Assembly (NCBI GenBank): GCA_017558505.1
Contig: JAFYUM010000036.1
Coordinates: 1-64,000 of the forward strand
DNA: 64,000 bases
Direction of reading: 5' to 3'
From: Ruminococcus sp.
GTDB taxonomy: Bacteria > Bacillota > Clostridia > Oscillospirales > Ruminococcaceae
The notes beneath the pieces were generated by a model. That model was not told where the DNA came from and searched no databases. It saw nothing but the letters and a program-made list of their open reading frames with translations. How positions within the stretch are numbered: the first letter of the stretch is position 1; every line of letters starts with the position of its first letter. The position numbers were made by a program, and so were the translations under genes. Positions 1 to 64,000 of the stretch are shown one piece after another.

Positions 1-1
1 C

Positions 2-103
2 TATGTGCATCAGAATGAGGATAAAAGCCTTGATGTCAGGCTGGAATTCAATGGTGATTTTGAGAATAGTGTGGCGGTATATGTGGAGGGAGAGTCGGCG
101 TAG
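2..103 (+). CDS. C-terminal end of an unidentified protein (cut by window start)
   Basis: An open frame enters from the window edge and stops at TAG 101-103, giving 33 residues that end in VAVYVEGESA. The acidic, beta-like composition and the terminator hairpin right after the stop suggest the true end of a gene. Too little is visible to name a family. Confidence 0.5.
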   Translation, partial: YVHQNEDKSLDVRLEFNGDFENSVAVYVEGESA

Positions 104-113
104 GGGTATGAGA

Positions 114-141
114 AAAGCCGCAGGTGTGTGCCTGCGGCTTT
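114..141. terminator. Terminator hairpin
   Basis: An 11-bp perfect stem (AAAGCCGCAGG and its complement) with a 6-nt TGTGTG loop lies between two convergent genes. A-rich and T-rich flanks suit termination from either side. Confidence 0.75.
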
Positions 142-150
142 CAGAGACGC

Positions 151-1260
151 TTATGTTAGTGTTATAATTGAGATTTCGTTATCATCTGGCGTGTACATTA
201 GTGCAATTGTGGTTTTTCGTTTATTTCCACTTACAGTTATCAATTCAATTCGAACATTGAATTTTAAGCAGTATCCATTATATTCTAAATTGTAGATATA
301 ATTCATACAGATGTGTTTGTATATTTCACGCTTAAAACGTTCCATATCATCTACATCAAATCCTAACTTTTTAACAATATCACCTTTTTTACCGTTTTTA
401 GCATCACATATAGTAAGATATTTTTCCCATTTATCCTTTGAAACTTCGAATTTCAAATCTGACAATGAAATATATTTCGGAAATAGGGCGTTGAAGGAAA
501 AGGATATATCTTCTTGATCAGGAGATAAACTATCGATTTTATAACTTAAGAATAGATGAAAACTGTCTTCATTTATGCTAATGACTGAAAAACCATTTTC
601 TTTGAATGGATATCCGATAGAGTTAAGATTTTCGTCATCTGAACAATCGGAAGGATGAGATGTAATAATCACATTTTCGTTTTTTATAAATGAATGCACT
701 AACACATGGGATATGTACGACTTGAAGTAAGAATCATATGTAACATCAACATATCCTACAAACCACGAGTAAACAGATAAAGCATCAACTATTGATTGAT
801 ATTGATTTTTGGTTAGACGGTTAAAATATATCAGAAAGTATTGATTGCTGTACTGGTATTTTGTAGGATTGGATTGAGTAATGCTATTGTTGAGTAGTTG
901 CTTTAGAAATATTTGTGAATCTGGATGATTTAGCACATCAATATAATCACCACACAAAATACTAAATGTGCTTTTGTTTTTCAGCAAAGGGAGTAACTTT
1001 TCAAATACAGTATATCCATAAGAACTTTCAGAAATTTGAGTTGTGTCAACTACAAAACACATTTCAAATTTGCCTTTTTCCTGAGTTGGAGTTAAGGCAC
1101 TTTTCAATGATTCATAAGATATTTTTTTTATTTGTAATCGGTGTAATAATACATCGAATTCTGCTGCAATTGATTTGTATATTGCAGTATCAGATAGTTC
1201 AAAAGCAGATTTAATTACGGGAAAAAGGACATTATCCTTTGAGTTGAAGCTGTAAATCAT
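151..1260 (-). CDS. Hypothetical protein with DUF6883-like C-terminal region
   Basis: This is a 369-residue soluble protein with no signal peptide or membrane segment. I do not recognise the first 250 residues. The last 105 or so (from ISLSDLKFEVSKDKW through KKGDIVKKLGF and a beta-rich end) follow the layout of DUF6883, a small alpha/beta domain often found in phage- or toxin-associated proteins; this is resemblance by eye only. The start is supported by GGTGAG just upstream of the ATG at 1260. Codon use is much more AT-rich than in neighbouring housekeeping genes, and the gene abuts a tRNA locus, so recent acquisition is plausible. It stands alone as a transcription unit. Confidence 0.7.
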   Translation of the reverse strand: MIYSFNSKDNVLFPVIKSAFELSDTAIYKSIAAEFDVLLHRLQIKKISYESLKSALTPTQEKGKFEMCFVVDTTQISESSYGYTVFEKLLPLLKNKSTFSILCGDYIDVLNHPDSQIFLKQLLNNSITQSNPTKYQYSNQYFLIYFNRLTKNQYQSIVDALSVYSWFVGYVDVTYDSYFKSYISHVLVHSFIKNENVIITSHPSDCSDDENLNSIGYPFKENGFSVISINEDSFHLFLSYKIDSLSPDQEDISFSFNALFPKYISLSDLKFEVSKDKWEKYLTICDAKNGKKGDIVKKLGFDVDDMERFKREIYKHICMNYIYNLEYNGYCLKFNVRIELITVSGNKRKTTIALMYTPDDNEISIITLT

Positions 1261-1292
1261 ATTCTCACCTAATCACATAATATATAGAAAAG

Positions 1293-1332
1293 CACTATTG
1301 ATAGCTATCTTAATGACATGATATCAATAGTG
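1293..1332 (-). terminator. Terminator downstream of tRNA-Leu
   Basis: CACTATTGATA pairs with TATCAATAGTG, followed on the minus strand by a T-rich run (CTTTTCT). It lies 8 bases past the CCA end of the tRNA. Confidence 0.65.
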
Positions 1333-1340
1333 TTTTCAAA

Positions 1341-1426
1341 TGGTGCGCCTGACAGGACTTGAACCTGCACTCCTCTCGGAATTGGAACCTAAATCCAACG
1401 TGTATGCCAATTTCACCACAGGCGCA
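1341..1426 (-). tRNA. tRNA-Leu(UAG)
   Basis: This is an 86-nt class II tRNA including an encoded CCA. The acceptor TGCGCCT pairs with AGGCGCA. The anticodon loop TTTAGGT gives anticodon TAG within the stem TTGGA/TCCAA. A long variable arm follows, then the T-arm with GGTTCAAGTCC. All arms close, so it should be functional. Confidence 0.93.
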
Positions 1427-1484
1427 TATTTAGTTTTGCTCTTGAAATTTACCTGCCGAGAGCTTACAGGGAATAAATGCACTG
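1424..1484 (-). repeat. 61-bp direct repeat, copy A
   Basis: This spacer sits directly 5' of the intact tRNA-Leu. It matches copy B (1532-1592) at 54 of 61 positions by my count; the offset is 108 bp. It includes CTTGAAATT and ACCTGCCGAGAGC blocks. Confidence 0.85.
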
Positions 1485-1493
1485 TAGTGACGC

Positions 1494-1533
1494 AGCCAAA
1501 ATCTCGTGCGTCTGCCAGTTCCGCCACACCCGC
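1494..1533 (-). pseudogene. tRNA-Leu 5'-half remnant (copy 2)
   Basis: On the minus strand GCGGGTG, TG and a D-arm GCGGAACTGGCAGACGC are typical of tRNA-Leu, followed by ACGAGATTTTGG. The 3' strand of the anticodon stem, variable arm, T-arm and acceptor are absent. Sequence runs instead into the direct-repeat spacer. It cannot fold as a complete tRNA. Confidence 0.7.
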
Positions 1534-1592
1534 ATATTCAATTTTGCTCTTGAAATTAACCTGCCGAGAGCAAGCAGGGAATAAATGCACAG
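1532..1592 (-). repeat. 61-bp direct repeat, copy B
   Basis: This is the second copy of the spacer repeat. It lies 5' of the truncated tRNA-Leu remnant, in the same relative place as copy A before the intact tRNA. Confidence 0.85.
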
Positions 1593-1705
1593 ACGTTTCT
1601 TCGAGACTCTTGCGGTGCCCGAAATTATTTGTTCGCAGTCGCTCACATAATTTCGACCGCTACGCCTTTGCTCACTTCGCTGTATCTGCCGCAGGCAGCG
1701 CTCAG

Positions 1706-1735
1706 CCGCAAAGCTACCAATTCAGCCACACCCGA
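1706..1735 (-). pseudogene. tRNA 5'-half remnant (copy 3)
   Basis: Minus-strand TCGGGTG, TG and GCTGAATTGGTAGC look like an acceptor strand and D-arm of a leucine-type tRNA. The sequence then departs into a GC-rich hairpin region (1594-1705) that includes GAAATTAT...ATAATTTC arms. No anticodon arm or T-arm is present. Confidence 0.55.
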
Positions 1736-1751
1736 AACAACAAATACACAC

Positions 1752-1778
1752 CGCAGACAGCGAAAATCGCCGTCTGCG
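1752..1778 (-). terminator. Hairpin after the Glu/Lys-rich protein gene
   Basis: Stem CGCAGAC/GTCTGCG continues, across one mismatch, into GCGA/TCGC with a 3-nt loop. It starts 12 bases after the stop of the minus-strand gene. The following T-run is weak. Confidence 0.6.
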
Positions 1779-1789
1779 ATATGATTTAA

Positions 1790-2545
1790 TTACTTTGCGT
1801 CAGAATTACCGTCAGCCTTTACAGCCATAGCTGCTGCTTCGGCAAGTGCATTCATTTCAGTAAGAGAATTGTTTACAGGAGACCTGTTTTTATCAGCTGT
1901 AGGAACTGATTTCTCCTCTTTTTTCATAGTGTCGTCTGGCTGCTGTGCCTCGGGCTTAACGGGAGTGGCATTTACAGCCGTTGTCTGCTTTGGAGTTTCA
2001 GTCTTTTCAGAATTGTCTGCGGATTTTTCGTCATCCTTTTCGTCCTTTACAGCTGACTCCTGCTGTGGAGCAGTCTGTTCAGTTTTTTCAGCTTTCACTT
2101 TTTCACCCGTTGAAGCTTCTTCTGTCTTCGGAGCTTCATCAGACTTTGTTTTTTCTTCAACCTTCACTGCATCTGCAGGTTTTTCAGGATTCGTAGCCTT
2201 CGGAGCATCCTTCTTTACATCTGCTGCCTTTGCCTCGCCTTTTTTAGGTTCTTCCTTTTTAGCAGGATTTTCCAACTCTTTCTTTTCAGCAATATCATCT
2301 GCTGACTCGATATAGATATCCTCATCTGCAAGACTTCCTACGAAATTCAGCTGTTTAACAGGAATACGCTTTAAAGGAGAATAGATAAACTTTCCACAGG
2401 AATAATTGCTATCTACAAGTCCTCTCTTTTCGCAAAGCACCTTGTTGCCGTCCTTTGCACGTCTGCCAAACTGACAGTAATCGCACTTCGGAGCCATATG
2501 CTTGTCAAAGTACTTTCCACCTTTGAATATAGAAAAAAGATCCAT
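1790..2545 (-). CDS. Cys-containing N-terminal domain protein with Lys/Glu/Ala-rich tail
   Basis: This is a 251-residue protein. The N-terminal 70 residues hold CDYC, a later Cys in LCEKRG and another in YSCGKF, a spacing that could bind a metal or form disulfides. From about residue 85 the protein is a long low-complexity acidic/basic tail (EK, PA, KPE runs), probably disordered. I start at ATG 2545 because GAGGTG at 2553-2558 is well spaced, rather than the upstream TTG at 2563. No membrane segment. Function unknown; a short conserved zinc-ribbon-like head with a disordered tail is seen in several clostridial orphan proteins. Confidence 0.75.
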   Translation of the reverse strand: MDLFSIFKGGKYFDKHMAPKCDYCQFGRRAKDGNKVLCEKRGLVDSNYSCGKFIYSPLKRIPVKQLNFVGSLADEDIYIESADDIAEKKELENPAKKEEPKKGEAKAADVKKDAPKATNPEKPADAVKVEEKTKSDEAPKTEEASTGEKVKAEKTEQTAPQQESAVKDEKDDEKSADNSEKTETPKQTTAVNATPVKPEAQQPDDTMKKEEKSVPTADKNRSPVNNSLTEMNALAEAAAMAVKADGNSDAK

Positions 2546-2750
2546 TCGTTTCACCTCGTTCAATTACAAAATTAGCTACATTATATTATACCATATAATT
2601 TTTCATTTGTCCAGTATTTTTTATAAGATTGTTACAGAAAATATTTTCAGAGGTGCCATATATTACTTTATTCTGTCCCCCTCAACTTCATTTCTCTTTA
2701 TTTGCCAAATTTGCCCACTTAAAATTTCACATACTTTATGAATATTTTTA

Positions 2751-2779
2751 TTGACAATGGACACAGTATATGGTAGAAT
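2751..2779 (+). promoter_or_regulatory. Promoter of rubrerythrin
   Basis: TTGACA (2751-2756), 17-bp spacer, TAGAAT (2774-2779). Start site would lie about 50 bases before the rubrerythrin ATG. Confidence 0.75.
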
Positions 2780-2837
2780 AAAGTTACAGACTGATGAAAA
2801 TATCAGCTGACAGAAAATTCCAGAGGAGGTTTTTGAT

Positions 2838-3389
2838 ATGTCAGAAGCTAAAAAAACAAAATATTCGGGAACACAGACCGAGCAGAACTTACTTGCAGCA
2901 TTTGCAGGAGAATCACAGGCAAGAAACAAGTACACCTACTTTGCATCAAAGGCTAAAAAAGAGGGATACGAACAAATTTCCGCACTTTTCCAGAAAACAG
3001 CCGATAACGAAAAAGAACACGCAAAAATGTGGTTCAAGGAGCTTAACGGCATAGGCTCAACAGCTGAAAATCTCTCCGATGCTGCTGACGGCGAAAACTA
3101 TGAGTGGACAGACATGTATGAAGGCTTTGCAAAGACAGCCGAAGAAGAAGGCTTTACAGAGCTTGCAGCTAAATTCAGAGCAGTTGCCGCTATTGAAAAG
3201 CAGCATGAGGAGCGTTACCGTGCATTGCTGAACAATGTTGAAACTGCACAGGTATTCGAGAAATCCGAAGTTAAGGTATGGGAATGCCGCAACTGTGGTC
3301 ATATTGTTGTAGGACTCAAGGCTCCCGATGTATGCCCTGTATGTGCACATCCACAGGCTTACTTTGAAATTCACGCTGAGAATTATTAA
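2838..3389 (+). CDS. rbr: Rubrerythrin
   Basis: This is a 183-residue cytoplasmic non-haem iron peroxidase that reduces hydrogen peroxide in anaerobes. The N-terminal ferritin-like four-helix domain has two ExxH iron-ligand motifs (E58/H61 and E120/H123) and the early Glu in AFAGES. The C-terminal rubredoxin-like domain has the two Cys pairs C150/C153 and C166/C169. Length is normal for the family. A full GAGGAGG ribosome site precedes the ATG. It is a single-gene unit with its own promoter and terminator, as expected for an oxidative-stress gene; no PerR box was obvious by eye. Confidence 0.95.
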
Positions 3390-3399
3390 TCAATAAAAC

Positions 3400-3432
3400 A
3401 ACACCTCAAAGGCTGAATGTCTTTGAGGTGTT
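3400..3432. terminator. Bidirectional terminator
   Basis: AACACCTCAAAG pairs with CTTTGAGGTGTT around a 9-nt loop. It lies between the convergent rubrerythrin and DUF1048-like genes. Confidence 0.85.
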
Positions 3433-3440
3433 CTGCATTA

Positions 3441-4511
3441 TTACTGATTTTCTTTTCTTTTTGCTTCAATCCATTTCATACGTGCATTACTTCCCGATTT
3501 TCCTGCTTTATATATGCCGAACATAAGCAGAGATTCAACGGCAAGCAGAATAAAGAAGAAAAACCACATATCAGAAGTCTGCTCAAAACCATTCATTAAA
3601 CGTAAGATTACAGTAACTATTACAGGAAATCCCATTGCCAAAGCAATATAAAACGGCGGTTTTTTATCCCAATTATTACAATTTTTCTCCTCGAAGTCAA
3701 GAAATTGTTCAAAAGTAAGTTCGGGTTTACCTTTTTTAGGGTTTCTTTTGTTCAGCCTTTCAAACCGCTTCATTTCCATTTCTTCCATATCGTTTTTGAA
3801 AGTTTCAGAAATTCCTAAAAATTCATTGAAAGTAATGCAGTTTTCTTTCATGAAGCGTCTTTTATCCTTTGTGATTATGCGATAGAATATCAGATAAACA
3901 GCAGATACAAGTAATCCAATCCATAAATATGTGTTTTCAGAATTGTAGTCCTCAAGCAGGAAACAAATAAATGCAAAGCAAAATACTAACGAAAAAGCAA
4001 AAATAAAAATTGAAATCAGCTTGTACTTTATAATTGAGGTAAACATATATTTTTTTCTGAAATATTTTGCCGTATATGAAGCAATGATAAATATAATATA
4101 ACCGCATAAAAACGGTAATAAATCTGTTTTTGAACGATATGTAAAGAAATTTATTTTTTCTCCGTCTGATATGTCGAATATCATACTTATAAGATCAATC
4201 AGATTTAAAACCGTATATATACCAAAACAAAAATCCAGAGTTTCAATAAATCCTAACAGAAAGGTTTTTACGCCCTTTTCGGAGCAAAGGCTTTCACAGA
4301 ATTTCTGCAAATCCTTACCCACTACTTTTTCAACAGGCTTACCCGCCTCCTGTGCAGCAAGAAAGGTATCCATAACCTCGCTGAGGGTTTCCTCCGTACG
4401 CATTTCGTCCATATTATTTGAATTGACATATTCGCTTACTGTTTTGAATACCTCCCTGTATTCGGGGTTAAGCTTTTCAATATACATAAAGTGAGAATTA
4501 ACTATTGGCAT
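3441..4511 (-). CDS. DUF1048-like membrane protein, partner of PadR regulator
   Basis: This is a 356-residue protein. The first 90 residues (LNPEYREVFKTVSEYV ... AGKPVEKVVGKDLQKFCESL) match the DUF1048 pattern, a domain commonly encoded beside PadR regulators. Then come about four membrane helices, a charged cytoplasmic region, and two more helices near the C-terminus. The start at 4511 is chosen for its GGAGG at 4521-4525; it overlaps the PadR stop by 14 bases, so the two are translationally coupled. Role unknown; by analogy it may be an envelope protein whose expression PadR controls. Confidence 0.8.
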   Translation of the reverse strand: MPIVNSHFMYIEKLNPEYREVFKTVSEYVNSNNMDEMRTEETLSEVMDTFLAAQEAGKPVEKVVGKDLQKFCESLCSEKGVKTFLLGFIETLDFCFGIYTVLNLIDLISMIFDISDGEKINFFTYRSKTDLLPFLCGYIIFIIASYTAKYFRKKYMFTSIIKYKLISIFIFAFSLVFCFAFICFLLEDYNSENTYLWIGLLVSAVYLIFYRIITKDKRRFMKENCITFNEFLGISETFKNDMEEMEMKRFERLNKRNPKKGKPELTFEQFLDFEEKNCNNWDKKPPFYIALAMGFPVIVTVILRLMNGFEQTSDMWFFFFILLAVESLLMFGIYKAGKSGSNARMKWIEAKRKENQ

Positions 4512-4854
4512 TTTTATTTTCCTCCGTTTCTGATGAATTGTCGTATAATAAAATATCGGCACTTTTGCTTATTCTGCTGTATCTCTCCCTGAAATCTTCG
4601 AGATACTCCGTTCCCTCCGCTGTTATGCTGTAATACTTGCGTATCGGACCTAAAGGGGATTTCGCTCTGCGGCATTGTATAAGCTTGTTTTTGTCAAGTC
4701 TTGTAAGTACGGGGTAGAGCGTACCCTCACCAATATCTTCCAATCCTGCTTTTTCAAGCTCACCAAGTATTTCATAGCCGTAGGTTTCACCCTTTTCAAT
4801 AACAGCAAGAACACAGCCTTCCAGTATGCCTTTTAAAAGCTGGGCATTATCCAT
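4498..4854 (-). CDS. PadR-family transcriptional regulator
   Basis: This is a 118-residue winged-helix regulator. The typical PadR core is present: LKGILEGCVLAVIEKGETYGYEI, then GEGTLYPVLTRLDKNKLIQ and RKYYSITAEGTEYL. It is the short PadR type with a brief C-terminal helix for dimerisation. It is first gene of a two-gene operon with the DUF1048-like membrane protein. The promoter is overlapped by one copy of a palindromic site and followed by a second (4879-4941), so autorepression is likely. The inducer is unknown. Confidence 0.92.
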   Translation of the reverse strand: MDNAQLLKGILEGCVLAVIEKGETYGYEILGELEKAGLEDIGEGTLYPVLTRLDKNKLIQCRRAKSPLGPIRKYYSITAEGTEYLEDFRERYSRISKSADILLYDNSSETEENKNANS

Positions 4855-4878
4855 ATTTTTTATCCTTTCTTTGGATTG

Positions 4879-4899
4879 CTACTTTGTTATGTCAAGTAG
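4879..4899. promoter_or_regulatory. Candidate PadR operator, proximal copy
   Basis: A 21-bp inverted repeat CTACTT-N9-AAGTAG lies in the 5' leader of padR. It resembles the distal copy and includes the TGACAT core. Confidence 0.65.
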
Positions 4900-4908
4900 C
4901 TTGAATAT

Positions 4909-4937
4909 ATTATACCACGTCTACTTGGTATTGTCAA
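4909..4937 (-). promoter_or_regulatory. Promoter of the PadR operon
   Basis: Minus-strand TTGACA (4937-4932), 17-bp spacer, TATAAT (4914-4909). This is a consensus promoter. Confidence 0.85.
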
Positions 4938-4941
4938 GTAG
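4921..4941. promoter_or_regulatory. Candidate PadR operator, distal copy
   Basis: A 21-bp perfect inverted repeat CTACTTG-N7-CAAGTAG contains the -35 box. It is centred exactly 42 bp from the proximal copy. Confidence 0.7.
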
Positions 4942-4954
4942 CATTTACAAAAAA

Positions 4955-4988
4955 TGCACCTCAAAAACAAAATCGTTTTTGAGGTGCA
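4955..4988 (-). terminator. Terminator after three-helix membrane protein gene
   Basis: TGCACCTCAAAAAC pairs with GTTTTTGAGGTGCA around a 6-nt loop, a few bases past the stop at 4993. Confidence 0.85.
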
Positions 4989-4992
4989 CTTA

Positions 4993-5649
4993 TCAATCCA
5001 ACGACGGTATTCCCATTTCGGTATCAGGATCTATTTTATAATCATCGAATTTATATTCTTTTACATTCTTTTTGACTTTCGCCATAACCTCCTCATTATA
5101 GAAGGTCATATTAATAGGAACAAAATAAGGATAGCCTACATCGTATTTTATAGCGTCATGATGTTTTTTCAGAGTTCTAAAAAAAATAAAATCAGGAACA
5201 ATCAGAGCAATTGTGCAAACGTTTATCAGAATTGCAGGCAATAAAATACCAACAGAATATTTTAGCTCATATTTTTTACGCAGGAACACCACTAAGAAGA
5301 ATATAAGGAAAACAAGAATATAAATAGCAAGGCAGAATGAAATATTTTTACTTATTTTATAACATAGTGAGAATTTTTCGCTTACGATAAAATCAAAAAC
5401 GCCAAAGCTTAAAATAAAATAGGAAAGCACCAGAAAAGCGACTATATTGAATATAAGAACTTTCCAGAAATCACGGGCATAGACTTCTCGCTTTTTCTGC
5501 ATTTCAAGCATATGGTCGTTGAAATCGCGCACCTCTTTATACATTTTGTCGGAGGTAATATTTATATTTGTGGTCTGAATATTCTCCTCTGTTATATAGT
5601 CGAGTTGATCAATTGAAATCTGTTTATTGTAATAGGGGTTGAAGTGCAT
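4993..5649 (-). CDS. Hypothetical membrane protein
   Basis: This is a 218-residue protein. An 85-residue hydrophilic N-terminus (MHFNPYYNK...) is followed by three hydrophobic helices at roughly residues 63-85, 103-125 and 132-155, then a soluble charged C-terminus. I do not recognise the family. The start at 5649 has GGAGG at 5658-5662; the longer frame to 5730 lacks this and would run through the promoter. It has its own consensus promoter, divergent from the GNAT gene, and its own terminator. Confidence 0.72.
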   Translation of the reverse strand: MHFNPYYNKQISIDQLDYITEENIQTTNINITSDKMYKEVRDFNDHMLEMQKKREVYARDFWKVLIFNIVAFLVLSYFILSFGVFDFIVSEKFSLCYKISKNISFCLAIYILVFLIFFLVVFLRKKYELKYSVGILLPAILINVCTIALIVPDFIFFRTLKKHHDAIKYDVGYPYFVPINMTFYNEEVMAKVKKNVKEYKFDDYKIDPDTEMGIPSLD

Positions 5650-5677
5650 AGTTTTTTCCTCCATTTTTGATATATAC

Positions 5678-5706
5678 ATTATAACATGGTGTTCATAATT
5701 TGTCAA
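5678..5706 (-). promoter_or_regulatory. Promoter of membrane protein gene
   Basis: Minus-strand TTGACA (5706-5701), 17-bp spacer, TATAAT (5683-5678). Confidence 0.85.
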
Positions 5707-5723
5707 TAGTTTAACGAAAAGCC

Positions 5724-5752
5724 TTGACATCTGAAAATACTTATGTTATAAT
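5724..5752 (+). promoter_or_regulatory. Promoter of GNAT gene cluster
   Basis: TTGACA (5724-5729), 17-bp spacer, TATAAT (5747-5752), 30 bases before the first GNAT ATG. Confidence 0.85.
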
Positions 5753-5782
5753 GTAATAATATTTTTAAGGAGGTATGTATCT

Positions 5783-6346
5783 ATGCTTACACATAACGGA
5801 ACAAAAACAATTGAAACTGAAAGGCTTATACTCCGCAGATTTGAGTATACCGACGATACAGCAATGCTTAAATACTGGATTGCTGATGAAAAAATCCAGT
5901 CACTTTATTCCGAGCCTGTATATTCTACAAAAGAGGAAGTAAGAGAGCTTCTTGACATATATATCGGTTCTTATGAAAAGCCCGATTACTACCGCTGGGC
6001 GATTATTGAGAAAGACTGCGGCGAATGTATAGGGCAGATTGCCTATTTTCTTGTTGATAACAAGAATCATTTTGCGGAAATTGAGTATTGTATCGGTTCG
6101 GAGTTTCAATGCAGGGGATATGCAACAGAGGCTGCAAAGGCTGTTATAGCTTTCGGATTTGATGAAATCAATCTCCATAAGGTGCAGATTTGCACAAAGA
6201 CTATAAATCAGCCCTCAAAGCGTGTTATTGAAAAATGCGGTTTGACCTACGAGGGAACGCTCCGTGATTATTTCTATATGTACGGCGAATATGTAGGCAG
6301 ACATTATTTTTCAATCCTCAGAAGTGAGTATGAGAAAAATGATTAA
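5783..6346 (+). CDS. GNAT N-acetyltransferase (RimJ/RimL type)
   Basis: This is a 187-residue acetyl-CoA-dependent acetyltransferase. The N-terminus (ETERLILRRFEYTD) and the acetyl-CoA loop region (IEYCIGSEFQCRGYATEAAKA) are those of the Acetyltransf_3/RimJ-like group, which acetylates ribosomal protein N-termini or small amines; substrate unknown. AAGGAGG precedes the ATG. It is first of three co-directional GNAT genes, and the third (6847) is a close paralogue sharing long identical stretches such as RWAIIEKD, GECIGQIA and AEIEYCIG. Confidence 0.9.
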   Translation: MLTHNGTKTIETERLILRRFEYTDDTAMLKYWIADEKIQSLYSEPVYSTKEEVRELLDIYIGSYEKPDYYRWAIIEKDCGECIGQIAYFLVDNKNHFAEIEYCIGSEFQCRGYATEAAKAVIAFGFDEINLHKVQICTKTINQPSKRVIEKCGLTYEGTLRDYFYMYGEYVGRHYFSILRSEYEKND

Positions 6347-6791
6347 GAAAGCAGATTTATGTGATACAAAAACTGTAAGAGCAATAACAGAGCAGACAAT
6401 AAGCAGCGTATATCCCCAATATTACCCTAAAGGTGCGGTGGAATTTTTTCTCAGCCATCATAATGAGAATAATATAATAAACGATATTGAAAAGGGTATC
6501 GTCTATATTTTATATGAAAACGAAAATGCCGTGGGAACTGTAACAATAAGGGATAATGAGATATGCCGTCTTTTTGTACTTCCCGAACATCAGGGCAAAG
6601 GCTGCGGCGGCAGGCTCCTTGATTTTGCAGAGAAAAATATATCGGAAAATCACAGTAAAATCATAATTGACGCTTCATTGCCTGCAAAGCCCATTTATCT
6701 GAAACGTGGATATATTTTCACGGAATATCACACTATTGAAACGGATAACGGTGATTTTCTGTGCTATGATGTTATGGAGAAAGTGTTATAG
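6330..6791 (+). CDS. GNAT N-acetyltransferase
   Basis: This is an acetyltransferase of about 153 residues in the compact GNAT fold. The V/I-rich beta strand 4 (ICRLFVLPEHQGKGCGGRLL) contains the acetyl-CoA pyrophosphate loop QGKGCGG. The start is uncertain: GTG 6324, ATG 6330 and ATG 6339 are all in frame. The family N-terminus MIKKAD would favour 6339. It overlaps the end of the upstream GNAT gene, so it is coupled. It is not closely similar to its two neighbours, so it is a separate GNAT lineage with unknown substrate. Confidence 0.85.
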   Translation: MRKMIKKADLCDTKTVRAITEQTISSVYPQYYPKGAVEFFLSHHNENNIINDIEKGIVYILYENENAVGTVTIRDNEICRLFVLPEHQGKGCGGRLLDFAEKNISENHSKIIIDASLPAKPIYLKRGYIFTEYHTIETDNGDFLCYDVMEKVL

Positions 6792-6846
6792 TCCAACTGT
6801 AGGGGCTGCCTTTGGCAGTCCGCAATTATATAAAGGAGCTTATAAA

Positions 6847-7392
6847 ATGTCACACACAGCTACAAAACCATTTGAAACACCTCGGCTTATCTGCCGACCA
6901 TTTAATATGAAAGACTGTGAAGATATGCTCCGAAACTGGATAGCCGATGAGGATATTCAGAGCGAGTACGGCGAGCCTGTTTATACTACCCTGCCCGAAG
7001 TAGAAAAGCTTGTGAGGGAGTATATAAGCAAGTACAATAACCCCGATTTTTACCGCTGGGCGATTATTGAGAAAGACAGCGGCGAATGTATCGGGCAGAT
7101 AGCTTTCTGCCGTGTATATCCCGACTGCAATACAGCGGAAATTGAGTATTGCATCGGTAAAAGCTTCTGGGGCAGGGGATATGCAGGAGAGGCTCTTCAG
7201 GCTGTGATAAACTATACATTCAGTCAGACGGATTTTACAAAACTTGAAGCGTATCACAGAATTGAAAATACAAAATCGGGGCGAGTTCTTGAAAAGTCTG
7301 CTATGAAAATAACCGACAATGTGGAACGTTTTCGCAGAGAAAATGAACTGCCCCACGGAGAAGTGTGCTATTGTATTGAAAGGGAAAAATAA
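6847..7392 (+). CDS. GNAT N-acetyltransferase, paralogue of 5783 gene
   Basis: This is a 181-residue RimJ/RimL-type acetyltransferase. It carries FETPRLICRPF at the N-terminus and IEYCIGKSFWGRGYAGEAL as acetyl-CoA motif, and aligns along its length with the 5783 gene, so the pair arose by tandem duplication around the middle gene. The start is ATG 6847 after AAAGGAG. The 55-bp gap before it holds a small palindrome (GGGGCTGCC TTT GGCAGTCC) related to dispersed repeats elsewhere in the window. Confidence 0.9.
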   Translation: MSHTATKPFETPRLICRPFNMKDCEDMLRNWIADEDIQSEYGEPVYTTLPEVEKLVREYISKYNNPDFYRWAIIEKDSGECIGQIAFCRVYPDCNTAEIEYCIGKSFWGRGYAGEALQAVINYTFSQTDFTKLEAYHRIENTKSGRVLEKSAMKITDNVERFRRENELPHGEVCYCIEREK

Positions 7393-7478
7393 TGACAAAA
7401 TCTACTCTCGGGGCGAGTAATCATGTTGTTATTGTGGGGAGGAAAGGTTAATGTATATAAAAAGAGGAGATATATTTT

Positions 7479-8261
7479 ATGTTTGGAACAGTAATAATTG
7501 ATGCTTATACAAAAGATGAAACAGAAGCACTTGCATATGCTATAAATGATATTTGTTGTCCAAGAGACAATTATGGGTGGGCTTCAGCTGGTATTTATTG
7601 CTTTTGGGATTATAATACACATGAAGTATTATATATAGGCTTGGCGAGTGATTTGTACGAACGATTTAGACAGCATAATGGATTGATTACTATGCTGGAA
7701 GAAGGGTGTAAATATCATAAAATTCAAGAATATTTTAGCTCACACGCAAAACTTGGATATACAATTTTTGTGCAATCGTCATTGTCGCAACCTCTTGTGC
7801 ATAGAAATAGAGATCTTTATGAAAAAATGGCTAAAGAACACAATTCACCAATTCAAAATTATATCAGTGACCAAGGGATAAATGATATAAAGCGAGTAGA
7901 AGGAATACTTATCGAAGCTTATCGTAAAGATAGTGGTCACTTTCCTCCTTGGAATAAAGTGGGCGGTTCAATAGAAGGACAAAACCGTGTAATGAAGAAT
8001 AATATTAATATAGTAAAAAGCTTTTGTAATCCACAAATGTATGAGGTCAATCCCATAGTTTCGAGGTCTACAATTAGAGAATTATCTAATAATCCTACAT
8101 ATGAAGGTTATGAAAGTTTCCTTCACGCAGTAAGAATGTGTGTCTTATTATTTGGTATGAATTTCAATGATGCATTAAAATTTCATAATGAACATGATTC
8201 ATTTGGGTGGTATGAACGAATGTGTTCTGAAGGATATTTTGATAAAAATCTCGTAGTATAA
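7479..8261 (+). CDS. GIY-YIG nuclease-domain protein
   Basis: This is a 260-residue protein. The GIY-YIG hallmarks are all visible: GIY (38-40), YIG (52-54) followed by the RFRQH segment with the catalytic Arg at 62 or 64, a Glu in the helix EGILIEAY (141/146), and the Asn in PPWNKVGG (159). The C-terminal 90 residues are unassigned and could bind DNA or a partner. The family cuts DNA in repair, restriction or homing. Here there is no methylase or integrase beside it. AGGAG precedes the ATG. Codon use is strongly AT-rich, like the 151-1260 gene, suggesting transfer. Confidence 0.82.
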   Translation: MFGTVIIDAYTKDETEALAYAINDICCPRDNYGWASAGIYCFWDYNTHEVLYIGLASDLYERFRQHNGLITMLEEGCKYHKIQEYFSSHAKLGYTIFVQSSLSQPLVHRNRDLYEKMAKEHNSPIQNYISDQGINDIKRVEGILIEAYRKDSGHFPPWNKVGGSIEGQNRVMKNNINIVKSFCNPQMYEVNPIVSRSTIRELSNNPTYEGYESFLHAVRMCVLLFGMNFNDALKFHNEHDSFGWYERMCSEGYFDKNLVV

Positions 8262-8267
8262 ACAAAA

Positions 8268-8300
8268 AGAGCTATCCGATTTTCAAAATCAGATAGCTCT
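8268..8300 (+). terminator. Terminator after GIY-YIG gene
   Basis: AGAGCTATC pairs with GATAGCTCT, enclosing GATTTT/AAAATC. It begins 6 bases after the stop. Confidence 0.85.
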
Positions 8301-8329
8301 AAATTTTTACATAATTTAAATGTTAACAT

Positions 8330-8345
8330 CCCCGAAATTTCGGGG
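8330..8345 (-). terminator. Hairpin downstream of pyrB
   Basis: CCCCGAAATTTCGGGG is a perfect 16-bp palindrome just past the pyrB stop. The minus-strand tail (ATGTTAACATTT) is only modestly T-rich, so termination strength is uncertain. Confidence 0.5.
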
Positions 8346-8355
8346 CATTTTAGTA

Positions 8356-9438
8356 TTATATCAACTTTCTCTCATCACAATATTCACATTCAAGGAGAGT
8401 TTCATCGCCGCTGAAACGGAAGCTCTTGGGAAGATATTCTTCGTGATTTGTAATGCACTTGGGATTGTCGCAACGAACTCCGCTGTAAACCTTGCCCTTT
8501 AATGTTTCAGAACCGCTATCCTCACCGAGAATTGTGAGAATCAAAGCCATTCTTGCGAATACACCGTATTTTGCCTGTGTGAAGTACATTGCACGGCTGT
8601 CCTCGTCTACCTCAACAGTAATTTCATCAACGCGGGGCAGGGGATGAAGCACTATCATATCTTTTTTTGCAAGGAGCATTTTCTCTCTGTCAAGAACATA
8701 TGTGTTTTTCTGTGCTAAGTATTCCTCATGGCTTGCAAATCGCTCCTGCTGAATACGTGTCATATAGAGCACATCAAGGCTGCCGATTACCTCGTCAAGA
8801 GCGTCAACTTCCTCAAATGTACTGCCGTTAGCTGTGATAATATCCTTGATGTATGCAGGCATTCTCAATTCGGGAGTTGATATGAAAATGAACTTTGTAC
8901 CCTCAAACATACTCAATGCCTTACAGAGAGAGTGAACTGTTCTGCCGTTGATAAGGTCGCCGCAAAGTCCGATTGTAAGTCCGCATAATGTTTTCTTTTC
9001 AATTTTAAGTGTAAGAAGGTCTGTGAGTGTCTGTGTTGGGTGAAGATGTCCACCGTCGCCTGCATTGATTACAGGACAGTCAGCACTTATGGAAGCCGCC
9101 TTTGCTGCACCTGCCACAGGATGGCGCATAACGAGAATATCCGCATAGCTGCTGACAATTTTCGTTGTATCCTTTATTGTTTCACCCTTTGCAACAGAAG
9201 AATTGGCAGGATTGTCAAAGCCTATGATACGTCCGCCGAGGCGAAGCATAGCTGTCTGGAATGACATCTGCGTTCTTGTGGACGGCTCATAGAAAAGAGT
9301 TGCCATAATTTTTCCGTCACATTCGTGGGCGTAATCCTGTGGATTTTCCTTGATTTTCACTCCAAGGTCAATAAGCTTTGTCCACCAGCTTACAGGGAAA
9401 TCGCTTAAATCAATAAGGTGCTGATATTCTGACTGCAT
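8356..9438 (-). CDS. pyrB: Aspartate carbamoyltransferase with PyrI-type zinc tail
   Basis: This is a 360-residue enzyme joining carbamoyl phosphate and aspartate in pyrimidine synthesis. The catalytic part carries STRT (53-56) for carbamoyl phosphate, MRHP, and HPLPRVDEI for aspartate binding. Residues 317-360 add a segment with C323, C328, C351 and C354, the spacing of the zinc domain at the end of the PyrI regulatory chain, but no PyrI allosteric domain precedes it. The start at ATG 9438 has GGAGG; the upstream extension to 9477 overlaps the preceding gene. It is last in the asnB-HD-pyrB run, all minus strand. Confidence 0.93.
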   Translation of the reverse strand: MQSEYQHLIDLSDFPVSWWTKLIDLGVKIKENPQDYAHECDGKIMATLFYEPSTRTQMSFQTAMLRLGGRIIGFDNPANSSVAKGETIKDTTKIVSSYADILVMRHPVAGAAKAASISADCPVINAGDGGHLHPTQTLTDLLTLKIEKKTLCGLTIGLCGDLINGRTVHSLCKALSMFEGTKFIFISTPELRMPAYIKDIITANGSTFEEVDALDEVIGSLDVLYMTRIQQERFASHEEYLAQKNTYVLDREKMLLAKKDMIVLHPLPRVDEITVEVDEDSRAMYFTQAKYGVFARMALILTILGEDSGSETLKGKVYSGVRCDNPKCITNHEEYLPKSFRFSGDETLLECEYCDERKLI

Positions 9439-9473
9439 AATTTTTACCTCCGTTTTTTGCTTATGTATCTGTA

Positions 9474-10142
9474 TCACAGAATTTTACTTCCGTTGATTAT
9501 CAATTCAAATTTCAAGCCGAGAAATGCCGATGCCCTCTTGCACAAAATCATACGATTCATAAAAATCTCAAAATACTCCATTACAGAGGAAATTTCCGTG
9601 TCAATCTGCAATTCCAGTATAAGAGTTTTTTTATCCTCGCTGAAGCTTACCCCCGACATTACAACGGCATAATTAACTCTGTCGTGAATGTCAAAGGTTG
9701 TAAGGTCGGTATTTCTCACACGGCTGCGGCGAACATCTGCCTTGTCGGCAATAATCATAGCGGCGGAAATAGCGTCAAGAGGCTGTGCTGTTCCTTCGTC
9801 GTGATTTCCGATAGCCGCAATAACAGAGCATATCTCACCTGCTGGCATACTCCTATTATCCAGCAGGCGGAATGCCATAACCGCACCGCTTTGTGCGTGG
9901 TCAATTCTGTTTATAACATTGCCTATATCGTGCATAATGGAGGCTATTTTTGCAAGCTCCACCGTCCGTTCATCGTAACCGAGAGTTTCAAGAATCATTT
10001 CAGCCGTTGCCGCTACTCGCTCAACGTGGGGAAATGAATGTTCAGTATATCCCATAGCTTCAAGAGTTTTGTCTGCACGACGGATATACTCCATAATATC
10101 GGGATTTTGCTTTATATACTTATAAGTTACAAGACTTGCCAT
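9474..10142 (-). CDS. HD-domain phosphohydrolase
   Basis: This is a 222-residue cytoplasmic protein. The metal site is visible as H39 (FPHVERV), H71-D72 (MHDIGN), H82, and a further His-Asp in GNHDEG. HD proteins of this size hydrolyse nucleotides or phosphomonoesters; the substrate cannot be told. A second, beta-rich part (from about residue 150) is unassigned. It sits 11 bases after asnB and 35 bases before pyrB, consistent with one transcript linking nitrogen and pyrimidine metabolism. Confidence 0.85.
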   Translation of the reverse strand: MASLVTYKYIKQNPDIMEYIRRADKTLEAMGYTEHSFPHVERVAATAEMILETLGYDERTVELAKIASIMHDIGNVINRIDHAQSGAVMAFRLLDNRSMPAGEICSVIAAIGNHDEGTAQPLDAISAAMIIADKADVRRSRVRNTDLTTFDIHDRVNYAVVMSGVSFSEDKKTLILELQIDTEISSVMEYFEIFMNRMILCKRASAFLGLKFELIINGSKIL

Positions 10143-10153
10143 AACTGCCCCCT

Positions 10154-12010
10154 TTAATTGAAGTAAACTTTATACCATACGAGGAATATGAAAATTGTCC
10201 ATATTCTTCGGCTGTTGTCAGCTTTTCCGTTTTTGTGGTCGTCAAGCAGCCTGATAAGCGGCTCTGTGTTGAAGAATTGTTCCGCACTATCGCTTTCAAA
10301 GGCTTCACGGACGATATTATAATACTTCTCCTCTTTCAGCCATACCCTTATAGGCACAGGAAATCCCAGCTTTTTCTTAGCCGCAGTTTTCGCCATACTG
10401 TCTGGAGTATCCATTTTCGCCGCAAGACGCATTGCATATTTCGTTATATATCTTGTGTCGTCTGTTCTGTTGGTGTGGGTAACGCGGTATTTCGTGGGAA
10501 TTTGTTCCGCCAAAGTCATAACTTTCTTGTCGAGGAAAGGCACACGAAGCTCCAGTGAATTCGCCATACTCATTTTGTCTGCTTTAAGCAGAATATCCCC
10601 TGCCATCCACATATGGAGATCGAGATACTGCATTTTGGTAACATCGTCCTTACCCTTTACACGGCTGTAATAATGTTTTGTAAGCTCCATAGGGTGGGGA
10701 GCGTCAGTCTTTATTTTCAGCAGATTTTTACGCTCCTCCGGAGTGAAAATGTAGGCATTGCCGATAAATCGCTCCTCAACGGTCTTACCCTTACGCACAA
10801 AGAAATTCACACCACGCTTTGCGGGAAGCTTTTCCGCTGCCTTGCCGATTGCCCGGCGAACTGACATAGGCAGCTTATCATAAAGCGTGCCGTCAGGATC
10901 GCTGTATACGTTATATCCGCCGAAAATTTCATCTGCACCCTCTCCCGAAAGCACGACTTTCAGCTTTTCAGAGGCGATATTGCACACGAAATAGAGGGCG
11001 ACCGCCGATGGATCTGCAAGGGGTTCGTCCATATGATACTGTATTTTTTCAAGACTTCCCCAGTATTCTTCGGGAGTTATAACCTTGCTTGTGTTTTCCT
11101 TGCCGATAGCCTTGGAGAATTCCTTTGCCCAGCCAATTTCATTGTATTTTTCATCATCACCGAATCCCACGGTAAAAGTCTTGTCAACCTCCGCCACAGC
11201 CGCCGCATAGCTCGAATCTACGCCGCTTGACAGGAATGAGCCAACTTCAACATCGGCTATTTTATGGGCATTTACGGAATCTTTGAAAGTATCGGAAATA
11301 CGCTGTACCCAATCTTCAAGGGTAGGCTTTTCATCAGCGTTGAAATTCACATCCCAATAACGCTTAATCTGCAATTTACCGTCCTTTAAGGTGAAATAAT
11401 GGGCAGGCATAAGCTTGTAGACGTTTCTGAAGAATGTTTCATTTGTAGGTGAATACTGGAATGTAAGATAGTTTTCAAGTGCCGTTGTGTTTAATTCCTT
11501 TTTGAAGTCGGGGTGAGCGAGAAAGCTTTTGATTTCAGAGCTGAACATAAAGGTTTTCCCCATTATTGCGTAATACATTGGCTTGATTCCAAAGAAATCC
11601 CTTGCACCGAAAAGCTCTTTTTTGTTCTTGTCCCAAATGACAAAAGCGAACATTCCACGGAGCATATTCAGTAATTTTTCGCCGAATTCCTCATAGCCGT
11701 GGATAAGCACTTCTGTATCGGTATTTGTCTTAAAGGTATGACCTGCGGCGATAAGCTTCTCACGGATTTCACGGTAGTTGTAAATTTCGCCGTTGAAAAC
11801 GATTACAAGTGAGCCGTCCTCGTTGAAAATCGGCTGGTCTCCCGAAGATGAAACGTCAATAATACTCAGTCGGCGATGCCCAAGAGCAATATCCCTGTCA
11901 ACGTATTTACCCTCCGCATCGGGTCCACGGTGGCGGATTTTGTCCATCATTTCGGAAATAACCCCGTCTGCGTTGTCTGTTTTGTTAGTGAAGCCTGTAA
12001 TTCCGCACAT
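10154..12010 (-). CDS. asnB: Asparagine synthetase, glutamine-hydrolysing
   Basis: This is a 618-residue enzyme making asparagine from aspartate, ATP and glutamine. The start is set at ATG 12010 so that Cys2 (MCGITGF) becomes the N-terminal nucleophile of the class II glutaminase domain; GAGGT lies upstream. The synthetase domain contains the ATP pyrophosphate loop SSGVDSS and SGEGADEIFGGY. Length is typical of the Bacillus AsnB/AsnO group. It is first gene of the cluster with its own promoter (12056-12084). Confidence 0.95.
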   Translation of the reverse strand: MCGITGFTNKTDNADGVISEMMDKIRHRGPDAEGKYVDRDIALGHRRLSIIDVSSSGDQPIFNEDGSLVIVFNGEIYNYREIREKLIAAGHTFKTNTDTEVLIHGYEEFGEKLLNMLRGMFAFVIWDKNKKELFGARDFFGIKPMYYAIMGKTFMFSSEIKSFLAHPDFKKELNTTALENYLTFQYSPTNETFFRNVYKLMPAHYFTLKDGKLQIKRYWDVNFNADEKPTLEDWVQRISDTFKDSVNAHKIADVEVGSFLSSGVDSSYAAAVAEVDKTFTVGFGDDEKYNEIGWAKEFSKAIGKENTSKVITPEEYWGSLEKIQYHMDEPLADPSAVALYFVCNIASEKLKVVLSGEGADEIFGGYNVYSDPDGTLYDKLPMSVRRAIGKAAEKLPAKRGVNFFVRKGKTVEERFIGNAYIFTPEERKNLLKIKTDAPHPMELTKHYYSRVKGKDDVTKMQYLDLHMWMAGDILLKADKMSMANSLELRVPFLDKKVMTLAEQIPTKYRVTHTNRTDDTRYITKYAMRLAAKMDTPDSMAKTAAKKKLGFPVPIRVWLKEEKYYNIVREAFESDSAEQFFNTEPLIRLLDDHKNGKADNSRRIWTIFIFLVWYKVYFN

Positions 12011-12055
12011 AAAAAATACCTCGTAAGTCATTTTACTCATTATTAGTCATTATAT

Positions 12056-12084
12056 ATTATACTACATTTTTTCAGATTTTGCAA
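12056..12084 (-). promoter_or_regulatory. Promoter of asnB cluster
   Basis: Minus-strand TTGCAA (12084-12079), 17-bp spacer, TATAAT (12061-12056). Confidence 0.75.
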
Positions 12085-12134
12085 CAATAATAGAAAATTT
12101 TTATATATCGTTAGTTTTAGATAACCAAAAGCTA

Positions 12135-12163
12135 TTGACATTTCTGTGCTAACTGTGTATACT
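12135..12163 (+). promoter_or_regulatory. Promoter of GntR-ABC module 1
   Basis: TTGACA (12135-12140), 17-bp spacer, TATACT (12158-12163). The -10 box lies inside the palindromic operator. Confidence 0.82.
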
Positions 12164-12177
12164 GTATATATACAGTG
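12151..12177. promoter_or_regulatory. Candidate GntR (YtrA-type) operator, module 1
   Basis: CTGTGTATA-N5-TATATACAG with one mismatch, containing the perfect palindrome ACTGTATATATACAGT (12161-12176). It covers the -10 box, so binding would block transcription. The same motif, better conserved, lies in front of module 2 at 55801. Confidence 0.7.
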
Positions 12178-12192
12178 AAGAGAGGTGATACA

Positions 12193-12558
12193 GTGAACAT
12201 CTTTATAGATAACAGAAGCGGCACTCCGATTTACGACCAAATATACAAGCAAGTCAAAAATCTGATAATCAGCGGCGAGGTAAAGGAAAATGACCCGCTG
12301 CCTTCAATCAGAGCCCTTGCAAAGGATTTGCGTATAAGCGTTGTGACTACGAAAAGAGCCTATGATGAGCTTGAGCGTGAGGGATTTATCTATACCCTGC
12401 CTGCAAAGGGCTGTTTTGTTGCTCCGAAAAATACGGAAATGCTCCGTGAGGAAAATCTGAAAAAAATTGAGGAACTGATTGAGCAGATAAAACAGCTCGG
12501 AGCGTCCTGCAATCTGACCACAGAAGATATAATTGATATGATAAAATATAATGAATAG
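12193..12558 (+). CDS. GntR-family regulator, YtrA subfamily
   Basis: This is a 121-residue regulator. The N-terminal winged helix (FIDNRSGTPIYDQIYKQVKNLI, LPSIRALAKDLRIS, TTKRAYDELEREGFI) is followed only by a short helix, as in YtrA-type GntR proteins, which repress adjacent ABC transporter operons. The start is GTG 12193, giving VNIFIDNRS, with GAGGTG 6 bases upstream; the earlier in-frame GTG at 12175 lies inside the operator. It is paralogous to the regulator at 55888, with identical motif order. Confidence 0.9.
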   Translation: MNIFIDNRSGTPIYDQIYKQVKNLIISGEVKENDPLPSIRALAKDLRISVVTTKRAYDELEREGFIYTLPAKGCFVAPKNTEMLREENLKKIEELIEQIKQLGASCNLTTEDIIDMIKYNE

Positions 12559-12569
12559 GAGATTAAATT

Positions 12570-13403
12570 ATGAACGCTATTGAAATTACGAATTTAACCA
12601 AAAAATACAAGGGATTTACTCTTGACAATCTTTGCCTTAACCTGCCAAAGGGCTGTATTATGGGACTTATCGGCGAAAATGGTGCAGGCAAATCCACCAC
12701 TATAAAAATGCTTCTTGACATTGTCCGCCCCGACAGTGGTGAAATTAAAATATTCGGTGAAAAGCCCTCTGCAATACAGAAAAATGACATCGGTGTTGTT
12801 CTCGATGAAGTGGGAATTCCCGAAAGTTTTACTATAAAAGATATCAACGCTGTAATGAAACACAGTTTCAACAACTGGAATGAGCAGACTTTTTCCCAGT
12901 ATATGGTGAAATTCAAACTCCCCGAAAAGAAGAATTTCAAGACTTTTTCAAAGGGTATGAAAATGAAAATGGGTATTGCAATCGCACTTTCCCACGATGC
13001 AAAACTGCTTATTCTTGATGAACCTACAAGCGGACTTGACCCTGTTGTACGTGACGAAATTGTGGAAATTCTCAACGATTTCACAAGAGATGAAAGCCAT
13101 TCAATCCTCATTTCCTCACATATTGTAAGCGATCTGGAAAAAATCTGCGACTATATCGCATTTATCCACAACGGCAAGCTTATGCTTTGCGAGGAAAAAG
13201 ACAGACTTTTAGAGCAGTTCTGCTTTATCAACACCACAGAAGATATGCTCAGAGAGCTTGACAAATCCGCTATAATCGGCACAAAGGCTAATAAATTCGG
13301 CATTGAGGCTATTGTGGACAGAGATAAAATCCCCCACACATTTGACACACAACCCGTTACAATCGAAGAATTATTTATATTTATGGTTAAGGAGGTAAAG
13401 TAA
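12570..13403 (+). CDS. ABC transporter ATP-binding protein (BcrA/YtrB type)
   Basis: This is a 277-residue ATPase. Walker A GENGAGKS (35-42), Walker B LLILDEP (147-153), D-loop SGLD and the switch His185 are present. The ABC signature is degenerate: FSKGM at 127-131 where LSGGQ is usual, a variation seen in BcrA-like subfamilies. It is coupled to two membrane proteins downstream, whose ATG follows its stop directly. The substrate is unknown; relatives export peptides or handle cell-envelope stress. Confidence 0.92.
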   Translation: MNAIEITNLTKKYKGFTLDNLCLNLPKGCIMGLIGENGAGKSTTIKMLLDIVRPDSGEIKIFGEKPSAIQKNDIGVVLDEVGIPESFTIKDINAVMKHSFNNWNEQTFSQYMVKFKLPEKKNFKTFSKGMKMKMGIAIALSHDAKLLILDEPTSGLDPVVRDEIVEILNDFTRDESHSILISSHIVSDLEKICDYIAFIHNGKLMLCEEKDRLLEQFCFINTTEDMLRELDKSAIIGTKANKFGIEAIVDRDKIPHTFDTQPVTIEELFIFMVKEVK

Positions 13404-14033
13404 ATGAAAGGGTTATTATTAAAAGAATTTTTAATGCTGAAAAAAGGCTGGGTTACATTAGTTATATTCTTTATAGCATTCGGAATTGGCGGTGTAGGTA
13501 ATGACTTTATATGTTTTATGCTTCCGCTGTTTGTAGCTCTCCTTTTGTATGGACATATCAATTATGATGAGCAGAGCAAGTGGCAGCAGTATTCCATTGC
13601 ATTGCCTTATGGACGAAAGATGATAGTTTCCGCAAAATATGCGGCTATGGCAATAGGTGCGGTTGTGTCAACTGTATTGGTTGTACTCCTTTACGGTGTT
13701 ACTGTAACTATAGGAAAAGCGGAATTCACATTGAAAGACCTTGTAGGCTATGCTATATTATCTCTTGCAATAGGAATTATATATCCGACATTTTTTCTCC
13801 CTCTCGCTTACAAATTCAATTCTGAAAAAGGCAGATTAATCATGATGGTTCTCAACGGTGCTTCCGGAGCTATTGCAGTATTCCTTGCATCTACAATTGA
13901 AACCACAGGCATACTTGCAAAATTATCCAACTACACCAATATTCTTCCTTATATCGCAATTGCCGCTGTACTTGTTCTTTTCGCTCTCTCGTGGTTTATT
14001 TCCCGAAAAATCTACGAGAAAAGGGATTTGTAA
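13404..14033 (+). CDS. ABC-2 type permease (ABC2_membrane_5-like)
   Basis: This is a 209-residue integral membrane protein with about six helices. It starts MKGLLLKEFLMLKK and contains the DEQSKWQQYSIALPYGRK stretch typical of the PF13346 group. It ends SWFISRKIYEKRDL. The start codon abuts the ATPase stop, and AAGGAGG lies within the ATPase end. It is a tandem paralogue of the next gene, so the transporter is probably a heterodimer. Confidence 0.88.
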   Translation: MKGLLLKEFLMLKKGWVTLVIFFIAFGIGGVGNDFICFMLPLFVALLLYGHINYDEQSKWQQYSIALPYGRKMIVSAKYAAMAIGAVVSTVLVVLLYGVTVTIGKAEFTLKDLVGYAILSLAIGIIYPTFFLPLAYKFNSEKGRLIMMVLNGASGAIAVFLASTIETTGILAKLSNYTNILPYIAIAAVLVLFALSWFISRKIYEKRDL

Positions 14034-14050
14034 AATAAGGAGAAGTCAAA

Positions 14051-14674
14051 ATGAAAGGTTTGTTGTTAAAAGAATTTTTGTTATTAAGAATGTATAAGGT
14101 TTGGTTTATTATATTAATAGCAGTTTTCGGATTATTCGGCATTTTCGTTCCTTATGGATCGCTTTTTATTCCATTGTTTTTATCGGCAGCAATATGCGGA
14201 AATACAAATAATGATGAAAAAAGCAAATGGACGGTATATTCACAATCTCTGCCTTTTGAACGTAAGGAATATGTATATGCAAAGTATATTTCAGCATTTA
14301 TCATGGCACTTGCAGGAGTTGTTATAATTGTTGTAACTGCCTTAATTTCGTTTCTTTTTGAAAATCCATTATACGATATTGAACTTTTATTTTTCCTGTG
14401 TGCCGTTTCTGTTGGAATATCTCTTGTGCCTCTTGCGGTATATCTTCCCTTTTCATATAGATTTAATTCACAGGTTGGCGGAATTGTTCTTGCAATCGTA
14501 TACGTCGGAGCAATGATGTTTCTGCCCATTGTGTTTCTCACATGTATTATGGGTGAACTGCTCGGAGTGGTTCATACCATTTCAACATCATTAATTGCCA
14601 TGGCTGTTATTATTGCAGTTTTCCTGCTCTCGTGGTTTATCTCCATTAAAATTTATGAGAAAAGAGATTTATAA
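14051..14674 (+). CDS. ABC-2 type permease, second paralogue
   Basis: This is a 207-residue, six-helix membrane protein. Both ends match the previous gene (MKGLLLKEFLLL at the start; SWFISIKIYEKRDL at the end), and the same motif NDEKSKWTVYSQSLPFERKEYV follows the second helix. AAGGAG precedes the ATG. It is last gene of module 1; the long palindrome follows 3 bases after the stop. Confidence 0.88.
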   Translation: MKGLLLKEFLLLRMYKVWFIILIAVFGLFGIFVPYGSLFIPLFLSAAICGNTNNDEKSKWTVYSQSLPFERKEYVYAKYISAFIMALAGVVIIVVTALISFLFENPLYDIELLFFLCAVSVGISLVPLAVYLPFSYRFNSQVGGIVLAIVYVGAMMFLPIVFLTCIMGELLGVVHTISTSLIAMAVIIAVFLLSWFISIKIYEKRDL

Positions 14675-14677
14675 AAC

Positions 14678-14818
14678 AAAAATGCACTCCTTTAAGGTGA
14701 ATGTCCATAGGGAAGTATTTACGTAACTTATTTAGGAAAACTCTTTTGAAAAAGGGTTTTTCCCACTAAATTTTCATAATACTTCTATATGATTCTTTAC
14801 CTTTGGAGTGCATTTTTG
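14678..14818. repeat. Long imperfect palindrome (MITE-like or complex terminator)
   Basis: Nested complementary blocks occur in order on both arms: AAAAATGCACTCC with GGAGTGCATTTTT at the ends, then GAAGTATT with AATACTTC, then a central AACTCTTTT/AAAAGGGTT stem. Together they span 141 bp. Far longer than a normal terminator, it may be a non-autonomous element, though it could also end transcription of module 1. Confidence 0.6.
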
Positions 14819-14838
14819 CCTTTTGTGGAATATTCCTA

Positions 14839-14867
14839 TTGACAAATAATATGGAATGTGGTATAAT
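14839..14867 (+). promoter_or_regulatory. Promoter of metal ABC importer operon
   Basis: TTGACA (14839-14844), 17-bp spacer, TATAAT (14862-14867). Confidence 0.85.
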
Positions 14868-14874
14868 CTAAAAA

Positions 14875-14889
14875 TGAAAATGATTATCA
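14875..14889. promoter_or_regulatory. Fur-family (probable Zur) box
   Basis: TGAAAATGATTATCA fits the 7-1-7 Fur-family site TGATAAT-N-ATTATCA with one mismatch. It sits at the expected transcription start, so a metal-bound Fur/Zur repressor would block the operon. The zinc-type transporter downstream suggests Zur. Confidence 0.65.
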
Positions 14890-14924
14890 ATTTTAGAGAT
14901 GCCATTTTGCTATGAGGATAGTTT

Positions 14925-15905
14925 ATGCTTAAAAAGACAGTTTCAGCGGTGTTAACCGCTGTTTTATCGCTTACAGCTTTTGCGTCGTGCAGTTCCGATG
15001 TGAAAAGTGATAACGGAAAAATAAATGTTGTTTGTACTGTATTTCCCTGCTATGATTGGACAAGGCAGATTGTCGGCGACAGCGAAAATGTGGATATTAC
15101 ATATCTTCTCGATGACGGTTCCGATTTGCACAGCTTTCAGCCGACAGCCGATGATATGATTCGTATTTCTGACTGCGATGTTTTCGTTTATATTGGCGGC
15201 GAGTCAGACGAATGGGTGGAAAAGGCTCTTGAAAATGCCCGCAATAAGGAAATGAAGGTAGTAAAGCTTATGGACAGCCTTTCAGAATATCTTGAAAATG
15301 AAGAGCATAAAGAGGGTATGGAGGATTCCCATGACCATGAGGACGAGCACGCACATCACGATGAAACTGCCTACGATGAGCATATATGGCTTTCTCTCAA
15401 TAATGCACAGGTGTGCGTAACTGACATTGCCGAAGCTATTTCTGCTGTTGACAGTTTTAATGCACAGACATATTCCGAAAGGGCGAATGCCTATAATACT
15501 GAATTACAGCTTCTTGACAGAAGTTTTCATATGATGTTTGACGATAATCCGAAGACGTTGATTTTCGGTGACCAGTTCCCATTCATTTATTTTACAAGTG
15601 ATTACGGACTTGACTATTTTGCGGCTTTTTCGGGATGTTCAGCGGATATTGAGGCAAGTTTTGAAACTATAACTTTTCTTTCGGAAAAAATGGACGAGCT
15701 TAATGCAGAAACAATATTCGCAATTGAAAAATCCGATTGCAATATTGCAGAGGCAATTGTTTCAAATACAAAGGATAAATCACAGGATATAGCTGTCCTT
15801 GACTCGGTACAGTCGGTAACCAAAAAACAGATTGATGAGGGTTATACTTACAAATCAGCTATGGAAAACAATTATAATATACTGAAAGAGGTATATGCTT
15901 CGTGA
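14925..15905 (+). CDS. Metal-binding lipoprotein of zinc-type ABC importer
   Basis: This is a 326-residue ZnuA/AdcA-like substrate-binding lipoprotein. The signal peptide ends in lipobox FASC, so it is anchored outside the membrane. An acidic, His-rich loop (about residues 125-148, with HDHEDEHAHHDE) is the hallmark of zinc-binding members. Conserved metal ligands are suggested by LHSF and DEHIWLS. It is first gene of the three-gene importer, behind a Fur-family box. Manganese cannot be excluded without structure. Confidence 0.9.
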   Translation: MLKKTVSAVLTAVLSLTAFASCSSDVKSDNGKINVVCTVFPCYDWTRQIVGDSENVDITYLLDDGSDLHSFQPTADDMIRISDCDVFVYIGGESDEWVEKALENARNKEMKVVKLMDSLSEYLENEEHKEGMEDSHDHEDEHAHHDETAYDEHIWLSLNNAQVCVTDIAEAISAVDSFNAQTYSERANAYNTELQLLDRSFHMMFDDNPKTLIFGDQFPFIYFTSDYGLDYFAAFSGCSADIEASFETITFLSEKMDELNAETIFAIEKSDCNIAEAIVSNTKDKSQDIAVLDSVQSVTKKQIDEGYTYKSAMENNYNILKEVYAS

Positions 15906-16618
15906 GTGAACAGATTATATGCTCCGATGTAGCTTTAGGCTATGAGGACGGCATTGTTACAGAGGGGCTTAATTTCAGCGTAAGCAGCGGTGATTATCTC
16001 TGCATACTGGGCGAAAACGGCTCCGGAAAAAGTACGCTGATAAAATCGCTTCTTGGACTGAAGCCGCAGATAAGCGGAGAAATACGTTGCTGTGATGGCT
16101 TTTCTGCAAGGGATATCGGCTATCTTCCCCAGCAGACTCCCGTTCAGAGGGATTTTCCTGCGTCTGTACAGGAGATAGTAATATCAGGCTGTATTTCAAA
16201 GCTCGGATTTCGTCCATTTTATAGCAAGGCTGAAAAAAAGCTTGCCCTTGATACAATGAAACAGCTTGGAGTCGATGATATAAGTAAACGTTGTTACCGT
16301 GATCTTTCGGGTGGTCAGCAGCAGAGAGTTCTCCTTGCACGTGCTCTGTGTGCGGCAAGTAAGATGCTTCTTCTTGATGAACCTGTGACAGGACTGGATC
16401 CCATTGCACAGACGGAGCTCTATGAGTATATCCATAACCTCAATAAAAAGGGTATAACAATAGTTATGGTATCCCATGACATTTCGTCTGCTGTAAAATA
16501 TGCGTCACATATCCTGCATATATCGAAAAAACAACTTTTTTTCGGAACGAAAGAGGATTATATAAACAGCAAGGCAGGACAGCGTTTCCTTGAAAGCGAG
16601 GTGGGCAGCGGTGAGTGA
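15902..16618 (+). CDS. Metal ABC importer ATPase
   Basis: This is a 238-residue ATPase. Walker A GENGSGKS (37-44), Q-loop YLPQQ, signature LSGGQ (135-139), Walker B LLLDEP and switch His in VSHD are all canonical. The GTG start overlaps the lipoprotein stop by 4 bases (GTGA). It pairs with the permease at 16611 as the ZnuC-like subunit. Confidence 0.93.
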   Translation: MSEQIICSDVALGYEDGIVTEGLNFSVSSGDYLCILGENGSGKSTLIKSLLGLKPQISGEIRCCDGFSARDIGYLPQQTPVQRDFPASVQEIVISGCISKLGFRPFYSKAEKKLALDTMKQLGVDDISKRCYRDLSGGQQQRVLLARALCAASKMLLLDEPVTGLDPIAQTELYEYIHNLNKKGITIVMVSHDISSAVKYASHILHISKKQLFFGTKEDYINSKAGQRFLESEVGSGE

Positions 16619-17468
16619 AATAATTTCGACATTACAGTATTATTTTTCTCATTCCCTTGTGTGGTACGCTCTTATAGTCGGAATGCTCATTGCGCTCTGC
16701 TCGTCACTTCTTGGTGTTTCATTGGTGCTTAAGCGATTTTCATTTATCGGTGACGGTTTATCCCATGTGGCGTTTGGTTCAATGGCGGTTGCAGCAGTTA
16801 CAGGAGTGACTGACAGAATGATAATTATTCTGCCTCTGACGGTACTTTCGGCTGTGCTGATACTTCGTACAGGCAGAAATACAAAAATACGTGGTGATGC
16901 TTCAATTGCCATGATTTCAGCAGGTGCACTTGCTGTTGGTTATATGCTTATGAATATTTTCCCTGTGTCGGCTAATATTTCAGCTGATGTCTGCGGCTCC
17001 CTTTTCGGCTCAACTTCAATCCTTACTTTAAGGGAAAGCGACGTATGGCTTTGTCTTGCCATGTCTGTTGTGGTTTTGATTTTTTTTGTATTGTTCTACA
17101 ACAGGATTTTCAGCGTGACTTTTGACGAAAGCTTTTCCAGAGCGACAGGGGTAAATTCCGATTGCTATAATCTCATTATTGCAATTATAACGGCAATAAT
17201 AATTGTTATAGCAATGAATCTTGTTGGCTCTCTGCTTATTTCAGCGCTTATAATTTTCCCTGCGTTGTCAGCTATGAGAGTATTCAGAAGCTTTAAAAGT
17301 GTAACTGTATGCTCGGCTGTTTTATCTGTCATATGTGCAGGAACAGGTATAGTTATGTCAGTACTCTGCTCAACTCCTGTGGGAGCGACTATTGTGACGG
17401 CTGATCTGACAGCATTTCTCATCTTTTCGATTGTGGGCATCATTACTTCTAAAAAGTGCAGAAAATAA
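16611..17468 (+). CDS. Metal ABC importer permease (ZnuB-like)
   Basis: This is a 285-residue ABC-3 family permease with about eight helices. The N-terminal GDGLSHVAFGSMAVAA motif and the GSLLISALIIFPALSA block are typical. I start at GTG 16611, preceded by GAGGTGG and overlapping the ATPase end by 8 bases. It is last gene of the operon, before a strong terminator. Confidence 0.92.
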   Translation: MSEIISTLQYYFSHSLVWYALIVGMLIALCSSLLGVSLVLKRFSFIGDGLSHVAFGSMAVAAVTGVTDRMIIILPLTVLSAVLILRTGRNTKIRGDASIAMISAGALAVGYMLMNIFPVSANISADVCGSLFGSTSILTLRESDVWLCLAMSVVVLIFFVLFYNRIFSVTFDESFSRATGVNSDCYNLIIAIITAIIIVIAMNLVGSLLISALIIFPALSAMRVFRSFKSVTVCSAVLSVICAGTGIVMSVLCSTPVGATIVTADLTAFLIFSIVGIITSKKCRK

Positions 17469-17497
17469 AAGGGTATCGGACAAATCCGATACCCTTT
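17468..17497. terminator. Bidirectional terminator
   Basis: AAAGGGTATCGGA pairs with TCCGATACCCTTT around CAAA, followed by a T-run. It lies between convergent genes. Confidence 0.9.
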
Positions 17498-17499
17498 TT

Positions 17500-18309
17500 T
17501 TATCTTGTTATTTCCCAGAATGCAACAGCACTTGCCGCAGCTACGTTGAGAGAATCCACACCCTCTGCCATAGGGATTTTTACTGTATAATCACAGGCGT
17601 CAATGGTGCTGTCTTTCAGGCCTTCACCCTCAGTTCCGAGAATTATAGCCAGTTTATCGGTTTTTTTCAATTCCTCATTGTCAATGTCAACGGTATTGCT
17701 GTGAAGTGCCATAGCCGCTGTGGTAAATCCCATTTTCTTCAGCTTTTTCACATATTCGGGAGAATTTCCCTCAATGTAGGTCCACGGCATACTGAAAACG
17801 GTTCCCATACTGACACGGATTGCACGGCGATAAAGAGGATCGCTGCTTGGCTGTGTGAGAAGTACGGCATCAATTTTCAAAGCCGCCGCTGAACGGATTA
17901 CTGCACCGATGTTGGTCTGATTCATAACATCTTCCAGAACGGCTATACGACGTGCATTTTTGCATACTTCCTCCACTGTGGGCAGTGGTTTTCTTCTCAT
18001 GGCACAGAGGAGTCCTTGAGTAAGCTTAAATCCGGTCAGTTCCGTCAGAACTGTGCTGTCTGCCGTGTGAACGGGGATATCAGCACAGTTTTCAATTATA
18101 TCCTTACCCTGTCCCTCGATGTATTTTCGCTCTGCAAGGAGAGAAATCGGTTCGTAGCCGTGTTTCAGTGCAAGGCGGATGACTTTCGGGCTTTCAGCTA
18201 TAAATATGCCTAAATCAGGCTCAAAATAACGTTTCAGCTGGATTTCATTGCTGGAAACGTAGGGGATAAGCTCCTCGGCTGTCAGATCTTTTATTTCAAT
18301 AATAGGCAT
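17500..18309 (-). CDS. TrmH/SpoU-family RNA 2'-O-methyltransferase
   Basis: This is a 269-residue SAM-dependent methyltransferase with the knotted SPOUT fold. An N-terminal substrate-binding region precedes the three SpoU motifs: NIGAVIRSAAA, IILGTEGEGL and IPMAEGVDSLNVAAASAV. The target ribose (rRNA or tRNA) cannot be told from sequence. It is 22 bases downstream of copA on the same strand. Confidence 0.92.
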   Translation of the reverse strand: MPIIEIKDLTAEELIPYVSSNEIQLKRYFEPDLGIFIAESPKVIRLALKHGYEPISLLAERKYIEGQGKDIIENCADIPVHTADSTVLTELTGFKLTQGLLCAMRRKPLPTVEEVCKNARRIAVLEDVMNQTNIGAVIRSAAALKIDAVLLTQPSSDPLYRRAIRVSMGTVFSMPWTYIEGNSPEYVKKLKKMGFTTAAMALHSNTVDIDNEELKKTDKLAIILGTEGEGLKDSTIDACDYTVKIPMAEGVDSLNVAAASAVAFWEITR

Positions 18310-18331
18310 AGTTCACCTCATGCTTGTAGAG

Positions 18332-18538
18332 TTATTCAATCCCCTTGACAACAAAATCAGCGTCAGTAATTGTCTTTATAAGAAGTTCCTCGGAAACATC
18401 ACCTGTAATTTCCAGATAGGCACACTTATTTTCAAGGGAAACCTCCGCAGAAACGCCCTCAATTGCGTTTAAAAGTTTGGAAACTGTGCCTGTACAATGG
18501 TTGCACATCATACCGTCAATATAAATTGTTTTTTTCAT
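18332..18538 (-). CDS. copZ: Nested in-frame CopZ-like copper chaperone (candidate internal start)
   Basis: This 68-residue frame is identical to the C-terminus of CopA. ATG 18538 is preceded by GGAGG at 8-base spacing inside the copA coding region. The product, MKKTIYIDGMMCNHC onward, would be a normal-length CopZ with one CxxC. Either the two genes fused by loss of a stop codon with the ribosome site left behind, or both forms are still produced. Confidence 0.55.
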   Translation of the reverse strand: MKKTIYIDGMMCNHCTGTVSKLLNAIEGVSAEVSLENKCAYLEITGDVSEELLIKTITDADFVVKGIE

Positions 18539-20842
18539 TGTATTAACCTCCGTTTTTGTAGATATATGGTCATCTTTGGAAGCTTCTTCCCTATTTTTCA
18601 CCGTCTTGAAAAGATTCAGCCGCAGGGCATTTGTGACAACGCAGAATGAGCTTAAAGACATAGCCGCCGCCCCGAACATAGGATTGAGTTGCCAATGGAA
18701 AATAGGATAGAAAAGTCCAGCTGCAAGGGGTATACCCAGGCTGTTGTAAATCAATGCCCAGAATAGATTTTGCCTTATATTTCTCATAGTTGCACGGCTC
18801 AACCGAACAGCCTCCGCAGAGTCACGCAAATCACTGTTCATAAGGACAATATCTGCCGATTCTATAGCAATATCCTGTCCGCCACCTACGGCAATTCCAA
18901 CATCAGCCGCCGCAAGTGCAGGAGCGTCATTTATACCGTCGCCAACCATTGCCACACATTGTCCTGATTGCTGTAAATTACGTATTATAGCTGTTTTGTC
19001 GGCAGGTAGCAGTTCTGCATGCACTTCATCAATTCCGATTTCACGACATATTGCCTGTGCGGTTTTTGAGTTATCTCCTGTGAGCATAATTGTTTTTATG
19101 CCCAGATTGCAGAACATTTCCACAGTCTCTTTTGATGTGGATTTCACCGTATCAGCGGCAACAATAACGCCCACAGCCTTTCTATCAGCGGCTACAAACA
19201 ACGGTATACCACCGTTTTCAGCGGCTTGTGCGGCATTTTCTGCAATGTCGGAAATATCAATGTTGTATTGTTCCATAAGCCGCCTGTTACCGACGAATAT
19301 TTCAGTCCCGTTTACAATTCCCGATAGACCTCCGCCCTCTGTTTCCTTATAGTCACGGCAGGGGAGGGGAGAGATGTTGTTTTCTTTGCAGTAGCTGATA
19401 ATTGCCCTTGCAAGGGGATGCGATGAATTGGCTTCAAGGGATAGTGCATAGGCAACAGCTTTCCTTTCAGTAATTCCAAGAGGGAAAATTTCACGGATTT
19501 CTGGTTTTCCCTCGGTGCAGGTTCCTGTTTTGTCAAGGACTACCGTGGTTATTTTATGGGCGGTTTCAAGGCTTTCAGCAGATTTTATAAGGATACCGTT
19601 TCTGGCACCTATTCCTGTACCTACCATAATAGCTGTTGGGGTTGCAAGTCCCAGTGAGCAGGGGCAGGAAATTACGAGGACGGAAATTGCCGCTTTGAGA
19701 GCCGCCGCTGTATCGCCTGTTGCGATAAGCCATACAATTGCTGATATAATGGCAATTATAATTACAACAGGAACAAAAATGCCGCTTATTTTATCAGCAA
19801 AGCGTGCAATCGGAGCCTTTGAAGCGGCAGCATCTTCCACAAGTGAGATAATCTTCGACAGGGTGGAATCCTTTTCTGTACGGTCACACCGGCATTTTAC
19901 AAATCCCCCTGTTGAAACAGAGGCGCTCATTAACATATCGCCTATATTCTTTATAACTGGTATACTTTCTCCTGTCAGAGCCGACTGGTCAACGGAACAG
20001 CTACCCTCAATAACAGTGCAGTCACAGGGAACAGAAGCTCCTGATTTTATAAGTACAATATCTCCTACAGCGATTTCAGCGGCAGGAATTTCATCTTCTG
20101 TGCCATTACGCAGAACAATTGCAGTTTGTGGTGCGAGATTTATAAGTGCTGATACTGAGTCGGATGTTCTTCCTTTGCTTTTTGCTTCAAGGTATTTTCC
20201 TACGGTAATAAGGGTTAAAATCATTCCGCATGACTCATAATAGAGGTTCATCGTAAATCCGTGAGCCGTGGGAAAATTACCTTGTCCCATATAATAGGCG
20301 GTCATATACGTTCCGTACAAGCTGTACACGAAAGCGGCAGTTGCTCCGAGAGCAACAAGGCTGTCCATATTAGGAACACGGTTGAGCAGATTTTTAAAAC
20401 CGTTGTGGAAGAAGTGAAAATTAAGAGCGATAATCGGCAAAGTCAGCAACAACTGTGTCAGACAGAAAATCATCATGTTTTTCTGACCGTTGAATATTTC
20501 AGGAACAGGCAGCCCGAACATATGTCCCATACAGAGGTAAAACAGAGGAATCATAAAGCACAGCGAGAGAATAAGCCGTTTTTTCATGGCTGATAAATTG
20601 CTGTCTGATTCGGTTTTTTCAGCTTTTTTACCCACTTCGGAGGCACCGTAGCCTGCATTTACAACAGCGGTGATTATTTTTTCGGGAGATGTGATATTTT
20701 CATCAAATTCAGCCTGCATGTAATTCCGCAGGAGATTGACGCTTACAGCAGATACGCCATCAACAGCCTTTACAGCTTTTTCAACATGAGCCTGACATGC
20801 CGAGCAGGTCATACCCGTAACGTCAAATTTTACTTTCTTCAT
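18332..20842 (-). CDS. copA: Copper-translocating P1B-type ATPase with C-terminal CopZ-like domain
   Basis: This is an 836-residue copper exporter. An N-terminal HMA domain has CSAC at 13-16. Eight or so helices carry the CPC metal site (393-395), the phosphorylation motif DKTGT (D437), and GDGINDAP. After the last helices, residues 769-836 form a second complete HMA domain with CNHC (780-783). C-terminal HMA domains are unusual in CopA. This one begins with its own Met behind a perfect GGAGG (18547-18551), so a free chaperone may also be made. Operon order upstream: a 75-residue protein and a NusG-II protein. Confidence 0.95.
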   Translation of the reverse strand: MKKVKFDVTGMTCSACQAHVEKAVKAVDGVSAVSVNLLRNYMQAEFDENITSPEKIITAVVNAGYGASEVGKKAEKTESDSNLSAMKKRLILSLCFMIPLFYLCMGHMFGLPVPEIFNGQKNMMIFCLTQLLLTLPIIALNFHFFHNGFKNLLNRVPNMDSLVALGATAAFVYSLYGTYMTAYYMGQGNFPTAHGFTMNLYYESCGMILTLITVGKYLEAKSKGRTSDSVSALINLAPQTAIVLRNGTEDEIPAAEIAVGDIVLIKSGASVPCDCTVIEGSCSVDQSALTGESIPVIKNIGDMLMSASVSTGGFVKCRCDRTEKDSTLSKIISLVEDAAASKAPIARFADKISGIFVPVVIIIAIISAIVWLIATGDTAAALKAAISVLVISCPCSLGLATPTAIMVGTGIGARNGILIKSAESLETAHKITTVVLDKTGTCTEGKPEIREIFPLGITERKAVAYALSLEANSSHPLARAIISYCKENNISPLPCRDYKETEGGGLSGIVNGTEIFVGNRRLMEQYNIDISDIAENAAQAAENGGIPLFVAADRKAVGVIVAADTVKSTSKETVEMFCNLGIKTIMLTGDNSKTAQAICREIGIDEVHAELLPADKTAIIRNLQQSGQCVAMVGDGINDAPALAAADVGIAVGGGQDIAIESADIVLMNSDLRDSAEAVRLSRATMRNIRQNLFWALIYNSLGIPLAAGLFYPIFHWQLNPMFGAAAMSLSSFCVVTNALRLNLFKTVKNREEASKDDHISTKTEVNTMKKTIYIDGMMCNHCTGTVSKLLNAIEGVSAEVSLENKCAYLEITGDVSEELLIKTITDADFVVKGIE

Positions 20843-20844
20843 AC

Positions 20845-21072
20845 TTATTTGTTCATCATATTTTTTAATTCGCCGAATAACTCAACATCATTTTCATTTA
20901 CCTTGATGTTTGTTCTCATTGTATAGCCCTCGGCATTCTGCACGGTAATTTCAATAATGCTGTCCTTGTTGACCTCGCCTGCAGCGGCAGAGAGGAACAT
21001 CAGGAGCTTTGGGTGGTCTTGTGTGAAACGCTCAAAAAGGGGTTTGATTTTCATAAATGCCAATGGATTCAT
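20845..21072 (-). CDS. Small hypothetical protein beside copA
   Basis: This 75-residue soluble protein (MNPLAFMKIKPLFERFTQDHPKLLMF...) has a helical start and a beta-rich end. There are no Cys or His clusters. The start at 21072 has AAGGA upstream; the six extra codons to 21090 would overlap the previous stop. It ends 2 bases before copA begins. Similar short proteins are found next to copper ATPases in related Firmicutes as far as I recall, but I cannot assign a function. Confidence 0.7.
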   Translation of the reverse strand: MNPLAFMKIKPLFERFTQDHPKLLMFLSAAAGEVNKDSIIEITVQNAEGYTMRTNIKVNENDVELFGELKNMMNK

Positions 21073-21089
21073 ATTTATCGTTCCTTTCA

Positions 21090-21437
21090 TTATTTGTCAG
21101 AAAATCGCAGTATAAGGTGGTGTGGCAAGCATACGACAGGCATTTCCTCTGATTTGAGAACGCCTGTTTTCACACAGGTATTATCAGGGCAGTCAGCCTC
21201 GGAAATACGTATTTCACCATTTTTTATCTCAACTATATTATAACCGTCGTCCTTGTATTCTATCCTGATTGTTTCATTCTTTGCGGTGGATAAATCAAAG
21301 CTGTAAAGTTCGGTGCTATCTCGAAGAACAACTACTTTTCTGCTGTCAGCCGGACGTAGAAAATACAGTGATAATGCGGCAGATACCGCAAAAACGACTA
21401 TAACGCATATAAGAATAAATTTAACACCTTTTGTCAT
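21090..21437 (-). CDS. NusG domain II-containing membrane-anchored protein
   Basis: This is a protein of about 115 residues. An N-terminal membrane helix (KFILICVIVVFAVSAALSLYF) is followed by the NusG_II (DUF1312) fold, with IRISEADCPDNTCVKTG and CLPHHLILRF. These proteins are extracytoplasmic and carry two conserved Cys. In clostridia they often lie near FMN/redox or electron-transfer genes; function unknown. The start could be ATG 21437 or ATG 21449, which follows the terminator hairpin very closely. Confidence 0.82.
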   Translation of the reverse strand: MTKGVKFILICVIVVFAVSAALSLYFLRPADSRKVVVLRDSTELYSFDLSTAKNETIRIEYKDDGYNIVEIKNGEIRISEADCPDNTCVKTGVLKSEEMPVVCLPHHLILRFSDK

Positions 21438-21453
21438 ATACCTCACCATTTAA

Positions 21454-21481
21454 TAAGAGGCTGATTACAGTCAGCCTCTTA
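21454..21481 (-). terminator. Hairpin between gpmI and NusG-II gene
   Basis: TAAGAGGCTGA pairs with TCAGCCTCTTA around 6 bases, 14 bases after the gpmI stop. The following tail is poor in T, so it may be partial. Confidence 0.65.
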
Positions 21482-21494
21482 TGTGTATTATAAA

Positions 21495-23012
21495 TTACTT
21501 GATAAGAAGTGACTTACCTGTCATTTCAGCAGGCTGGGGAACTCCCATAATATCGAGCATTGTAGGTGCAAGGTCAGCAAGAACGCCGCCCTCTGCAAGC
21601 TTGCCTTCAACGCCTACAGCAATAAGGGGAACAGGATTTGTTGTGTGAGCTGTGAAAGGACTTCCGTCAGGCTCATACATCTTGTCAGCGTTGCCGTGGT
21701 CAGCAGTAATAAGAGCTGCACCGCCCTTTGCAAGAATAGCATCAACCATTCTGCCTACGCACTCGTCAACAGCCTCAACAGCCTTTACAGCTGCATCGAA
21801 AATGCCTGTATGTCCAACCATATCGCAGTTAGCATAGTTGAGAATAATAACATCGTACTTGTCAGCCTCGATAGCCTCAACAACAGCGTCACATACCTCG
21901 TAAGCACTCATTTCAGGCTTCATATCGAATGTAGCAACATCGGGTGACTTGATAAGGATTCTGTCCTCGCCCTCAAACTGCTTTTCCTCACCGCCGTTGA
22001 AGAAGAATGTAACGTGTGCATACTTCTGTGTTTCAGCGATACGGAGCTGTGTCTTGCCGATTTTTGAGAGGTATTCGCCCATTGTCATTGTAAGCTGCTC
22101 AGGGGGATATGCAACAGTAACATTTGGCATAGTTGCGTCATACTGAGCCATACAAACGAAGCTGAGTGGGAAGAAGCCGTTCTTTCTTGCAAAGCCTGCA
22201 AAATCAGCGTCAACGAATGCTCTTGTAATCTGTCTTGCACGGTCAGGACGGAAGTTGAAGAAAATCACGCTGTCGTCAGCCTTGATTACATCGCCGCCCT
22301 CAATAACTGTGGGGAGCATAAACTCGTCAGTTACCTCGTTAGCGTAGGAGTTTCTGATAGCCTGAACGGGATCAGTTTCCTTAACGCCCTCGCCGTAAAC
22401 CATAGCGGCATAAGCCTTTTCAACTCTGTCCCAAGCGTTATCTCTGTCCATTGCGTAGAAACGTCCGCTGATTGTAGCAATTTTTCCAAGACCGATTTTG
22501 TCAAGTTCAGCAACAGCTTCTGCCATATAGTCAGCAGCAGATGAAGGGGGAACGTCACGGCCGTCAAGGAATGCGTGGATGTAAACCTTGTCAAGACCAT
22601 TCTTCTTAGCCATTTCTACGATGCCGTAGAGATGCTCCATATGGCTGTGAACGCCGCCGGGGGAGAGAAGTCCCATAAGGTGAAGTGCAGAATTCTTTTC
22701 CTTGCAGTTGTTCATAGCGTCAAGGATAGCCTTGTTGTTGAAGAATGTGCCGTCCTTGATGTCCTTGGAAATCTTAACGAGCATCTGATAAACGATACGT
22801 CCTGCGCCGATATTTGTGTGACCAACTTCGGAGTTGCCCATCTGACCGTCGGGAAGTCCGACATCAAGACCGCTTGCACCGATAAGAGTGTTTGGTCCCT
22901 GCATATATTTGTCGATATTAGGTGTGTTTGCGGCTGTGATTGCGTTGCCGTAATCCTCGGCATTGTAGCCGAAACCGTCCATAATAATAAGAGCTACGGG
23001 TTTTTTAGACAT
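21495..23012 (-). CDS. gpmI: 2,3-bisphosphoglycerate-independent phosphoglycerate mutase
   Basis: This is a 505-residue glycolytic enzyme converting 3- to 2-phosphoglycerate with two Mn ions. MDGFGYN at the start and GNSEVGHTNIGAGR with the catalytic Ser are clear; ITADHGNADKM supplies metal ligands. Length is normal. AGGAGG precedes the ATG. With tpiA and pgk upstream on the same strand it forms a dispersed lower-glycolysis cluster. Confidence 0.96.
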   Translation of the reverse strand: MSKKPVALIIMDGFGYNAEDYGNAITAANTPNIDKYMQGPNTLIGASGLDVGLPDGQMGNSEVGHTNIGAGRIVYQMLVKISKDIKDGTFFNNKAILDAMNNCKEKNSALHLMGLLSPGGVHSHMEHLYGIVEMAKKNGLDKVYIHAFLDGRDVPPSSAADYMAEAVAELDKIGLGKIATISGRFYAMDRDNAWDRVEKAYAAMVYGEGVKETDPVQAIRNSYANEVTDEFMLPTVIEGGDVIKADDSVIFFNFRPDRARQITRAFVDADFAGFARKNGFFPLSFVCMAQYDATMPNVTVAYPPEQLTMTMGEYLSKIGKTQLRIAETQKYAHVTFFFNGGEEKQFEGEDRILIKSPDVATFDMKPEMSAYEVCDAVVEAIEADKYDVIILNYANCDMVGHTGIFDAAVKAVEAVDECVGRMVDAILAKGGAALITADHGNADKMYEPDGSPFTAHTTNPVPLIAVGVEGKLAEGGVLADLAPTMLDIMGVPQPAEMTGKSLLIK

Positions 23013-23075
23013 AATAGTCCTCCTAAATAAAAATTTATTGGTTTTGTCATTTCTTGAATGTCATATATATTGGGC

Positions 23076-23879
23076 TTATGCCCAGAATATTACAATTCCG
23101 CTTTCGTAGTCAAGCAGACAGCCAGACGTAAATCCAAGTTTGCTTCTGAAATTGTATACAACAACGTCATGGCTTAAATTCAGCAGTTTTTCATCATTGA
23201 CAGACATACTGATGAAATATGGAGCGCCCTTTCCTCTGAGGTATATATCAGCAGCTGACGTCATATCATCGAAATATTCTGTAAGTTCAGATGGATTGAT
23301 ATTTTTTTCAAGCATTATACTTTCAAAGGTTTTATCGTCATTTATTGTTTCATAGCCTTTTTCTGCAAATTCCTGCTCATATTTTTTTATCGTTTCTTCG
23401 TCAGTATAGAAGGAAACGCAGGCGTAAGTATCGGTAGCTTCCGGGAAAGGTGCAGGAGCCTTAATCCTGAAATAGTAGTCCTCACATTCACGTGGCAGAA
23501 AGTCGGGAAATGCTCTTGTACGCTGTTTAGACATACTGCGGTATCCGCAGGAATATACAGCCTGTTTCAGATGATAAAAGGGTTTTGTGCGGTTGAAGAA
23601 CATTACCATTAAAGGAGAGCCGAATATAATCAGCGTAAGTATAATCGCAATAATACGGCAGATATTTACGTGCTTTTTGTAGTAATAATTTCTCTTGTAT
23701 TTATTGTAATACACTTTCAGAATTACATTTGCAAGGATAAACGGTATTATCAGAGTGAAAGCAATCATATTAAAGCTGAGCAGATTAATAAAACCTGTAA
23801 ATCCAAGCACGAAAAACATTACTATATTTATCAAAGTAAATGGGGAAGCAACGGGAGTTTCTCTTGTTTTATCTTCCAT
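23076..23879 (-). CDS. Membrane protein of an unnamed paralogous family (copy 2)
   Basis: This is a 267-residue protein. Three hydrophobic segments fill the first 100 residues, followed by an extracytoplasmic-type domain with FYTDEETI, and the family end signature YESGIVIFWA. It is paralogous to the next gene upstream (shared YYFR, PYSYL/TYACVSFYTDE, DYDSG/DYESG). GGGGGTGGCGGT precedes the ATG at 23879. Function unknown. Confidence 0.75.
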   Translation of the reverse strand: MEDKTRETPVASPFTLINIVMFFVLGFTGFINLLSFNMIAFTLIIPFILANVILKVYYNKYKRNYYYKKHVNICRIIAIILTLIIFGSPLMVMFFNRTKPFYHLKQAVYSCGYRSMSKQRTRAFPDFLPRECEDYYFRIKAPAPFPEATDTYACVSFYTDEETIKKYEQEFAEKGYETINDDKTFESIMLEKNINPSELTEYFDDMTSAADIYLRGKGAPYFISMSVNDEKLLNLSHDVVVYNFRSKLGFTSGCLLDYESGIVIFWA

Positions 23880-23891
23880 ACCGCCACCCCC

Positions 23892-24668
23892 TTAACCCCA
23901 TACGACAACAAGTCCGCTGTCATAGTCAAAGGCATATCCGTGACGTGAGTTATCAAAGTTATACACAACAAGAGTTTCGTCAAGTATGTCTTGCTTTTTA
24001 TCACTTAATTGCCAGAAAACATGCTTAGGAAACTTTAGAAGTTTGAGGTATTCACACTTATATGAAAGCATCAATTCTTTGTCATTCAGTTCGCTTTCAG
24101 TAAATTCTAAATCAGCGATATATTCTGAATAAGTCATTTCTGCCTCAGTTGTATAGCCGCCTTTTTTCTTGCATTTTTCTTCAAGCTCTGCAATGCTGTC
24201 CTTATCTGTATAAAATGACAGATAAGAGTAAGGAGAATAATCTTGTGCGGGAAAATTCAATTGCGTTCTGAAATAATAATCGCTTATATTTTGTGGCAGT
24301 TTTTTCGGCAATATTTCATTTGCTGATTGTCGTACTCCGTGTACATAAGTAAATCTCTGAATTGGATACATTTGCTTTGTATAACAACAACTCGCAGGAA
24401 TAAAAGGAATTGAAATGCTTATGAAAACTAAAACAACAGCGATAATACGGGTAATTATAAGTAGAGTTCTGCATTTGCCGTTTTTCTGATAAATCTTATA
24501 AAAGATGACGAGGACAAGATTTACTGCAAGATTTATAAACAGAAGATATAGTGACAATCCGACAGTTAAGATAAACAGAAATGGTCCACCGAAAAAGAGC
24601 CACAAAATGAAAATTGCGTTGTTTAAATTCTCTAATGGCGTGTTTTTCTTTCTGATTTTTGTAGTCAT
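23892..24668 (-). CDS. Membrane protein of an unnamed paralogous family (copy 1)
   Basis: This is a 258-residue protein with the same layout as copy 2: N-terminal helices, then a soluble domain with SFYTDKDSI, ending YAFDYDSGLVVVWG. I use the start MTTKIRKKN at 24668 after GGGGG; the longer frame to 24761 would read through the small upstream ORF. It lies 12 bases before copy 2. Function unknown. Confidence 0.75.
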   Translation of the reverse strand: MTTKIRKKNTPLENLNNAIFILWLFFGGPFLFILTVGLSLYLLFINLAVNLVLVIFYKIYQKNGKCRTLLIITRIIAVVLVFISISIPFIPASCCYTKQMYPIQRFTYVHGVRQSANEILPKKLPQNISDYYFRTQLNFPAQDYSPYSYLSFYTDKDSIAELEEKCKKKGGYTTEAEMTYSEYIADLEFTESELNDKELMLSYKCEYLKLLKFPKHVFWQLSDKKQDILDETLVVYNFDNSRHGYAFDYDSGLVVVWG

Positions 24669-24678
24669 AGTTACCCCC

Positions 24679-24774
24679 TTAACCCCATACGACAACAAGT
24701 CCGCTGTCGTAGTCAAAGGCGTAGCCGTGATATGTAATTTCAATCTTTTTGTTAGGTACATTAATTTCAGTCAT
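24679..24774 (-). CDS. 31-residue mini-ORF ending in the paralogue C-terminus
   Basis: An ATG at 24774 with GAGGTGG upstream opens a 31-codon frame starting MTEINVPNKKIEIT and ending YAFDYDSGLVVVWG, the same 14 residues that end copy 1. The DNA of this end is almost identical to that at 23892-23940. It is first in the transcript from the promoter at 24827. It could be a leftover of a deleted third copy, or a real small peptide. Confidence 0.5.
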   Translation of the reverse strand: MTEINVPNKKIEITYHGYAFDYDSGLVVVWG

Positions 24775-24826
24775 AGTTACCACCTCATAAAAATAGTGAG
24801 TACAGGAAAATCCTGCCTATGACTAT

Positions 24827-24855
24827 AGTATACCACATAAAATATTATTTGTCAA
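24827..24855 (-). promoter_or_regulatory. Promoter of the mini-ORF/paralogue operon
   Basis: Minus-strand TTGACA (24855-24850), 17-bp spacer, TATACT (24832-24827). A 17-bp box lies 7 bases upstream of the -35. Confidence 0.82.
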
Positions 24856-24862
24856 TAGAAAA

Positions 24863-24879
24863 TTATTGTTTTTCGATAA
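24863..24879. promoter_or_regulatory. Shared 17-bp regulator box, site 1
   Basis: TTATTGTTTTTCGATAA is an inverted repeat (TTATTG-N5-CGATAA). It is identical to 31977-31993, and in both cases lies exactly 7 bases from a TTGACA box. Confidence 0.65.
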
Positions 24880-24920
24880 TATTTTTCTGTTTTTCAAAAT
24901 TGGTGCATTTGCAAATGTAG

Positions 24921-24939
24921 GGGCGGATATTATCCGCCC
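24921..24939. repeat. Dispersed GC palindrome, copy 1
   Basis: GGGCGGATATTATCCGCCC is a perfect inverted repeat, also found at 44099-44117 in the same GTAG-preceded context. It lies just past the tpiA stop and may end transcription. Confidence 0.75.
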
Positions 24940-24955
24940 GCTGAATCAAATAAAA

Positions 24956-25732
24956 TTAACCGTTTACAGCAGCCTGAACGATTGTGTTGAAGTCCTCAGC
25001 CTTGAGTGAAGCGCCGCCGATAAGACCACCGTCGATGTTGGGCTTAGCAAGAAGCTCAGCAGCGTTAGCAGCGTTCATAGAACCGCCGTACTGGATTGTT
25101 ACAGCCTCAGCTGTTGCCTCATCATAAAGCTTAGCAAGCTGTGCACGGATAAATCCACAAACTTCCTCAGCCTGATCGGGAGTAGCTGTAAGACCTGTGC
25201 CGATTGCCCATACAGGCTCATAAGCGATAACAACATTCTTAACCTGCTCAGCTGTTACGCTCCAGAGGTCAAGCTTAATCTGACGAGCGATAACTTCCTC
25301 AGTGATATTGCACTCACGCTCCCACTTTAACTCACCAACGCAAACGATAGGCTTGATGCCAGCCTTGAGAGCTGCAAGAGTTCTCTTGTTTACTGTTTCA
25401 TCTGTTTCGCCGAAGTACTGTCTTCTCTCGGAGTGACCGATTACAACGTACTCAACGCCGAGCTCAACGAGCATGGGAGCAGAGATTTCGCCTGTGAAAG
25501 CACCCTTTTCCTCAAAGTGTACATTTTCAGCACCAATTTTTACGTTTGAGCCTGCTGTTGTATTCATAGCAGTTTCAAGGTTTGTGAAAGGTACGCAAGC
25601 GATAACCTCAACGTTACCCTCTGCGTTAGCAACGAGGGGCTTGATAGCTTCGAGGAGAGCCTTAGCCTCTACTCTTGTGTTGTTCATTTTCCAGTTTCCG
25701 GCAATAATTGCCTTTCTTGTTGACTTATTCAT
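24956..25732 (-). CDS. tpiA: Triosephosphate isomerase
   Basis: This is a 258-residue TIM-barrel enzyme. GNWKMN at the start supplies the catalytic Lys; GHSERRQYFGE has the His; YEPVWAIGTG holds the catalytic Glu and the mobile loop. AAGGAG precedes the ATG. It is downstream of pgk with two small genes in between. Confidence 0.97.
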   Translation of the reverse strand: MNKSTRKAIIAGNWKMNNTRVEAKALLEAIKPLVANAEGNVEVIACVPFTNLETAMNTTAGSNVKIGAENVHFEEKGAFTGEISAPMLVELGVEYVVIGHSERRQYFGETDETVNKRTLAALKAGIKPIVCVGELKWERECNITEEVIARQIKLDLWSVTAEQVKNVVIAYEPVWAIGTGLTATPDQAEEVCGFIRAQLAKLYDEATAEAVTIQYGGSMNAANAAELLAKPNIDGGLIGGASLKAEDFNTIVQAAVNG

Positions 25733-25752
25733 TTCGATTTACTCCTTTAAAT

Positions 25753-26217
25753 TTAACTTAAAAACGGAACTAATTCCATGAATATCATAAGCGCCGCAAT
25801 AAACAGAACAGAAATAGCTGCTTCTGTTGACCATGGATGTCCAGGATTATATTCCTTTAAAATTGTCGGCTTTTTCCTGTGACAATAAATAACTTCCTTA
25901 TCTTTTTTGATGCTATCACTTTCGATTTTAGTTTTATATAGCTCACCGTCGTATTCATAGCGTACGGTGTATGAGTATGTTATTCTGTGCACAGATTTCC
26001 ATTTGCCTTGTTTAGTAAAATAATATCTGGGATTAATTTTTTCGTCCTCATTGGTAAAATCTGCGATAACCCTTGCCCATTTTATTTTAGAGGGCGGCAA
26101 ATCAGTACTCTTTTTCATAAGACTTCTGACACCGATCCACAGGAAATTTAAAAGCATGGCGTTATATGGGACTGCAATTATAATAAGGACAATGATTAAT
26201 ATTTTTTCGTCTGACAT
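25753..26217 (-). CDS. DUF3592-like membrane protein
   Basis: This is a 154-residue protein. A membrane helix at 5-30 is followed by a beta-rich domain (WARVIADF ... YTVRYEYDGELYKTKI ... KKDKEVIYCHRKKP) and a C-terminal helix. The order and the V.Y.YDG pattern resemble DUF3592. The ATG begins 2 bases after the stop of the Cys-rich gene, so it is coupled to it. No clear ribosome site. Function unknown. Confidence 0.72.
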   Translation of the reverse strand: MSDEKILIIVLIIIAVPYNAMLLNFLWIGVRSLMKKSTDLPPSKIKWARVIADFTNEDEKINPRYYFTKQGKWKSVHRITYSYTVRYEYDGELYKTKIESDSIKKDKEVIYCHRKKPTILKEYNPGHPWSTEAAISVLFIAALMIFMELVPFLS

Positions 26218-26219
26218 TA

Positions 26220-26519
26220 TCAGAATTCAACTACATCCTCTGTAGCACCGCCGTTGTCGTAGCAGTTTTCATCATCGCAGTCGCAGCAACAATCGCAGTC
26301 GTCATCGCAGTCACAGTCGCAGTTTCCACCGCAATTGCACTTGTCCTTTGTCGCACCATTGTTGCAGCCGTTATTGCTTGCGATTGAAGTGTTTATGGAA
26401 AGACCTTTTTTTATAGGGGAAATGAGAATTCCAACTGCAAGTCCGAGAAGAAATCCTGCAACTGTGAGAAGTCCCATAACAACCTTATCCTGCTGTGCCT
26501 TTTCAATTAAGTTGTTCAT
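26220..26519 (-). CDS. Membrane-anchored Cys/Asp-rich protein
   Basis: This is a 99-residue protein. It starts MNNLIEKAQQ with one membrane helix (about residues 15-37). The C-terminal 45 residues are packed with Cys and Asp, over a dozen Cys in patterns such as CNCGG, CDCDC and CDCCCDC. Such density suggests metal binding or a disulfide-bonded tail, or it may be repeat expansion. It lies between pgk and tpiA on the same strand. I do not know this protein. Confidence 0.75.
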   Translation of the reverse strand: MNNLIEKAQQDKVVMGLLTVAGFLLGLAVGILISPIKKGLSINTSIASNNGCNNGATKDKCNCGGNCDCDCDDDCDCCCDCDDENCYDNGGATEDVVEF

Positions 26520-26541
26520 ATTTTCAACTCCTTTTAAATAA

Positions 26542-26564
26542 GGGCGAATATTTCTATCCGCCCC
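26542..26564. repeat. Dispersed GC palindrome, degenerate copy
   Basis: GGGCGAATA-TTTC-TATCCGCCC lies between pgk and the Cys-rich gene. It looks like a decayed version of the 19-bp palindromes at 24921 and 44099. Confidence 0.55.
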
Positions 26565-26579
26565 TATAATTGTTTAAGC

Positions 26580-27800
26580 TTACTTTTCAGCGATAGCAGC
26601 TACACCGGGGAGAACCTTGCCTTCGAGGTATTCGAGGGAAGCACCGCCGCCTGTGGAGATGTGGCTCATCTTATCAGCAAAACCGAGCTGCATAACAGCT
26701 GCTGCGGAGTCACCGCCGCCGATGATTGTTGTAGCGTCTGTTTCAGCAAGAGCCTTAGCTACAGCGATTGTACCCTTTGCAAGTGTGGGGTTCTCAAATA
26801 CGCCCATAGGTCCGTTCCATACTACTGTCTTAGCGGACTTAACAGCCTCTGCAAAGAGTTCCTGTGTCTTTGTGCCAATGTCAAGTCCCATCTTGTCAGC
26901 AGGAATTGCGTTGGAATCAACGATTTCAACAGCGATTTCAGCGTCGATAGGATTTGGGAATTCAGCAGCAATTGTTGTATCAACAGGGAGGAGAATCTTC
27001 TTGCCGAGGCTTTCAGCCTTAGCGAGCATTTCCTTGCAGTAATCAAGCTTCTCGTCGTCAACGAGAGATGTACCGATTGAACCGCCCTGTGCCTTGATGA
27101 AAGTATAAGCCATACCGCCGCCGATGATAAGTGTATCGCACTTTTCGAGGAGGTTGGAGATTACGTTGAGCTTGTCAGCAACCTTAGCACCACCGAGAAT
27201 TGCAACGAAAGGTCTTTCAGGAACTTCTACAGCATTTCCGAGGTACTGGATTTCCTTCTGCATGAGGTAGCCTACAGCTGTTTCCTTAACGAAGTTTGTA
27301 ACGCCTGCTGTTGAAGCATGAGCACGGTGAGCAGAACCGAAAGCGTCCATAACGAAAGCCTCTCCGTCAACGAGAGCAGCAAGCTCCTTGGAGAAATCTT
27401 CGCCGTTCTTTGTTTCCTCTGCACCACGGAAACGTGTGTTTTCGAGAACAACGATTTCACCGTCGTTCATTTCAGCAACAGCCTTCTTAGCATTGTCGCC
27501 TACAACTGTATCATCAGCTGCGAAAACAACCTTTGTGTTTACGAGCTCTGCAAGTCTTGCAGCTGCTGGAGCGAGAGAGAACTTAGCCTCAGGGCCGTTC
27601 TTGGGCTTGCCAAGGTGTGAACAGAGAACAACCTTTGCACCATTTTCAACGAGCTTGTTGATTGTGGGGAGAGCAGCCTGGATACGGTTATCGTTTGTGA
27701 TAACGCCATCCTTGAGGGGTACATTGAAGTCTACTCTTACGAGTACCTTTCTGCCCTTTACGTTAATGTCCTCTACAGTAACTTTGTTTAATCCTGCCAT
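26580..27800 (-). CDS. pgk: Phosphoglycerate kinase
   Basis: This is a 406-residue glycolytic enzyme forming ATP from 1,3-bisphosphoglycerate. [11 protein letters not shown] at the N-terminus, SHLGKP and the C-terminal [11 protein letters not shown] are the family signatures. Length is normal. It is first gene of the run leading to tpiA, with a promoter at 27872-27900. Confidence 0.97.
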
Positions 27801-27871
27801 TGGTATGACATCCTTTCATAAAAAAATCTTGTAAAAGTGATGTTGTTAATTAAATAACAACCCTGTATTAT

Positions 27872-27900
27872 ATTGTACACTATTTCGGAAAAAATTTCAA
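27872..27900 (-). promoter_or_regulatory. Promoter of pgk
   Basis: Minus-strand TTGAAA (27900-27895), 17-bp spacer, TACAAT (27877-27872). Confidence 0.7.
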
Positions 27901-27980
27901 GTCTTTTTGCAATATTTTCAAAAATTATTTTGCGAACCACTTTGATTTTCTCTCATTATTCTTTTTTTATCAAAAACCAC

Positions 27981-28010
27981 TTGACAAATCCCCCCTTTCC
28001 GTGATATAAT
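27981..28010 (+). promoter_or_regulatory. Promoter of T-box operon
   Basis: TTGACA (27981-27986), 18-bp spacer, TATAAT (28005-28010). Confidence 0.8.
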
Positions 28011-28017
28011 ACAGCTA

Positions 28018-28368
28018 TAAACCGTTGACGTGGAGATAAAGCTGGGTATGCTCACACAGAGAGTCCGGGGGTGCTGAAATCCGGATTGAAAACAGTTCAG
28101 CAAATGGACCACCGAGGGTGCGGTCAAAGGGTTGGTACTAAAGCGCGTGTGTTGCAATATGTCATGTGGATGTGTTGTATTGGTGCGCTGTACCGTTTAT
28201 TCGTAATATGCCCGAGTATTCCGCAACGTAAGGACGTGCGTTAAACGTCGGGGATATGATAGTATCCTGAAAGTGCATAGGTCATTCCTATGAATCAAGG
28301 TGGTACCGCGGATAAGGTTTATTCGTCCTTGGCAGAAATTACGGATATTTCTGTCGGGGCTGTTTTTG
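28018..28368 (+). ncRNA. T-box riboswitch leader, probably tRNA-Trp specific
   Basis: Stem I carries the GA motif AGATAAAG (28034-28041) and AGAGAG (28058-28063). A likely specifier TGG with a following A is at 28105-28107. The T-box itself, AAGGTGGTACCGCGG, is at 28297-28311. The antiterminator would pair AAGG (28297-28300) with CCTT (28327-28330). The competing 13-bp terminator uses that CCTT (28327-28359) and is followed by TGTTTTT. So uncharged tRNA turns the operon on. The trpB gene downstream agrees with a Trp codon specifier. Confidence 0.9.
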
Positions 28369-28497
28369 TTTATACAAGTATTTGCCGACTGAAAATCCCG
28401 TTATTATGGAGGTAAACGGTATGCTTACTAAACGATGGTGACGCTTTAATTTTATCACGCATTAATTTTATAAATTATTTTTATGGAGGAAACTACT

Positions 28498-29718
28498 ATG
28501 ATTTTTAATGATGTTAATTTTGATACATATTTAAAGAATTATCCCACAGAGGATGGCTTTTTCGGTAAGTACGGCGGTTCATACATATCCCCTGAGCTCC
28601 AGACAGCTATGGAGGAAATTGCACACGCCTACAACACTATCTGCAAATCCAGAAAGTTCATCGACGAGCTCCGCCGTATCCGCAGAGAATTTCAGGGCAG
28701 ACCTACGCCTATTTCACATCTCCAGCGACTTTCCGACAGCATCGGAACAGGAGTTCAGCTCTATGCAAAGCGTGAGGACTTAAATCACACGGGTGCACAC
28801 AAGCTCAACCATTGTATGGGTGAAGCTCTTCTTGCAAAGTATATGGGCAAGAAAAAGGTTATTGCTGAAACAGGAGCAGGTCAGCACGGTGTTGCACTTG
28901 CGACAGCTGCCGCTTATTTCGGACTTGAATGCGATATCTATATGGGCAAGGTAGATATCGAAAAGCAGGCTCCAAATGTTGCGCGTATGAAAATTCTCGG
29001 TGCGAGAGTTGTTGAAGTAACAGACGGTTTACAGACTCTCAAAGAGGCTGTTGACGCAGCATTTGCGGCATATGCAAGAGAGTATAAGGACGCTATCTAC
29101 TGTATCGGTTCCGTTCTTGGTCCTCACCCTTTCCCCTTAATGGTAAGAGATTTCCAGAGCGTTGTAGGTATCGAGGCAAGAGAGCAGTTCATTGATATGA
29201 CAGGCGAGCTTCCTGACGCTGTTGTAGCCTGCGTTGGCGGTGGCTCAAATGCAATGGGAACATTTGCAGGATTTTTAAATGATCCTGTTGATATTTACGG
29301 TGTTGAGCCTCTTGGTAGAGGTACAGCTCTCGGCGACCATGCGGCAAGCCTTAAATACGGTACAGAGGGAATTATGCACGGCTTTAACAGTATTATGCTG
29401 AAGGATGAAAACGGAGAGCCTGCACCTGTTTATTCTGTTGCAAGCGGACTTGATTATCCTTCATCCGGTCCTGAACACGCATTTTTACACGACCTCGGCA
29501 GAGTAAAATATGACGTTATCAACGACGAGGAGACTATTGACGCTTTCTTTACTCTTTCAAGACTTGAGGGTATTATTCCTGCTATTGAAAGCTCACACGC
29601 TATAGCATACGGAATGAAGCTTGCAAAAACTATGAAAAAAGGTTCTGTTCTTATAACTCTTTCGGGCAGAGGCGATAAGGATATGGATTATATCATCGAA
29701 AAGTACGGAATCCGTTGA
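28498..29718 (+). CDS. trpB: Tryptophan synthase beta chain
   Basis: This is a 406-residue PLP enzyme joining indole and serine. The PLP lysine is K102 (HTGAHKLNH); ETGAGQHG (124-131) and [10 protein letters not shown] bind substrate and phosphate. Start ATG 28498 is set by GGAGG 28485-28489; the ATG at 28483 is part of that ribosome site. TrpB1-like in size and motifs. No trpA follows; aroC and aroF come next, under the T-box leader. The N in the usual AHKINN motif is His here (HKLNH). Confidence 0.95.
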
Positions 29719-29770
29719 TCTATCATGAATATCAACTCTGTTTGCTTGTGTAAGAAAGGAATGACATTAA

Positions 29771-30868
29771 TTGAAGAATACATTCGGCTCTGAAATAGCT
29801 GTAACCATTTTCGGTGAAAGCCATGGTACAGCTATTGGTGCAGTTCTCGACGGTATGCCTGCGGGTATTGCCGTTGATGAGGAATTTATCGCCCGTCAGA
29901 TGAGCCTGCGAAAATCTGTGGGAGCTATTTCTACTCCACGAAAGGAAGCTGACGAGGTTAAAATTGTCAGCGGAGTTTTCAACGGCAGAACTACAGGTAC
30001 GCCTATTACCTTTATAATACAAAATCAGGATACAAGAAGCCGTGACTACGGTGAACTTGCATATAAAGCACGTCCCGGTCACGCTGATTTTACCGCTGAC
30101 GAAAAATACGGCGGATTTCAGGATTTCCGTGGCGGCGGTCATTTTTCGGGACGCATAACCGCAGGTATCGTTGCGGCAGGTGCTGTTGCCATTTCTGCCC
30201 TCAAGGAAAAGGGTATAACAATCGGTACTCATATTCTCTCCTGTGGTGGTATTTATGACCGTGGATTTGAGAATATCAAGGAGGATATTGCCTATCTTGA
30301 CGGCAGAGAATTTGCTGTGCTTAACCCCGATGCCGAGGAGCCTATGAAAGAGACTATAATGGCGGCTAAATCTGAGGGTGACAGCGTTGGCGGACGACTT
30401 GAAACGGCTGTTTACGGTATACCCGCAGGCGTTGGTGAGCCTTGGTTTGACACAGTTGAAGGTATGCTTTCCCATGCGCTTTTCAGTGTTCCTGCTGTCA
30501 AGGGTGTGGAATTCGGTGCAGGCTTCAATTATGCTGATATGAGAGGCAGTCAGGCAAATGACGCTTTTATCAATGAAAACGGTGAAATCCGCACGGCAAC
30601 CAACAACTGCGGTGGTATTTTAGGCGGAATAACAAATGGTATGCCCATAATTTTCCGCTGTGCTGTGAAGCCTACTCCCTCTATCTATAAGGAGCAGAAA
30701 ACAATTGATATGCGGAACGGAGAAAATACGACGCTTCAGATTCAGGGACGGCATGACCCTGCCATTGTACACCGTGCAAGAGTTGTGGTTGACAGCATAA
30801 CTGCATTAACGCTTATTGACCTGCTCTCACAAAAATATGGAGCAGATAAATTAATAGAAAAGGAATGA
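29771..30868 (+). CDS. aroC: Chorismate synthase
   Basis: This is a 365-residue enzyme making chorismate from EPSP with reduced FMN as cofactor. GESHGTAIGAVLDG at the start, RPGHADF and a GGHFSGRIT motif are typical. The start is TTG 29771 with AAAGGA upstream; no ATG is available in frame. It is second gene of the trpB-aroC-aroF operon. Confidence 0.95.
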   Translation: MKNTFGSEIAVTIFGESHGTAIGAVLDGMPAGIAVDEEFIARQMSLRKSVGAISTPRKEADEVKIVSGVFNGRTTGTPITFIIQNQDTRSRDYGELAYKARPGHADFTADEKYGGFQDFRGGGHFSGRITAGIVAAGAVAISALKEKGITIGTHILSCGGIYDRGFENIKEDIAYLDGREFAVLNPDAEEPMKETIMAAKSEGDSVGGRLETAVYGIPAGVGEPWFDTVEGMLSHALFSVPAVKGVEFGAGFNYADMRGSQANDAFINENGEIRTATNNCGGILGGITNGMPIIFRCAVKPTPSIYKEQKTIDMRNGENTTLQIQGRHDPAIVHRARVVVDSITALTLIDLLSQKYGADKLIEKE

Positions 30869-30874
30869 TTTTTT

Positions 30875-31903
30875 ATGTCAATGACATTCATCAGAGAGCT
30901 TCCAAAGCCGTCAGACATCAAGAATGAACACCCTGTTTCCCCTGAGCTTGCGGTGATAAAGGCACAGCGTGACGAGGAAATAAAGGCTGTATTCTGTGGA
31001 GAGTCAGATAAGTTTCTCCTTATCATAGGTCCTTGTTCAGCAGATTCTGAAGAACCTGTAATCGACTATATCACAAGACTCCGTGAATTGCAGGAAAAGG
31101 TTAAGGATAAGATTCTCATTATCCCAAGAATTTACACAGGTAAGCCCCGTACAACAGGCGACGGCTACAAGGGTATGCTTCACCAGCCCAATCCCACAGC
31201 TATGCCTGACCTTGCAAGCGGAATTGTTGCCGTAAGAAACCTCCACATCAAGGCTCTTGCGGAAACAGGCTTCACAGCGGCAGATGAAATGCTCTATCCC
31301 GAGAACTACAGCTATCTTGACGATATTCTTGCATATGTTGCAATTGGTGCACGTTCTGTTGAAAATCAGCAGCACAGACTTGTTTCAAGCGGAGTTTCAA
31401 TTCCTGTCGGTATGAAAAATCCCACAGGCGGCGATATTTCTGTAATGATGAACGCTATCACAGCGGCACAGCATTCCCACGCATTTATGTACCGTGGCTA
31501 CGAGGCGAAGAGCGATGGAAACCCCTATGCTCACGCAATTCTCCGTGGTTATGTCAATGAGAGAGGACAGTCCTTCCCCAACTACCACTTTGAGGATTTA
31601 TACCGTCTTGCACAGACATATGCTGAAAAGGACTTAAAAAATCCCGCTGTTATTGTTGATACAAATCATGCAAATTCGGGTAAGCAGTACCTTGAACAGG
31701 TGCGTATTGCAAAGGAAATCCTCCACAGTATGCGTCACAGCGAGGACATCAGAAAGCTTGTAAAGGGACTTATGATTGAGAGCTACATCGAGGACGGCTG
31801 CCAGAAAATCGGTGAGGATATCTATGGTAAGTCAATTACAGATCCCTGCCTTGGCTGGGAGAAGTCTGAAAGACTTGTGCTTGATATTGCTGATATTTTA
31901 TAA
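30875..31903 (+). CDS. aroF: 3-deoxy-7-phosphoheptulonate synthase (type I DAHP synthase)
   Basis: This is a 342-residue enzyme condensing PEP and erythrose 4-phosphate, the entry step of the shikimate pathway. IGPCSADSEEPVIDY, PRTTGDGYKGM, GARSVENQQHR and DTNHANSGK match the AroF/AroG/AroH family. Which feedback type it is cannot be told. The ATG lies 6 bases past aroC. Last gene of the T-box operon. Confidence 0.93.
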   Translation: MSMTFIRELPKPSDIKNEHPVSPELAVIKAQRDEEIKAVFCGESDKFLLIIGPCSADSEEPVIDYITRLRELQEKVKDKILIIPRIYTGKPRTTGDGYKGMLHQPNPTAMPDLASGIVAVRNLHIKALAETGFTAADEMLYPENYSYLDDILAYVAIGARSVENQQHRLVSSGVSIPVGMKNPTGGDISVMMNAITAAQHSHAFMYRGYEAKSDGNPYAHAILRGYVNERGQSFPNYHFEDLYRLAQTYAEKDLKNPAVIVDTNHANSGKQYLEQVRIAKEILHSMRHSEDIRKLVKGLMIESYIEDGCQKIGEDIYGKSITDPCLGWEKSERLVLDIADIL

Positions 31904-31910
31904 TTATACG

Positions 31911-31939
31911 ACAAACCGCACAGATGAAGTGCGGTTTGT
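31911..31939 (+). terminator. Terminator of trpB-aroC-aroF
   Basis: ACAAACCGCAC pairs with GTGCGGTTTGT around 7 bases, 7 bases after the aroF stop. Confidence 0.88.
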
Positions 31940-31976
31940 TCTGTATTTGGTGATAATATTAATATTCAAAAATAAA

Positions 31977-31993
31977 TTATTGTTTTTCGATAA
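31977..31993. promoter_or_regulatory. Shared 17-bp regulator box, site 2
   Basis: TTATTGTTTTTCGATAA, identical to 24863-24879. It lies 7 bases upstream of the -35 of the DUF2975-HTH operon, whose small HTH protein is the natural candidate to bind it. Confidence 0.65.
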
Positions 31994-32000
31994 AAAGGTA

Positions 32001-32029
32001 TTGACAAATGGTAAATTGTGTGATATACT
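32001..32029 (+). promoter_or_regulatory. Promoter of DUF2975-HTH operon
   Basis: TTGACA (32001-32006), 17-bp spacer, TATACT (32024-32029). Confidence 0.85.
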
Positions 32030-32059
32030 ATATTCAGAAACATAAAGGAGCTCTATTTT

Positions 32060-32518
32060 ATGTGGACTAAAACTAAATCTCTGTTACTGTCAAGAATACT
32101 GACCGTTGTAGTGGCGGCTGTATTCGTTATGGTTGCTTGCGTTCTGCCTCTTATAGTGAAGTTTTACGAGTTTATCTCAGAACCTCTGGGTATTATCAAA
32201 GGGAGTATCGTAATTCCTTTCTGTATCGGGCTTTACATTGCAATTGCCCTTGCCCTTGTGGCGCTGTTTTTCCTGCATAAGCTGCTGGATAACATCAACA
32301 AGGAAATCGTTTTCGACAGCTCTAACACAAAGTGCCTGCGGATTATTTCATGGTGCTGTATTTTTGCTGCTATAGTTTTCTTTATTCTCTGTCTATGGCG
32401 ATATATTTTCGCCATGCCCTCTGTAATGGCTTTAATGCTTGGGCTTATAATGCGTGTTCTCAAAAACGTATTTGAAAAGGCTGTGGAGATAAAATCTGAA
32501 AACGATTTTACAATATGA
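32060..32518 (+). CDS. DUF2975 membrane protein
   Basis: This is a 152-residue protein with four helices. The central segment LLDNINKEIVFDSSNTKCLRIISW is the DUF2975 hallmark. These proteins are almost always encoded just before a small YozG-like HTH regulator, as here (next gene 12 bases on). AAAGGAG precedes the ATG. Function unknown; probably a membrane partner that senses a signal for the regulator. Confidence 0.9.
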   Translation: MWTKTKSLLLSRILTVVVAAVFVMVACVLPLIVKFYEFISEPLGIIKGSIVIPFCIGLYIAIALALVALFFLHKLLDNINKEIVFDSSNTKCLRIISWCCIFAAIVFFILCLWRYIFAMPSVMALMLGLIMRVLKNVFEKAVEIKSENDFTI

Positions 32519-32530
32519 GGAGGAAATTCA

Positions 32531-32746
32531 ATGCCGATTATTGTGAATTTAGATGTTATGATGGCGAAACGTAAAATGTCATCACAGGAGCTTGCGGAAA
32601 AGGTTGGTATAACTACCGCTAATCTTTCCATACTTAAAACAGGTAAAGCGAAGGCTGTGCGTTTTTCTACGCTGGAGAAGATATGCGAAATTCTCGAATG
32701 TCAGCCGGGGGATATACTGGAATTCAGGGGGATTGAAAAACAGTAA
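32531..32746 (+). CDS. YozG-like Cro/C1-type HTH regulator
   Basis: This is a 71-residue single-domain regulator. MAKRKMSSQELAEKVGITTANLSILKTGKAKAV holds the helix-turn-helix, followed by the ending LECQPGDILEF typical of this group. GAGGA precedes the ATG. It is coupled to the DUF2975 gene and to the large membrane protein downstream. It likely binds the 17-bp box at the promoter. Confidence 0.92.
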   Translation: MPIIVNLDVMMAKRKMSSQELAEKVGITTANLSILKTGKAKAVRFSTLEKICEILECQPGDILEFRGIEKQ

Positions 32747-32770
32747 CAGAACACGATAGGAGTGTTCTTT

Positions 32771-34342
32771 ATGACCGAATCAACAGTTAATAATTCAAAC
32801 GAACAAGTTATAAACAATGTTTTTATAGAGGAAATTGTGGAGAAAAGAAGCTTCAGCAAAACTGAAAAGATTTTCGCTTTTATCATTGTTGTGCTTGCTT
32901 TTCTCTATATTCAATTTCAGATTTTCAATCCTGCCGGATTTATTACAACGGCTGTAAATATTGCAATTATTACAGCCTCAATCGTATTCCTTAAAAAGCA
33001 GAGCTGTCGGTTTACAGCTATAAACAGAGTTATTGCGGCTGTGTTGTATCTGTTTTCTTTCGTCTTTTCAATTACAGACAACGGGTTTATTAAATTTCTC
33101 GTTGGTATATTTCTTTTTATTGCAGGGGCTTACTTTGTATATTCTGTGGCGGAGGGAAAAAAGGAAATTGAAAAATATCTGCCCATTGCGCTCATAAAAG
33201 CTTTATTTGAGTTCCCATTTTCAAATTACGGTGCACAGGCTCTTGCTGTAAAAGATGCGGCAGGTAATTCAAAGGCTTCAGGAAACATAAAATATGTTCT
33301 CCTTGGACTTCTTATGACTATTCCTGTGACGTTTATTGTTACAGCACTACTTGTTTCAGCTGATAAGGGTATGGAAAATATTATCAACGGTATTTTTACA
33401 AATGCCTTTTCAGAAAAGGCATTTGAGCTGTTTCTTCGCTTTATTGTGTCCATTCCCTGCGGTCTGTATCTCTATGGTATGCTTTATGCTAACTGTAAGC
33501 GTGATAAACTCAATGTGCTTAATGCAGCTTTGTGTGAGTTCCGTATAGGAAATGCAAAGACTATACCTAATATGGTACTTTATACTGCGGTTACGCCTAT
33601 TATCCTGCTCTATATTGTATTCTTTTTCACGCAGGCGAGCTATTTCCTCTCTGCTTTTTCGGGAAATCTCCCTGATGGTTACAGTTACTCCGAATACGCA
33701 AGACGCGGATTTTTCGAGCTTTGCGGTGTGACAATCATAAACCTGCTTATAATTACATTCATCAGCTTTTTATCCCAGAAAAGCGGCAGAAATAAGCCGG
33801 CAGCACTTAAATTCTATACTCTTACTCTCAGCTTCTCAACAATCATTCTCATTGTTGTTGCAATCAGCAAAATGGTGATGTATATCTCTGAATACGGTCT
33901 TACAAGACTTCGTTTTTATACAATGTGGTTTATGCTTCTGTGTGCATTTATGTTTGTGCTGATTATCGTGAAGCAGTTTAAGTTTGAAATGAAATTTTCA
34001 GCATGGTTTGCAGGAATATTCACTGTTATGTTTGCTCTCCTCTGTTTCTGCAGTCCTGATTATGTTATTGCGAAGTATAACATAGAAATGTATAAGGCTG
34101 GGTATCTTGAGGATCTTGATATGAGTATGATTTATGATATGTCTGATGATGGAATATTATGTGCCGTTCAATCAGGTGAAATAGATGTAAAGAAAGCATA
34201 TTATGTATCGATTGAATCTGATGATGAATTATATGACTATCTTAATGTACCTGCACTTATTCTTCGTGAGGAATTAGGAGAAATAGAACTTACGCCAGAG
34301 GATGAAGAAAAATACTCTCATTTGTTAGGTTTGTTCTTATAA
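32771..34342 (+). CDS. DUF4153-like multi-pass membrane protein
   Basis: This is a 523-residue protein with about ten to twelve membrane helices and a soluble C-terminal 95 residues rich in acids. The N-terminal half resembles DUF4153/DUF4173 (YIQFQIFNPAGFITTAVNIAI, SNYGAQAL region). The start at 32771 is favoured by AGGAG; GTG 32762 is the alternative. It is third gene of the DUF2975-HTH unit, so may be its main target. Function unknown. Confidence 0.82.
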   Translation: MTESTVNNSNEQVINNVFIEEIVEKRSFSKTEKIFAFIIVVLAFLYIQFQIFNPAGFITTAVNIAIITASIVFLKKQSCRFTAINRVIAAVLYLFSFVFSITDNGFIKFLVGIFLFIAGAYFVYSVAEGKKEIEKYLPIALIKALFEFPFSNYGAQALAVKDAAGNSKASGNIKYVLLGLLMTIPVTFIVTALLVSADKGMENIINGIFTNAFSEKAFELFLRFIVSIPCGLYLYGMLYANCKRDKLNVLNAALCEFRIGNAKTIPNMVLYTAVTPIILLYIVFFFTQASYFLSAFSGNLPDGYSYSEYARRGFFELCGVTIINLLIITFISFLSQKSGRNKPAALKFYTLTLSFSTIILIVVAISKMVMYISEYGLTRLRFYTMWFMLLCAFMFVLIIVKQFKFEMKFSAWFAGIFTVMFALLCFCSPDYVIAKYNIEMYKAGYLEDLDMSMIYDMSDDGILCAVQSGEIDVKKAYYVSIESDDELYDYLNVPALILREELGEIELTPEDEEKYSHLLGLFL

Positions 34343-34344
34343 AT

Positions 34345-34378
34345 AAAAAAGAACGTCTTAGAAAAGGCGTTCTTTTTT
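34345..34378. terminator. Bidirectional terminator
   Basis: AAAAAAGAACGTCTT pairs with AAGGCGTTCTTTTTT with one G-T pair. A-run and T-run flank it on both strands, between convergent genes. Confidence 0.9.
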
Positions 34379-34383
34379 GTTTA

Positions 34384-34848
34384 TTACAACGGATTTTCCG
34401 CTATATATCTGTCAAGAATTTCAGCCGCAGTTTCCACAAATCTGATACATGGGCGAGCCTTGTAATATTCCGCTGTTCTTTTTTCGGGAATTGGACTTTT
34501 GTTCACGCTTAAATCCTTAAGCAGTTCTCCACAGTTTATTGTGCCGTATACAGCCTTGAATTCTTCGGCAAGCTGCTGAATTCTGCGGTAATGGTCAGCT
34601 TTTTCCATATCATTATCAGCGGAAGTATAGCCGTAAAGTACACCTGCCACCATAAACATTCCCGAAACGGCACCACATACCTCTCTCATACGTCCCATAC
34701 CGCCCCCGAATGAGGAGGACAAACGGAGTGCAAGCTCCTCGTCAATGCCTGTTATATCGCTGAATGCGGCAAATACAGCCTGTGAACAGTTTCTGCCATC
34801 TGCAAAAAGCTGGCAGGTTTTTTCAGCGTGATTGTTCATAATTTTCAT
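34384..34848 (-). CDS. C_GCAxxG_C_C-family protein
   Basis: This is a 154-residue protein. Conserved Cys occur in the pattern that names the family: NCSQAVFAAF, CGAVSGMFMVAG, and later Cys in INCGELL and RPCIRFV. The family is predicted to be redox or metal linked, with unknown function. Its ATG lies inside the end of comF (26-base overlap), so the two are coupled. Confidence 0.9.
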   Translation of the reverse strand: MKIMNNHAEKTCQLFADGRNCSQAVFAAFSDITGIDEELALRLSSSFGGGMGRMREVCGAVSGMFMVAGVLYGYTSADNDMEKADHYRRIQQLAEEFKAVYGTINCGELLKDLSVNKSPIPEKRTAEYYKARPCIRFVETAAEILDRYIAENPL

Positions 34849-35512
34849 CTTCTTTCCTTATATCGGGAGTTTTACAGCAGACGGCACAATGTACCTCCGC
34901 CGCTCCGTTTTTTCGGAGAAGTACCGTTATTTCTGTCAGTGTGCTTCCCGTTGTGCATACGTCGTCAATGAGAAGTATGCGTTTGTCCTTGATTTTATCT
35001 GGTATAGACACATCAAAGGCATTTATCAGATTGACTTTTCGTTCCCTTTTAGAGAGAGTTTTCTGTTGCGTTGTTTTGCGTACCTTCTTAACGATATCTG
35101 TTGAAACGTCAATTTTTAGTGTCCGTCCGACTTCCCTTGCAATAAGCTCCGCCTGATTGAAGCCCCTTTCCCTTTTGTCAGATTTATAAAGGGGAACAGG
35201 AATTATAATGTCGACTTTCTGTGATATACCGTGATTTTCAAGGGCTGCTGCAAGTGCCTCTCCTAAAGCGTAGACGGCATTGCCCTTAATTCCCCTTTTA
35301 AGCAGTATAACGGCAGGGGAGATTTTTTCGTCATATTCAAAGGGTGCGGTGAAGCTTTTAGCTTCACTAATTTTAAATCCGCCCTTGTATTCGGTAAGTT
35401 CATTGTTGCATTTTCCGCAGAAATCCTCGTGGGGGAAAATAACCTCGCCGCAAACAGGACAGCGTGTGGGGAATATCAGCGAAATAAGCCGTTTTTTCAG
35501 CATATAATCCAT
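34823..35512 (-). CDS. comF: ComF-family phosphoribosyltransferase-like protein
   Basis: This is a 229-residue protein. Four Cys near the N-terminus (CPVCG and CGKC) form a zinc ribbon. The C-terminal PRTase motif is ILLIDDVCTTGSTLTE. ComF supports DNA uptake in competent bacteria, though many non-competent anaerobes keep it. Start at 35512 overlaps the preceding stop by one base; ATG 35503 is an alternative. Confidence 0.92.
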   Translation of the reverse strand: MDYMLKKRLISLIFPTRCPVCGEVIFPHEDFCGKCNNELTEYKGGFKISEAKSFTAPFEYDEKISPAVILLKRGIKGNAVYALGEALAAALENHGISQKVDIIIPVPLYKSDKRERGFNQAELIAREVGRTLKIDVSTDIVKKVRKTTQQKTLSKRERKVNLINAFDVSIPDKIKDKRILLIDDVCTTGSTLTEITVLLRKNGAAEVHCAVCCKTPDIRKEDENYEQSR

Positions 35513-36627
35513 CAGAAGTACATATAGAGCTGGCACTTGATCATGCCGTTGTAAAGCTTGCGACGCTTTCTTGCCTCTGCTCCGAAGAACTGCTCAAACT
35601 GTTCATGAGGGGAGATTATATAGCTCTGGCGATTTCCACCCTTGCCTAAAACCTTTCCCATTTTTCGGTATATATCCTCTGCCTCACGGAGTTCAAGAAG
35701 TCTTTCGCCGTAGGGCGGGTTGCAGATAACGATTGAATCCTCTGGCTGAACAAATTTTGAAATATCAGCCTGTTCAATTTTAAGACGTGATTTTATCCCT
35801 GCCTTATGGGCGTTATCAAGGGTGAGAGCCACAGCCGCATCATCAATATCAAAGCCGATACCGTGGAAAGTTGCTGAACGGTCAACGCCGTCAATGGCAC
35901 GTTTACGTTCATCCTGCCAGATCTTACTATCTATAGATGCCCATTTTTCGGCGGCAAAACGTCTGTTTATGCCTACGGGAATTTTTAATGCCTTCAATGC
36001 GGATTCAATGAGAAGCGTGCCGCTTCCGCAGAATGGATCACAGACAATTGATTCGGGACGGACACGGGCAAGGTCAATAATTCCTGCTGCAAGAGTTTCC
36101 TTGATAGGTGCGGCATTGGAATTTTTTCTGTAGCCGCGCTTGTGAAGTCCTACTCCGCTTGTGTCAAGGTAAATTGTTACAATGTCCTTTAAAATGCTGA
36201 ATTGTATCTGTACGGGCGGCTCTGTTTCATTGAACCAGTTTACACCATATCTGGATTTGAGTCGCTCTACAGCGGCTTTTTTTACAATTTTCTGACAGTC
36301 CGGAACGCTGTGGAGAGTGGAATTAAGAGAATATCCCTTGACAGGAAACGCATTGTCAATTCCGATATATTGTTCTAATTCAAGGGCTCGTACTCCCTGA
36401 AACAAATCCTCAAAGGTTTCTGCACGGAATTCGATAAGCTCGATAAGTACACGTTCTGCTGTGGAAAGGCAGAGATTTGCCCTTGCCATTATGTTTAAAT
36501 CACCTGTGAAGCTGATTTTTCCGTCGCTGACTTTTAAATCAGTTCCGCCGATTTTTGTAATTTCATATTTAAGTACGCTTTCCAGTCCGAAATGACATGG
36601 ACAGCAAAGTCTTATTTTTTCACTCAT
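35512..36627 (-). CDS. THUMP-domain class I RNA methyltransferase (RlmL/YpsC-like)
   Basis: This is a 371-residue protein. An N-terminal ferredoxin-like plus THUMP region (to about residue 155) is followed by a Rossmann methyltransferase domain. DPFCGSGTLLIE is the SAM motif and VICNPPYGERL the catalytic NPPY. Relatives methylate 23S rRNA guanine/adenine. GGTGAT precedes ATG 36627. Downstream of the PBP gene terminator and upstream of comF. Confidence 0.92.
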   Translation of the reverse strand: MSEKIRLCCPCHFGLESVLKYEITKIGGTDLKVSDGKISFTGDLNIMARANLCLSTAERVLIELIEFRAETFEDLFQGVRALELEQYIGIDNAFPVKGYSLNSTLHSVPDCQKIVKKAAVERLKSRYGVNWFNETEPPVQIQFSILKDIVTIYLDTSGVGLHKRGYRKNSNAAPIKETLAAGIIDLARVRPESIVCDPFCGSGTLLIESALKALKIPVGINRRFAAEKWASIDSKIWQDERKRAIDGVDRSATFHGIGFDIDDAAVALTLDNAHKAGIKSRLKIEQADISKFVQPEDSIVICNPPYGERLLELREAEDIYRKMGKVLGKGGNRQSYIISPHEQFEQFFGAEARKRRKLYNGMIKCQLYMYF

Positions 36628-36648
36628 AAATATCACCTTTTATTACAA

Positions 36649-36677
36649 AAGCCTGCCCGTTTCTGTCGGGCAGGCTT
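36649..36677 (-). terminator. Terminator of class A PBP gene
   Basis: AAGCCTGCCCG pairs with CGGGCAGGCTT around 7 bases, just past the PBP stop; the minus-strand tail TTTTGTAAT is T-rich. Confidence 0.88.
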
Positions 36678-36683
36678 CATATT

Positions 36684-39278
36684 TTACCAGATTTCGCCTG
36701 TACCTGCGTCGCCGCCGCCAGTTCCTGGATCTACCCAGCCTGTATCACCGCCGCCGGTACCAGGGTCAACGGTTCCGCCACCGGTGCCAGGGTCAACGGT
36801 TCCACCACTGGTACCAGGGTCAACGGTTCCACCGCCAGTTCCTGGATCTACCCAGCCTGTATCACCGCCGCCAGTGCCTGCACCTGTACCTGTGTCTCCT
36901 GTGCCGTATTCAGGCTGTTGTTGCTGTGTTGTGTTCTGACCTACAAGAACACCGCCATGGCTTCCGTCACAGTAAGGAGCGTAAGTGGATTTCCAGTAGC
37001 CTGTACTACCCTTGGGACAATAGGAATTGGCGATCATACCTGTAGCCGCACACATCTGTGCTGTAATAACTGAATCAACGGGGTCAAAGTCAACTCCTGT
37101 GTCAGGGAACATTGTGTTTGCATATTCGCCGATAATTCTGTTCCATACAGCTGCCGACTGAATACCTGATGAAAGGGTAAGAGATTCGTGATTTTGCTTG
37201 TAACCGATAGTAACAGCACTTGCGAAATCTCTTGTCATACCGACAAATGCAAGGTCGTACCAGTTTTCAGTTGTACCTGTCTTACCGATAACTGTCTTGT
37301 TCCAGAGCTTTGCAGCTGTACCTGTACCGTTATCAACAACATTCTTGATAAGTCTGTTCATAACCCATGCACTTTCAGCTGAAACTGCCTGTTTTGTATT
37401 TCTTCCGTTTGTGTTGTCAACAAGAATCTGACCGGTTGCATCTTCCATTCTTGAAATGATATGAGCTTCGTTGTATACGCCCTGTGCACCATATGGGAGA
37501 TATGCGTTTACAAGGTTCTGGAGCGTAATACCGTATGTGAGAGCTCCAAGAGCGAGAGGTGAATGTGCCTCGTCCTTCTCATCAAGCTCCATACCAAGGT
37601 TTTCAGTACAGAATTTATAAACTGTGGAAACACCCATATTATCAACAAGCTGTGCTGGAACGGTATTGTATGATTTCTGCAGATAGTAGAATACAAAGTT
37701 GGGATTGCCGGTACCTACTGCACGGCCGTAGTTGAATGGCCAGGGTTTATCTTCAACCTTAATGTGCTGGAGAGGGGAGTCGCGGAAAACGCTTCCCCAG
37801 TGGATATAGTCGCTTTCAATACCGCATCCGTAGGTTGCAATAGGCTTTACTGTTGAACCAATCTGTCGTTTGTCACGGCAGGCATAGTTTGTGATAAGTG
37901 AGCCCATTTCTTCCTTTTTGCCCCAGTTGCCGACAGTGCACATAACAGAGCCGTCATAGCGGAGTGCAGTAAATGCGATGTGGGGGAGTGCCTCATCTTC
38001 TTCAACAGTACCGTTACCGTCAAGGTCAACCCATTTACGTACGGAACCCTCGGAGATGATATTATTAATATCGAGGAATTTTTCTTCCACATATGCCTGC
38101 ATATGCGGGTCAATGGTTGAGTAAATCTTGTAACCACCTCTTAACAGACGGTCGTCAGCCTGTTCCTTGTCTATGTTATAAAGCTCCATGAGGTAATCAC
38201 GTGCTTCAAAATACAAAGCGTCTTCTTCCCATGAATAAGCTTTCTGTTCGTCCTGCATTTCCTGTAGGTCGACTTCGGGGTGGAGCTTTCTGTATTCTTC
38301 GGAATCAGTATAGAGCAGTTCTGTGGCAAGATATTCCTGATATTCGTCGTAGGTAATACCACCGTTTTTGTACATCTGCCAGAGAACGTATTCCTGACGG
38401 GTTTTATTATTTGCTCTGCCGTCGACAGTAAGATTTCCTGCGTCGTCGTAGTATTCAACGAAGGGACCGTAATATTCGGGGCTCTTTGGAATGGCCGCAA
38501 GAACAGCCGCTTCAGGAACAGTAAGGTCTTCGACGTGTTTACCGAAATAGTGAATAGCGGCAACTTCAATGCCGTTTCTCGGACCGCCGAAGCCGATATA
38601 GTTCAGATATTCCTTAAGAATTTCGTCTTTGGAATAATTCTTTTCAAGCTGCATAGCGGCGAAAATCTCACGGATTTTTCGCTGTGGAGTTTTCTCGTCG
38701 TCGCCTGTCAGGTTCTTGATAAGCTGCTGTGTGATAGTTGAACCACCCTGATCTGAATCGTAGAAGTGGATGAACATATTGAGGAAAGCTGTGAAGGTAC
38801 GCTTATAGTCGACACCATCGTGGAGATAGAAACGCTCGTCCTCGGTGTAAACAAAGGCGTCACGCACGTGCTGTGGTACCTTTTCAATTTCTACGGGGAT
38901 ACGCTGAATGCCGTCAGGTGGTTTAAGCTGAAAGAGCTGGACGTCAACAGCCTCGCCTGTTTCAGCGTCAATTTTCTTTCCGTAGAAGTAGGTAGTACTT
39001 CCCGCTTCAAGTTCAGCAAGAGTAATTGATGAGGAGTCGTCCATGAAGTCCATAACGTAGACTGTAAGTGCCGTTGCAACTACAGTACCCGTTATAATGA
39101 TAATGAGAAAAAGTGAAAGAAGGGTTGTTGCTATACAAGCAAACAGTTTTTTCAGAATAAACAGGAATATATTCCTTTTTTTCTTCTTCTTTTTCTTTTT
39201 AGGAGCTTGTCTTACAGGCATATCATCGGGATATGCTCTCTGTCTTACATGCTCGCTGTCACGGTTATTTTTTGCCAT
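36684..39278 (-). CDS. Class A penicillin-binding protein (PBP1A type) with Gly-rich repeat tail
   Basis: This is an 864-residue bifunctional peptidoglycan synthase. A short Lys-rich cytoplasmic tail precedes one membrane helix (about 37-70). The GT51 transglycosylase domain has EDERFYLHDGVD and GGSTITQQLIKN. The transpeptidase domain includes STVKP (SxxK) and KTGTT. The last 75 residues are 9-residue GTVDPGTGG-type repeats between two GDTGWVDPG blocks, unusual and probably flexible. The gene has its own promoter. Confidence 0.94.
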   Translation of the reverse strand: MAKNNRDSEHVRQRAYPDDMPVRQAPKKKKKKKKRNIFLFILKKLFACIATTLLSLFLIIIITGTVVATALTVYVMDFMDDSSSITLAELEAGSTTYFYGKKIDAETGEAVDVQLFQLKPPDGIQRIPVEIEKVPQHVRDAFVYTEDERFYLHDGVDYKRTFTAFLNMFIHFYDSDQGGSTITQQLIKNLTGDDEKTPQRKIREIFAAMQLEKNYSKDEILKEYLNYIGFGGPRNGIEVAAIHYFGKHVEDLTVPEAAVLAAIPKSPEYYGPFVEYYDDAGNLTVDGRANNKTRQEYVLWQMYKNGGITYDEYQEYLATELLYTDSEEYRKLHPEVDLQEMQDEQKAYSWEEDALYFEARDYLMELYNIDKEQADDRLLRGGYKIYSTIDPHMQAYVEEKFLDINNIISEGSVRKWVDLDGNGTVEEDEALPHIAFTALRYDGSVMCTVGNWGKKEEMGSLITNYACRDKRQIGSTVKPIATYGCGIESDYIHWGSVFRDSPLQHIKVEDKPWPFNYGRAVGTGNPNFVFYYLQKSYNTVPAQLVDNMGVSTVYKFCTENLGMELDEKDEAHSPLALGALTYGITLQNLVNAYLPYGAQGVYNEAHIISRMEDATGQILVDNTNGRNTKQAVSAESAWVMNRLIKNVVDNGTGTAAKLWNKTVIGKTGTTENWYDLAFVGMTRDFASAVTIGYKQNHESLTLSSGIQSAAVWNRIIGEYANTMFPDTGVDFDPVDSVITAQMCAATGMIANSYCPKGSTGYWKSTYAPYCDGSHGGVLVGQNTTQQQQPEYGTGDTGTGAGTGGGDTGWVDPGTGGGTVDPGTSGGTVDPGTGGGTVDPGTGGGDTGWVDPGTGGGDAGTGEIW
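36717..36872 (-). repeat. Tandem repeats within the PBP tail
   Basis: A 38-bp block (containing CCTGGATCTACCCAGCC) is repeated exactly at about 36717 and 36835. Between lie near-identical 27-bp units coding VDPGTGGGT. It is part of the PBP coding sequence. Confidence 0.8.
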
Positions 39279-39341
39279 TTTGTCATTCAGTGCGGTGATT
39301 GCAGCACCGTTCTCCTTTCGTCATATTATTATACATCATAT

Positions 39342-39370
39342 ATTATACCACAAAAAATCCCATTTGTTAA
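39342..39370 (-). promoter_or_regulatory. Promoter of class A PBP gene
   Basis: Minus-strand TTAACA (39370-39365), 17-bp spacer, TATAAT (39347-39342). Confidence 0.75.
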
Positions 39371-39459
39371 TACCATAAAGAAATTTTTTTGAAATTTGTA
39401 TATTTTAGCAAAAATCGGGCAAATTAATTATGAAAATTCAGCAAAGGAGCGATTGTTTT

Positions 39460-39795
39460 ATGAGTTCGGCTGACAAAAGAATCTATCTTATTATAATGAC
39501 AGCCATTACTGTATCGGGATTTATTATTATCTGCACCCTCGGACAGTCAATGTACAGGGAAAAGGTTGCGGCAAGGATTTCTGATATTTCTGCTGCAGAA
39601 ATTGTCGATATATCGGTTATTCGTGAATATAACGGCAGAATAGGCATATTCCGCGAGAACAGCTCAAAACCGTACCGTGTAGTTGACTATGATTTTTCCC
39701 TGCTTTCTGATTACGACAAGGAGCAGCTTCTTGAGGGGGTTGTTATTGAGTCTGACAGTGAATTACAGCAGTTTATTGAGGATATTGCAACGTAG
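39460..39795 (+). CDS. Membrane-anchored BofC C-terminal-like protein
   Basis: This is a 111-residue protein. One N-terminal helix (IYLIIMTAITVSGFIIICTL) is followed by a small domain with VIREYNGRIGIF, PYRVVDYDFSLLSDYDKEQLLEGVVIES and FIEDI. This is the order found in BofC C-terminal domains common in sporulating Firmicutes. AGGAG 10 bases before ATG 39460 supports that start. Function unknown outside BofC itself. Confidence 0.78.
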   Translation: MSSADKRIYLIIMTAITVSGFIIICTLGQSMYREKVAARISDISAAEIVDISVIREYNGRIGIFRENSSKPYRVVDYDFSLLSDYDKEQLLEGVVIESDSELQQFIEDIAT

Positions 39796-39820
39796 CAGAA
39801 TTTCCGCCATAATCCGTCAG

Positions 39821-40402
39821 CTAACGGTTTTTCAGCTTTTTCTTCTTTTTTCTTACGGAATAGCCGAAATCACCTAATTTGCGTCCGAGGGCGAAATATT
39901 CTCCGTGGGCATATGCCGCAAGTCCGCACTGCTGTAAATTCAATTTACCCTTGCTGTTGATGAATTTTTCATCAACATCAATTCCTACAATTTCCGCCAG
40001 AAACATTGTATGACTTCCCAGAAGTTTGCTTTCGGTTACACGACATTCAAGGCTTACGGGACATTCCTCTATAATGGGGGCGGAAACCTTTTGAGCAGGT
40101 ACGGGAGTGAAGCCGCATTTTGCAAATTTATCAATATCCTTTCCGCTTTTTACGCCGCAGAAGTCAACCTCTTTCACCATAGCGGAGGTGGTGAGGTTGA
40201 TTACAAATTCACCGGATTTCATAATCATATCGTGGGAAAATCTTTCGGGGCGGACTGAAATATATGTCATAGGCGGTCTTGTGCAGACAATTCCCGTCCA
40301 GCCGATAGTGAGGACATTGGGCTTATCCATAGTACCACAGGTTACAAGGGCGGCAGGTACGGGAGCGAGAAGAGCGCTGCCTTTCCAGAATTGTTTTGCC
40401 AT
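39821..40402 (-). CDS. Flavin reductase-like FMN-binding protein
   Basis: This is a 193-residue soluble protein of the flavin reductase (FMN-binding split barrel) family: PVPAALVTCGT, NVLTIGWTGIVCTRPPMTYISVRPERFSHD, and GEFVINLTT. The basic tail SVRKKKKKLKNR is unusual. The partner or substrate is unknown. AAGGAG precedes the ATG. Confidence 0.9.
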   Translation of the reverse strand: MAKQFWKGSALLAPVPAALVTCGTMDKPNVLTIGWTGIVCTRPPMTYISVRPERFSHDMIMKSGEFVINLTTSAMVKEVDFCGVKSGKDIDKFAKCGFTPVPAQKVSAPIIEECPVSLECRVTESKLLGSHTMFLAEIVGIDVDEKFINSKGKLNLQQCGLAAYAHGEYFALGRKLGDFGYSVRKKKKKLKNR

Positions 40403-40556
40403 ATTAAAAATCTCCTTTTTATAAACGTATCATTATTATATCATATTTTAAGCGTTTTTTCAACATATACAAAGAAAAAACAATGATACATTCCGACAGA
40501 TTTTTTAAATTATACGTGATATAATAATCAAAAAAAGAAACAAAGGAGACTGACAA

Positions 40557-40862
40557 ATGAAAATAAACATAACATCTGAAAACGGAACGGCTGTGGCTGT
40601 TTTAAACGGAGAAATCGACCACCATTCCGCCCGTTCCCTGCGTTCAGAGATTGACCGTTTTGTAATAACAATGCAACCTGAACGGCTTGCAATGGATTTC
40701 ACGGGGATTACATTTATGGACAGTTCAGGAATAGGGCTTATAATCGGCAGATACAAGCTTATGAAGGAATGGGGCGGACAGCTTGAAATCCGTGGCACAC
40801 AGCCATATATCCGCCGTGTGCTGAAATTATCTGGTATTGAAAGAATTGTAAAAATTGTGTGA
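40557..40862 (+). CDS. spoIIAA: Anti-anti-sigma factor SpoIIAA
   Basis: This is a 101-residue STAS protein. The phosphorylated Ser lies in FMDSSGIGLI. In its unphosphorylated form it frees sigma-F from SpoIIAB in the forespore. AAGGAG precedes the ATG. It is first gene of the classic three-gene operon. A sigma-H type promoter was not clearly visible upstream; TATAAT at 40520-40525 lacks a good -35. Confidence 0.94.
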   Translation: MKINITSENGTAVAVLNGEIDHHSARSLRSEIDRFVITMQPERLAMDFTGITFMDSSGIGLIIGRYKLMKEWGGQLEIRGTQPYIRRVLKLSGIERIVKIV

Positions 40863-40872
40863 GGTGTAAAAA

Positions 40873-41313
40873 ATGGAAATTATAAACGAGATGAAAATTA
40901 TTCTGCCCTCTCATTCGGTAAACGAGGGAGCAGCAAGAGCCGCTGTATCGTCATTTCTGATACAGGCAGATCCAACAGTAGAGGAGCTTTCGGACATTCG
41001 CACAGCCGTTTCCGAAGCGGTAACAAATGCCATAGTTCACGGCTACAGGGGAACGAGTGGCAATATTGAAATAACAGTGCGGCTTCTTGAAAATCGTGAA
41101 ATCTACATAAAAATCAAGGACAGAGGATGCGGCATAGCTGACGTAAAACAGGCAATGGAGCCGCTTTTCACCACAGCTCCCGAAGAAGAACGCTCAGGAC
41201 TGGGCTTTTCGGTTATGGAAAGCTTCACGGACAAACTGAGAGTTAAAAGCAAGGGCGGAAAGGGTACAACGGTGACAATGCGGAAAAGGCTGGGCGGCAA
41301 TGGGAAGTGTTAA
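40873..41313 (+). CDS. spoIIAB: Anti-sigma F factor / kinase SpoIIAB
   Basis: This is a 146-residue GHKL-type ATPase. The N-box SEAVTNAIVHGY, G1 box DRGCGIAD, and G2 box ERSGLGFSVMESF bind ATP. It binds sigma-F and phosphorylates SpoIIAA. The ATG lies 10 bases after spoIIAA, with GAGGTG upstream. Confidence 0.95.
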   Translation: MEIINEMKIILPSHSVNEGAARAAVSSFLIQADPTVEELSDIRTAVSEAVTNAIVHGYRGTSGNIEITVRLLENREIYIKIKDRGCGIADVKQAMEPLFTTAPEEERSGLGFSVMESFTDKLRVKSKGGKGTTVTMRKRLGGNGKC

Positions 41314-41947
41314 AGCTGAGGAAAATCTCGGACTTGTCCACCTTTGTGCCAATCGTTTCCGTGGCAGGGGGATTGAGTATGACGATTTGTATTCCGCAGG
41401 CTGTCTTGGACTTCTCAAAGCTGTAAAGGCATTTGACAGCGACAGGGGAGTGAAATTCTCAACCTATGCCGTTCCCGTGATTTTAGGGGAAATCAAGCGG
41501 CTTTTCCGTGACGGCGGCACGGTAAAAGTCAGTCGCAGTCTTAAAGAATTATCCATGAAATTGCAAAAAGTGTGTTCGGAGTTTATGCTCCGTGAGGGGA
41601 GAGAGCCTGCAATCAGCGAATTATCGGAGATTGTGGGAGTCTGTGAGGCTGATATTGCAGAGGCATTGTGTGCATCGCAGCCTCTTGTTTCTCTCACCTC
41701 TGCCGATGATGAGGGCGGTCAGACAGATATTCCCGTTGAGGCACACGATGAGCAGATTTTAGATTTGCTTGCATTGCGGCAGATTATGAAAGCCCTGCCC
41801 GAAAGTGACCGTATGCTGCTGGAATTGCGGTATTTCAGGAATATGACGCAGTCAGCGGCGGCGAAAATCCTCGGTATGACGCAGGTTCAGGTGTCAAGGC
41901 GTGAAAAAAAGCTCCTTACGGAAATGCGTAAAGAGCTTTTGAGTTGA
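41300..41947 (+). CDS. sigF: RNA polymerase sigma-F factor
   Basis: This is a 215-residue sporulation sigma factor. Region 2 (ENLGLVHLCANRFRGRG, DLYSAGCLGLLKAVKAFD, KFSTYAVPVILGEIKR) and region 4 (MTQSAAAKILGMTQVQVSRREKKLL) are clear. About 30 N-terminal residues found in Bacillus SigF are missing from the ATG start, which overlaps spoIIAB by 14 bases. It is active early in the forespore. Confidence 0.93.
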   Translation: MGSVKAEENLGLVHLCANRFRGRGIEYDDLYSAGCLGLLKAVKAFDSDRGVKFSTYAVPVILGEIKRLFRDGGTVKVSRSLKELSMKLQKVCSEFMLREGREPAISELSEIVGVCEADIAEALCASQPLVSLTSADDEGGQTDIPVEAHDEQILDLLALRQIMKALPESDRMLLELRYFRNMTQSAAAKILGMTQVQVSRREKKLLTEMRKELLS

Positions 41948-41971
41948 TTATTTGTTGAAAACAAGTTGAAT

Positions 41972-42529
41972 TTACTGAATTTGATCATTATTCATATCTT
42001 GAATATCTTTTTCTATAAATTCAATTACAGGATCACCTTTTTTTCGAAGTTTAAAATCCGTGACAAATATTTGATCATCAAGAATGTATACCTTGCAGTA
42101 CGGAGAAGCAAGTGCTTTTTCAGGTTTTTTACGACCAGCTTCGACTTCGCATATCTGCTCGAAATGGTAATTAAACATCACATAAATAGTAGTACGATTA
42201 TTGCTTGCGGTTTTGTGATATTTAATAATCTTACCGTCAACCTGCTTACCCTTTGTTATTATTTTCTTTATTTGTCTTGCCCATGACATTTGCCATACTC
42301 CCAAATATACAAAAATTACTGAAGGCACGCAAATGTATATGAAACCGTAAAGAAGATCATCCCAACTACCGGATAACAAGATACCCACAATCATCCCTAT
42401 TGCTATAGCAGCACCAACAATAAACGAAACTATCGAAGCTGCATAACATCCTGACAAACTAAATTTAAAGCCTTCTAAGGGATTAGAAATGACTTTATAT
42501 TCTGATTGCTTTATTTTATTTCTTTTCAT
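41972..42529 (-). CDS. DUF3592-like membrane protein
   Basis: This is a 185-residue protein. Two hydrophobic segments lie at about residues 28-55 and 60-80, then KGKQVDGKIIKYHKTASNNRTTIYVMFNYHFE is like DUF3592's VDG-to-VxFxY region. A charged end follows. The ATG is at 42529. AT-rich relative to neighbours. Convergent with sigF. Function unknown. Confidence 0.65.
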   Translation of the reverse strand: MKRNKIKQSEYKVISNPLEGFKFSLSGCYAASIVSFIVGAAIAIGMIVGILLSGSWDDLLYGFIYICVPSVIFVYLGVWQMSWARQIKKIITKGKQVDGKIIKYHKTASNNRTTIYVMFNYHFEQICEVEAGRKKPEKALASPYCKVYILDDQIFVTDFKLRKKGDPVIEFIEKDIQDMNNDQIQ

Positions 42530-42532
42530 AAT

Positions 42533-42607
42533 TTACGATTCTAAACTTTCCAGATTATAATGTTTTAAAACATCGTCCCAAGTTTCAAAGCCCCAATCGC
42601 TAAGTTA
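42533..42607 (-). pseudogene. C-terminal fragment of a lost gene
   Basis: Minus-strand frame ends SDWGFETWDDVLKHYNLESLES then TAA (42535-42533). The composition reads like a real protein end, but an in-frame stop lies about 25 codons upstream and there is no start or ribosome site. It sits just upstream of the AT-rich membrane protein gene. Confidence 0.35.
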
Positions 42608-42631
42608 AGGGCATCTCTGAAACTTGTTTAA

Positions 42632-43723
42632 TTAAAATATTAAATATTCGATAACAGAATTTGACACAAGAAATCCGCTTTCAGTCAGGGCGATTTTTTC
42701 GCCGTTGTATGTGATATATCCTGCCTTTAAAAGGGGCGGGATTTTTTTTATTAAATCGTCTTTGTGCTGCGGAAAGTCGTTTAAATCATACCCCTCTGCC
42801 AATCTCAGCCTAAGCATTGCATATTCCTCAAAGCCGCAGGGGGAACTGTCGGTTATCTCCGTTATCTGTATAGGGGAGTTGATAAATCCCTGTAAATCGC
42901 CTGAAACAGCAAATCTTTCACCCTTGTAGCAGGAATGTGCCGACGGCCCTATGCCGATATAGTCAAGGCATTTCCAGTAGCGGCTGTTATGGCGGCTTTC
43001 AAAGCCTTTTTTGGCGAAATTTGACACCTCATACTGAAAAAACCCCTTTTCACGGAGCCGTTTCACCATAGCCGTGTACAACTCCGCAGATGTGTCCTCA
43101 TCGGGGATTTTCTCACGGATTTCCATGCAGTCAAAGGGCGTTCCCTCCTCAATTTTGAGGATATATGCGGAAATGTGCTGAATTGGCAGTTCAGCCATAG
43201 CGTCAATGGAGCGAATGAGCGTTTTCTCCGTCTGATTAGGCAGGGCAGCCATTAAATCGCAGGAGATATTGTCAAAACCTGCGGATTTTGCGTCATGTAC
43301 GGCTTTTACCGCACGTTCAGCGGTATGAGTTCTGCCGAGGATTTTCAATTCCTCGTCATTCATTGACTGAATACCCATAGAAAGCCTGTTAATTCCCGAT
43401 ATACGGAGCTTTTCAAGCTTTTCGGCAGTAAGCGTATTTGGATTGGCTTCAAGGGTTATTTCAGCGGAATTTTCCACATTGAAATTGTTATATATTTCCC
43501 TTAAAATTGCAGAAATCTGCTCCGCCGACAAAAGTGAGGGAGTTCCGCCGCCGAAATATATCGTATCCGTAACCGTTGATTTATCGGAATAATGGCGGAC
43601 ATTCCGCAGTACGGCGTCAACGTAGGATTGAACCTGCTCTTTTCTGTAGGGGAGGGAGTAGAAGTCGCAGTATCGGCATTTTTTACCGCAGAACGGAATG
43701 TGGATATATAGTCCCAGACTCAT
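42632..43723 (-). CDS. hemW: HemW-like radical SAM haem chaperone
   Basis: This is a 363-residue radical SAM protein. The cluster motif is CGKKCRYCDFYS; GGGTPSLL and ETPNTLT-like EANPNTLT follow. HemW proteins lack the second SAM-site features of coproporphyrinogen oxidase HemN and carry haem to target proteins; family members are often misnamed hemN. Overlaps the upstream small zinc-ribbon gene by 4 bases. Confidence 0.9.
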   Translation of the reverse strand: MSLGLYIHIPFCGKKCRYCDFYSLPYRKEQVQSYVDAVLRNVRHYSDKSTVTDTIYFGGGTPSLLSAEQISAILREIYNNFNVENSAEITLEANPNTLTAEKLEKLRISGINRLSMGIQSMNDEELKILGRTHTAERAVKAVHDAKSAGFDNISCDLMAALPNQTEKTLIRSIDAMAELPIQHISAYILKIEEGTPFDCMEIREKIPDEDTSAELYTAMVKRLREKGFFQYEVSNFAKKGFESRHNSRYWKCLDYIGIGPSAHSCYKGERFAVSGDLQGFINSPIQITEITDSSPCGFEEYAMLRLRLAEGYDLNDFPQHKDDLIKKIPPLLKAGYITYNGEKIALTESGFLVSNSVIEYLIF

Positions 43724-44076
43724 TTTACAGCGTCAACTCTGATTGCAGGTTCAAGTTTGAAGAAAAATGCGTTGACAAGCTTTGGAACGATGAATTTAAG
43801 TGCAATAAGTCCTACAACGATTGGTACTTCGTAAAAAGCAATCCACTCAAAAGATGTACCCCAGAATGACTGGGATTTGAGGTAAATAAATACAACAAGA
43901 GCAAAGCAGATTACTGAAAAAACGGCATTGAAAACGGTTGCACCCTTACCGTTTACGACTTTTTGTCCACATTCCATACATACTTTACCCTGTGAATTAA
44001 GTTGACCTGCGAAAGCCTTTTTCCATGGGTTGAAGCTTTTTTTGCCACAATGGGGGCAATTGTATATACTATTCAT
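43720..44076 (-). CDS. Zinc-ribbon small membrane protein
   Basis: This is a 118-residue protein. CPHCG (8-12) and CMEC (33-36) form a zinc ribbon, followed by two membrane helices. AAAGGA precedes the ATG. Coupled to hemW. Function unknown. Confidence 0.78.
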   Translation of the reverse strand: MNSIYNCPHCGKKSFNPWKKAFAGQLNSQGKVCMECGQKVVNGKGATVFNAVFSVICFALVVFIYLKSQSFWGTSFEWIAFYEVPIVVGLIALKFIVPKLVNAFFFKLEPAIRVDAVK

Positions 44077-44098
44077 AATTTATCCTTTCTGTAAGTAG

Positions 44099-44117
44099 GG
44101 GCGGATATTATCCGCCC
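44099..44117. repeat. Dispersed GC palindrome, copy 2
   Basis: GGGCGGATATTATCCGCCC, identical to 24921-24939 including the preceding GTAG. It lies between two minus-strand genes. Confidence 0.75.
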
Positions 44118-44122
44118 GTTGA

Positions 44123-44467
44123 TTATTTTTTTATTTTACATAAAGCCGAACGCTTTTTTCGCTTTCTTGTCTGTGCAATTCCGAAAATGCGGAAATATTC
44201 AAGGATAACAAGTCCTATGATGAATATTCCGATGGAAATTCCAAGCCACAGCCAGTTTGTGTTATCGGATTTTGCGGCGATATACACCACAATTCCAACA
44301 ATTACAATCGCCCACACAAGAGTGATTTCACGGAGAGAAATTCTTACTCGGCGGAAGAAATTGCGGATTTTTGCCCCTTTGATTTCCATTAATTCCGTAA
44401 CTGTTGAGATTACGGAAAGAATAAGCCATATAGCCGAAAGGGTGGTTAAGATATAGTAAAAAATCAT
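44123..44467 (-). CDS. Small membrane protein
   Basis: This is a 114-residue protein with three helices separated by a basic loop (RNFFRRVRISLRE) and ending in a Lys/Arg-rich tail. The start at 44467 has GAGGAAAA upstream, 11 bases past the lepA stop. I do not recognise it. Confidence 0.68.
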   Translation of the reverse strand: MIFYYILTTLSAIWLILSVISTVTELMEIKGAKIRNFFRRVRISLREITLVWAIVIVGIVVYIAAKSDNTNWLWLGISIGIFIIGLVILEYFRIFGIAQTRKRKKRSALCKIKK

Positions 44468-44477
44468 TGCGTTTTCC

Positions 44478-46280
44478 TCATGTATCAAGCTTGAGAACGC
44501 TCATAAATGCCTCCTGTGGCACTTCTACTGTACCGAGCTGACGCATACGCTTTTTACCCTCTTTCTGCTTCTCCAGCAGCTTTTTCTTACGTGTGATATC
44601 ACCGCCGTAGCACTTTGCAAGTACGTCCTTACGCATAGCCTTGACAGTTTCACGGGCAATGATTTTTCCTCCGATTGCCGCCTGAATAGGCACTTCAAAG
44701 AGCTGTCGCGGAATGTTTTCTTTCAGCTTTTCAGCAATTTTTCTTGCTCTGCCGTATGCCTTATCTGTGTGAATGATGAACGAGAGAGCGTCCACAATAT
44801 CACCGTTAAGGAGAATATCAAGCTTGACGAGCTTAGAGGGAACATATCCCAACATTTCATAGTCAAAGCTTGCATATCCCTTTGTACGGGATTTCAGCAC
44901 ATCAAAGAAATCGTAAACTATCTCGTTGAGGGGGAGTTCGTAGTGGAGTTCAACACGGGTATCATCAAGATATTTCATATCCTTGAATACGCCTCGTCTG
45001 TCCTGACAAAGCTCCATAATATTTCCCACGTAATCAGATGGAGAGAGAATATTCGCCTTGACCATAGGCTCCTCTGCCGTCTGGATAAGTGCAGGGTCCG
45101 GATAGTTTGTGGGGTTGTCGATGTAAACAACCTCGCCGCTTGTCATTGTTACCTTGTAGATAACAGAAGGGGCTGTGGTGATAAGGTCAAGATTATATTC
45201 ACGCTCCAGTCGCTCCTGAATGATTTCCATGTGGAGAAGTCCGAGGAAGCCGCAGCGGAAACCAAATCCCAGAGCAATTGAGGTTTCGGGTTCAAAGGAA
45301 AGGGAAGCGTCGTTAAGTTGCAATTTTTCAAGAGCGTCACGTAAATCGCCATATTTCGCACCGTCGGCAGGGTAAATACCGGAGAATACCATTGGATTTA
45401 CCTTGCGATAACCGGGGAGTGGCTCATCGCAGGGATTATCATTATTTGTAACGGTATCACCTACCTGTGTGTCGCCGATACTCTTGATAGAAGCTGAAAT
45501 ATAGCCAACCTCGCCTGCTTCAAGATAGCCGTTGTTCACAAGGTTTGTAGCGTCCATATGACCGGCCTCAACAACAGTGAAAACTGCTCCTGTAGCCATA
45601 AGTCGGATATTGTCGCCGACTTTTACCTTTCCCTCTTTAATGCGTACGTAGATGATAACGCCCTTGTAGGAGTCGTAGTAGCTGTCGAAAATCAGAGCTT
45701 TGAGGGGCTTTTCAGTATCACCTGTGGGTGCGGGAATATCGGTAACAATACGCTCTAAAACTTCTTCGATGTTTGTACCCATTTTAGCGGAAATTCTGGG
45801 AGCGTCCATAGCGGGGATACCGATTACATTTTCCACCTCGTTACACACTCTTTCGGGGTCAGCGGAGGGCAGGTCGATTTTATTTACAATCGGAACAACT
45901 TCAAGGTCGTGTTCGATTGCAAGGTAAGTGTTGGCAAGAGTCTGTGCCTCTATACCCTGTGAAGCGTCTACAACGAGAATTGCACCCTCACAGGCTGCAA
46001 GAGAACGTGAAACCTCATAGTTGAAGTCAACGTGACCGGGAGTGTCAATGAGGTTGAAAATATAGTCCTCGCCGTCCTGTGCTTTATATTTCATACGAAC
46101 TGCACGGGCTTTGATAGTAATTCCACGTTCACGCTCAATATCCATATTATCGAGAAGCTGTTCTTCCATATCACGGATAGCAACAGTTTCAGTCTTTTCA
46201 AGAATACGGTCTGCAAGAGTGGATTTGCCGTGGTCGATATGAGCCACAATGCAGAAGTTTCTGATTTTATCGTTAGCCAA
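44478..46280 (-). CDS. lepA: Elongation factor 4 (LepA)
   Basis: This is a 600-residue ribosome-bound GTPase that back-translocates or remodels stalled ribosomes. [33 protein letters not shown] and NKIDLPSAD are the G motifs. The C-terminal LepA-specific domain is complete ([15 protein letters not shown]). The start is TTG 46280 with GGAGG at 46289-46293. It has its own promoter. Confidence 0.96.
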
Positions 46281-46317
46281 AGTAATTCCTCCATTACTGC
46301 ATAATTATCTATCATAT

Positions 46318-46346
46318 ATTATATCAGATTTTTCTTCATTTGTAAA
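46318..46346 (-). promoter_or_regulatory. Promoter of lepA
   Basis: Minus-strand TTTACA (46346-46341), 17-bp spacer, TATAAT (46323-46318). Confidence 0.72.
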
Positions 46347-46369
46347 GCATTTTTTGTGTTGCAAAAAAC

Positions 46370-46402
46370 AACCGTCGGCTATCAGTACGACAGACGACGG
46401 TT
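46370..46402 (-). terminator. Terminator after patatin gene
   Basis: AACCGTCG pairs with CGACGGTT. On the minus strand it is followed by TTGTTTTTTG. Confidence 0.78.
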
Positions 46403-46408
46403 AAGGGG

Positions 46409-47257
46409 CTATTCACCCATAAATTCAAGAATACGGTCAATATTTTCAATAGCTGTTTTTCTGCCTATGCGGTACACTTCAAGGAGTTTTTCCTGCTTAT
46501 GTTCAACGTGACCGATTGGCAGGGTAACGGGAGGTGCAATTACAAGGGCTTTTCCTTCTGACTCGGATTTGCGGACATATTCAAGCTGTTCATTGTACAT
46601 CTTCGGACGCTCCGAATATGTTTTTACAAGCTTCGGGTATTTTTTATAAACTGTCTTTACAAGTGAAAGGCTTTTGCTGGATTTTTTTATGTAATCTCTC
46701 GGCTGTGTGAGAATGACTATATTGCGTTCCAAACCGTGTCTTTCCATGAAGCTTAAAGGTATGGAATCGGAAATTCCACCGTCAAGTAGTTTTCTTCCGT
46801 CAACCTCAACAATACGGGAGGCAAGGGGTATTGAAGCCGAGGCGCGTATCCATTCAAGGTCATTATATTCTGCTGTATTCAGCTTTTTATAAACAGGTCT
46901 GCCTGTTTCAACATCGGTGCAGACAACGTAAAATGTCATAGGATTTTCCTTGAATGCTTCAATGTCAAATATATCGAGTTCATCGGGCAGGGTATGGTAA
47001 CAGAATTCTGCACCGTACATATCTCCTGTGGTTATAAGGGAGTAAAGGCTGCAATATCGTTTATCCTTGCAAAAACGCAGATTATAGCGTATGGTTCTGC
47101 CATTTTGCCCCGATTTGTAATTACATCCGAAACATGCACCTGCGGAAACACCCACAGCACCATCAAAAATTATATCGTGTTCCATAAGTACATCAATAAC
47201 GCCTGCGGTGAAAAGTCCACGCATTGCACCGCCTTCTAAAACAAGTCCGTATTTCAT
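46409..47257 (-). CDS. Patatin-like phospholipase
   Basis: This is a 282-residue lipid acyl hydrolase. The Ser-Asp dyad is visible: S38 in GVSAG and D159 in LLDGG; GGAMRG forms the oxyanion loop. No signal peptide, so cytoplasmic. The substrate is unknown. AAAGGAT precedes the ATG. Confidence 0.92.
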   Translation of the reverse strand: MKYGLVLEGGAMRGLFTAGVIDVLMEHDIIFDGAVGVSAGACFGCNYKSGQNGRTIRYNLRFCKDKRYCSLYSLITTGDMYGAEFCYHTLPDELDIFDIEAFKENPMTFYVVCTDVETGRPVYKKLNTAEYNDLEWIRASASIPLASRIVEVDGRKLLDGGISDSIPLSFMERHGLERNIVILTQPRDYIKKSSKSLSLVKTVYKKYPKLVKTYSERPKMYNEQLEYVRKSESEGKALVIAPPVTLPIGHVEHKQEKLLEVYRIGRKTAIENIDRILEFMGE

Positions 47258-47291
47258 TTTTACAATTATCCTTTCATTTTAGAGATTCTCT

Positions 47292-48191
47292 TTATATAAT
47301 TCCTTCTAAATTAAACAGGGGCAGATATTCCTCACGTGCAGATGTTATATCTTGTGTAAATCCCTTTATGCCCAGGTTTTCGGCATACCGTACAACTGAA
47401 TTGTACTCCATTTTTGTAATACGTCGCTTCAGTTCAGGGTAGTTCTGTGGAATAAAGTCAAAGGGGGTATACTGGCTCATAATACTTACAAGCCGATTGT
47501 CAGAGGCGGTGTTTTCTGCAATCCAGTCCATAATTTTCATACTGTCATGACGGCAGTTGGGTAGTACGAGATGACGTATAACAGTACCTTTTATAAGGCC
47601 GCCATTACCATTGTATTGAAGCCTCCCCACTTGTCTTATCATTTCTTTTACCGCTTTTGATGCGTGTTCAAAATAATCCGGGGCAGATGAATATTTTCGG
47701 GAAATATCTGGTGAGAAATATTTTATATCAGGTAAATAGACATCGATATATCCTTCAAGATGTTTAATAGTTTCTGTAAGTTCATATCCGCCACAGTTGT
47801 AAACAATAGGTATGTTCAGTTTTGCTTTTACTCTGTCAAGTGCTGAAATGATGTGCGGAATAAAATGAGTTGGGGTTACAAGCTCAATGTTGTCAGCTCC
47901 CCTGTCGCGCAATTGCAGGAAGATTTCTCCAAGCTTTTCGGCATTTATTGGCTTTCCGAAACCGTTATTACTGATTTCGCTGTTCTGGCAGTACACGCAA
48001 CGGAGGCTGCAACCTGAAAAAAATATGGTACCTGCACCGTTTCTGAAAGATATGCAGGGCTCCTCCCATTGGTGCAGAGATGCCCTTGCAGCCTTTATTT
48101 CAGCAGACATTCCGCAGTATCCCGTTGTTTCGTATCTGTTAACATTGCATTTTCTCGGGCACAGATGACATGAAATGTATTGGTCTGTCAT
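47292..48191 (-). CDS. PflX-like radical SAM protein
   Basis: This is a 299-residue radical SAM protein of the COG1313 (PflX) type. Two Cys motifs: an N-terminal CHLCPRKCNVNR with later CGM, and the cluster motif CSLRCVYCQN. Named for resemblance to pyruvate formate-lyase activase, but the true substrate is unknown. It follows the PfkB gene by 3 bases. Confidence 0.88.
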   Translation of the reverse strand: MTDQYISCHLCPRKCNVNRYETTGYCGMSAEIKAARASLHQWEEPCISFRNGAGTIFFSGCSLRCVYCQNSEISNNGFGKPINAEKLGEIFLQLRDRGADNIELVTPTHFIPHIISALDRVKAKLNIPIVYNCGGYELTETIKHLEGYIDVYLPDIKYFSPDISRKYSSAPDYFEHASKAVKEMIRQVGRLQYNGNGGLIKGTVIRHLVLPNCRHDSMKIMDWIAENTASDNRLVSIMSQYTPFDFIPQNYPELKRRITKMEYNSVVRYAENLGIKGFTQDITSAREEYLPLFNLEGII

Positions 48192-48194
48192 AGC

Positions 48195-49100
48195 TTAACC
48201 CTCGCCAAGGAGCGCGTCAATTTCAGCTTTTGTGGCAAGCCCGTCTGAAAATGATGTAGCACCTCCGCAGGCTGTGCCGAGCCGCAGAGCATATTCATAG
48301 CCGCCTTTTTCATAGCCTGCAATGAAACCTGCAACCATTGAATCTCCTGCACCTACGGTATTTTTAACAGTTCCCGAAAAAGCCTTGCTTACAAGTATCC
48401 TGTCGCTTTCATCAATCAGAACAGAACCTTTTTCGCCCATGGAAACAAGGACGTTTACTGCCCCTTTTTCTTTGAGTTTCATAGCGTATTCAGCGGCTTT
48501 TTCTGCTGTATCTATGGTAGTGTTGAATAAGCTTCCAAGTTCAATATTGTTTGGCTTGACGAGAAAAGGTTTATATTTCAGCACGTTCAGTAAGAGTGCA
48601 CCTGAGGCATCGACTACGGCACGAATTTTCCTGCCGTTAAGATGTGCAAGAATTTTTTCGTATATATCATCTGAAAGGGAGGAAGGAATACTTCCTGCAA
48701 GAACAATTGTGTCACCGTCGTCAATTTTATCAAGTCTGCCGAATAGTTCATCAACTTTATTCTGTGGGATTTCGGGGCCGTTTCCGTTGAGTTCGGTTTC
48801 TGTTGAAAAGCCGTTCCGTAGTTTGACATTAATGCGTGAAAATCCGCTTTCGAGTCGGATAAAGTCTGTATCTATGCCCTTTTCTGCAATGCCTTTTTCT
48901 ATTGCTTCTCCTGTGAAGCCTGCGATAAATCCCATTGCTGTTGAGGAAATCTCAAGCTGTCTGAGGATGAGAGAAACGTTTATTCCTTTTCCGCCGAAGG
49001 ATATTTCGCTGCTGTTAAGACGGTTTACCGCACCCATGGCGATTTCACCGCAGTCAGCGACATAGTCAATAGCAGGATTAAGTGTTAATGTGTATATCAT
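48195..49100 (-). CDS. PfkB-family sugar kinase (1-phosphofructokinase type)
   Basis: This is a 301-residue kinase. GGKGINVSLILRQL at the N-terminus and NTVGAGDSMVAGFIAG near the C-terminus are PfkB signatures; TLNPAIDY and KPNN fit 1-phosphofructokinase or tagatose-6-phosphate kinase. No fructose PTS gene is adjacent to decide. AAGGAG precedes the ATG. A TACGTTTACGTA inverted repeat (49121-49132) just upstream of the gene may be a LacI-type site. Confidence 0.9.
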   Translation of the reverse strand: MIYTLTLNPAIDYVADCGEIAMGAVNRLNSSEISFGGKGINVSLILRQLEISSTAMGFIAGFTGEAIEKGIAEKGIDTDFIRLESGFSRINVKLRNGFSTETELNGNGPEIPQNKVDELFGRLDKIDDGDTIVLAGSIPSSLSDDIYEKILAHLNGRKIRAVVDASGALLLNVLKYKPFLVKPNNIELGSLFNTTIDTAEKAAEYAMKLKEKGAVNVLVSMGEKGSVLIDESDRILVSKAFSGTVKNTVGAGDSMVAGFIAGYEKGGYEYALRLGTACGGATSFSDGLATKAEIDALLGEG

Positions 49101-49133
49101 TTATTCAACGCTCCTTAAATTACGTTTACGTAT

Positions 49134-49162
49134 ATTATATCACTGTTTTAAATAAAATGCAA
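49134..49162 (-). promoter_or_regulatory. Promoter of PfkB gene
   Basis: Minus-strand TTGCAT (49162-49157), 17-bp spacer, TATAAT (49139-49134). Confidence 0.7.
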
Positions 49163-49199
49163 TAGTGTTGATTCTACTTAAATTTCTTAAAATTTAATC

Positions 49200-49228
49200 T
49201 TGATTTTTTTGTCTGCATATGATATAAT
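49200..49228 (+). promoter_or_regulatory. Promoter of GH26 mannanase gene
   Basis: TTGATT (49200-49205), 17-bp spacer, TATAAT (49223-49228). Confidence 0.75.
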
Positions 49229-49310
49229 AAAATTATAGACGGTGTTTTTACGGTTTTACGTGGAAATATCATAGAAACATGAATAAATAAATTAAATTAA
49301 GGAGTTAATT

Positions 49311-51182
49311 ATGAAGAAAAACTATATTAAAAAATCCTTAACTGTTTTTTCTGCGTTGGTGACTGCACTTTCGCTTACGGGCGGTCTGGCTGTTGTAACT
49401 GCCACAGAAGCCTCTGTTCAGAAATATGAATTTGAGGACGGTGAAACAAGTGGCGGAGCAATTTATAATTCACTTGCGGACGTTCCTGCTGACAAAATGC
49501 CTGAAAATGCCGATTTTTCTGGATATTCAGGTAATGGCTTTGCCTATCTTGATCAGAAGGGTACAACTCTTTCCGTTGAAGTAGATGTTCCTGAGGCTGG
49601 ACTTTACGAGCTTTCAATCTGCTACTGTGAGCCAAGCGATCCAAATAAAAAGGTGCAGTATCTCAATGTGAACGGAGTCAATCAGGGCGAAGTAAGTTTT
49701 CCCTACAATACGTCTTTTGAGGAGGCGTCAGGCGGTGTTGTAAACCTTAAAGAAGGCAAGAACATAATTGAGCTGAAAGCCTACTGGGGCTATACATATT
49801 ATGATTATCTTACGATTAAGCCAGCGGATAAGAGCCTTACAAGCCTTTCGCCAACTAGAACGCTGTCAAATCCCAATGCCTCTGATTCTACAAAAAGATT
49901 GTATAACTTCCTCTGCGATACATACGGTAATCATATTATTGCAGGACAGCAGGAATACTGCGGCTCTCATAATTACAATTCCTGGAATGATCCCGATACA
50001 TTTATAAAGGATAATGAAGCTGAATTTGACTATATCAAGGAGCAGACGGGAGAGCTTCCTGCAATCCGTGGAATTGATTTCCTTGCCTATAATACTACAT
50101 CGGACTGGCGTGACCAGGCTCCTGAAAGATGTATAGAGTGGACAAACAAGTATAAGGGTATTGCTACTGTTACATGGCATTGGAATGTTCCCTGCGAGGA
50201 GGGCAGTACTGAAACGGCATTTTATGTGGAGTCAGCAAGTGCTACATATACCACATTCAGCATTTCAAAAGCTCTTACCGAGGGTACATGGGAAAATGAA
50301 GTTCTCATGGCGGATATTGACCTTATAGCACAGGAGCTTACAAAGCTTAAAGAGGCTGACGTACCGATTTTGTGGCGACCTCTCCATGAAGCAGAGGGTG
50401 CGTGGTTCTGGTGGGGTGCAGAGGGCCCTGAGCCGTGTAAGGAGCTTTATCGACTTCTTTATGATAAGCTTACAAATGAATACGGGCTTGATAATCTCAT
50501 ATGGACATGGACGAGCTATACATTCCCCACATCTTCCGCATGGTATCCGGGAGATGACGTGGTTGACCTTGTAGGCTACGACAAGTACAACGCAGTTGAC
50601 GGTCTGCCGAATTTAAGCTCAATTTCATCGACTTTCTACAGCCTTGTACAGAGTACCAACGGACAGAAAATGGTTGCTATGACGGAAAATGACAGTATAC
50701 CCTCTCTTGAAAATCTTGTTAATGATAAGGCGGCGTGGCTTTATTTCTGTCCGTGGTATATGAATTACCTCACAAGTGAGCAGAATAATCCTGTAGAAAA
50801 TCTTGTGGAGATTTATCAGAGCGAATACTGCATAACTCTTGATGAACTGCCTGACCTGAAAACATATCCCATAACGGAGGGGGAAAATCCGCAAACAACA
50901 AAGACGACTACTGCTACAAAAACTACAACAAAGCCTGATATAACTACAACAACAGTTTCAGATGATATATTATATGGTGATGCAAACTGTGACGGTACAG
51001 TAACAATTGCCGATGCGGCAGCTATATTCCAGGCTATAGGTAATGCTGACAAGTACAGTTTATCAGAGAAAGGCGAAAAGAATGCCGACTGCTCCGAACC
51101 GGGCGGTGGTATAACGGCGGCGGACGCTATTGCAATACAGAAGTTCGATGCAAAGCAGATAGCAGAATTGCCTGAAAAATAA
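49311..51182 (+). CDS. Secreted GH26 beta-mannanase with CBM and dockerin
   Basis: This is a 623-residue extracellular enzyme attacking mannan. A signal peptide (1-33) is followed by a CBM6/35-like beta-sandwich domain (about 37-172), a GH26 catalytic domain (about 180-520) with acid/base E360 (RPLHEAEG) and nucleophile E459 (MTEND), a Thr-rich linker (525-549), and a dockerin (552-615). The first calcium loop is D557-D568 (DANCDGTVTIAD); the second (N591-D605) carries an insertion, as in Ruminococcus flavefaciens-type dockerins. It implies a cellulosome scaffold elsewhere. AAGGAG precedes the ATG. Confidence 0.95.
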   Translation: MKKNYIKKSLTVFSALVTALSLTGGLAVVTATEASVQKYEFEDGETSGGAIYNSLADVPADKMPENADFSGYSGNGFAYLDQKGTTLSVEVDVPEAGLYELSICYCEPSDPNKKVQYLNVNGVNQGEVSFPYNTSFEEASGGVVNLKEGKNIIELKAYWGYTYYDYLTIKPADKSLTSLSPTRTLSNPNASDSTKRLYNFLCDTYGNHIIAGQQEYCGSHNYNSWNDPDTFIKDNEAEFDYIKEQTGELPAIRGIDFLAYNTTSDWRDQAPERCIEWTNKYKGIATVTWHWNVPCEEGSTETAFYVESASATYTTFSISKALTEGTWENEVLMADIDLIAQELTKLKEADVPILWRPLHEAEGAWFWWGAEGPEPCKELYRLLYDKLTNEYGLDNLIWTWTSYTFPTSSAWYPGDDVVDLVGYDKYNAVDGLPNLSSISSTFYSLVQSTNGQKMVAMTENDSIPSLENLVNDKAAWLYFCPWYMNYLTSEQNNPVENLVEIYQSEYCITLDELPDLKTYPITEGENPQTTKTTTATKTTTKPDITTTTVSDDILYGDANCDGTVTIADAAAIFQAIGNADKYSLSEKGEKNADCSEPGGGITAADAIAIQKFDAKQIAELPEK

Positions 51183-51187
51183 AAATT

Positions 51188-51215
51188 AAGGGTATCGGTT
51201 AATTCCGATACCCTT
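51188..51215. terminator. Bidirectional terminator
   Basis: AAGGGTATCGG pairs with CCGATACCCTT around 6 bases, between convergent mannanase and bioY. It overlaps the last bases of bioY. Confidence 0.88.
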
Positions 51216-51732
51216 TGTTATTAAGTGTTCTTTTTGCGATATATGCCGAAAAAACACATAGAATTATATCCCACGGCAGGGGCAGCAGACAATAATAAAT
51301 TACAGTTGCGGCATTTTCCACCTTAAGGTAAAGGGAAGTTATAAGGCAGTTGTAAGCTGTACCAACAGCAAAAACAGGTATAAGACCGATAAGACAGCCG
51401 ATCAGAAGTTGTTTGAAAACAGGCTTGCCGCCGTGACATATTCTGCCTGTTATGTATGTGCCGATTATCATACCAATGAGAAATCCAAACGTAGGCTGGA
51501 ATATATAGCCTATTCCACCACCTCCTGCGAAAACAGGAAATCCCACAAGCCCTGCAAGTATATAGACAATGACGCTTATTGCACCATTTCTGCCGCCTGC
51601 AATTGCACCTGCAAGGGTAGTGAAAAGTATCTGCAAGGTAATGGGGCAGAGGGGCGTTGGGATTTTTATAAATGCCCCAACGGTGATTAGTGCCGAAAAC
51701 AGGGATATTAAAATTAAGTCTTTAGTTTTCAG
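51199..51732 (-). CDS. bioY: Biotin transporter S component BioY (CTG start)
   Basis: This is a 177-residue ECF-type biotin transporter with six helices. The conserved N-terminal helix (LKTKDLILISLFSALITVGAF followed by IKIPTPLCPITLQ, written in two parts) is in frame only if translation begins at CTG 51732, which has GAGG 8 bases upstream. From the TTG at 51636 the protein would lose its first helix. Later FPVFAGGGGIGYIFQPTFGFLIG is diagnostic. Ends in the shared terminator. Confidence 0.85.
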   Translation of the reverse strand: MKTKDLILISLFSALITVGAFIKIPTPLCPITLQILFTTLAGAIAGGRNGAISVIVYILAGLVGFPVFAGGGGIGYIFQPTFGFLIGMIIGTYITGRICHGGKPVFKQLLIGCLIGLIPVFAVGTAYNCLITSLYLKVENAATVIYYCLLPLPWDIILCVFSAYIAKRTLNNKGYRN

Positions 51733-51756
51733 TGTTATTACCTCATTTCAAAATAA

Positions 51757-51780
51757 AAGGGTATCATATCTGATACCCTT
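51757..51780 (-). terminator. Terminator after nadE
   Basis: AAGGGTATCA pairs with TGATACCCTT around TATC, with TTTTATTTT on the minus strand. Confidence 0.85.
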
Positions 51781-51787
51781 ATATTTT

Positions 51788-52537
51788 TTATGCTTCAAAC
51801 TCAAATTTAGGCATTAACTGCAATTTGTGCAGATTATTCCTGTGCATACGGTCAATTTTTTCTTTCAGTTCTGGCTTGTCGCTTAAATCTGTAAGACCAC
51901 GGATATAAGTGTCAAGCTCTGCATATGAAAATCCTAAATTTTCTTCGTCAGTCTTGCCGCAGAGTCCATCAATAGGTACTTTATGAACAAGGCTTTCGGG
52001 AAGTCCGAGATAATCGCCGATTTGCAGAATTTCTGTAACTGTCAGCATTGACAAGGGTGAGAAATCTCCGACAGAATCACCGTTCTTTGTGGAATATCCA
52101 ACCCAGTCCTCGGAGAGATTACAGGTGTTTACAACTCTGCCATTAAGACAGGCTGCCGCTGCGTAAAGGGTTGCCATTCTAATACGTGGAGGTGTGTTTA
52201 TAACCGCCTGTGAATTCATAGGCATATGATTTTCAAATTCTGTTGTAAAAGCGTCAACGGTACTGCCGATATTTATTGTGAAATGCTGAATGCCGAGTGT
52301 ATCAACAAGAAGCTGACTGCAATCTATATCGTGCTGTTCGCCCTTTGGCATGAGAATACCGATAACTCTGTCCCTGCCCAGTGCTTTAACACATACAGCA
52401 GCGGCAACAGAGCTGTCTTTTCCGCCTGAAATGCCGATAACAGCCTTTGTATCGGGGGAAGCTGTTGTATCAAAATAATCCTTAACCCACTGTATAAGGT
52501 CAGCGGTTGTCTTTTCAACGTTAAAATTATAGCTCAT
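51788..52537 (-). CDS. nadE: NAD+ synthetase, ammonia-dependent
   Basis: This is a 249-residue enzyme amidating nicotinate adenine dinucleotide. The PP-loop SGGKDSS and STKNGDSVGDFSP are typical. No glutaminase domain, so ammonia is the nitrogen donor. Start ATG 52537 is preceded by AAGGTG. It follows the coiled-coil protein gene by 10 bases. Confidence 0.93.
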   Translation of the reverse strand: MSYNFNVEKTTADLIQWVKDYFDTTASPDTKAVIGISGGKDSSVAAAVCVKALGRDRVIGILMPKGEQHDIDCSQLLVDTLGIQHFTINIGSTVDAFTTEFENHMPMNSQAVINTPPRIRMATLYAAAACLNGRVVNTCNLSEDWVGYSTKNGDSVGDFSPLSMLTVTEILQIGDYLGLPESLVHKVPIDGLCGKTDEENLGFSYAELDTYIRGLTDLSDKPELKEKIDRMHRNNLHKLQLMPKFEFEA

Positions 52538-52547
52538 AATTTTCACC

Positions 52548-53456
52548 TTACTCCGAAATATCCTTTACAATAGCGTCAAATACAGGAAAATCCTTTTCAT
52601 AAAGCTCCTGCATATCTTCTTCACTTGTGTGCATAAGCTTGTGTGGCTCTCGTATACCGATAAACCATTCATCGGTGATTACGCTTTTGTCAACACCGAT
52701 TTTTTCAGCGAAGGATGTGCCTTTCAGCATAACCTTGTCACCGTTGACGAGTTCGTTGTTGGGATAAAGTGATGTCAGATCCACAAGAACTGAATCTCCC
52801 AGCATATCGGCGGCAAGCTTATTGCCGATAATTATAGCCGACTCGTCTGATTGAAGTTCCGCAGAAAGCTTACCCATAACAGCATTGGCATAATCCTTTG
52901 ACTCAATTCCCGTGTAGGGGATGTAATATACCGACGCCTCTGTTTTGCCGTTTTCGTTGAAATCCTCTGCTAAGGATTCGATATATTCTTCAAGCTGACT
53001 TTCCTCAGCCATAGTGTAGCTTTCGCCAATCAGAAGTACAATAATATCGGGATTTGGACGTGTAACAAAATTGTGAATGAGGAAAGCCGCCATAACTCCG
53101 AATACGGTTGCCATTCCAAGCCACCATTTATTGAGGTAGAAAAAGCTCGCGATTTTCTGACCAAAAGTCATTTTTACTTCTTCTGCAGGTTTTTCCTTTA
53201 TTGTTTCACTTTCATCAATAATTCCCTGTTTAAGGCGTATGAGTTCAAGTCGTTCTGCTTCAAGGCGTTTTTCCCTTGCTTCATCGGCTTTTTTTCTTTG
53301 CTCCGCAAGCTTCTGTTCAAGTTCCGCCTGTTTTTTCAGTTCCTCGGCGGCAGCTTTTTCTTTCATTTCACGGTTTGTTTCAAATATGCTTTTGGATATA
53401 TGAATTTTTTCATCATCAACAGGAACAGCCAATTTTTTTTCGTCCTTATTCTTCAT
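52548..53456 (-). CDS. Coiled-coil membrane protein, function unknown
   Basis: This is a 302-residue protein. Residues 10-95 are a Lys/Glu/Ala-rich coiled coil. One membrane helix (WWLGMATVFGVMAAFLIHNF, about 118-137) precedes an extracytoplasmic domain of about 160 residues. ATG 53456 lies inside the end of lysS with AGGA 5 bases upstream. The operon place between lysS and nadE is the only context. Confidence 0.72.
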   Translation of the reverse strand: MKNKDEKKLAVPVDDEKIHISKSIFETNREMKEKAAAEELKKQAELEQKLAEQRKKADEAREKRLEAERLELIRLKQGIIDESETIKEKPAEEVKMTFGQKIASFFYLNKWWLGMATVFGVMAAFLIHNFVTRPNPDIIVLLIGESYTMAEESQLEEYIESLAEDFNENGKTEASVYYIPYTGIESKDYANAVMGKLSAELQSDESAIIIGNKLAADMLGDSVLVDLTSLYPNNELVNGDKVMLKGTSFAEKIGVDKSVITDEWFIGIREPHKLMHTSEEDMQELYEKDFPVFDAIVKDISE

Positions 53457-55074
53457 CTTCGTCCTTGATTTCTCTGCCACTATTTGCAGGAATTGGTTTC
53501 ATTGTGGGGAAAAGAAGTACGTCACGGATCGAAGCACTGTCTGTAAGGAGCATTACAAGTCTGTCAAGACCAAGACCAAGACCGCCCGTAGGAGGTAAGC
53601 CGTATTCGAGAGCTGTTACGAAATCTTCATCAACCTCGCCTGTTGTATCACCGAGTGCACGTCTTGCTTCAACCTGCTTTATGAAACGCTCCTTCTGGTC
53701 GATAGGATCGTTAAGCTCGGAGAATGCGTTACCCATTTCACGGCAGTAGATGAAGTACTCAAAACGCTCTGTAAATGCAGGGTCAGAGGGCTTTCTCTTT
53801 GCAAGAGGTGAATTTTCAACGGGATAATCATATATAATTGTAGGCTGTACAAGCTTATCCTCAACAAATGCGTCAAAGAATGCAATGAGGACGTGTCCCT
53901 TTGTAGCATTGTCGCCTTCCTCAACCTCAACATTGTGAGCCTTTGCGCAAGCTCTTGCTTCCTCATCGGTTGTCCATTCGTTATAGTCAACACCTGCATA
54001 TTTCTTTACAGACTCAACCATAGTAAGACGCTGCCACGGCTTACCAAGTTCAATATCTACACCCTGATAGGAGATAGTGTCGCTTCCGCAGATTTTGAAT
54101 GCAAGGCTTCTGTACATATTCTCAATGAGATCCATCATGCCGATGTAATCAGTATAAGCCTGATACATTTCAATTGTTGTGAACTCTGGGTTGTGTGAAG
54201 TATCCATACCCTCGTTTCTGAAAATACGTCCAACCTCGTATACACGGTCAAAACCGCCTACGATAAGCTTTTTAAGGTTAAGCTCTGTTTCGATACGCAT
54301 GAACATATCCATATCGAGAGTGTTGTGATGTGTTACGAAAGGTCTTGCAGCAGCTGCAATCTGGATAGGAAGAAGAACGGGAGTTTCAACTTCAATGTAT
54401 CCCAGTCCGTCAAGATAGTTTCTGATTTCTTTAAGAATAAGGCTTCTCTTGACAAATGTATCCTTAACCTCAGGATTTACGATAAGGTCAAGGTATCTCT
54501 GGCGGTAACGTGTATCCTGATCCTTTAATCCGTGCCATTTTTCGGGGAGAGGGAGAAGTGATTTTGAAAGAAGCTCAATTTTGTGGGCATGAATTGAAAT
54601 CTCGCCCTTTCTTGTTCTGAAAACAAAGCCTTCAACACCGACGATATCGCCGATATCCCATTTTTTCTTGAATTCCTTGAACAGATCTGCACCAATATCG
54701 TTGGAACGGATATAAACCTGAATGCGGTCTGTGTTATCACGAACATCAATGAAGTTTGCCTTACCCATATCACGCCAGCTCATGATGCGTCCTGCAATAC
54801 GGATAATATTTCCGTTGAGGGCTTCAAGTCCTGCTTTTACAGCTTCCTCGTCGCCGTTTGCAGCGGCAATGATCTCAGCTTCCTTGGCCTCATATTCAGC
54901 CTTTAAAGCCGCCGCTTTACCTGTAACATCGTATTTTGTAGTCTGGAAAGGATCAAAGCCGCCCTCACGGAGAGAAGCAAGCTTATCAAGACGGTCTTTC
55001 TTTAATATATTTATATCCTGTATTTCCTCTGTTTCAACAGGAGTATTATTCTGAATTTCGCTCATTTGACTCAT
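53446..55074 (-). CDS. lysS: Lysyl-tRNA synthetase, class II
   Basis: This is a 542-residue enzyme. The OB-fold anticodon domain (GRIMSWRDMGKANFIDVRD) is followed by the class II core: motif 2 FRNEGMDTSHNPEFT and motif 3 GGLGLGLDRLVMLL. The N-terminal 100 residues hold an Ala/Glu-rich insertion before the OB fold, making the protein longer than the E. coli form. It follows greA by 3 bases. Confidence 0.96.
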   Translation of the reverse strand: MSQMSEIQNNTPVETEEIQDINILKKDRLDKLASLREGGFDPFQTTKYDVTGKAAALKAEYEAKEAEIIAAANGDEEAVKAGLEALNGNIIRIAGRIMSWRDMGKANFIDVRDNTDRIQVYIRSNDIGADLFKEFKKKWDIGDIVGVEGFVFRTRKGEISIHAHKIELLSKSLLPLPEKWHGLKDQDTRYRQRYLDLIVNPEVKDTFVKRSLILKEIRNYLDGLGYIEVETPVLLPIQIAAAARPFVTHHNTLDMDMFMRIETELNLKKLIVGGFDRVYEVGRIFRNEGMDTSHNPEFTTIEMYQAYTDYIGMMDLIENMYRSLAFKICGSDTISYQGVDIELGKPWQRLTMVESVKKYAGVDYNEWTTDEEARACAKAHNVEVEEGDNATKGHVLIAFFDAFVEDKLVQPTIIYDYPVENSPLAKRKPSDPAFTERFEYFIYCREMGNAFSELNDPIDQKERFIKQVEARRALGDTTGEVDEDFVTALEYGLPPTGGLGLGLDRLVMLLTDSASIRDVLLFPTMKPIPANSGREIKDEDEE

Positions 55075-55077
55075 CCT

Positions 55078-55545
55078 TTACTTAGAAATTTCAATTACCT
55101 CAAAACGAAGCTCACCTACAGGAGCTTCAACGATGAAAATATCACCGACTTTCTTTTTCATAGCAGCCTTGCCGATAGGTGATTCATCGGAGATTTTTCC
55201 ATTTTTGATATCAACGTGGTTTGTGCCAACGATATTGAATGTTTCAACCTTGTCTGTGCCTACACGCTTGATTTTGATGATAGAGCCCATACCGATTTCG
55301 TCAACAGATATGTTGGATTCTTCAATGATTTCAGCGTTGTCAACGGTATACTGAAGCTCTGCAATCTGTGCTTCAAGAATAGCCTGTTCGTTTTTAGCCT
55401 CATCATACTCGGCATTTTCGGAAAGGTCACCGTAGGAACGTGCAACTTTAAGTCTTTCGGCAACTTCCTTACGTTTATTGATTTTAAGGTCATCAAGCTC
55501 CAGAACGAGTTTTTCGTAGTTTGATCTTGACATCTGCTTGCCCAT
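55078..55545 (-). CDS. greA: Transcription elongation factor GreA
   Basis: This is a 155-residue protein that rescues backtracked RNA polymerase. The N-terminal coiled coil has the acidic tip GDLSENAEYDEAK; the C-terminal FKBP-like domain has SPIGKAAMKKKVGD. AGGAG precedes the ATG. First gene of the greA-lysS operon, with its own promoter. Confidence 0.96.
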   Translation of the reverse strand: MGKQMSRSNYEKLVLELDDLKINKRKEVAERLKVARSYGDLSENAEYDEAKNEQAILEAQIAELQYTVDNAEIIEESNISVDEIGMGSIIKIKRVGTDKVETFNIVGTNHVDIKNGKISDESPIGKAAMKKKVGDIFIVEAPVGELRFEVIEISK

Positions 55546-55623
55546 AATAAAACACTCCTTGAAGTATAATAATTTCGGGGATAATCCTCATAATGACAGA
55601 CTATCTCACGATACATACATTTT

Positions 55624-55652
55624 ATTATAACCTATTTATTCATCTTTGTCAA
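55624..55652 (-). promoter_or_regulatory. Promoter of greA-lysS operon
   Basis: Minus-strand TTGACA (55652-55647), 17-bp spacer, TATAAT (55629-55624). Confidence 0.85.
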
Positions 55653-55677
55653 GGTTTTTGGATTTTTTCTTCATTAT

Positions 55678-55693
55678 TATAACAGCTGTTATA
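55678..55693. promoter_or_regulatory. Candidate upstream GntR half-site pair
   Basis: TATAACAGCTGTTATA is a perfect 16-bp palindrome made of the same half-sites as the operator at 55801, but in back-to-back order. It lies about 130 bp upstream of that operator, near the divergent greA promoter. Confidence 0.5.
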
Positions 55694-55785
55694 TACAGTG
55701 GGAATTGCATTTTGGCGAATACGCTGTTATTGTTGTTGCATTATTTTTTAAAAATTGTGAAATATTACAAATTTTACTGCATCTA

Positions 55786-55814
55786 TTGACAAATCGGCAC
55801 AACTGTTATATACT
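55786..55814 (+). promoter_or_regulatory. Promoter of GntR-ABC module 2
   Basis: TTGACA (55786-55791), 17-bp spacer, TATACT (55809-55814), the same hexamers and spacing as module 1. Confidence 0.82.
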
Positions 55815-55829
55815 GTATATATAACAGTT
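55801..55829. promoter_or_regulatory. Candidate GntR (YtrA-type) operator, module 2
   Basis: AACTGTTATATA-N5-TATATAACAGTT has perfect 12-bp arms and covers the -10 box. A further half-site TATAACAGTT lies at about 55848. Confidence 0.75.
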
Positions 55830-55887
55830 AAACAGCTATGAACGCCGTATAACAGTTACGACATAAAAATGATACAGGAGGTGCTGA

Positions 55888-56259
55888 ATGAAAATTTATC
55901 AGAATTCAAATGAGCCTATCTATAAGCAGATAGCGTCACAGCTGCGGGAACAGATACTTTCGGGGCAGTTAAAAGCCGGAGAGCCTCTGCCATCTATACG
56001 AGTACTGGCACAAAATCTGAAAATAAGCGTCATTACCACAATGAAAGCCTATGAGGAGTTGACCGCAGAGGGACTTGTGACTGCCACGAAAGGCAAGGGC
56101 TATTTCGTCAATTCGCAGGATGAAAAAATGTTAGCGGAACAGCATATGCGAAAGGTTGAGGAAAGCCTGACGGAAGCTATAAATTCCGCAAGAACAGCAG
56201 GGCTTGACATTGAGGAGCTTTGCGAAACATTGAGAACATTATGGGAAATGGAAAACTGA
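55888..56259 (+). CDS. GntR-family regulator, YtrA subfamily (module 2)
   Basis: This is a 123-residue regulator paralogous to the 12193 gene: PIYKQIASQLREQILSGQLKAGEPLPSIR region, then LKISVITTMKAYEELTAEG, and a short C-terminal helix. GGAGGT precedes the ATG. Probably represses its own operon through the palindrome at the promoter. Inducer unknown; YtrA relatives respond to cell-wall antibiotics. Confidence 0.9.
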   Translation: MKIYQNSNEPIYKQIASQLREQILSGQLKAGEPLPSIRVLAQNLKISVITTMKAYEELTAEGLVTATKGKGYFVNSQDEKMLAEQHMRKVEESLTEAINSARTAGLDIEELCETLRTLWEMEN

Positions 56260-56274
56260 AAGGAAGTTTAAACT

Positions 56275-57162
56275 ATGGAAAATGCAATTAAAATAAACGG
56301 CATCACAAAGAAATATAAGAAATTTACACTTGGTCCCATTAATCTTGAAATTCCCTGCGGATTTTCAACAGCCCTTATCGGTGCAAACGGTGCAGGTAAA
56401 ACTACTTTAATTGACGTAGTGTGTGGAGTTACAGGCAAAAGCGGCGGCGAATGTGTATATTTCGGGGATAAGACAGATATTGACGACAGCGGTCTGCGAA
56501 ATCGTATCGGCTACTGTTCATCAATGAATTTCCTGCCTATGACATGGAATGCGAAAAATATTGCCGAGGCTATGGAAATCGGCTTTGACAACTTTGACAG
56601 AAATAAATTTGACGAACTGTGCAAGCGTTTCAAGCTTGAAGATTCAACTGTTAAAAAGGCAAAAAGAATTATCAAAATGTCTGACGGTAACAAGATGAGA
56701 ATGTATCTTGCATCTGTTCTTGCGAGAGATACGGAACTGCTTGTACTTGATGAACCTGCATCATCTCTTGACCCTCTTGCCCGTGATGTGCTTTGTGAAA
56801 TTTTCAGAGAATACCTTGCAGTAGGTGACGGAAACCGTTCAATAATTTTCTCAACTCACAATATTGCGGATATGGAAAACGCTACGGATTACGCTGTATT
56901 TATGGCTGAGGGAAAAGTCGTTGAGCAGGGATTTGTTGAGGATTTGAAAGAAAAATACATACTTGTTCACGGTGAGGCAGACAAGTGCGAAAAGGCAAAG
57001 CCTTATATGCTTTCCTGCACATCTAACAGTATGAACTTCGAGGGAATTGCCCTTGCTGAAAATCTTGTAAAGCTGACACAGCTTGACACAGCCGTTGAAA
57101 AGCCTAATTTACAGCAGTTAAGCGTTGGTATTCTCAGAAAGGCGGAAAAAGATGGAGAATAA
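56275..57162 (+). CDS. ABC transporter ATP-binding protein (module 2)
   Basis: This is a 295-residue ATPase. Walker A GANGAGKT (36-43) and Walker B LLVLDEP (155-161) are intact, with the switch His in STHN. The signature is degenerate, MSDGNK (135-140). The C-terminal 75 residues are an accessory domain. AAGGAAG precedes the ATG. Overlaps the next gene by 11 bases. Same family as the module 1 ATPase. Confidence 0.92.
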   Translation: MENAIKINGITKKYKKFTLGPINLEIPCGFSTALIGANGAGKTTLIDVVCGVTGKSGGECVYFGDKTDIDDSGLRNRIGYCSSMNFLPMTWNAKNIAEAMEIGFDNFDRNKFDELCKRFKLEDSTVKKAKRIIKMSDGNKMRMYLASVLARDTELLVLDEPASSLDPLARDVLCEIFREYLAVGDGNRSIIFSTHNIADMENATDYAVFMAEGKVVEQGFVEDLKEKYILVHGEADKCEKAKPYMLSCTSNSMNFEGIALAENLVKLTQLDTAVEKPNLQQLSVGILRKAEKDGE

Positions 57163-57796
57163 AAAAACGAGTATATTTCAGGCTTACAAGCTTTATCACA
57201 GCATGGGGTTTGTAAAAGAAGTATTGCTTGCTGCAATTTTTTCGCTGGCGGGAAGTTTGTTTTTTGGTGTGTTTCTTCTTGGGGCAGATGAGGAGTTTCG
57301 TTACGGTGTAATCTTTTTCAACAGTTTCATGTGCTACATTGCATCGGCTATAAATGTATTTATGACAGCTGATACAAGAATAAGCGGTTTGGTTTACCGA
57401 ACAGTAAAAGAGCCTGTTGAAATGTATCAGAAACAGCATATAGCAAGTATTTTAGTCGGTATAACAATAATACTTTTAAACCAGATAATTATAGGTGCTG
57501 TTTTTTCTTGTATGCAGGAGTGTATTCTTGTGGCGTTGGGATTAATTTTTCTGAAAGCAGTTACTAATATATTCAGCGTAATCAAACACGATGCATTCAG
57601 AAGTATAATTTATGTTATAAGCGGTTTGCCGTTATTCGTATATACAATATGTATGACAAACTTATTTGAAAAAAAGTTTTTTGATTTTGAGTTCGGAATT
57701 GCACAAATAGTACTTGTTGTTTTATCGGTGGTAATCTTCTTTGTTTCTGAAAAAGTTGTGCTTAAATCAATCAGAAAAAACTGGTATAAGGATTGA
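57152..57796 (+). CDS. Membrane protein of ABC module 2, divergent member
   Basis: This is a 214-residue protein with about six helices. FQAYKLYHSMGF at the start resembles the AYKLY motif of the next three genes, but the rest and the C-terminus differ and the WWNKSGRS tail is missing. ATG 57152 lies inside the end of the ATPase gene. Probably a permease subunit; substrate unknown. Confidence 0.78.
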   Translation: MENKKTSIFQAYKLYHSMGFVKEVLLAAIFSLAGSLFFGVFLLGADEEFRYGVIFFNSFMCYIASAINVFMTADTRISGLVYRTVKEPVEMYQKQHIASILVGITIILLNQIIIGAVFSCMQECILVALGLIFLKAVTNIFSVIKHDAFRSIIYVISGLPLFVYTICMTNLFEKKFFDFEFGIAQIVLVVLSVVIFFVSEKVVLKSIRKNWYKD

Positions 57797-57806
57797 GGAG
57801 AAATTT

Positions 57807-58487
57807 ATGAAAGACTTTTTAAAGGCATATAAGCTTTATTTCAAATCGGCATATAGTCCGATACTTATAGGCATAAGCGTAATTTTTAATGTATTTACCT
57901 GCGTAGCTTTGATATTTGGCAATGCAAAGATAACAGATGAAGGTTATATGAGTATGATTGGCACTATAGGAATGTCAAATTTATTTCTGATTATATGGTT
58001 AATCAGCGGTAAACCTATAATAGCCAATAATAAATTCTTTTTTTCAGCCAGCTGTAATAAAGCCTTATTTACAACAGCACCAATAGCGGCAGGATTGACA
58101 GTAGAAGTGATTTACAGTACTATATTGATAACAGTTTCATATTTTGCTCTTGAAAGAGCCGCATTGCCCGATGTTATAATAATGCTTGCGTTTAATATGG
58201 TATTTTCATCTTTTATAATATCAATGGCGAATATGCCAAAAATGCTTGTTCCGTTTATTATAAGCTATATACTGCTGTTTTCTCAGCCTGTTATATTTAA
58301 TCATGATTATTTTAAGGGGATAAATGGCTTTGGCTTTGAACTTCCGCAGGCTGTTCTGATAGCCGCAGTTATGTTCGTTGTTGGCATTGGTCTGAATATT
58401 ATTGTGATGAATTTATGGTGGAATAAATCGGGAAGAAGTTTTAAAATAGAACCGCTAAAAAATGTACTTGTAGTTGGGAATAAATAA
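57807..58487 (+). CDS. Membrane protein of ABC module 2, paralogue A
   Basis: This is a 226-residue protein with six helices. It opens MKDFLKAYKLYFKSAYSP and closes with WWNKSGRSFKIEPLKNVLVVGNK, split here as WWNKSGRSFK and IEPLKNVLVVGNK. I start at ATG 57807 behind GAGGAG. I know no named family; presumed permease. Confidence 0.78.
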   Translation: MKDFLKAYKLYFKSAYSPILIGISVIFNVFTCVALIFGNAKITDEGYMSMIGTIGMSNLFLIIWLISGKPIIANNKFFFSASCNKALFTTAPIAAGLTVEVIYSTILITVSYFALERAALPDVIIMLAFNMVFSSFIISMANMPKMLVPFIISYILLFSQPVIFNHDYFKGINGFGFELPQAVLIAAVMFVVGIGLNIIVMNLWWNKSGRSFKIEPLKNVLVVGNK

Positions 58488-58501
58488 TATAGGAGGATTT
58501 T

Positions 58502-59191
58502 ATGAAAGATTTTTTAAAAGCATATAAGCTGTACATGAAAGCAAATTTTACGCCGTCTTTACTGGCTTTTTCTTCTTTTTTCCTGTTTATTAGTCTTGTT
58601 ATTATAATTGTATCGGGGTTAATGGGCGGAATGGAGAGTGCGAAAGATTATACATCGTGTCTGCAACTTGCATGTGTGCTGCATATCGGATTGTTTTCTA
58701 ATGTGATCTTGAGTGGAGTATTATCAAGTCTGAAATTTTTTCATTCAACACAATTTGCGAAAAAGTATTTTACAATAATTAAGGCTTTTTCGATTCTGTC
58801 GGTTTGCGTAGTTTATGACCTTATACTTTTCGTGGCGGCAATTTTGTTTGTGGGAATTGATTTCGCCTTTGACCTGATTATTTACAATGCGTTTGCTACC
58901 TTTATTATTTGTGTTGTTTACGGTACAATTTCCCTTGAAATGAAATACAGTACATATGGTTTGCTTTTGTGGTTTTTGTTTTGTTTCGGAGGATATAAAA
59001 TTCCTGAAAATATTTTTCCTGACAAATGTGGTTTGGGGTTGCCTGTATATGCCGATGTGGCTATAGTAACAGGACTGTATGTTGCAACTCTTATAGTTAC
59101 AACGGCTTTGCTGACGCATTGGTGGAATAAATCGGGCAGAAGTTTTAAAATTGAACCGCAAAAAAATGTACTTGTAGTTGGAAATAAATAA
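58502..59191 (+). CDS. Membrane protein of ABC module 2, paralogue B
   Basis: This is a 229-residue, six-helix protein. Both termini match paralogue A (MKDFLKAYKLYMKANFTP; WWNKSGRSFK then IEPQKNVLVVGNK). AGGAGG precedes the ATG. The conservation of the ends but not the helices suggests duplication with diverging channels. Confidence 0.78.
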   Translation: MKDFLKAYKLYMKANFTPSLLAFSSFFLFISLVIIIVSGLMGGMESAKDYTSCLQLACVLHIGLFSNVILSGVLSSLKFFHSTQFAKKYFTIIKAFSILSVCVVYDLILFVAAILFVGIDFAFDLIIYNAFATFIICVVYGTISLEMKYSTYGLLLWFLFCFGGYKIPENIFPDKCGLGLPVYADVAIVTGLYVATLIVTTALLTHWWNKSGRSFKIEPQKNVLVVGNK

Positions 59192-59205
59192 TGTAGGGTG
59201 ATTCT

Positions 59206-59886
59206 ATGAAAGATTTTTTAAATGCATACAAGCTTTATTTTAAAACGGCATTCAGTCCGGGATGTGCAGTATTGGGAGTAATACTTATGCTGTTTCATTT
59301 TTTGTTGGTATTTGTCCTTGGCTGGGCACATTTAAAAGAATCAAAAACAGAAACGGGAATGTTTTCAATACTTCTGGTGTTCCATTCCTTTGGCATATTA
59401 TTTTTCCAGAGATATAATAAAATGCTGCAAAATAAGGTGTTCTTTTCCATTAAGAATGCAAAGCTGTATTATACAGTAATACCAATGGCGGTTGTAGGCT
59501 CGTTTTTTCTGATTGTTGATATTATCAGCTTTATAATGTCACTTTGTCTTTGCGGAGGAGAGTTTGCAGGAGATTTACTGGTATTTTATTCAGCAGGAAC
59601 AGTTTTAATGACATTATTCCACGTAACGCAGGAACTGCCAAAACTCAGCGGATTAAGCGCACTTGCTGTTATAAGTACAGTGATGATAAGTCCGCCTGCA
59701 ATTTGCTATGCAAGTGGATTTAAATACGGACTTGAACTTCCGTTAGGGATTGATATACTCATATCACTTGGAATTTATGTTGTCGGCGTAGCATTGATAA
59801 TCGGCATAATGACTTTGTGGTGGAACAAATCGGGCAGAAGTCTTGAATTTGTTGAAAAGAATATTTGGGGATTCAGAAAGAGTTGA
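59206..59886 (+). CDS. Membrane protein of ABC module 2, paralogue C
   Basis: This is a 226-residue, six-helix protein. MKDFLNAYKLYFKTAFSP and WWNKSGRSLEF repeat the family ends, but the last 15 residues differ from A and B. It is last gene of the operon; a terminator follows. Confidence 0.78.
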   Translation: MKDFLNAYKLYFKTAFSPGCAVLGVILMLFHFLLVFVLGWAHLKESKTETGMFSILLVFHSFGILFFQRYNKMLQNKVFFSIKNAKLYYTVIPMAVVGSFFLIVDIISFIMSLCLCGGEFAGDLLVFYSAGTVLMTLFHVTQELPKLSGLSALAVISTVMISPPAICYASGFKYGLELPLGIDILISLGIYVVGVALIIGIMTLWWNKSGRSLEFVEKNIWGFRKS

Positions 59887-59923
59887 AAAAACAGTTCACT
59901 TTTTGCAGAGATATCCAAAACCC

Positions 59924-59945
59924 AAAGCTCCCGGAAGGGAGCTTT
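59924..59945 (+). terminator. Terminator of ABC module 2
   Basis: AAAGCTCCC pairs with GGGAGCTTT around GGAA, followed by a T-run. Confidence 0.88.
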
Positions 59946-59959
59946 TGATTTTAATTCAG

Positions 59960-60106
59960 TTATTCGCAGTCATCAGAGTTCTTTGAACTTGTAGATGTGC
60001 TCTTTTCGGGCTTATCGCCAAAATCAGGCTGGTTGTAATTGGAGTTGGAGTAGTTATTGCCTGATTTGTTGCTGAAATCGGGCTGTGTTGACTTATTCTT
60101 GCTCAT
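59960..60106 (-). CDS. 48-residue Asn/Ser-rich protein
   Basis: A short frame, M at 60106 with AAGGTGAT upstream, encodes a hydrophilic 48-residue protein (MSKNKSTQPDFSNKS at the start, NSDDCE at the end). NYNQPDF-like segments (QPDFS, QPDFG) repeat twice. No membrane helix. It resembles small spore- or stress-associated proteins in composition only. Confidence 0.65.
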   Translation of the reverse strand: MSKNKSTQPDFSNKSGNNYSNSNYNQPDFGDKPEKSTSTSSKNSDDCE

Positions 60107-60189
60107 AAATATCACCTTTCACCGCATATATAGCGGAATTTGATAGGGAGTTGATACCCTTGATGATATTATTAACAGAAAAATGTGGA

Positions 60190-61314
60190 TTATTCAATAA
60201 CAGTAAGATTTTTAAGGTCAATTGTCATTTCGTGAATAAATGTCGGCTCGCCGTTTTCGTCAGGGTGATTTGCATCATAATATTTAATATTGATTGTATC
60301 CGATGTGGGCGGCTGTCTGAAAGAAGCTAAAGTGCCGTCCTCGCGGTACAGCGGATGGTGCATACCGATAACCTCAAGTTCTTTCCCGTTTCCGTCGGTA
60401 TATAAAGCAAAAACCTTGCTGTTGCTGTGATTTTTGACATAAGGATTCCGCTCAGCCATTTCTTCCGCTGAATTGAAACACTGCTCCAGCATTGCCACAG
60501 GAGATATATCAAAAATTGTAACGGAATAGCCCTCGCTGTCGGTAAATGTATGGTTAATATGACGTGTCAGGCTTTCATCGGGTGATACATTAAAGCACAC
60601 AGAAAACTCATCTTTAAGCTTGGGCATATTCTCGTAAACACTGCCGTAAATTTCGCTGTTGGGAATAAATTCCTTTAAAGAAAAAGTAATATCCACAGGT
60701 TCTGCTATTTTATGTTTTTCGTCAAATGTGAACTGAAACTGTCCTGCAAAGCTGTTTTCTGTTCCCTTTTCGAGATAAAGCTTACCCTTTGCCATTAAAA
60801 CGCCTTTGCTGATATTGAAATCATCACTATATACCTTATCATTTACTTTGATTACAGGTCTGAACGGGATATACTCATAATCCTCGGGATTACCGTTGTT
60901 AAGACTTCCCGTAAGCCCTAATATCACCGTATATCCGTCACAGTATACGCTTTCAATCGTAATTGATACATCCTCACCTACAAAGCTTATCGGCTTTGTA
61001 AAAGTCTGTGCAGTCTGTGCAATCTGATTGTAATCCAGTTCGGCAAATTTATCCTTTTCAAGCTCTGTGCCGTCGGATAGAATAATCTTTTCTTCAAGAG
61101 TTTTGTTCACCCTGTCAAAAGCTCCAAGCTTCTCCGCCGCATAAACCGCTGTACCACCGCAGGCGGCAACAGCAACGGCAATAATAGCGGCAAATCCCTT
61201 TCTGCTCAGTTTAATATTTTTCCTCTGTTTCTTTTTCATATTGAGAACCTCATTTCTGCATTCCGCACTTGGCGAAAGACGGTCAGTAACCTTTTTATAG
61301 TCATTGATATTCAT
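60190..61314 (-). CDS. DUF4179-like anti-sigma protein
   Basis: This is a 374-residue protein. A cytoplasmic N-terminus (MNINDYKKVTDRLSPSAECR) precedes one membrane helix (FAAIIAVAVAACGGTAVYAA), then a large extracytoplasmic domain. Size, layout and coupling to an ECF sigma gene (ATGA overlap at 61314) match DUF4179 proteins, which act as anti-sigma factors. The signal is unknown. Confidence 0.85.
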   Translation of the reverse strand: MNINDYKKVTDRLSPSAECRNEVLNMKKKQRKNIKLSRKGFAAIIAVAVAACGGTAVYAAEKLGAFDRVNKTLEEKIILSDGTELEKDKFAELDYNQIAQTAQTFTKPISFVGEDVSITIESVYCDGYTVILGLTGSLNNGNPEDYEYIPFRPVIKVNDKVYSDDFNISKGVLMAKGKLYLEKGTENSFAGQFQFTFDEKHKIAEPVDITFSLKEFIPNSEIYGSVYENMPKLKDEFSVCFNVSPDESLTRHINHTFTDSEGYSVTIFDISPVAMLEQCFNSAEEMAERNPYVKNHSNSKVFALYTDGNGKELEVIGMHHPLYREDGTLASFRQPPTSDTINIKYYDANHPDENGEPTFIHEMTIDLKNLTVIE

Positions 61315-61793
61315 AGGCACACATCCTTTCCGAGAGATTTTTTCAGGAGGTTTCTTCCGCGGTATAGCCTTGTCTGCACAGCAGTTTCGGATATATCGAT
61401 AATTTTTGCCGTTTCCGCTGTGGAGTATCCCTCATAGTAATACAGATGAATAACAATGCGGTATTTCGGAGGGAGTTCCATGACGGCATGATAAACTGCA
61501 CTTTCCTCTGGTGTCTCATATATCAGGTCAGCGTCCTCAAGTGCAACGGACTGATGAAAACATTTATAAGTAAGGGAACGGAGCATATCACGGCATTTAT
61601 GGGCAGTTACTTTCATAATCCATGCCTTCTCGGAGCGTTCATCGGGGAAATCCAAATCAGCTTTAAAAAGCTTCATAAAGACATCTTGAACAATATCCTC
61701 TGCATCTGCGGTATTTTTACAATAACTGACAGCAAGGCGATACACCGAACCGCTGTACTTATCATACAACAATTTCATATCATTTTTCGTCAT
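61311..61793 (-). CDS. ECF-type RNA polymerase sigma factor
   Basis: This is a 160-residue sigma factor. Region 2 (VYRLAVSYCKNTADAEDIVQDVFMKLF) and region 4 (LPPKYRIVIHLYYYEGYSTAETAKIIDISETAVQ; split by me) are clear. Start ATG 61793 is 4-6 bases after AGGAGG; the ATG at 61799 is part of that site. Its promoter could be self-recognised, but no clear consensus was found. Confidence 0.92.
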   Translation of the reverse strand: MTKNDMKLLYDKYSGSVYRLAVSYCKNTADAEDIVQDVFMKLFKADLDFPDERSEKAWIMKVTAHKCRDMLRSLTYKCFHQSVALEDADLIYETPEESAVYHAVMELPPKYRIVIHLYYYEGYSTAETAKIIDISETAVQTRLYRGRNLLKKSLGKDVCL

Positions 61794-61906
61794 GGGCATC
61801 CTCCTTTCTAAACCGGTTCTATATATAAAACGAATTTGAGGGGTAAAATATCACACAATTTTTAAAATTTCTCAAAAAATTTTTTCTCAAGCTCCATAGT
61901 GTAAAA

Positions 61907-61937
61907 AAATCCACCCGAAAACAATTCAGGCGGATTT
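61907..61937 (-). terminator. Terminator of GH13 gene
   Basis: Minus-strand AAATCCGCC pairs with GGTGGATTT (one G-T), followed by TTTTT. Confidence 0.78.
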
Positions 61938-61947
61938 ATATACAGTC

Positions 61948-63543
61948 TTAAATCTTAGTAAATCTCATAACAGAGCCATCGCTGGATTTTCCGCAGAAAA
62001 TAGCCTTTGGTCTTGCCCATATTCTCTCGTCTGAAAGGCTCTTGTAAATTACAAGCTCCTCATTTGTTTCTGTATGATTTGCAATGGCGATTACCTCGTA
62101 TTCATTTCCCTTGTAGTGGTGATATATACCGCCCACAACAACCTCAGTTTCCTCGAAAGCCTCCTCATAAGCAGGAGCAGCTTCAGGCTGATTATTCACA
62201 ATATCATCAGAAACGATAATCATTGCAGTAAATGGCTGCATAGAAATATGTGCATTGCCGTTGTTTACATCAATTGGCTGACCGCTTAAAACGTCAACAA
62301 GTGCAGGAAGATGTGTGCCGAAATTGAAATCATACTGATAATCAGCAAGGTTGAGGGCGACGTATACTGTCTGGTCACCAAGAACTTTTTTGAAAAGAAG
62401 CTGCTGATTGGTTATCTGCATTTTCTCATAGCTGCCTGTGCGGAGTGCAGGATATGCCTTGTATGCTCTGCCCAGCTTTACAATGTGCTTGTAAAGGCTT
62501 ATGTTCTCCCATTCCATATCTGCGAGGTGAAGGCATGGACGGAGATTATCGTCGGAATTATTCTCCTTGCGTCCCTGTATACCGTACTCGCTGCCGTAAT
62601 AAATTGACGGAATACCTGGCATTGTATACATAAGAGTATAAACAAGCGGAAGATGTGCAGGATTATTTACAGTACTTGCAAGACGGTTTACATCATGATT
62701 GTCAACAAATGTGTAAAGGTTGATATTTCTGTAAATACCACCGTTTGCACCGGACTGACGGTTGATTGAATAGTCAATTTCAAAGTAGTTCTTGTCATTG
62801 TGGGATGACCACAATCCCTTGAAGCACTCATAGTTTGTAACGCTGTCCAGCATTTCAGGATTTGCCCAGCGGTTGTAATCGCCGTGGATAATTTCACCCA
62901 TAAGCCAGAAATCAGACTTTTTGCCCTTACAGAAATCACGTATTCTCTTGAAAAAGTTGAAGTCTATGCAGTCAGCCGCATCAAAGCGTATACCGTCGAT
63001 GCCAAAAGACTCAATCCAGTAGTTTACAGCGTCGATTAAGTGGTCACAAACGCCTGTATTCTGTAAATTGAGCTTTACAAGGTTATAGTGACCGTTCCAG
63101 CCCTCGTACCAGAAAGGATCACCGCAGGGGGACTGTCCGCCGAAGTTGAGGTTGTGGAACCAACCGCAGTATTCGGAGCTCTGTCCCTTTTCCTGTATAT
63201 CGACAAATTGTGGGAATTTTCTTCCTACGTGGTTGAAAACACCGTCGAGAATAACCCTTATACCTGCCTCGTGAAGCTTATCGCAGATAAAGCGGAAAGA
63301 GTTGTTATCGCCGAGACGACGGTCAATTTTCTTATAGTCAACAGTATCGTATCCGTGTTCTACGGATTCAAAAACAGGTCCGAAATATACAGCGTCAACG
63401 TTCATTTCTTTAAGATGCGGAATCCAGTCAATTACCTTGTCAAGGCGATAGGAAACATCGCTGCTGAAATCGTTGAACTTCGGTGCACCGCAGAAACCAA
63501 GCGGATAGATGTGATAGATAATGGCGTTATCGTACCAATTCAT
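61948..63543 (-). CDS. Cytoplasmic GH13 alpha-amylase-family enzyme fused to DUF1653
   Basis: This is a 531-residue protein without signal peptide. The barrel has all three catalytic acids: nucleophile D188 (GIRFDAAD), acid/base E217 (LMGEI) and D284 (FVDNHD), plus DGVFNHVG. After a beta domain and a Pro/Glu linker (450-468), residues 470-517 (GGIYHHYKGNEYEVIAIA, ETNEELVIYKSL, WARPKAIF) form a DUF1653 domain, normally a stand-alone small protein. The substrate is probably an intracellular maltodextrin or glycogen-like glucan. Operon with the HD gene upstream. Confidence 0.94.
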   Translation of the reverse strand: MNWYDNAIIYHIYPLGFCGAPKFNDFSSDVSYRLDKVIDWIPHLKEMNVDAVYFGPVFESVEHGYDTVDYKKIDRRLGDNNSFRFICDKLHEAGIRVILDGVFNHVGRKFPQFVDIQEKGQSSEYCGWFHNLNFGGQSPCGDPFWYEGWNGHYNLVKLNLQNTGVCDHLIDAVNYWIESFGIDGIRFDAADCIDFNFFKRIRDFCKGKKSDFWLMGEIIHGDYNRWANPEMLDSVTNYECFKGLWSSHNDKNYFEIDYSINRQSGANGGIYRNINLYTFVDNHDVNRLASTVNNPAHLPLVYTLMYTMPGIPSIYYGSEYGIQGRKENNSDDNLRPCLHLADMEWENISLYKHIVKLGRAYKAYPALRTGSYEKMQITNQQLLFKKVLGDQTVYVALNLADYQYDFNFGTHLPALVDVLSGQPIDVNNGNAHISMQPFTAMIIVSDDIVNNQPEAAPAYEEAFEETEVVVGGIYHHYKGNEYEVIAIANHTETNEELVIYKSLSDERIWARPKAIFCGKSSDGSVMRFTKI

Positions 63544-63558
63544 AATTAAAAACCCCTT

Positions 63559-63999
63559 TTATTTATTAGAACCTTCAATGAAATATGAAGCTTCCATATC
63601 TGCAACATGGAGAGCAAAGGCGAGAGGATACATTTCCAGAGCCTTGCCGATAGTATTTTTGTCCTCGATGCCCGAAAAGCCCATATGCCAACGGATAGCA
63701 CAGGCTTCATCACGGGTAAGTCTTCCCTCTCCGTAGAGATATCCGGAGATAATGTAGACGGATTTTTCACCGTGACCATAGGGAAGCGTGTCATTTATTG
63801 CATAAAACGGCACTTTTTCCCATTGTCCTGTTGATTCGTTTTTCTTATTGCGGAGCTCAGTGGTATAGAAATTTATTTTGCATAAATCATGGAGCAGGGC
63901 AACAATGGCAATACTTTCCTCAGAAAAGTCCATATTGTACATTTCTTTTACTCTCGGGCGTGAGAGATAGTCTTTCAGGCAGTGGTAGACGTTTACGCT
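63559..63999 (-). CDS. HD-domain protein (5' end beyond window)
   Basis: This is a 146-residue C-terminal part, open to the window edge. The visible part begins SVNVYHCLKDYLS and includes the HD pair in VALLHDLCKINFY and further His in YGHGEKSV and RWHMGF, the metal ligands of HD phosphohydrolases. The N-terminal His motif is outside. It lies 15 bases before the GH13 gene on the same strand. Substrate unknown. Confidence 0.8.
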   Translation of the reverse strand, partial: SVNVYHCLKDYLSRPRVKEMYNMDFSEESIAIVALLHDLCKINFYTTELRNKKNESTGQWEKVPFYAINDTLPYGHGEKSVYIISGYLYGEGRLTRDEACAIRWHMGFSGIEDKNTIGKALEMYPLAFALHVADMEASYFIEGSNK

Positions 64000-64000
64000 G

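Follow-up and report, generated by a model that had tools for sequence, protein, structure and literature searches.

The copA gene studied here, from a member of the genus Ruminococcus, probably codes for two proteins. We give a probability of about 0.88, based on sequence comparisons, to the reading that ribosomes initiate in frame within the copA mRNA and thereby yield a free CopZ-like protein, besides the same domain tethered to the copper pump. The Shine-Dalgarno (SD) sequence and the start codon in question are under selection at the nucleotide level as a translation start, and far more than a hundred related genes, spread over one bacterial phylum, keep the internal start.

The window, by which we mean the whole stretch of 64,000 nucleotides analysed (contig JAFYUM010000036.1, assembly GCA_017558505.1), contains copA as a reading frame that runs from 20842 to 18332 on the minus strand without an internal stop. 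Judged from its sequence, the product is a predicted Cu(I) exporter. It scored 577 bits against the copper P-type ATPase profile TIGR01511 (cut-off 397), which makes it a member of that family, and its translation contains all the P1B motifs, namely SCPCS (the CPC membrane motif), DKTGT, SSHPL (the HP motif) and GDGIND (GDGxND). The features of the gene are the following.

18332..20842, minus strand: copA, predicted Cu(I)-exporting P1B-type ATPase with N- and C-terminal HMA domains (ORF of 836 aa; TIGR01511, TIGR01525, PF00122, PF00702)
20648..20827, minus strand: N-terminal HMA metal-binding domain, whose CxxC motif is CSAC, of the pump-domain type (PF00403, 56.7 bits)
19598..20137, minus strand: E1-E2 ATPase actuator domain, residues 236-415 (PF00122)
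18902..19552, minus strand: HAD phosphorylation/nucleotide domain, residues 431-647, with DKTGT and GDGIND (PF00702, sequence)
18539..18613, minus strand: linker between the last transmembrane helix and the C-terminal domain, approximately residues 744-768, fast-evolving and bearing the internal SD (variable in relatives except for the SD)
18547..18551, minus strand: internal SD, GGAGG, 8 nt before the ATG (sequence; anti-SD duplex -10.7 kcal/mol; kept in all 22 loci of the window clade defined below)
18536..18538, minus strand: internal start codon ATG, which is Met769 (GTG in three relatives; sequence and relatives)
18332..18538, minus strand: predicted free CopZ-like product of 68 aa, MKKTIYIDGMMCNHC... 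(PF00403 alone, AlphaFold2, Foldseek)

An 81-aa ORF without NCBIfam match (window positions 20845-21090, minus strand) stops 2 nt ahead of the copA start. At its own start, copA in the window has next to no SD (0.4 kcal/mol); given this weakness and the ORF ending just upstream, translation of copA may be coupled to that of the 81-aa ORF. Downstream of copA, on the opposite strand, lies a metal ABC transporter operon (14925-17468, plus strand) coding for a binding protein with a His-rich stretch, an ATPase and a permease, of the zinc/manganese type by appearance.

The first-pass annotation had described residues 769-836 as a complete CopZ-like domain fused in frame to the pump, and the domain analyses agree with it. 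PF00403 (HMA) matched the last 68 aa on their own with 38.3 bits (cut-off 24.8), and the AlphaFold2 model of the 68-aa product, computed with 32 relatives, has a mean pLDDT of 92.9 and the complete beta-alpha-beta-beta-alpha-beta ferredoxin-like HMA fold, the first strand of which begins at residue 2 of the internal product. Foldseek matched this model to CopZ (2qif and 6ff2, TM 0.86-0.89), to CopP (1yg0) and to pump metal-binding domains. The metal site of the C-terminal domain is CNHC and aligns with the CNHC of CopP 1yg0. A CxHC motif is present in 210 of 230 C-terminal sites of relatives, which is the CopZ/CopP form rather than the CxAC of pump domains and which we take to be typical of CopZ; the N-terminal domain carries C.[AS]C in 161 of the 162 relatives with a readable N-terminal motif. 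The scores stayed below the NCBIfam CopZ equivalog cut-offs (46.7 against 85 bits for the best model, CopZ_AFE_1862), and for this reason we call the domain CopZ-like and not CopZ. A profile check of the window's genome found no other small or standalone HMA gene.

As the first-pass annotation had noted, the ATG at 18538 is preceded in the copA frame by GGAGG at 8-base spacing; the codons read ACG GAG GTT AAT ACA ATG, so that a start codon and an SD at initiation spacing lie within an uninterrupted ORF. Local RNA at the start sites of relatives is on average more open than at other internal ATGs, and the window's own site, with 0.49 unpaired, is mid-range among the internal ATGs of its gene and not unusually open. 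To judge how rare such a site is, we computed a base rate on 464 kb of the window's genome, comprising 381 ORFs and 2642 internal in-frame ATGs. GGAGG occurred at -15..-6 before six of these ATGs, and two, one of them the copA site, reach -10.7 kcal/mol or better in duplex with the anti-SD. Since approximately 1.6% of genes carry one strong site, chance alone should place a few in each genome, and such a site in a single genome is insufficient as proof. Another gene of the same genome (L279:17894-19955, minus strand) has AGGAGG and an internal in-frame ATG about 69 codons before its stop, and might contain a second nested start.

Relatives were therefore decisive. The window clade consists of 22 distinct copA loci of about 69% identity or closer, found among 125 searched genomes of the genus and in public genome contigs. 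The public-contig loci were found partly by the pattern DGMMCNHC and are biased toward such a C-terminal domain; the genus, family and phylum searches were made without this bias. A stop codon between the two parts, which the first-pass annotation had proposed to look for in relatives, was found in none of the 21 other distinct window-like loci (21/21 open), and since all of them are open, the fusion does not stem from a sequencing error.

The amino-acid sequence of the linker is scrambled among the 22 loci, and the SD is always retained together with ATG or GTG. It reads NNG GAG, and the start codon follows three codons later. The internal start codon is ATG in 19 loci and GTG in three, never another codon, and all three valines at this position are thus encoded by GTG (usage 0.17). 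The GAG of the SD is present in 22/22 loci (usage 0.30). The codon before it is ACG, AAG, GAG or CCG, coding for four amino acids (T, K, E, P) with the third base always G. Synonymous recoding within the clade gave a Z of -12 for the SD. Only 5 of the 339 invariant columns other than Met and Trp in the 22-locus alignment keep one codon throughout, and the SD GAG is among them. The 301 columns with at least three amino acids include just two with an invariant third base: the NNG codon of the SD and copA's own start codon, which is ATG, TTG or GTG in the clade and provides a positive control that was not planned. In 22/22 loci, the SD at copA's own start is weaker than the internal one. A chance origin of the SD-ATG pair was rejected on the base rate, the codon invariance and above all the conservation of SD and start across relatives.

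The comparison was widened by adding 109 loci from a family search and fetching further loci, which gave 230 distinct C-terminal HMA sites. An SD core was present in 153 of the 163 sites (94%) that have a start codon where CopZ begins, in 14 of the 67 fused sites without a start codon (21%) and before 10.7% of 4482 other internal ATGs of the same copA genes; the enrichment at start-bearing sites gave a Fisher p of 1e-28. When codons were redrawn by each gene's own usage with the peptide fixed, the SD duplex at start-bearing sites was -8.2 kcal/mol as observed versus -4.8 kcal/mol as recoded (Z -16), and the start-less sites showed no SD excess in this test. The SD information peak stays at -15..-9, and the frame in which the SD is read differs by lineage (KE, KG, ER or GG), the register having changed at least 23 times along the tree. 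An SD that is constant in nucleotides and read in shifting frames points to selection on the RNA, not on the protein. A test on independent pairs of whether start and SD change jointly went in the expected direction, about 5 to 0 (p 0.06), but with too few supported pairs to have much power.

A phylum sample of 398 genomes, with families designated by group code only, yielded 50 fused genes, 47 of which, from 24 family codes, have both a start codon and an SD core. The other three have a start with a GGGGGT tract only, a start without SD, and neither. Three copA fusions of Bacteroidales (L034, L035 and L037) keep the ATG at the CopZ start without an SD, as expected, because Bacteroidales often begin translation without one. 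The first-pass proposal, that a single gene could supply the exporter with its tethered chaperone as well as a free one, is thus supported, at the level of sequence, by start and SD being kept together across family and phylum, and by the absence of both from those fused copA genes that form a natural control group.

The rare relatives in which copA and copZ are two genes mostly begin copZ at the same SD-ATG (e.g. L028, L160, L229, L322, L324, L341 and L344), and in L160 and L229 the copA stop overlaps the copZ start (ATGA); in a minority of split loci no SD core or no start can be recognised. If the split genomes make CopZ at all, they must do so from this same start. The existence of such split tandems makes an origin of the fused form from one plausible, and they also give some ground for regarding the SD and ATG of the fused genes as non-working relics of a separate copZ joined to copA by stop loss. 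We consider this very improbable, as relics are expected to decay. The SD is intact in every locus of the window clade despite synonymous scrambling that left only 5 of 339 columns with one codon, and it is kept in more than 90% of start-bearing loci across many genera; its register moves amount to turnover and not to decay, and ATG was replaced solely by GTG in the window clade. A working dual-start gene most likely arose from a split pair by stop loss, or gave rise to such a pair.

A similarly small probability goes to the C-terminal domain being solely a tethered regulatory or metal-binding domain, with an internal SD that tunes elongation through pausing or folding and does not serve initiation. 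The 67 sites without an internal start, found in a sister group within the same genus as well as elsewhere, indicate that fused domains of this kind do occur. Pausing, however, needs no start codon at the right spacing, yet the SD tracks the start codon (153/163 versus 14/67). Moreover, in tandem arrays of two to four C-terminal HMA copies (L236, L259 and L273) the ATG-SD pair is found in the last copy only.

Even less probable is that there is no internal start and that the nucleotides are kept merely because the fused protein requires the peptide K/T/P-E-V...M-K-K-T. In the window clade, Glu at -4 and Val at -3 are indeed almost constant, but residue -5 varies among T, K, E and P while its third base is fixed, the wider family reads the SD as different dipeptides in different frames, and recoding with a fixed peptide still gave a Z of -16. 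Least probable of all is a free chaperone made by a programmed frameshift after the N-terminal HMA as in E. coli copA (PMC5009743, PMC9548414), since in-frame X-XXY-YYZ heptamers occur in the window copA only at residues 443 and 789, neither of them close to where the first HMA ends. An internal promoter giving a copZ-only transcript was likewise rejected: a consensus scan found no promoter-like site on the coding strand just upstream of the internal start, and its sole minus-strand match overlaps and follows that start.

We also considered whether the internal start is complementary to standalone chaperone genes. A standalone small HMA gene is present in 6/22 window-clade genomes versus 17-18/22 start-less genomes. 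Small HMA ORFs are also present in about 17/24 other SD-bearing genomes of the wider family, so general complementarity, true in the window clade, fails there, and we do not argue it beyond the window clade. The three loci with GTG as internal start (L082, L090 and L093, in genomes G056, G050 and G081) are all in genomes with a standalone small HMA gene, which 3/19 window-clade genomes with an ATG internal start have; GTG in place of ATG perhaps reflects a relaxed need in these three.

In the mechanism that we propose, the copA mRNA would be translated from two in-frame starts. The 5' start would give the full Cu(I) exporter with the CopZ-like domain tethered at its C-terminus, and 30S subunits initiating independently at the internal SD-ATG (18551-18536, minus strand) would give the free 68-aa CopZ-like copper chaperone. 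Since the internal SD is the stronger one in every locus compared in the window clade, free CopZ could exceed the pump in molar terms and could be induced together with it. The chaperone would pick up Cu(I) in the cytosol and pass it on to the exporter. We infer ribosome initiation in vivo, the stoichiometry and the role in copper delivery from these sequence patterns. It also seems likely, with somewhat less confidence than for the internal start itself, that the dual-start copA is ancient and phylum-wide and represents a third solution for making CopZ, next to a separate gene and a frameshift. The strength of its internal start would be set so that chaperone outnumbers pump, and the start would weaken or disappear where the need is covered in another way.

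The first-pass annotation had cited the E. coli copA frameshift as another route to a short chaperone, and this is found in the literature. According to PMC5009743, E. coli copA yields the complete P1B ATPase and, through a programmed -1 frameshift, also CopA(Z), a free HMA chaperone some 70 aa long; PMC9548414 cites this finding and an independent confirmation. In both cases one copper-pump gene would give the pump and a free HMA chaperone, but the E. coli chaperone is the N-terminal HMA, released by a frameshift and an early stop, whereas here it would be the C-terminal HMA, made from an internal start. For Cas11 it is proved that the protein is the C-terminal part of cas8/cas10 products and is made from internal in-frame starts (PMC11899642 and work cited there). 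There too, an internal in-frame start in a large gene gives a small C-terminal protein that works with the large one; the family is unrelated, and the proteins considered here would be a chaperone and its client, not subunits of one complex. Cop operons with a separate copZ beside copA encode the same two activities together, but the fused genes lack the stop codon, and the chaperone therefore also exists in a form tethered to the pump. P1B ATPases with a C-terminal metal-binding domain and no internal start, among them same-genus relatives such as L094 and L097-L107, have the same domain order; unlike the window copA, they have neither start codon nor SD and would make the tethered form only.

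No earlier description of a chaperone start inside copA turned up in the paper library searched, which covers the subscription literature in part. We therefore regard the internal-start copA chaperone as provisionally new, and as a new form of the known principle that one gene can give two proteins. Gene finders that keep a single ORF for each stop codon would overlook the short product, so that a conserved copper chaperone is probably absent from many annotated proteomes of gut bacteria. An SD conserved in nucleotides within a linker of drifting amino acids offers a general way to find nested genes, and the three groups of relatives (fused with start, fused without start, and split) let the roles of tethered and free chaperone be separated. 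If true, the internal start would be an independent and evolutionarily recurrent route to what E. coli copA does by frameshifting, and such recurrence would imply strong selection for making a free chaperone from the same message as the pump.

Follow-up and report, generated by a model that had tools for sequence, protein, structure and literature searches.

A 17-bp box at two Ruminococcus promoters is a candidate operator of a small HTH_26 protein encoded beside a DUF2975 membrane protein

Two loci in the window (the whole 64-kb stretch of DNA analysed) carry the same 17-bp box ahead of a promoter. Site 1 lies behind the triosephosphate isomerase gene and serves a 31-codon mini-ORF and two paralogous membrane genes; site 2 precedes an operon of three genes. 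The features are as follows.

23076-23879, minus strand: MEMb, paralogue of MEMa and the next gene in the same direction
23892-24668, minus strand: MEMa, membrane protein of an unnamed family, candidate target of the box
24679-24774, minus strand: mini-ORF of 31 codons, the first reading frame behind promoter 1
24827-24855, minus strand: promoter of site 1, TTGACA-17-TATACT with extended -10
24863-24879, minus strand: O1 of site 1, the candidate main operator box; the transcribed strand reads TTATCGAAAAACAATAA
31910-31940, plus strand: terminator-like hairpin just before site 2, behind the preceding gene
31977-31993, plus strand: O1 of site 2, the candidate main operator box, TTATTGTTTTTCGATAA
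32001-32029, plus strand: promoter of site 2, TTGACA-17-TATACT with extended -10
32060-32518, plus strand: DUF2975 membrane protein (PF11188, 4.6e-21), 152 aa, ending ENDFTI, candidate sensor
32531-32746, plus strand: HTH protein (HTH_26, PF13443, 1.3e-25), 71 aa, candidate binder of the boxes
32771-34342, plus strand: DUF4153 membrane protein (Pfam, 5.8e-78), third gene of the operon

The DUF2975 protein scores 75.5 bits against PF11188 (cut-off 27), and the HTH protein passes the PF13443 gathering score (89.8 bits, cut-off 22), which places it among the HTH_26 Cro/C1-type regulators. The DUF2975 gene is followed directly by the small HTH_26 gene, which is the layout of DUF2975-HTH (YoaS/YozG-like) pairs; YoaS we take to be a DUF2975 protein. 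MEMa and MEMb have no match in Pfam. The mini-ORF (MTEINV...HGYAFDYDSGLVVVWG) consists of the start of a MEM gene joined to the last 16 MEM codons, and its end is nearly the same DNA as the end of MEMa. Given that it has a counterpart at the same place in another species (L173) and an intact relative in L145, it may be a collapsed, perhaps old, copy of a MEM gene, or a leader peptide.

The two copies of the 17-mer TTATTGTTTTTCGATAA are identical. On the minus strand at site 1 the box is followed by 7 bp (24862-24856), TTGACA (24855-24850), 17 bp and TATACT (24832-24827), and on the plus strand at site 2 by 7 bp (31994-32000), TTGACA (32001-32006), 17 bp and TATACT (32024-32029), so that the coordinates bear out the first-pass annotation, which had placed an identical box 7 bases from TTGACA-17-TATACT twice. 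The same annotation had called the two promoters unrelated; this holds for their position and strand, but both are of one conserved promoter type. In a promoter scan both match the consensus at 11/12 positions and have TG before the -10 hexamer. The box has the same letters and orientation at both sites while the promoters point in opposite directions, and it is thus inverted relative to transcription at one of them; this is harmless because the box, which had been described as an inverted repeat, is a near-palindrome (the imperfect palindrome TTATYG-N5-CRATAA).

Within the 64-kb window no third copy of the box was found with up to three mismatches (2 found; mean of 0.67 in shuffled sequences). 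The genome-wide motif search proposed in the first-pass annotation covered the own genome (2,467,549 bases in 49 contigs, 96.4% complete) and returned TTATYG-N5-CRATAA at exactly two places, both in the window, compared with one place for the reversed pattern used as control. With one mismatch allowed there were 24 places versus 42 in the control, and for the shorter core TATYG-N5-CRATA six versus nine. Because the relaxed patterns show no excess over the control, the weaker matches amount to background, from which the two full sites are distinct; neither the one-mismatch nor the ten-base-core search gave further box sites beyond the background of the reversed control in this genome. The many random copies in coding DNA that had been named as a ground for giving up the idea were not seen.

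At least 570 HTH stretches were confirmed, and the best 80 loci, picked by similarity of the HTH protein only (77-94% identical) and coming from Bacillota and Bacteroidota, were kept and examined. The box, with no or one mismatch, lies upstream of the HTH and DUF2975 genes in 77 of these 80 best loci in the two phyla. Among the 48 loci in Bacteroidota the best upstream site has no mismatch in 44 and one in two, and two lack upstream DNA; among the 32 loci in Bacillota it has no mismatch in 19, one in 12 and three in one. Three loci lack a qualifying site: L078, where the best one has three mismatches, and L044 and L086, for which there is no upstream DNA. As the loci were selected on the protein and the box was found before homologous HTH operons in two phyla, these data support the suggestion in the first-pass annotation that the 71-residue HTH protein is the candidate binder. 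In 16 of 46 Bacteroidota loci a TAnnTTTG motif, presumably the -7 element of this phylum, begins 6-9 bp after the end of the box, and TTTG follows 10-13 bp after the box in 27 of 46; binding of a protein so close before the -7 motif would also block the polymerase, which suits repression. In six loci from Prevotella/Bacteroidales relatives (L047, L054, L062, L068, L069 and L081) two full boxes about 76-77 bp apart flank a promoter-like motif, TTTGCACCG. In Ruminococcus flavefaciens and relatives a lipoprotein-like gene with no Pfam match lies between the box and the DUF2975 gene (L043, 3056-3490).

When the ten-base core was slid along the flanks of O1, both phyla showed score peaks at precisely -21 and +21 bp. 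In Bacillota the mean core score is 7.06/10 at +21 (z 14.5) and 6.84/10 at -21 (z 12.7) against a null of 3.4, and in Bacteroidota 5.58/10 at +21 (z 9.6) and 5.80/10 at -21 (z 10.7) against a null of 3.5. In some loci both copies are strong and 21 bp apart (L057, L070). At the two sites in the window the neighbouring copies are the following.

24884-24900, minus strand: O3 of site 1, ATTTTGAAAAACAGAAA, a weaker copy upstream of O1 at -21 bp, core 7/10
24842-24858, minus strand: O2 of site 1, CTATTGACAAATAATAT, a weaker copy downstream of O1 at +21 bp that includes the -35 hexamer, core 9/10 (P about 0.0005 for the fixed offset, by composition)
31956-31972, plus strand: O3 of site 2, ATATTAATATTCAAAAA, a weaker copy upstream of O1 at -21 bp, core 8/10 (P about 0.002 for the fixed offset, by composition)
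31998-32014, plus strand: O2 of site 2, GTATTGACAAATGGTAA, a weaker copy downstream of O1 at +21 bp that includes the -35 hexamer, core 8/10 (P about 0.003 for the fixed offset, by composition)

The +21 copy in Bacillota typically reads TATTGACAAA-YRRTA, and the -35 hexamer is half of this second putative operator. The constant distance of 7 bp between the box and TTGACA follows from this, because the +21 copy contains the -35 hexamer, and the position of the -35 hexamer within the +21 copy points to repression. This anatomy of the sites strongly suggests that the HTH protein binds there and represses.

Sites in trans were sought by scanning 125 genomes of the genus with a composite pattern (the box core, 6 bp and TATTGACA), which gave 77 sites in 59/125 genomes versus one control hit. 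Apart from the two in the window, the 75 sites comprise 40 before a DUF2975-HTH operon with an HTH protein at least 75% identical, 13 before a paralogous HTH operon (HTH protein 55-66% identical), 11 before MEM genes, 10 before a gene for a DUF6688 protein (Pfam) and one before a lone DUF4153 gene. HTH proteins aside, the products of the site-bearing genes are membrane-protein-like by inspection, and some HTH operons encode a lipoprotein-like product in addition. At these 75 sites the C of the -21 copy is conserved in 74 and its G in 55; for the +21 copy the search pattern itself dictates the left half, which is hence uninformative there. A DUF6688 gene is not found in the own genome. In other genomes a DUF6688 membrane gene with the box was seen ahead of the gene for topoisomerase IV/gyrase subunit A (L137 and L170 are examples).

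In a search in which MEM and DUF6688 genes were located by protein similarity, the box being ignored, and the box core was then sought within 1 kb upstream, the box was present before MEM in 14 of 20 genomes with the HTH protein versus 0/20 without it, and before DUF6688 in 8 of 10 with it versus 1/32 without it; presence of the HTH protein was scored at 76% identity or more (47/125 genomes of the genus). These counts support the earlier proposal that the two loci form one small regulon. In HTH-bearing genomes the box is missing at 6/20 MEM and 2/10 DUF6688 loci; in one box-less case the MEM gene lies directly behind tpiA (G028). The HTH protein is encoded in the genomes of 20 of the 23 trans sites (22 fetched, one from the window); the other three sites lie in G005 (90% complete), G119 (76%) and G070 (75%), where it was not found. 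The DUF6688 count covers 42/44 genomes (G034 and G087 have the gene at contig ends), with a second fragment in G035 left out and a short fragment making up the G067 row; the MEM count covers 40/41 (G082 at a contig end), with one MEM gene per genome, further copies uncounted and L324 unused. Upstream DNA is short for L305 (81 bp), L034 (372 bp) and L325 (421 bp).

Fisher values are 3e-6 for MEM and for DUF6688 alike, ignore relatedness and overstate the evidence because the gene trees show only about two changes of the box in each target family; these trees took 40 and 39 rows (L284, L328 and L030 omitted) and yield one to four usable independent pairs. Pairings made from HTH presence gave no discordant pair; when the box was the starting point, discordance arose in 3 of 200 random pairings for the DUF6688 tree, and all these numbers are too small for significance. 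With kinship allowed for, the co-occurrence of box and HTH protein is suggestive rather than significant.

In the model of the HTH protein (pLDDT 73, moderate confidence) the recognition helix comprises residues 29-36. It is near-invariant, with N31, L32, S33, L35 and K36 in 40/40 sequences, as expected if the operator is likewise conserved. A sequence search of the PDB with the HTH protein matched only the VanU-type entries 3tyr/3tys, and in the structure comparison with the model CylR2 is one of the better hits (2xiu, TM 0.72, E 0.014). The DUF2975 proteins are divergent, being 13-61% identical to the window protein in the alignment, in which E147 and F85 are the sole invariant columns and T151 is nearly so. 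At the stop codon they end in E-x-[DEQ]-[LFYM]-[TF]-[IV] at 69 of 77 loci, or 74 of 77 by a looser rule, and ENDFTI of the window protein fits. AlphaFold predicts four long helices (pLDDT 94.9, high confidence), the tail continuing the last helix; a structure search with this model gave no PDB match with E up to 0.001. Going by its conservation, the C-terminal peptide is the best candidate for a contact with the HTH protein.

The own genome encodes a second HTH_26 protein (L017, contig C34, 364890-365093, minus strand), the promoter of which has the same layout, the same distance to TTGACA and the palindrome TTAATG-N5-CATTAA; its membrane partner ends QESDETL. Upstream regions were compared for 60 loci with such HTH genes, three of which (L233-L235) are orthologues of the window protein. 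Most paralogue loci have the same layout, either with TTAWYG-type half-sites and the recognition helix NVNLSKLK or, in a third class (L196, L201, L203, L209, L211, L212 and L221), with TTAAAG-N5-CTTTAA and the helix NVNLSNLK; the window protein goes with the half-site TTATYG and has the helix TANLSILK. Among the 60 loci no such palindrome was recovered at a promoter in L199, L205, L206, L215 and L250; for L232 the reading, made by eye, is one base off. Because NVNLSKLK is found with both TTAWYG and TTATCG half-sites, residue 34 by itself does not amount to a code. ESDETL is the ending of the membrane partners of paralogous HTH proteins, and in L205, L206 and L215 a single HTH gene has two or three distinct membrane-protein frames nearby with this ending (ESGETL in one frame). 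None of 24 class d operators is fully TTATYG in genomes that also carry the window-type HTH protein, and at least 18 of 64 genomes with an HTH match and no orthologue have a fully TTATYG class d operator; the comparison of 0/24 with 18/33 is biased in that the box pattern was the selection criterion for 13 of the 33. These data suggest that the paralogous modules are insulated from each other.

Combining these results, we suggest that the box serves the 71-residue HTH_26 protein as its main operator (O1) and that this protein quite probably represses its own operon and the membrane paralogues through the 21-bp array, with the DUF2975 protein as sensor. Alternatively, the HTH protein could bind the box and activate, with RNA polymerase being recruited by O1, the centre of which lies about 51 bp before the start. 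In Bacillota O1 itself is clear of the promoter hexamers and sits upstream of the -35 hexamer, a possible position for an activator; however, two near-consensus promoters with a TG-extended -10 need no activator, O2 covers the -35 hexamer, a full box covers it in some Bacillota loci (L060, L094), and the Bacteroidota box is close before the -7 motif, so that we consider activation unlikely. It is distinctly unlikely that the two sites share ancestry only, promoter 1 being a recent copy of the promoter of the HTH operon and its box having no current function in trans: promoter 1 does resemble the DUF2975 promoters of other Ruminococcus (L043, L121), but box and spacing are kept before MEM homologues about 30-50% identical in several species and gene orders, and the box also precedes the unrelated family DUF6688.

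A different regulator acting on the box, for instance the second HTH_26 paralogue on contig C34, would fit the finding that paralogues of this class lie behind TTATCG-type boxes in 13 genomes lacking an orthologue, which indicates that the specificities overlap. We regard this as highly unlikely given that the C34 paralogue has a palindrome of its own at the same position, that its class shows no full TTATYG operator in genomes with both regulators and that the trans targets track the DUF2975-linked HTH protein. To chance, or to a structural DNA or RNA element such as a terminator or hairpin, we give next to no credence: the box is AT-rich and palindromic, but its only two copies in the genome are both at promoters, it is conserved in two phyla, and, lying upstream of the -35 hexamer, it is outside the transcripts.

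In the model of repression, dimers of the HTH protein would occupy a three-site array of O3, O1 and O2 with a centre spacing of 21 bp (two turns), O1 being the strong site. O2 is built around TTGACA of the -35 hexamer, and its occupancy would shut the near-consensus promoter. In this way the HTH protein would repress both the operon that encodes it (DUF2975, HTH and DUF4153) and, acting in trans, the membrane paralogues at 23076-24668. The most likely sensor is the DUF2975 protein, a predicted four-helix membrane protein, and its ENDFTI tail would hold or release the HTH protein depending on an envelope signal; by holding it, the DUF2975 protein would relieve repression and the regulon would be switched on together.

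The HTH protein shares the fold of its DNA-binding domain with SinR, 434 Cro and VanU (PDB), for which we know of no membrane partner and which have other operators. SdpR is of the ArsR HTH family and thus of another family than the HTH_26 protein. In Bacillus subtilis SdpR is an autorepressor encoded with a polytopic membrane protein, SdpI, that can sequester it and so cause derepression (PMC1626106). Membrane sequestration is reported there, whereas here we infer it. CylR1/CylR2 of Enterococcus faecalis resembles the circuit proposed here in that a small repressor acts with a small membrane protein with predicted helices and no phosphorelay is involved; in that system the regulatory pair is read divergently from the operon it controls and a toxin subunit serves as the signal (PMC3709268), whereas here the pair is inside the putatively repressed operon, action in trans is proposed and the 21-bp array is triple. 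We suggest CylR1/CylR2 and SdpI/SdpR as the closest characterised analogues and claim membership in neither. Pairs of an Xre protein and a YoaS-like membrane protein have been described as conserved, with 32 tabulated and the partner given as "a membrane protein, likely permease", and were set aside as not being toxin-antitoxin systems (Makarova, Wolf and Koonin 2009, PMC2701414). What is shared is the pairing of a membrane-protein gene with one for an Xre-type HTH protein; as far as the text available to us goes, that work gives no operator, target or mechanism, all of which are proposed here. A type II toxin-antitoxin system was considered for the present pair and rejected, the partner being a DUF2975 membrane protein with four long helices and not a cytosolic toxin. 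In the open-licence part of PubMed Central we found no paper on this operator or regulon or on what DUF2975-HTH pairs bind or do; a search combining the half-sites with Xre gave nothing on this box, and in the parts seen of a C. thermocellum DAP-seq study (PMC8457756) TTATCG occurs only in a primer.

In total, the sequence comparisons support the view that these membrane-protein genes form a small regulon, controlled by a small candidate repressor that is widespread and uncharacterised. DUF2975-HTH pairs are widespread in at least two phyla, and with an operator, a triple 21-bp layout, trans targets and the tail they would present a directly testable circuit. It is possible, if on balance doubtful, that they represent a widespread class of phosphorylation-free membrane signalling in which a short C-terminal tail (of the ENDLTI and ESDETL types) hooks a very small repressor that acts on a 21-bp-phased array in the -35 region, paralogues being insulated by the half-site (TTATYG, TTAWYG or TTAAAG) together with residue 34 (I, K or N). 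If this were true, the tail could link any membrane protein bearing it to the circuit. The paralogous modules form a natural set for understanding how small repressors keep apart.
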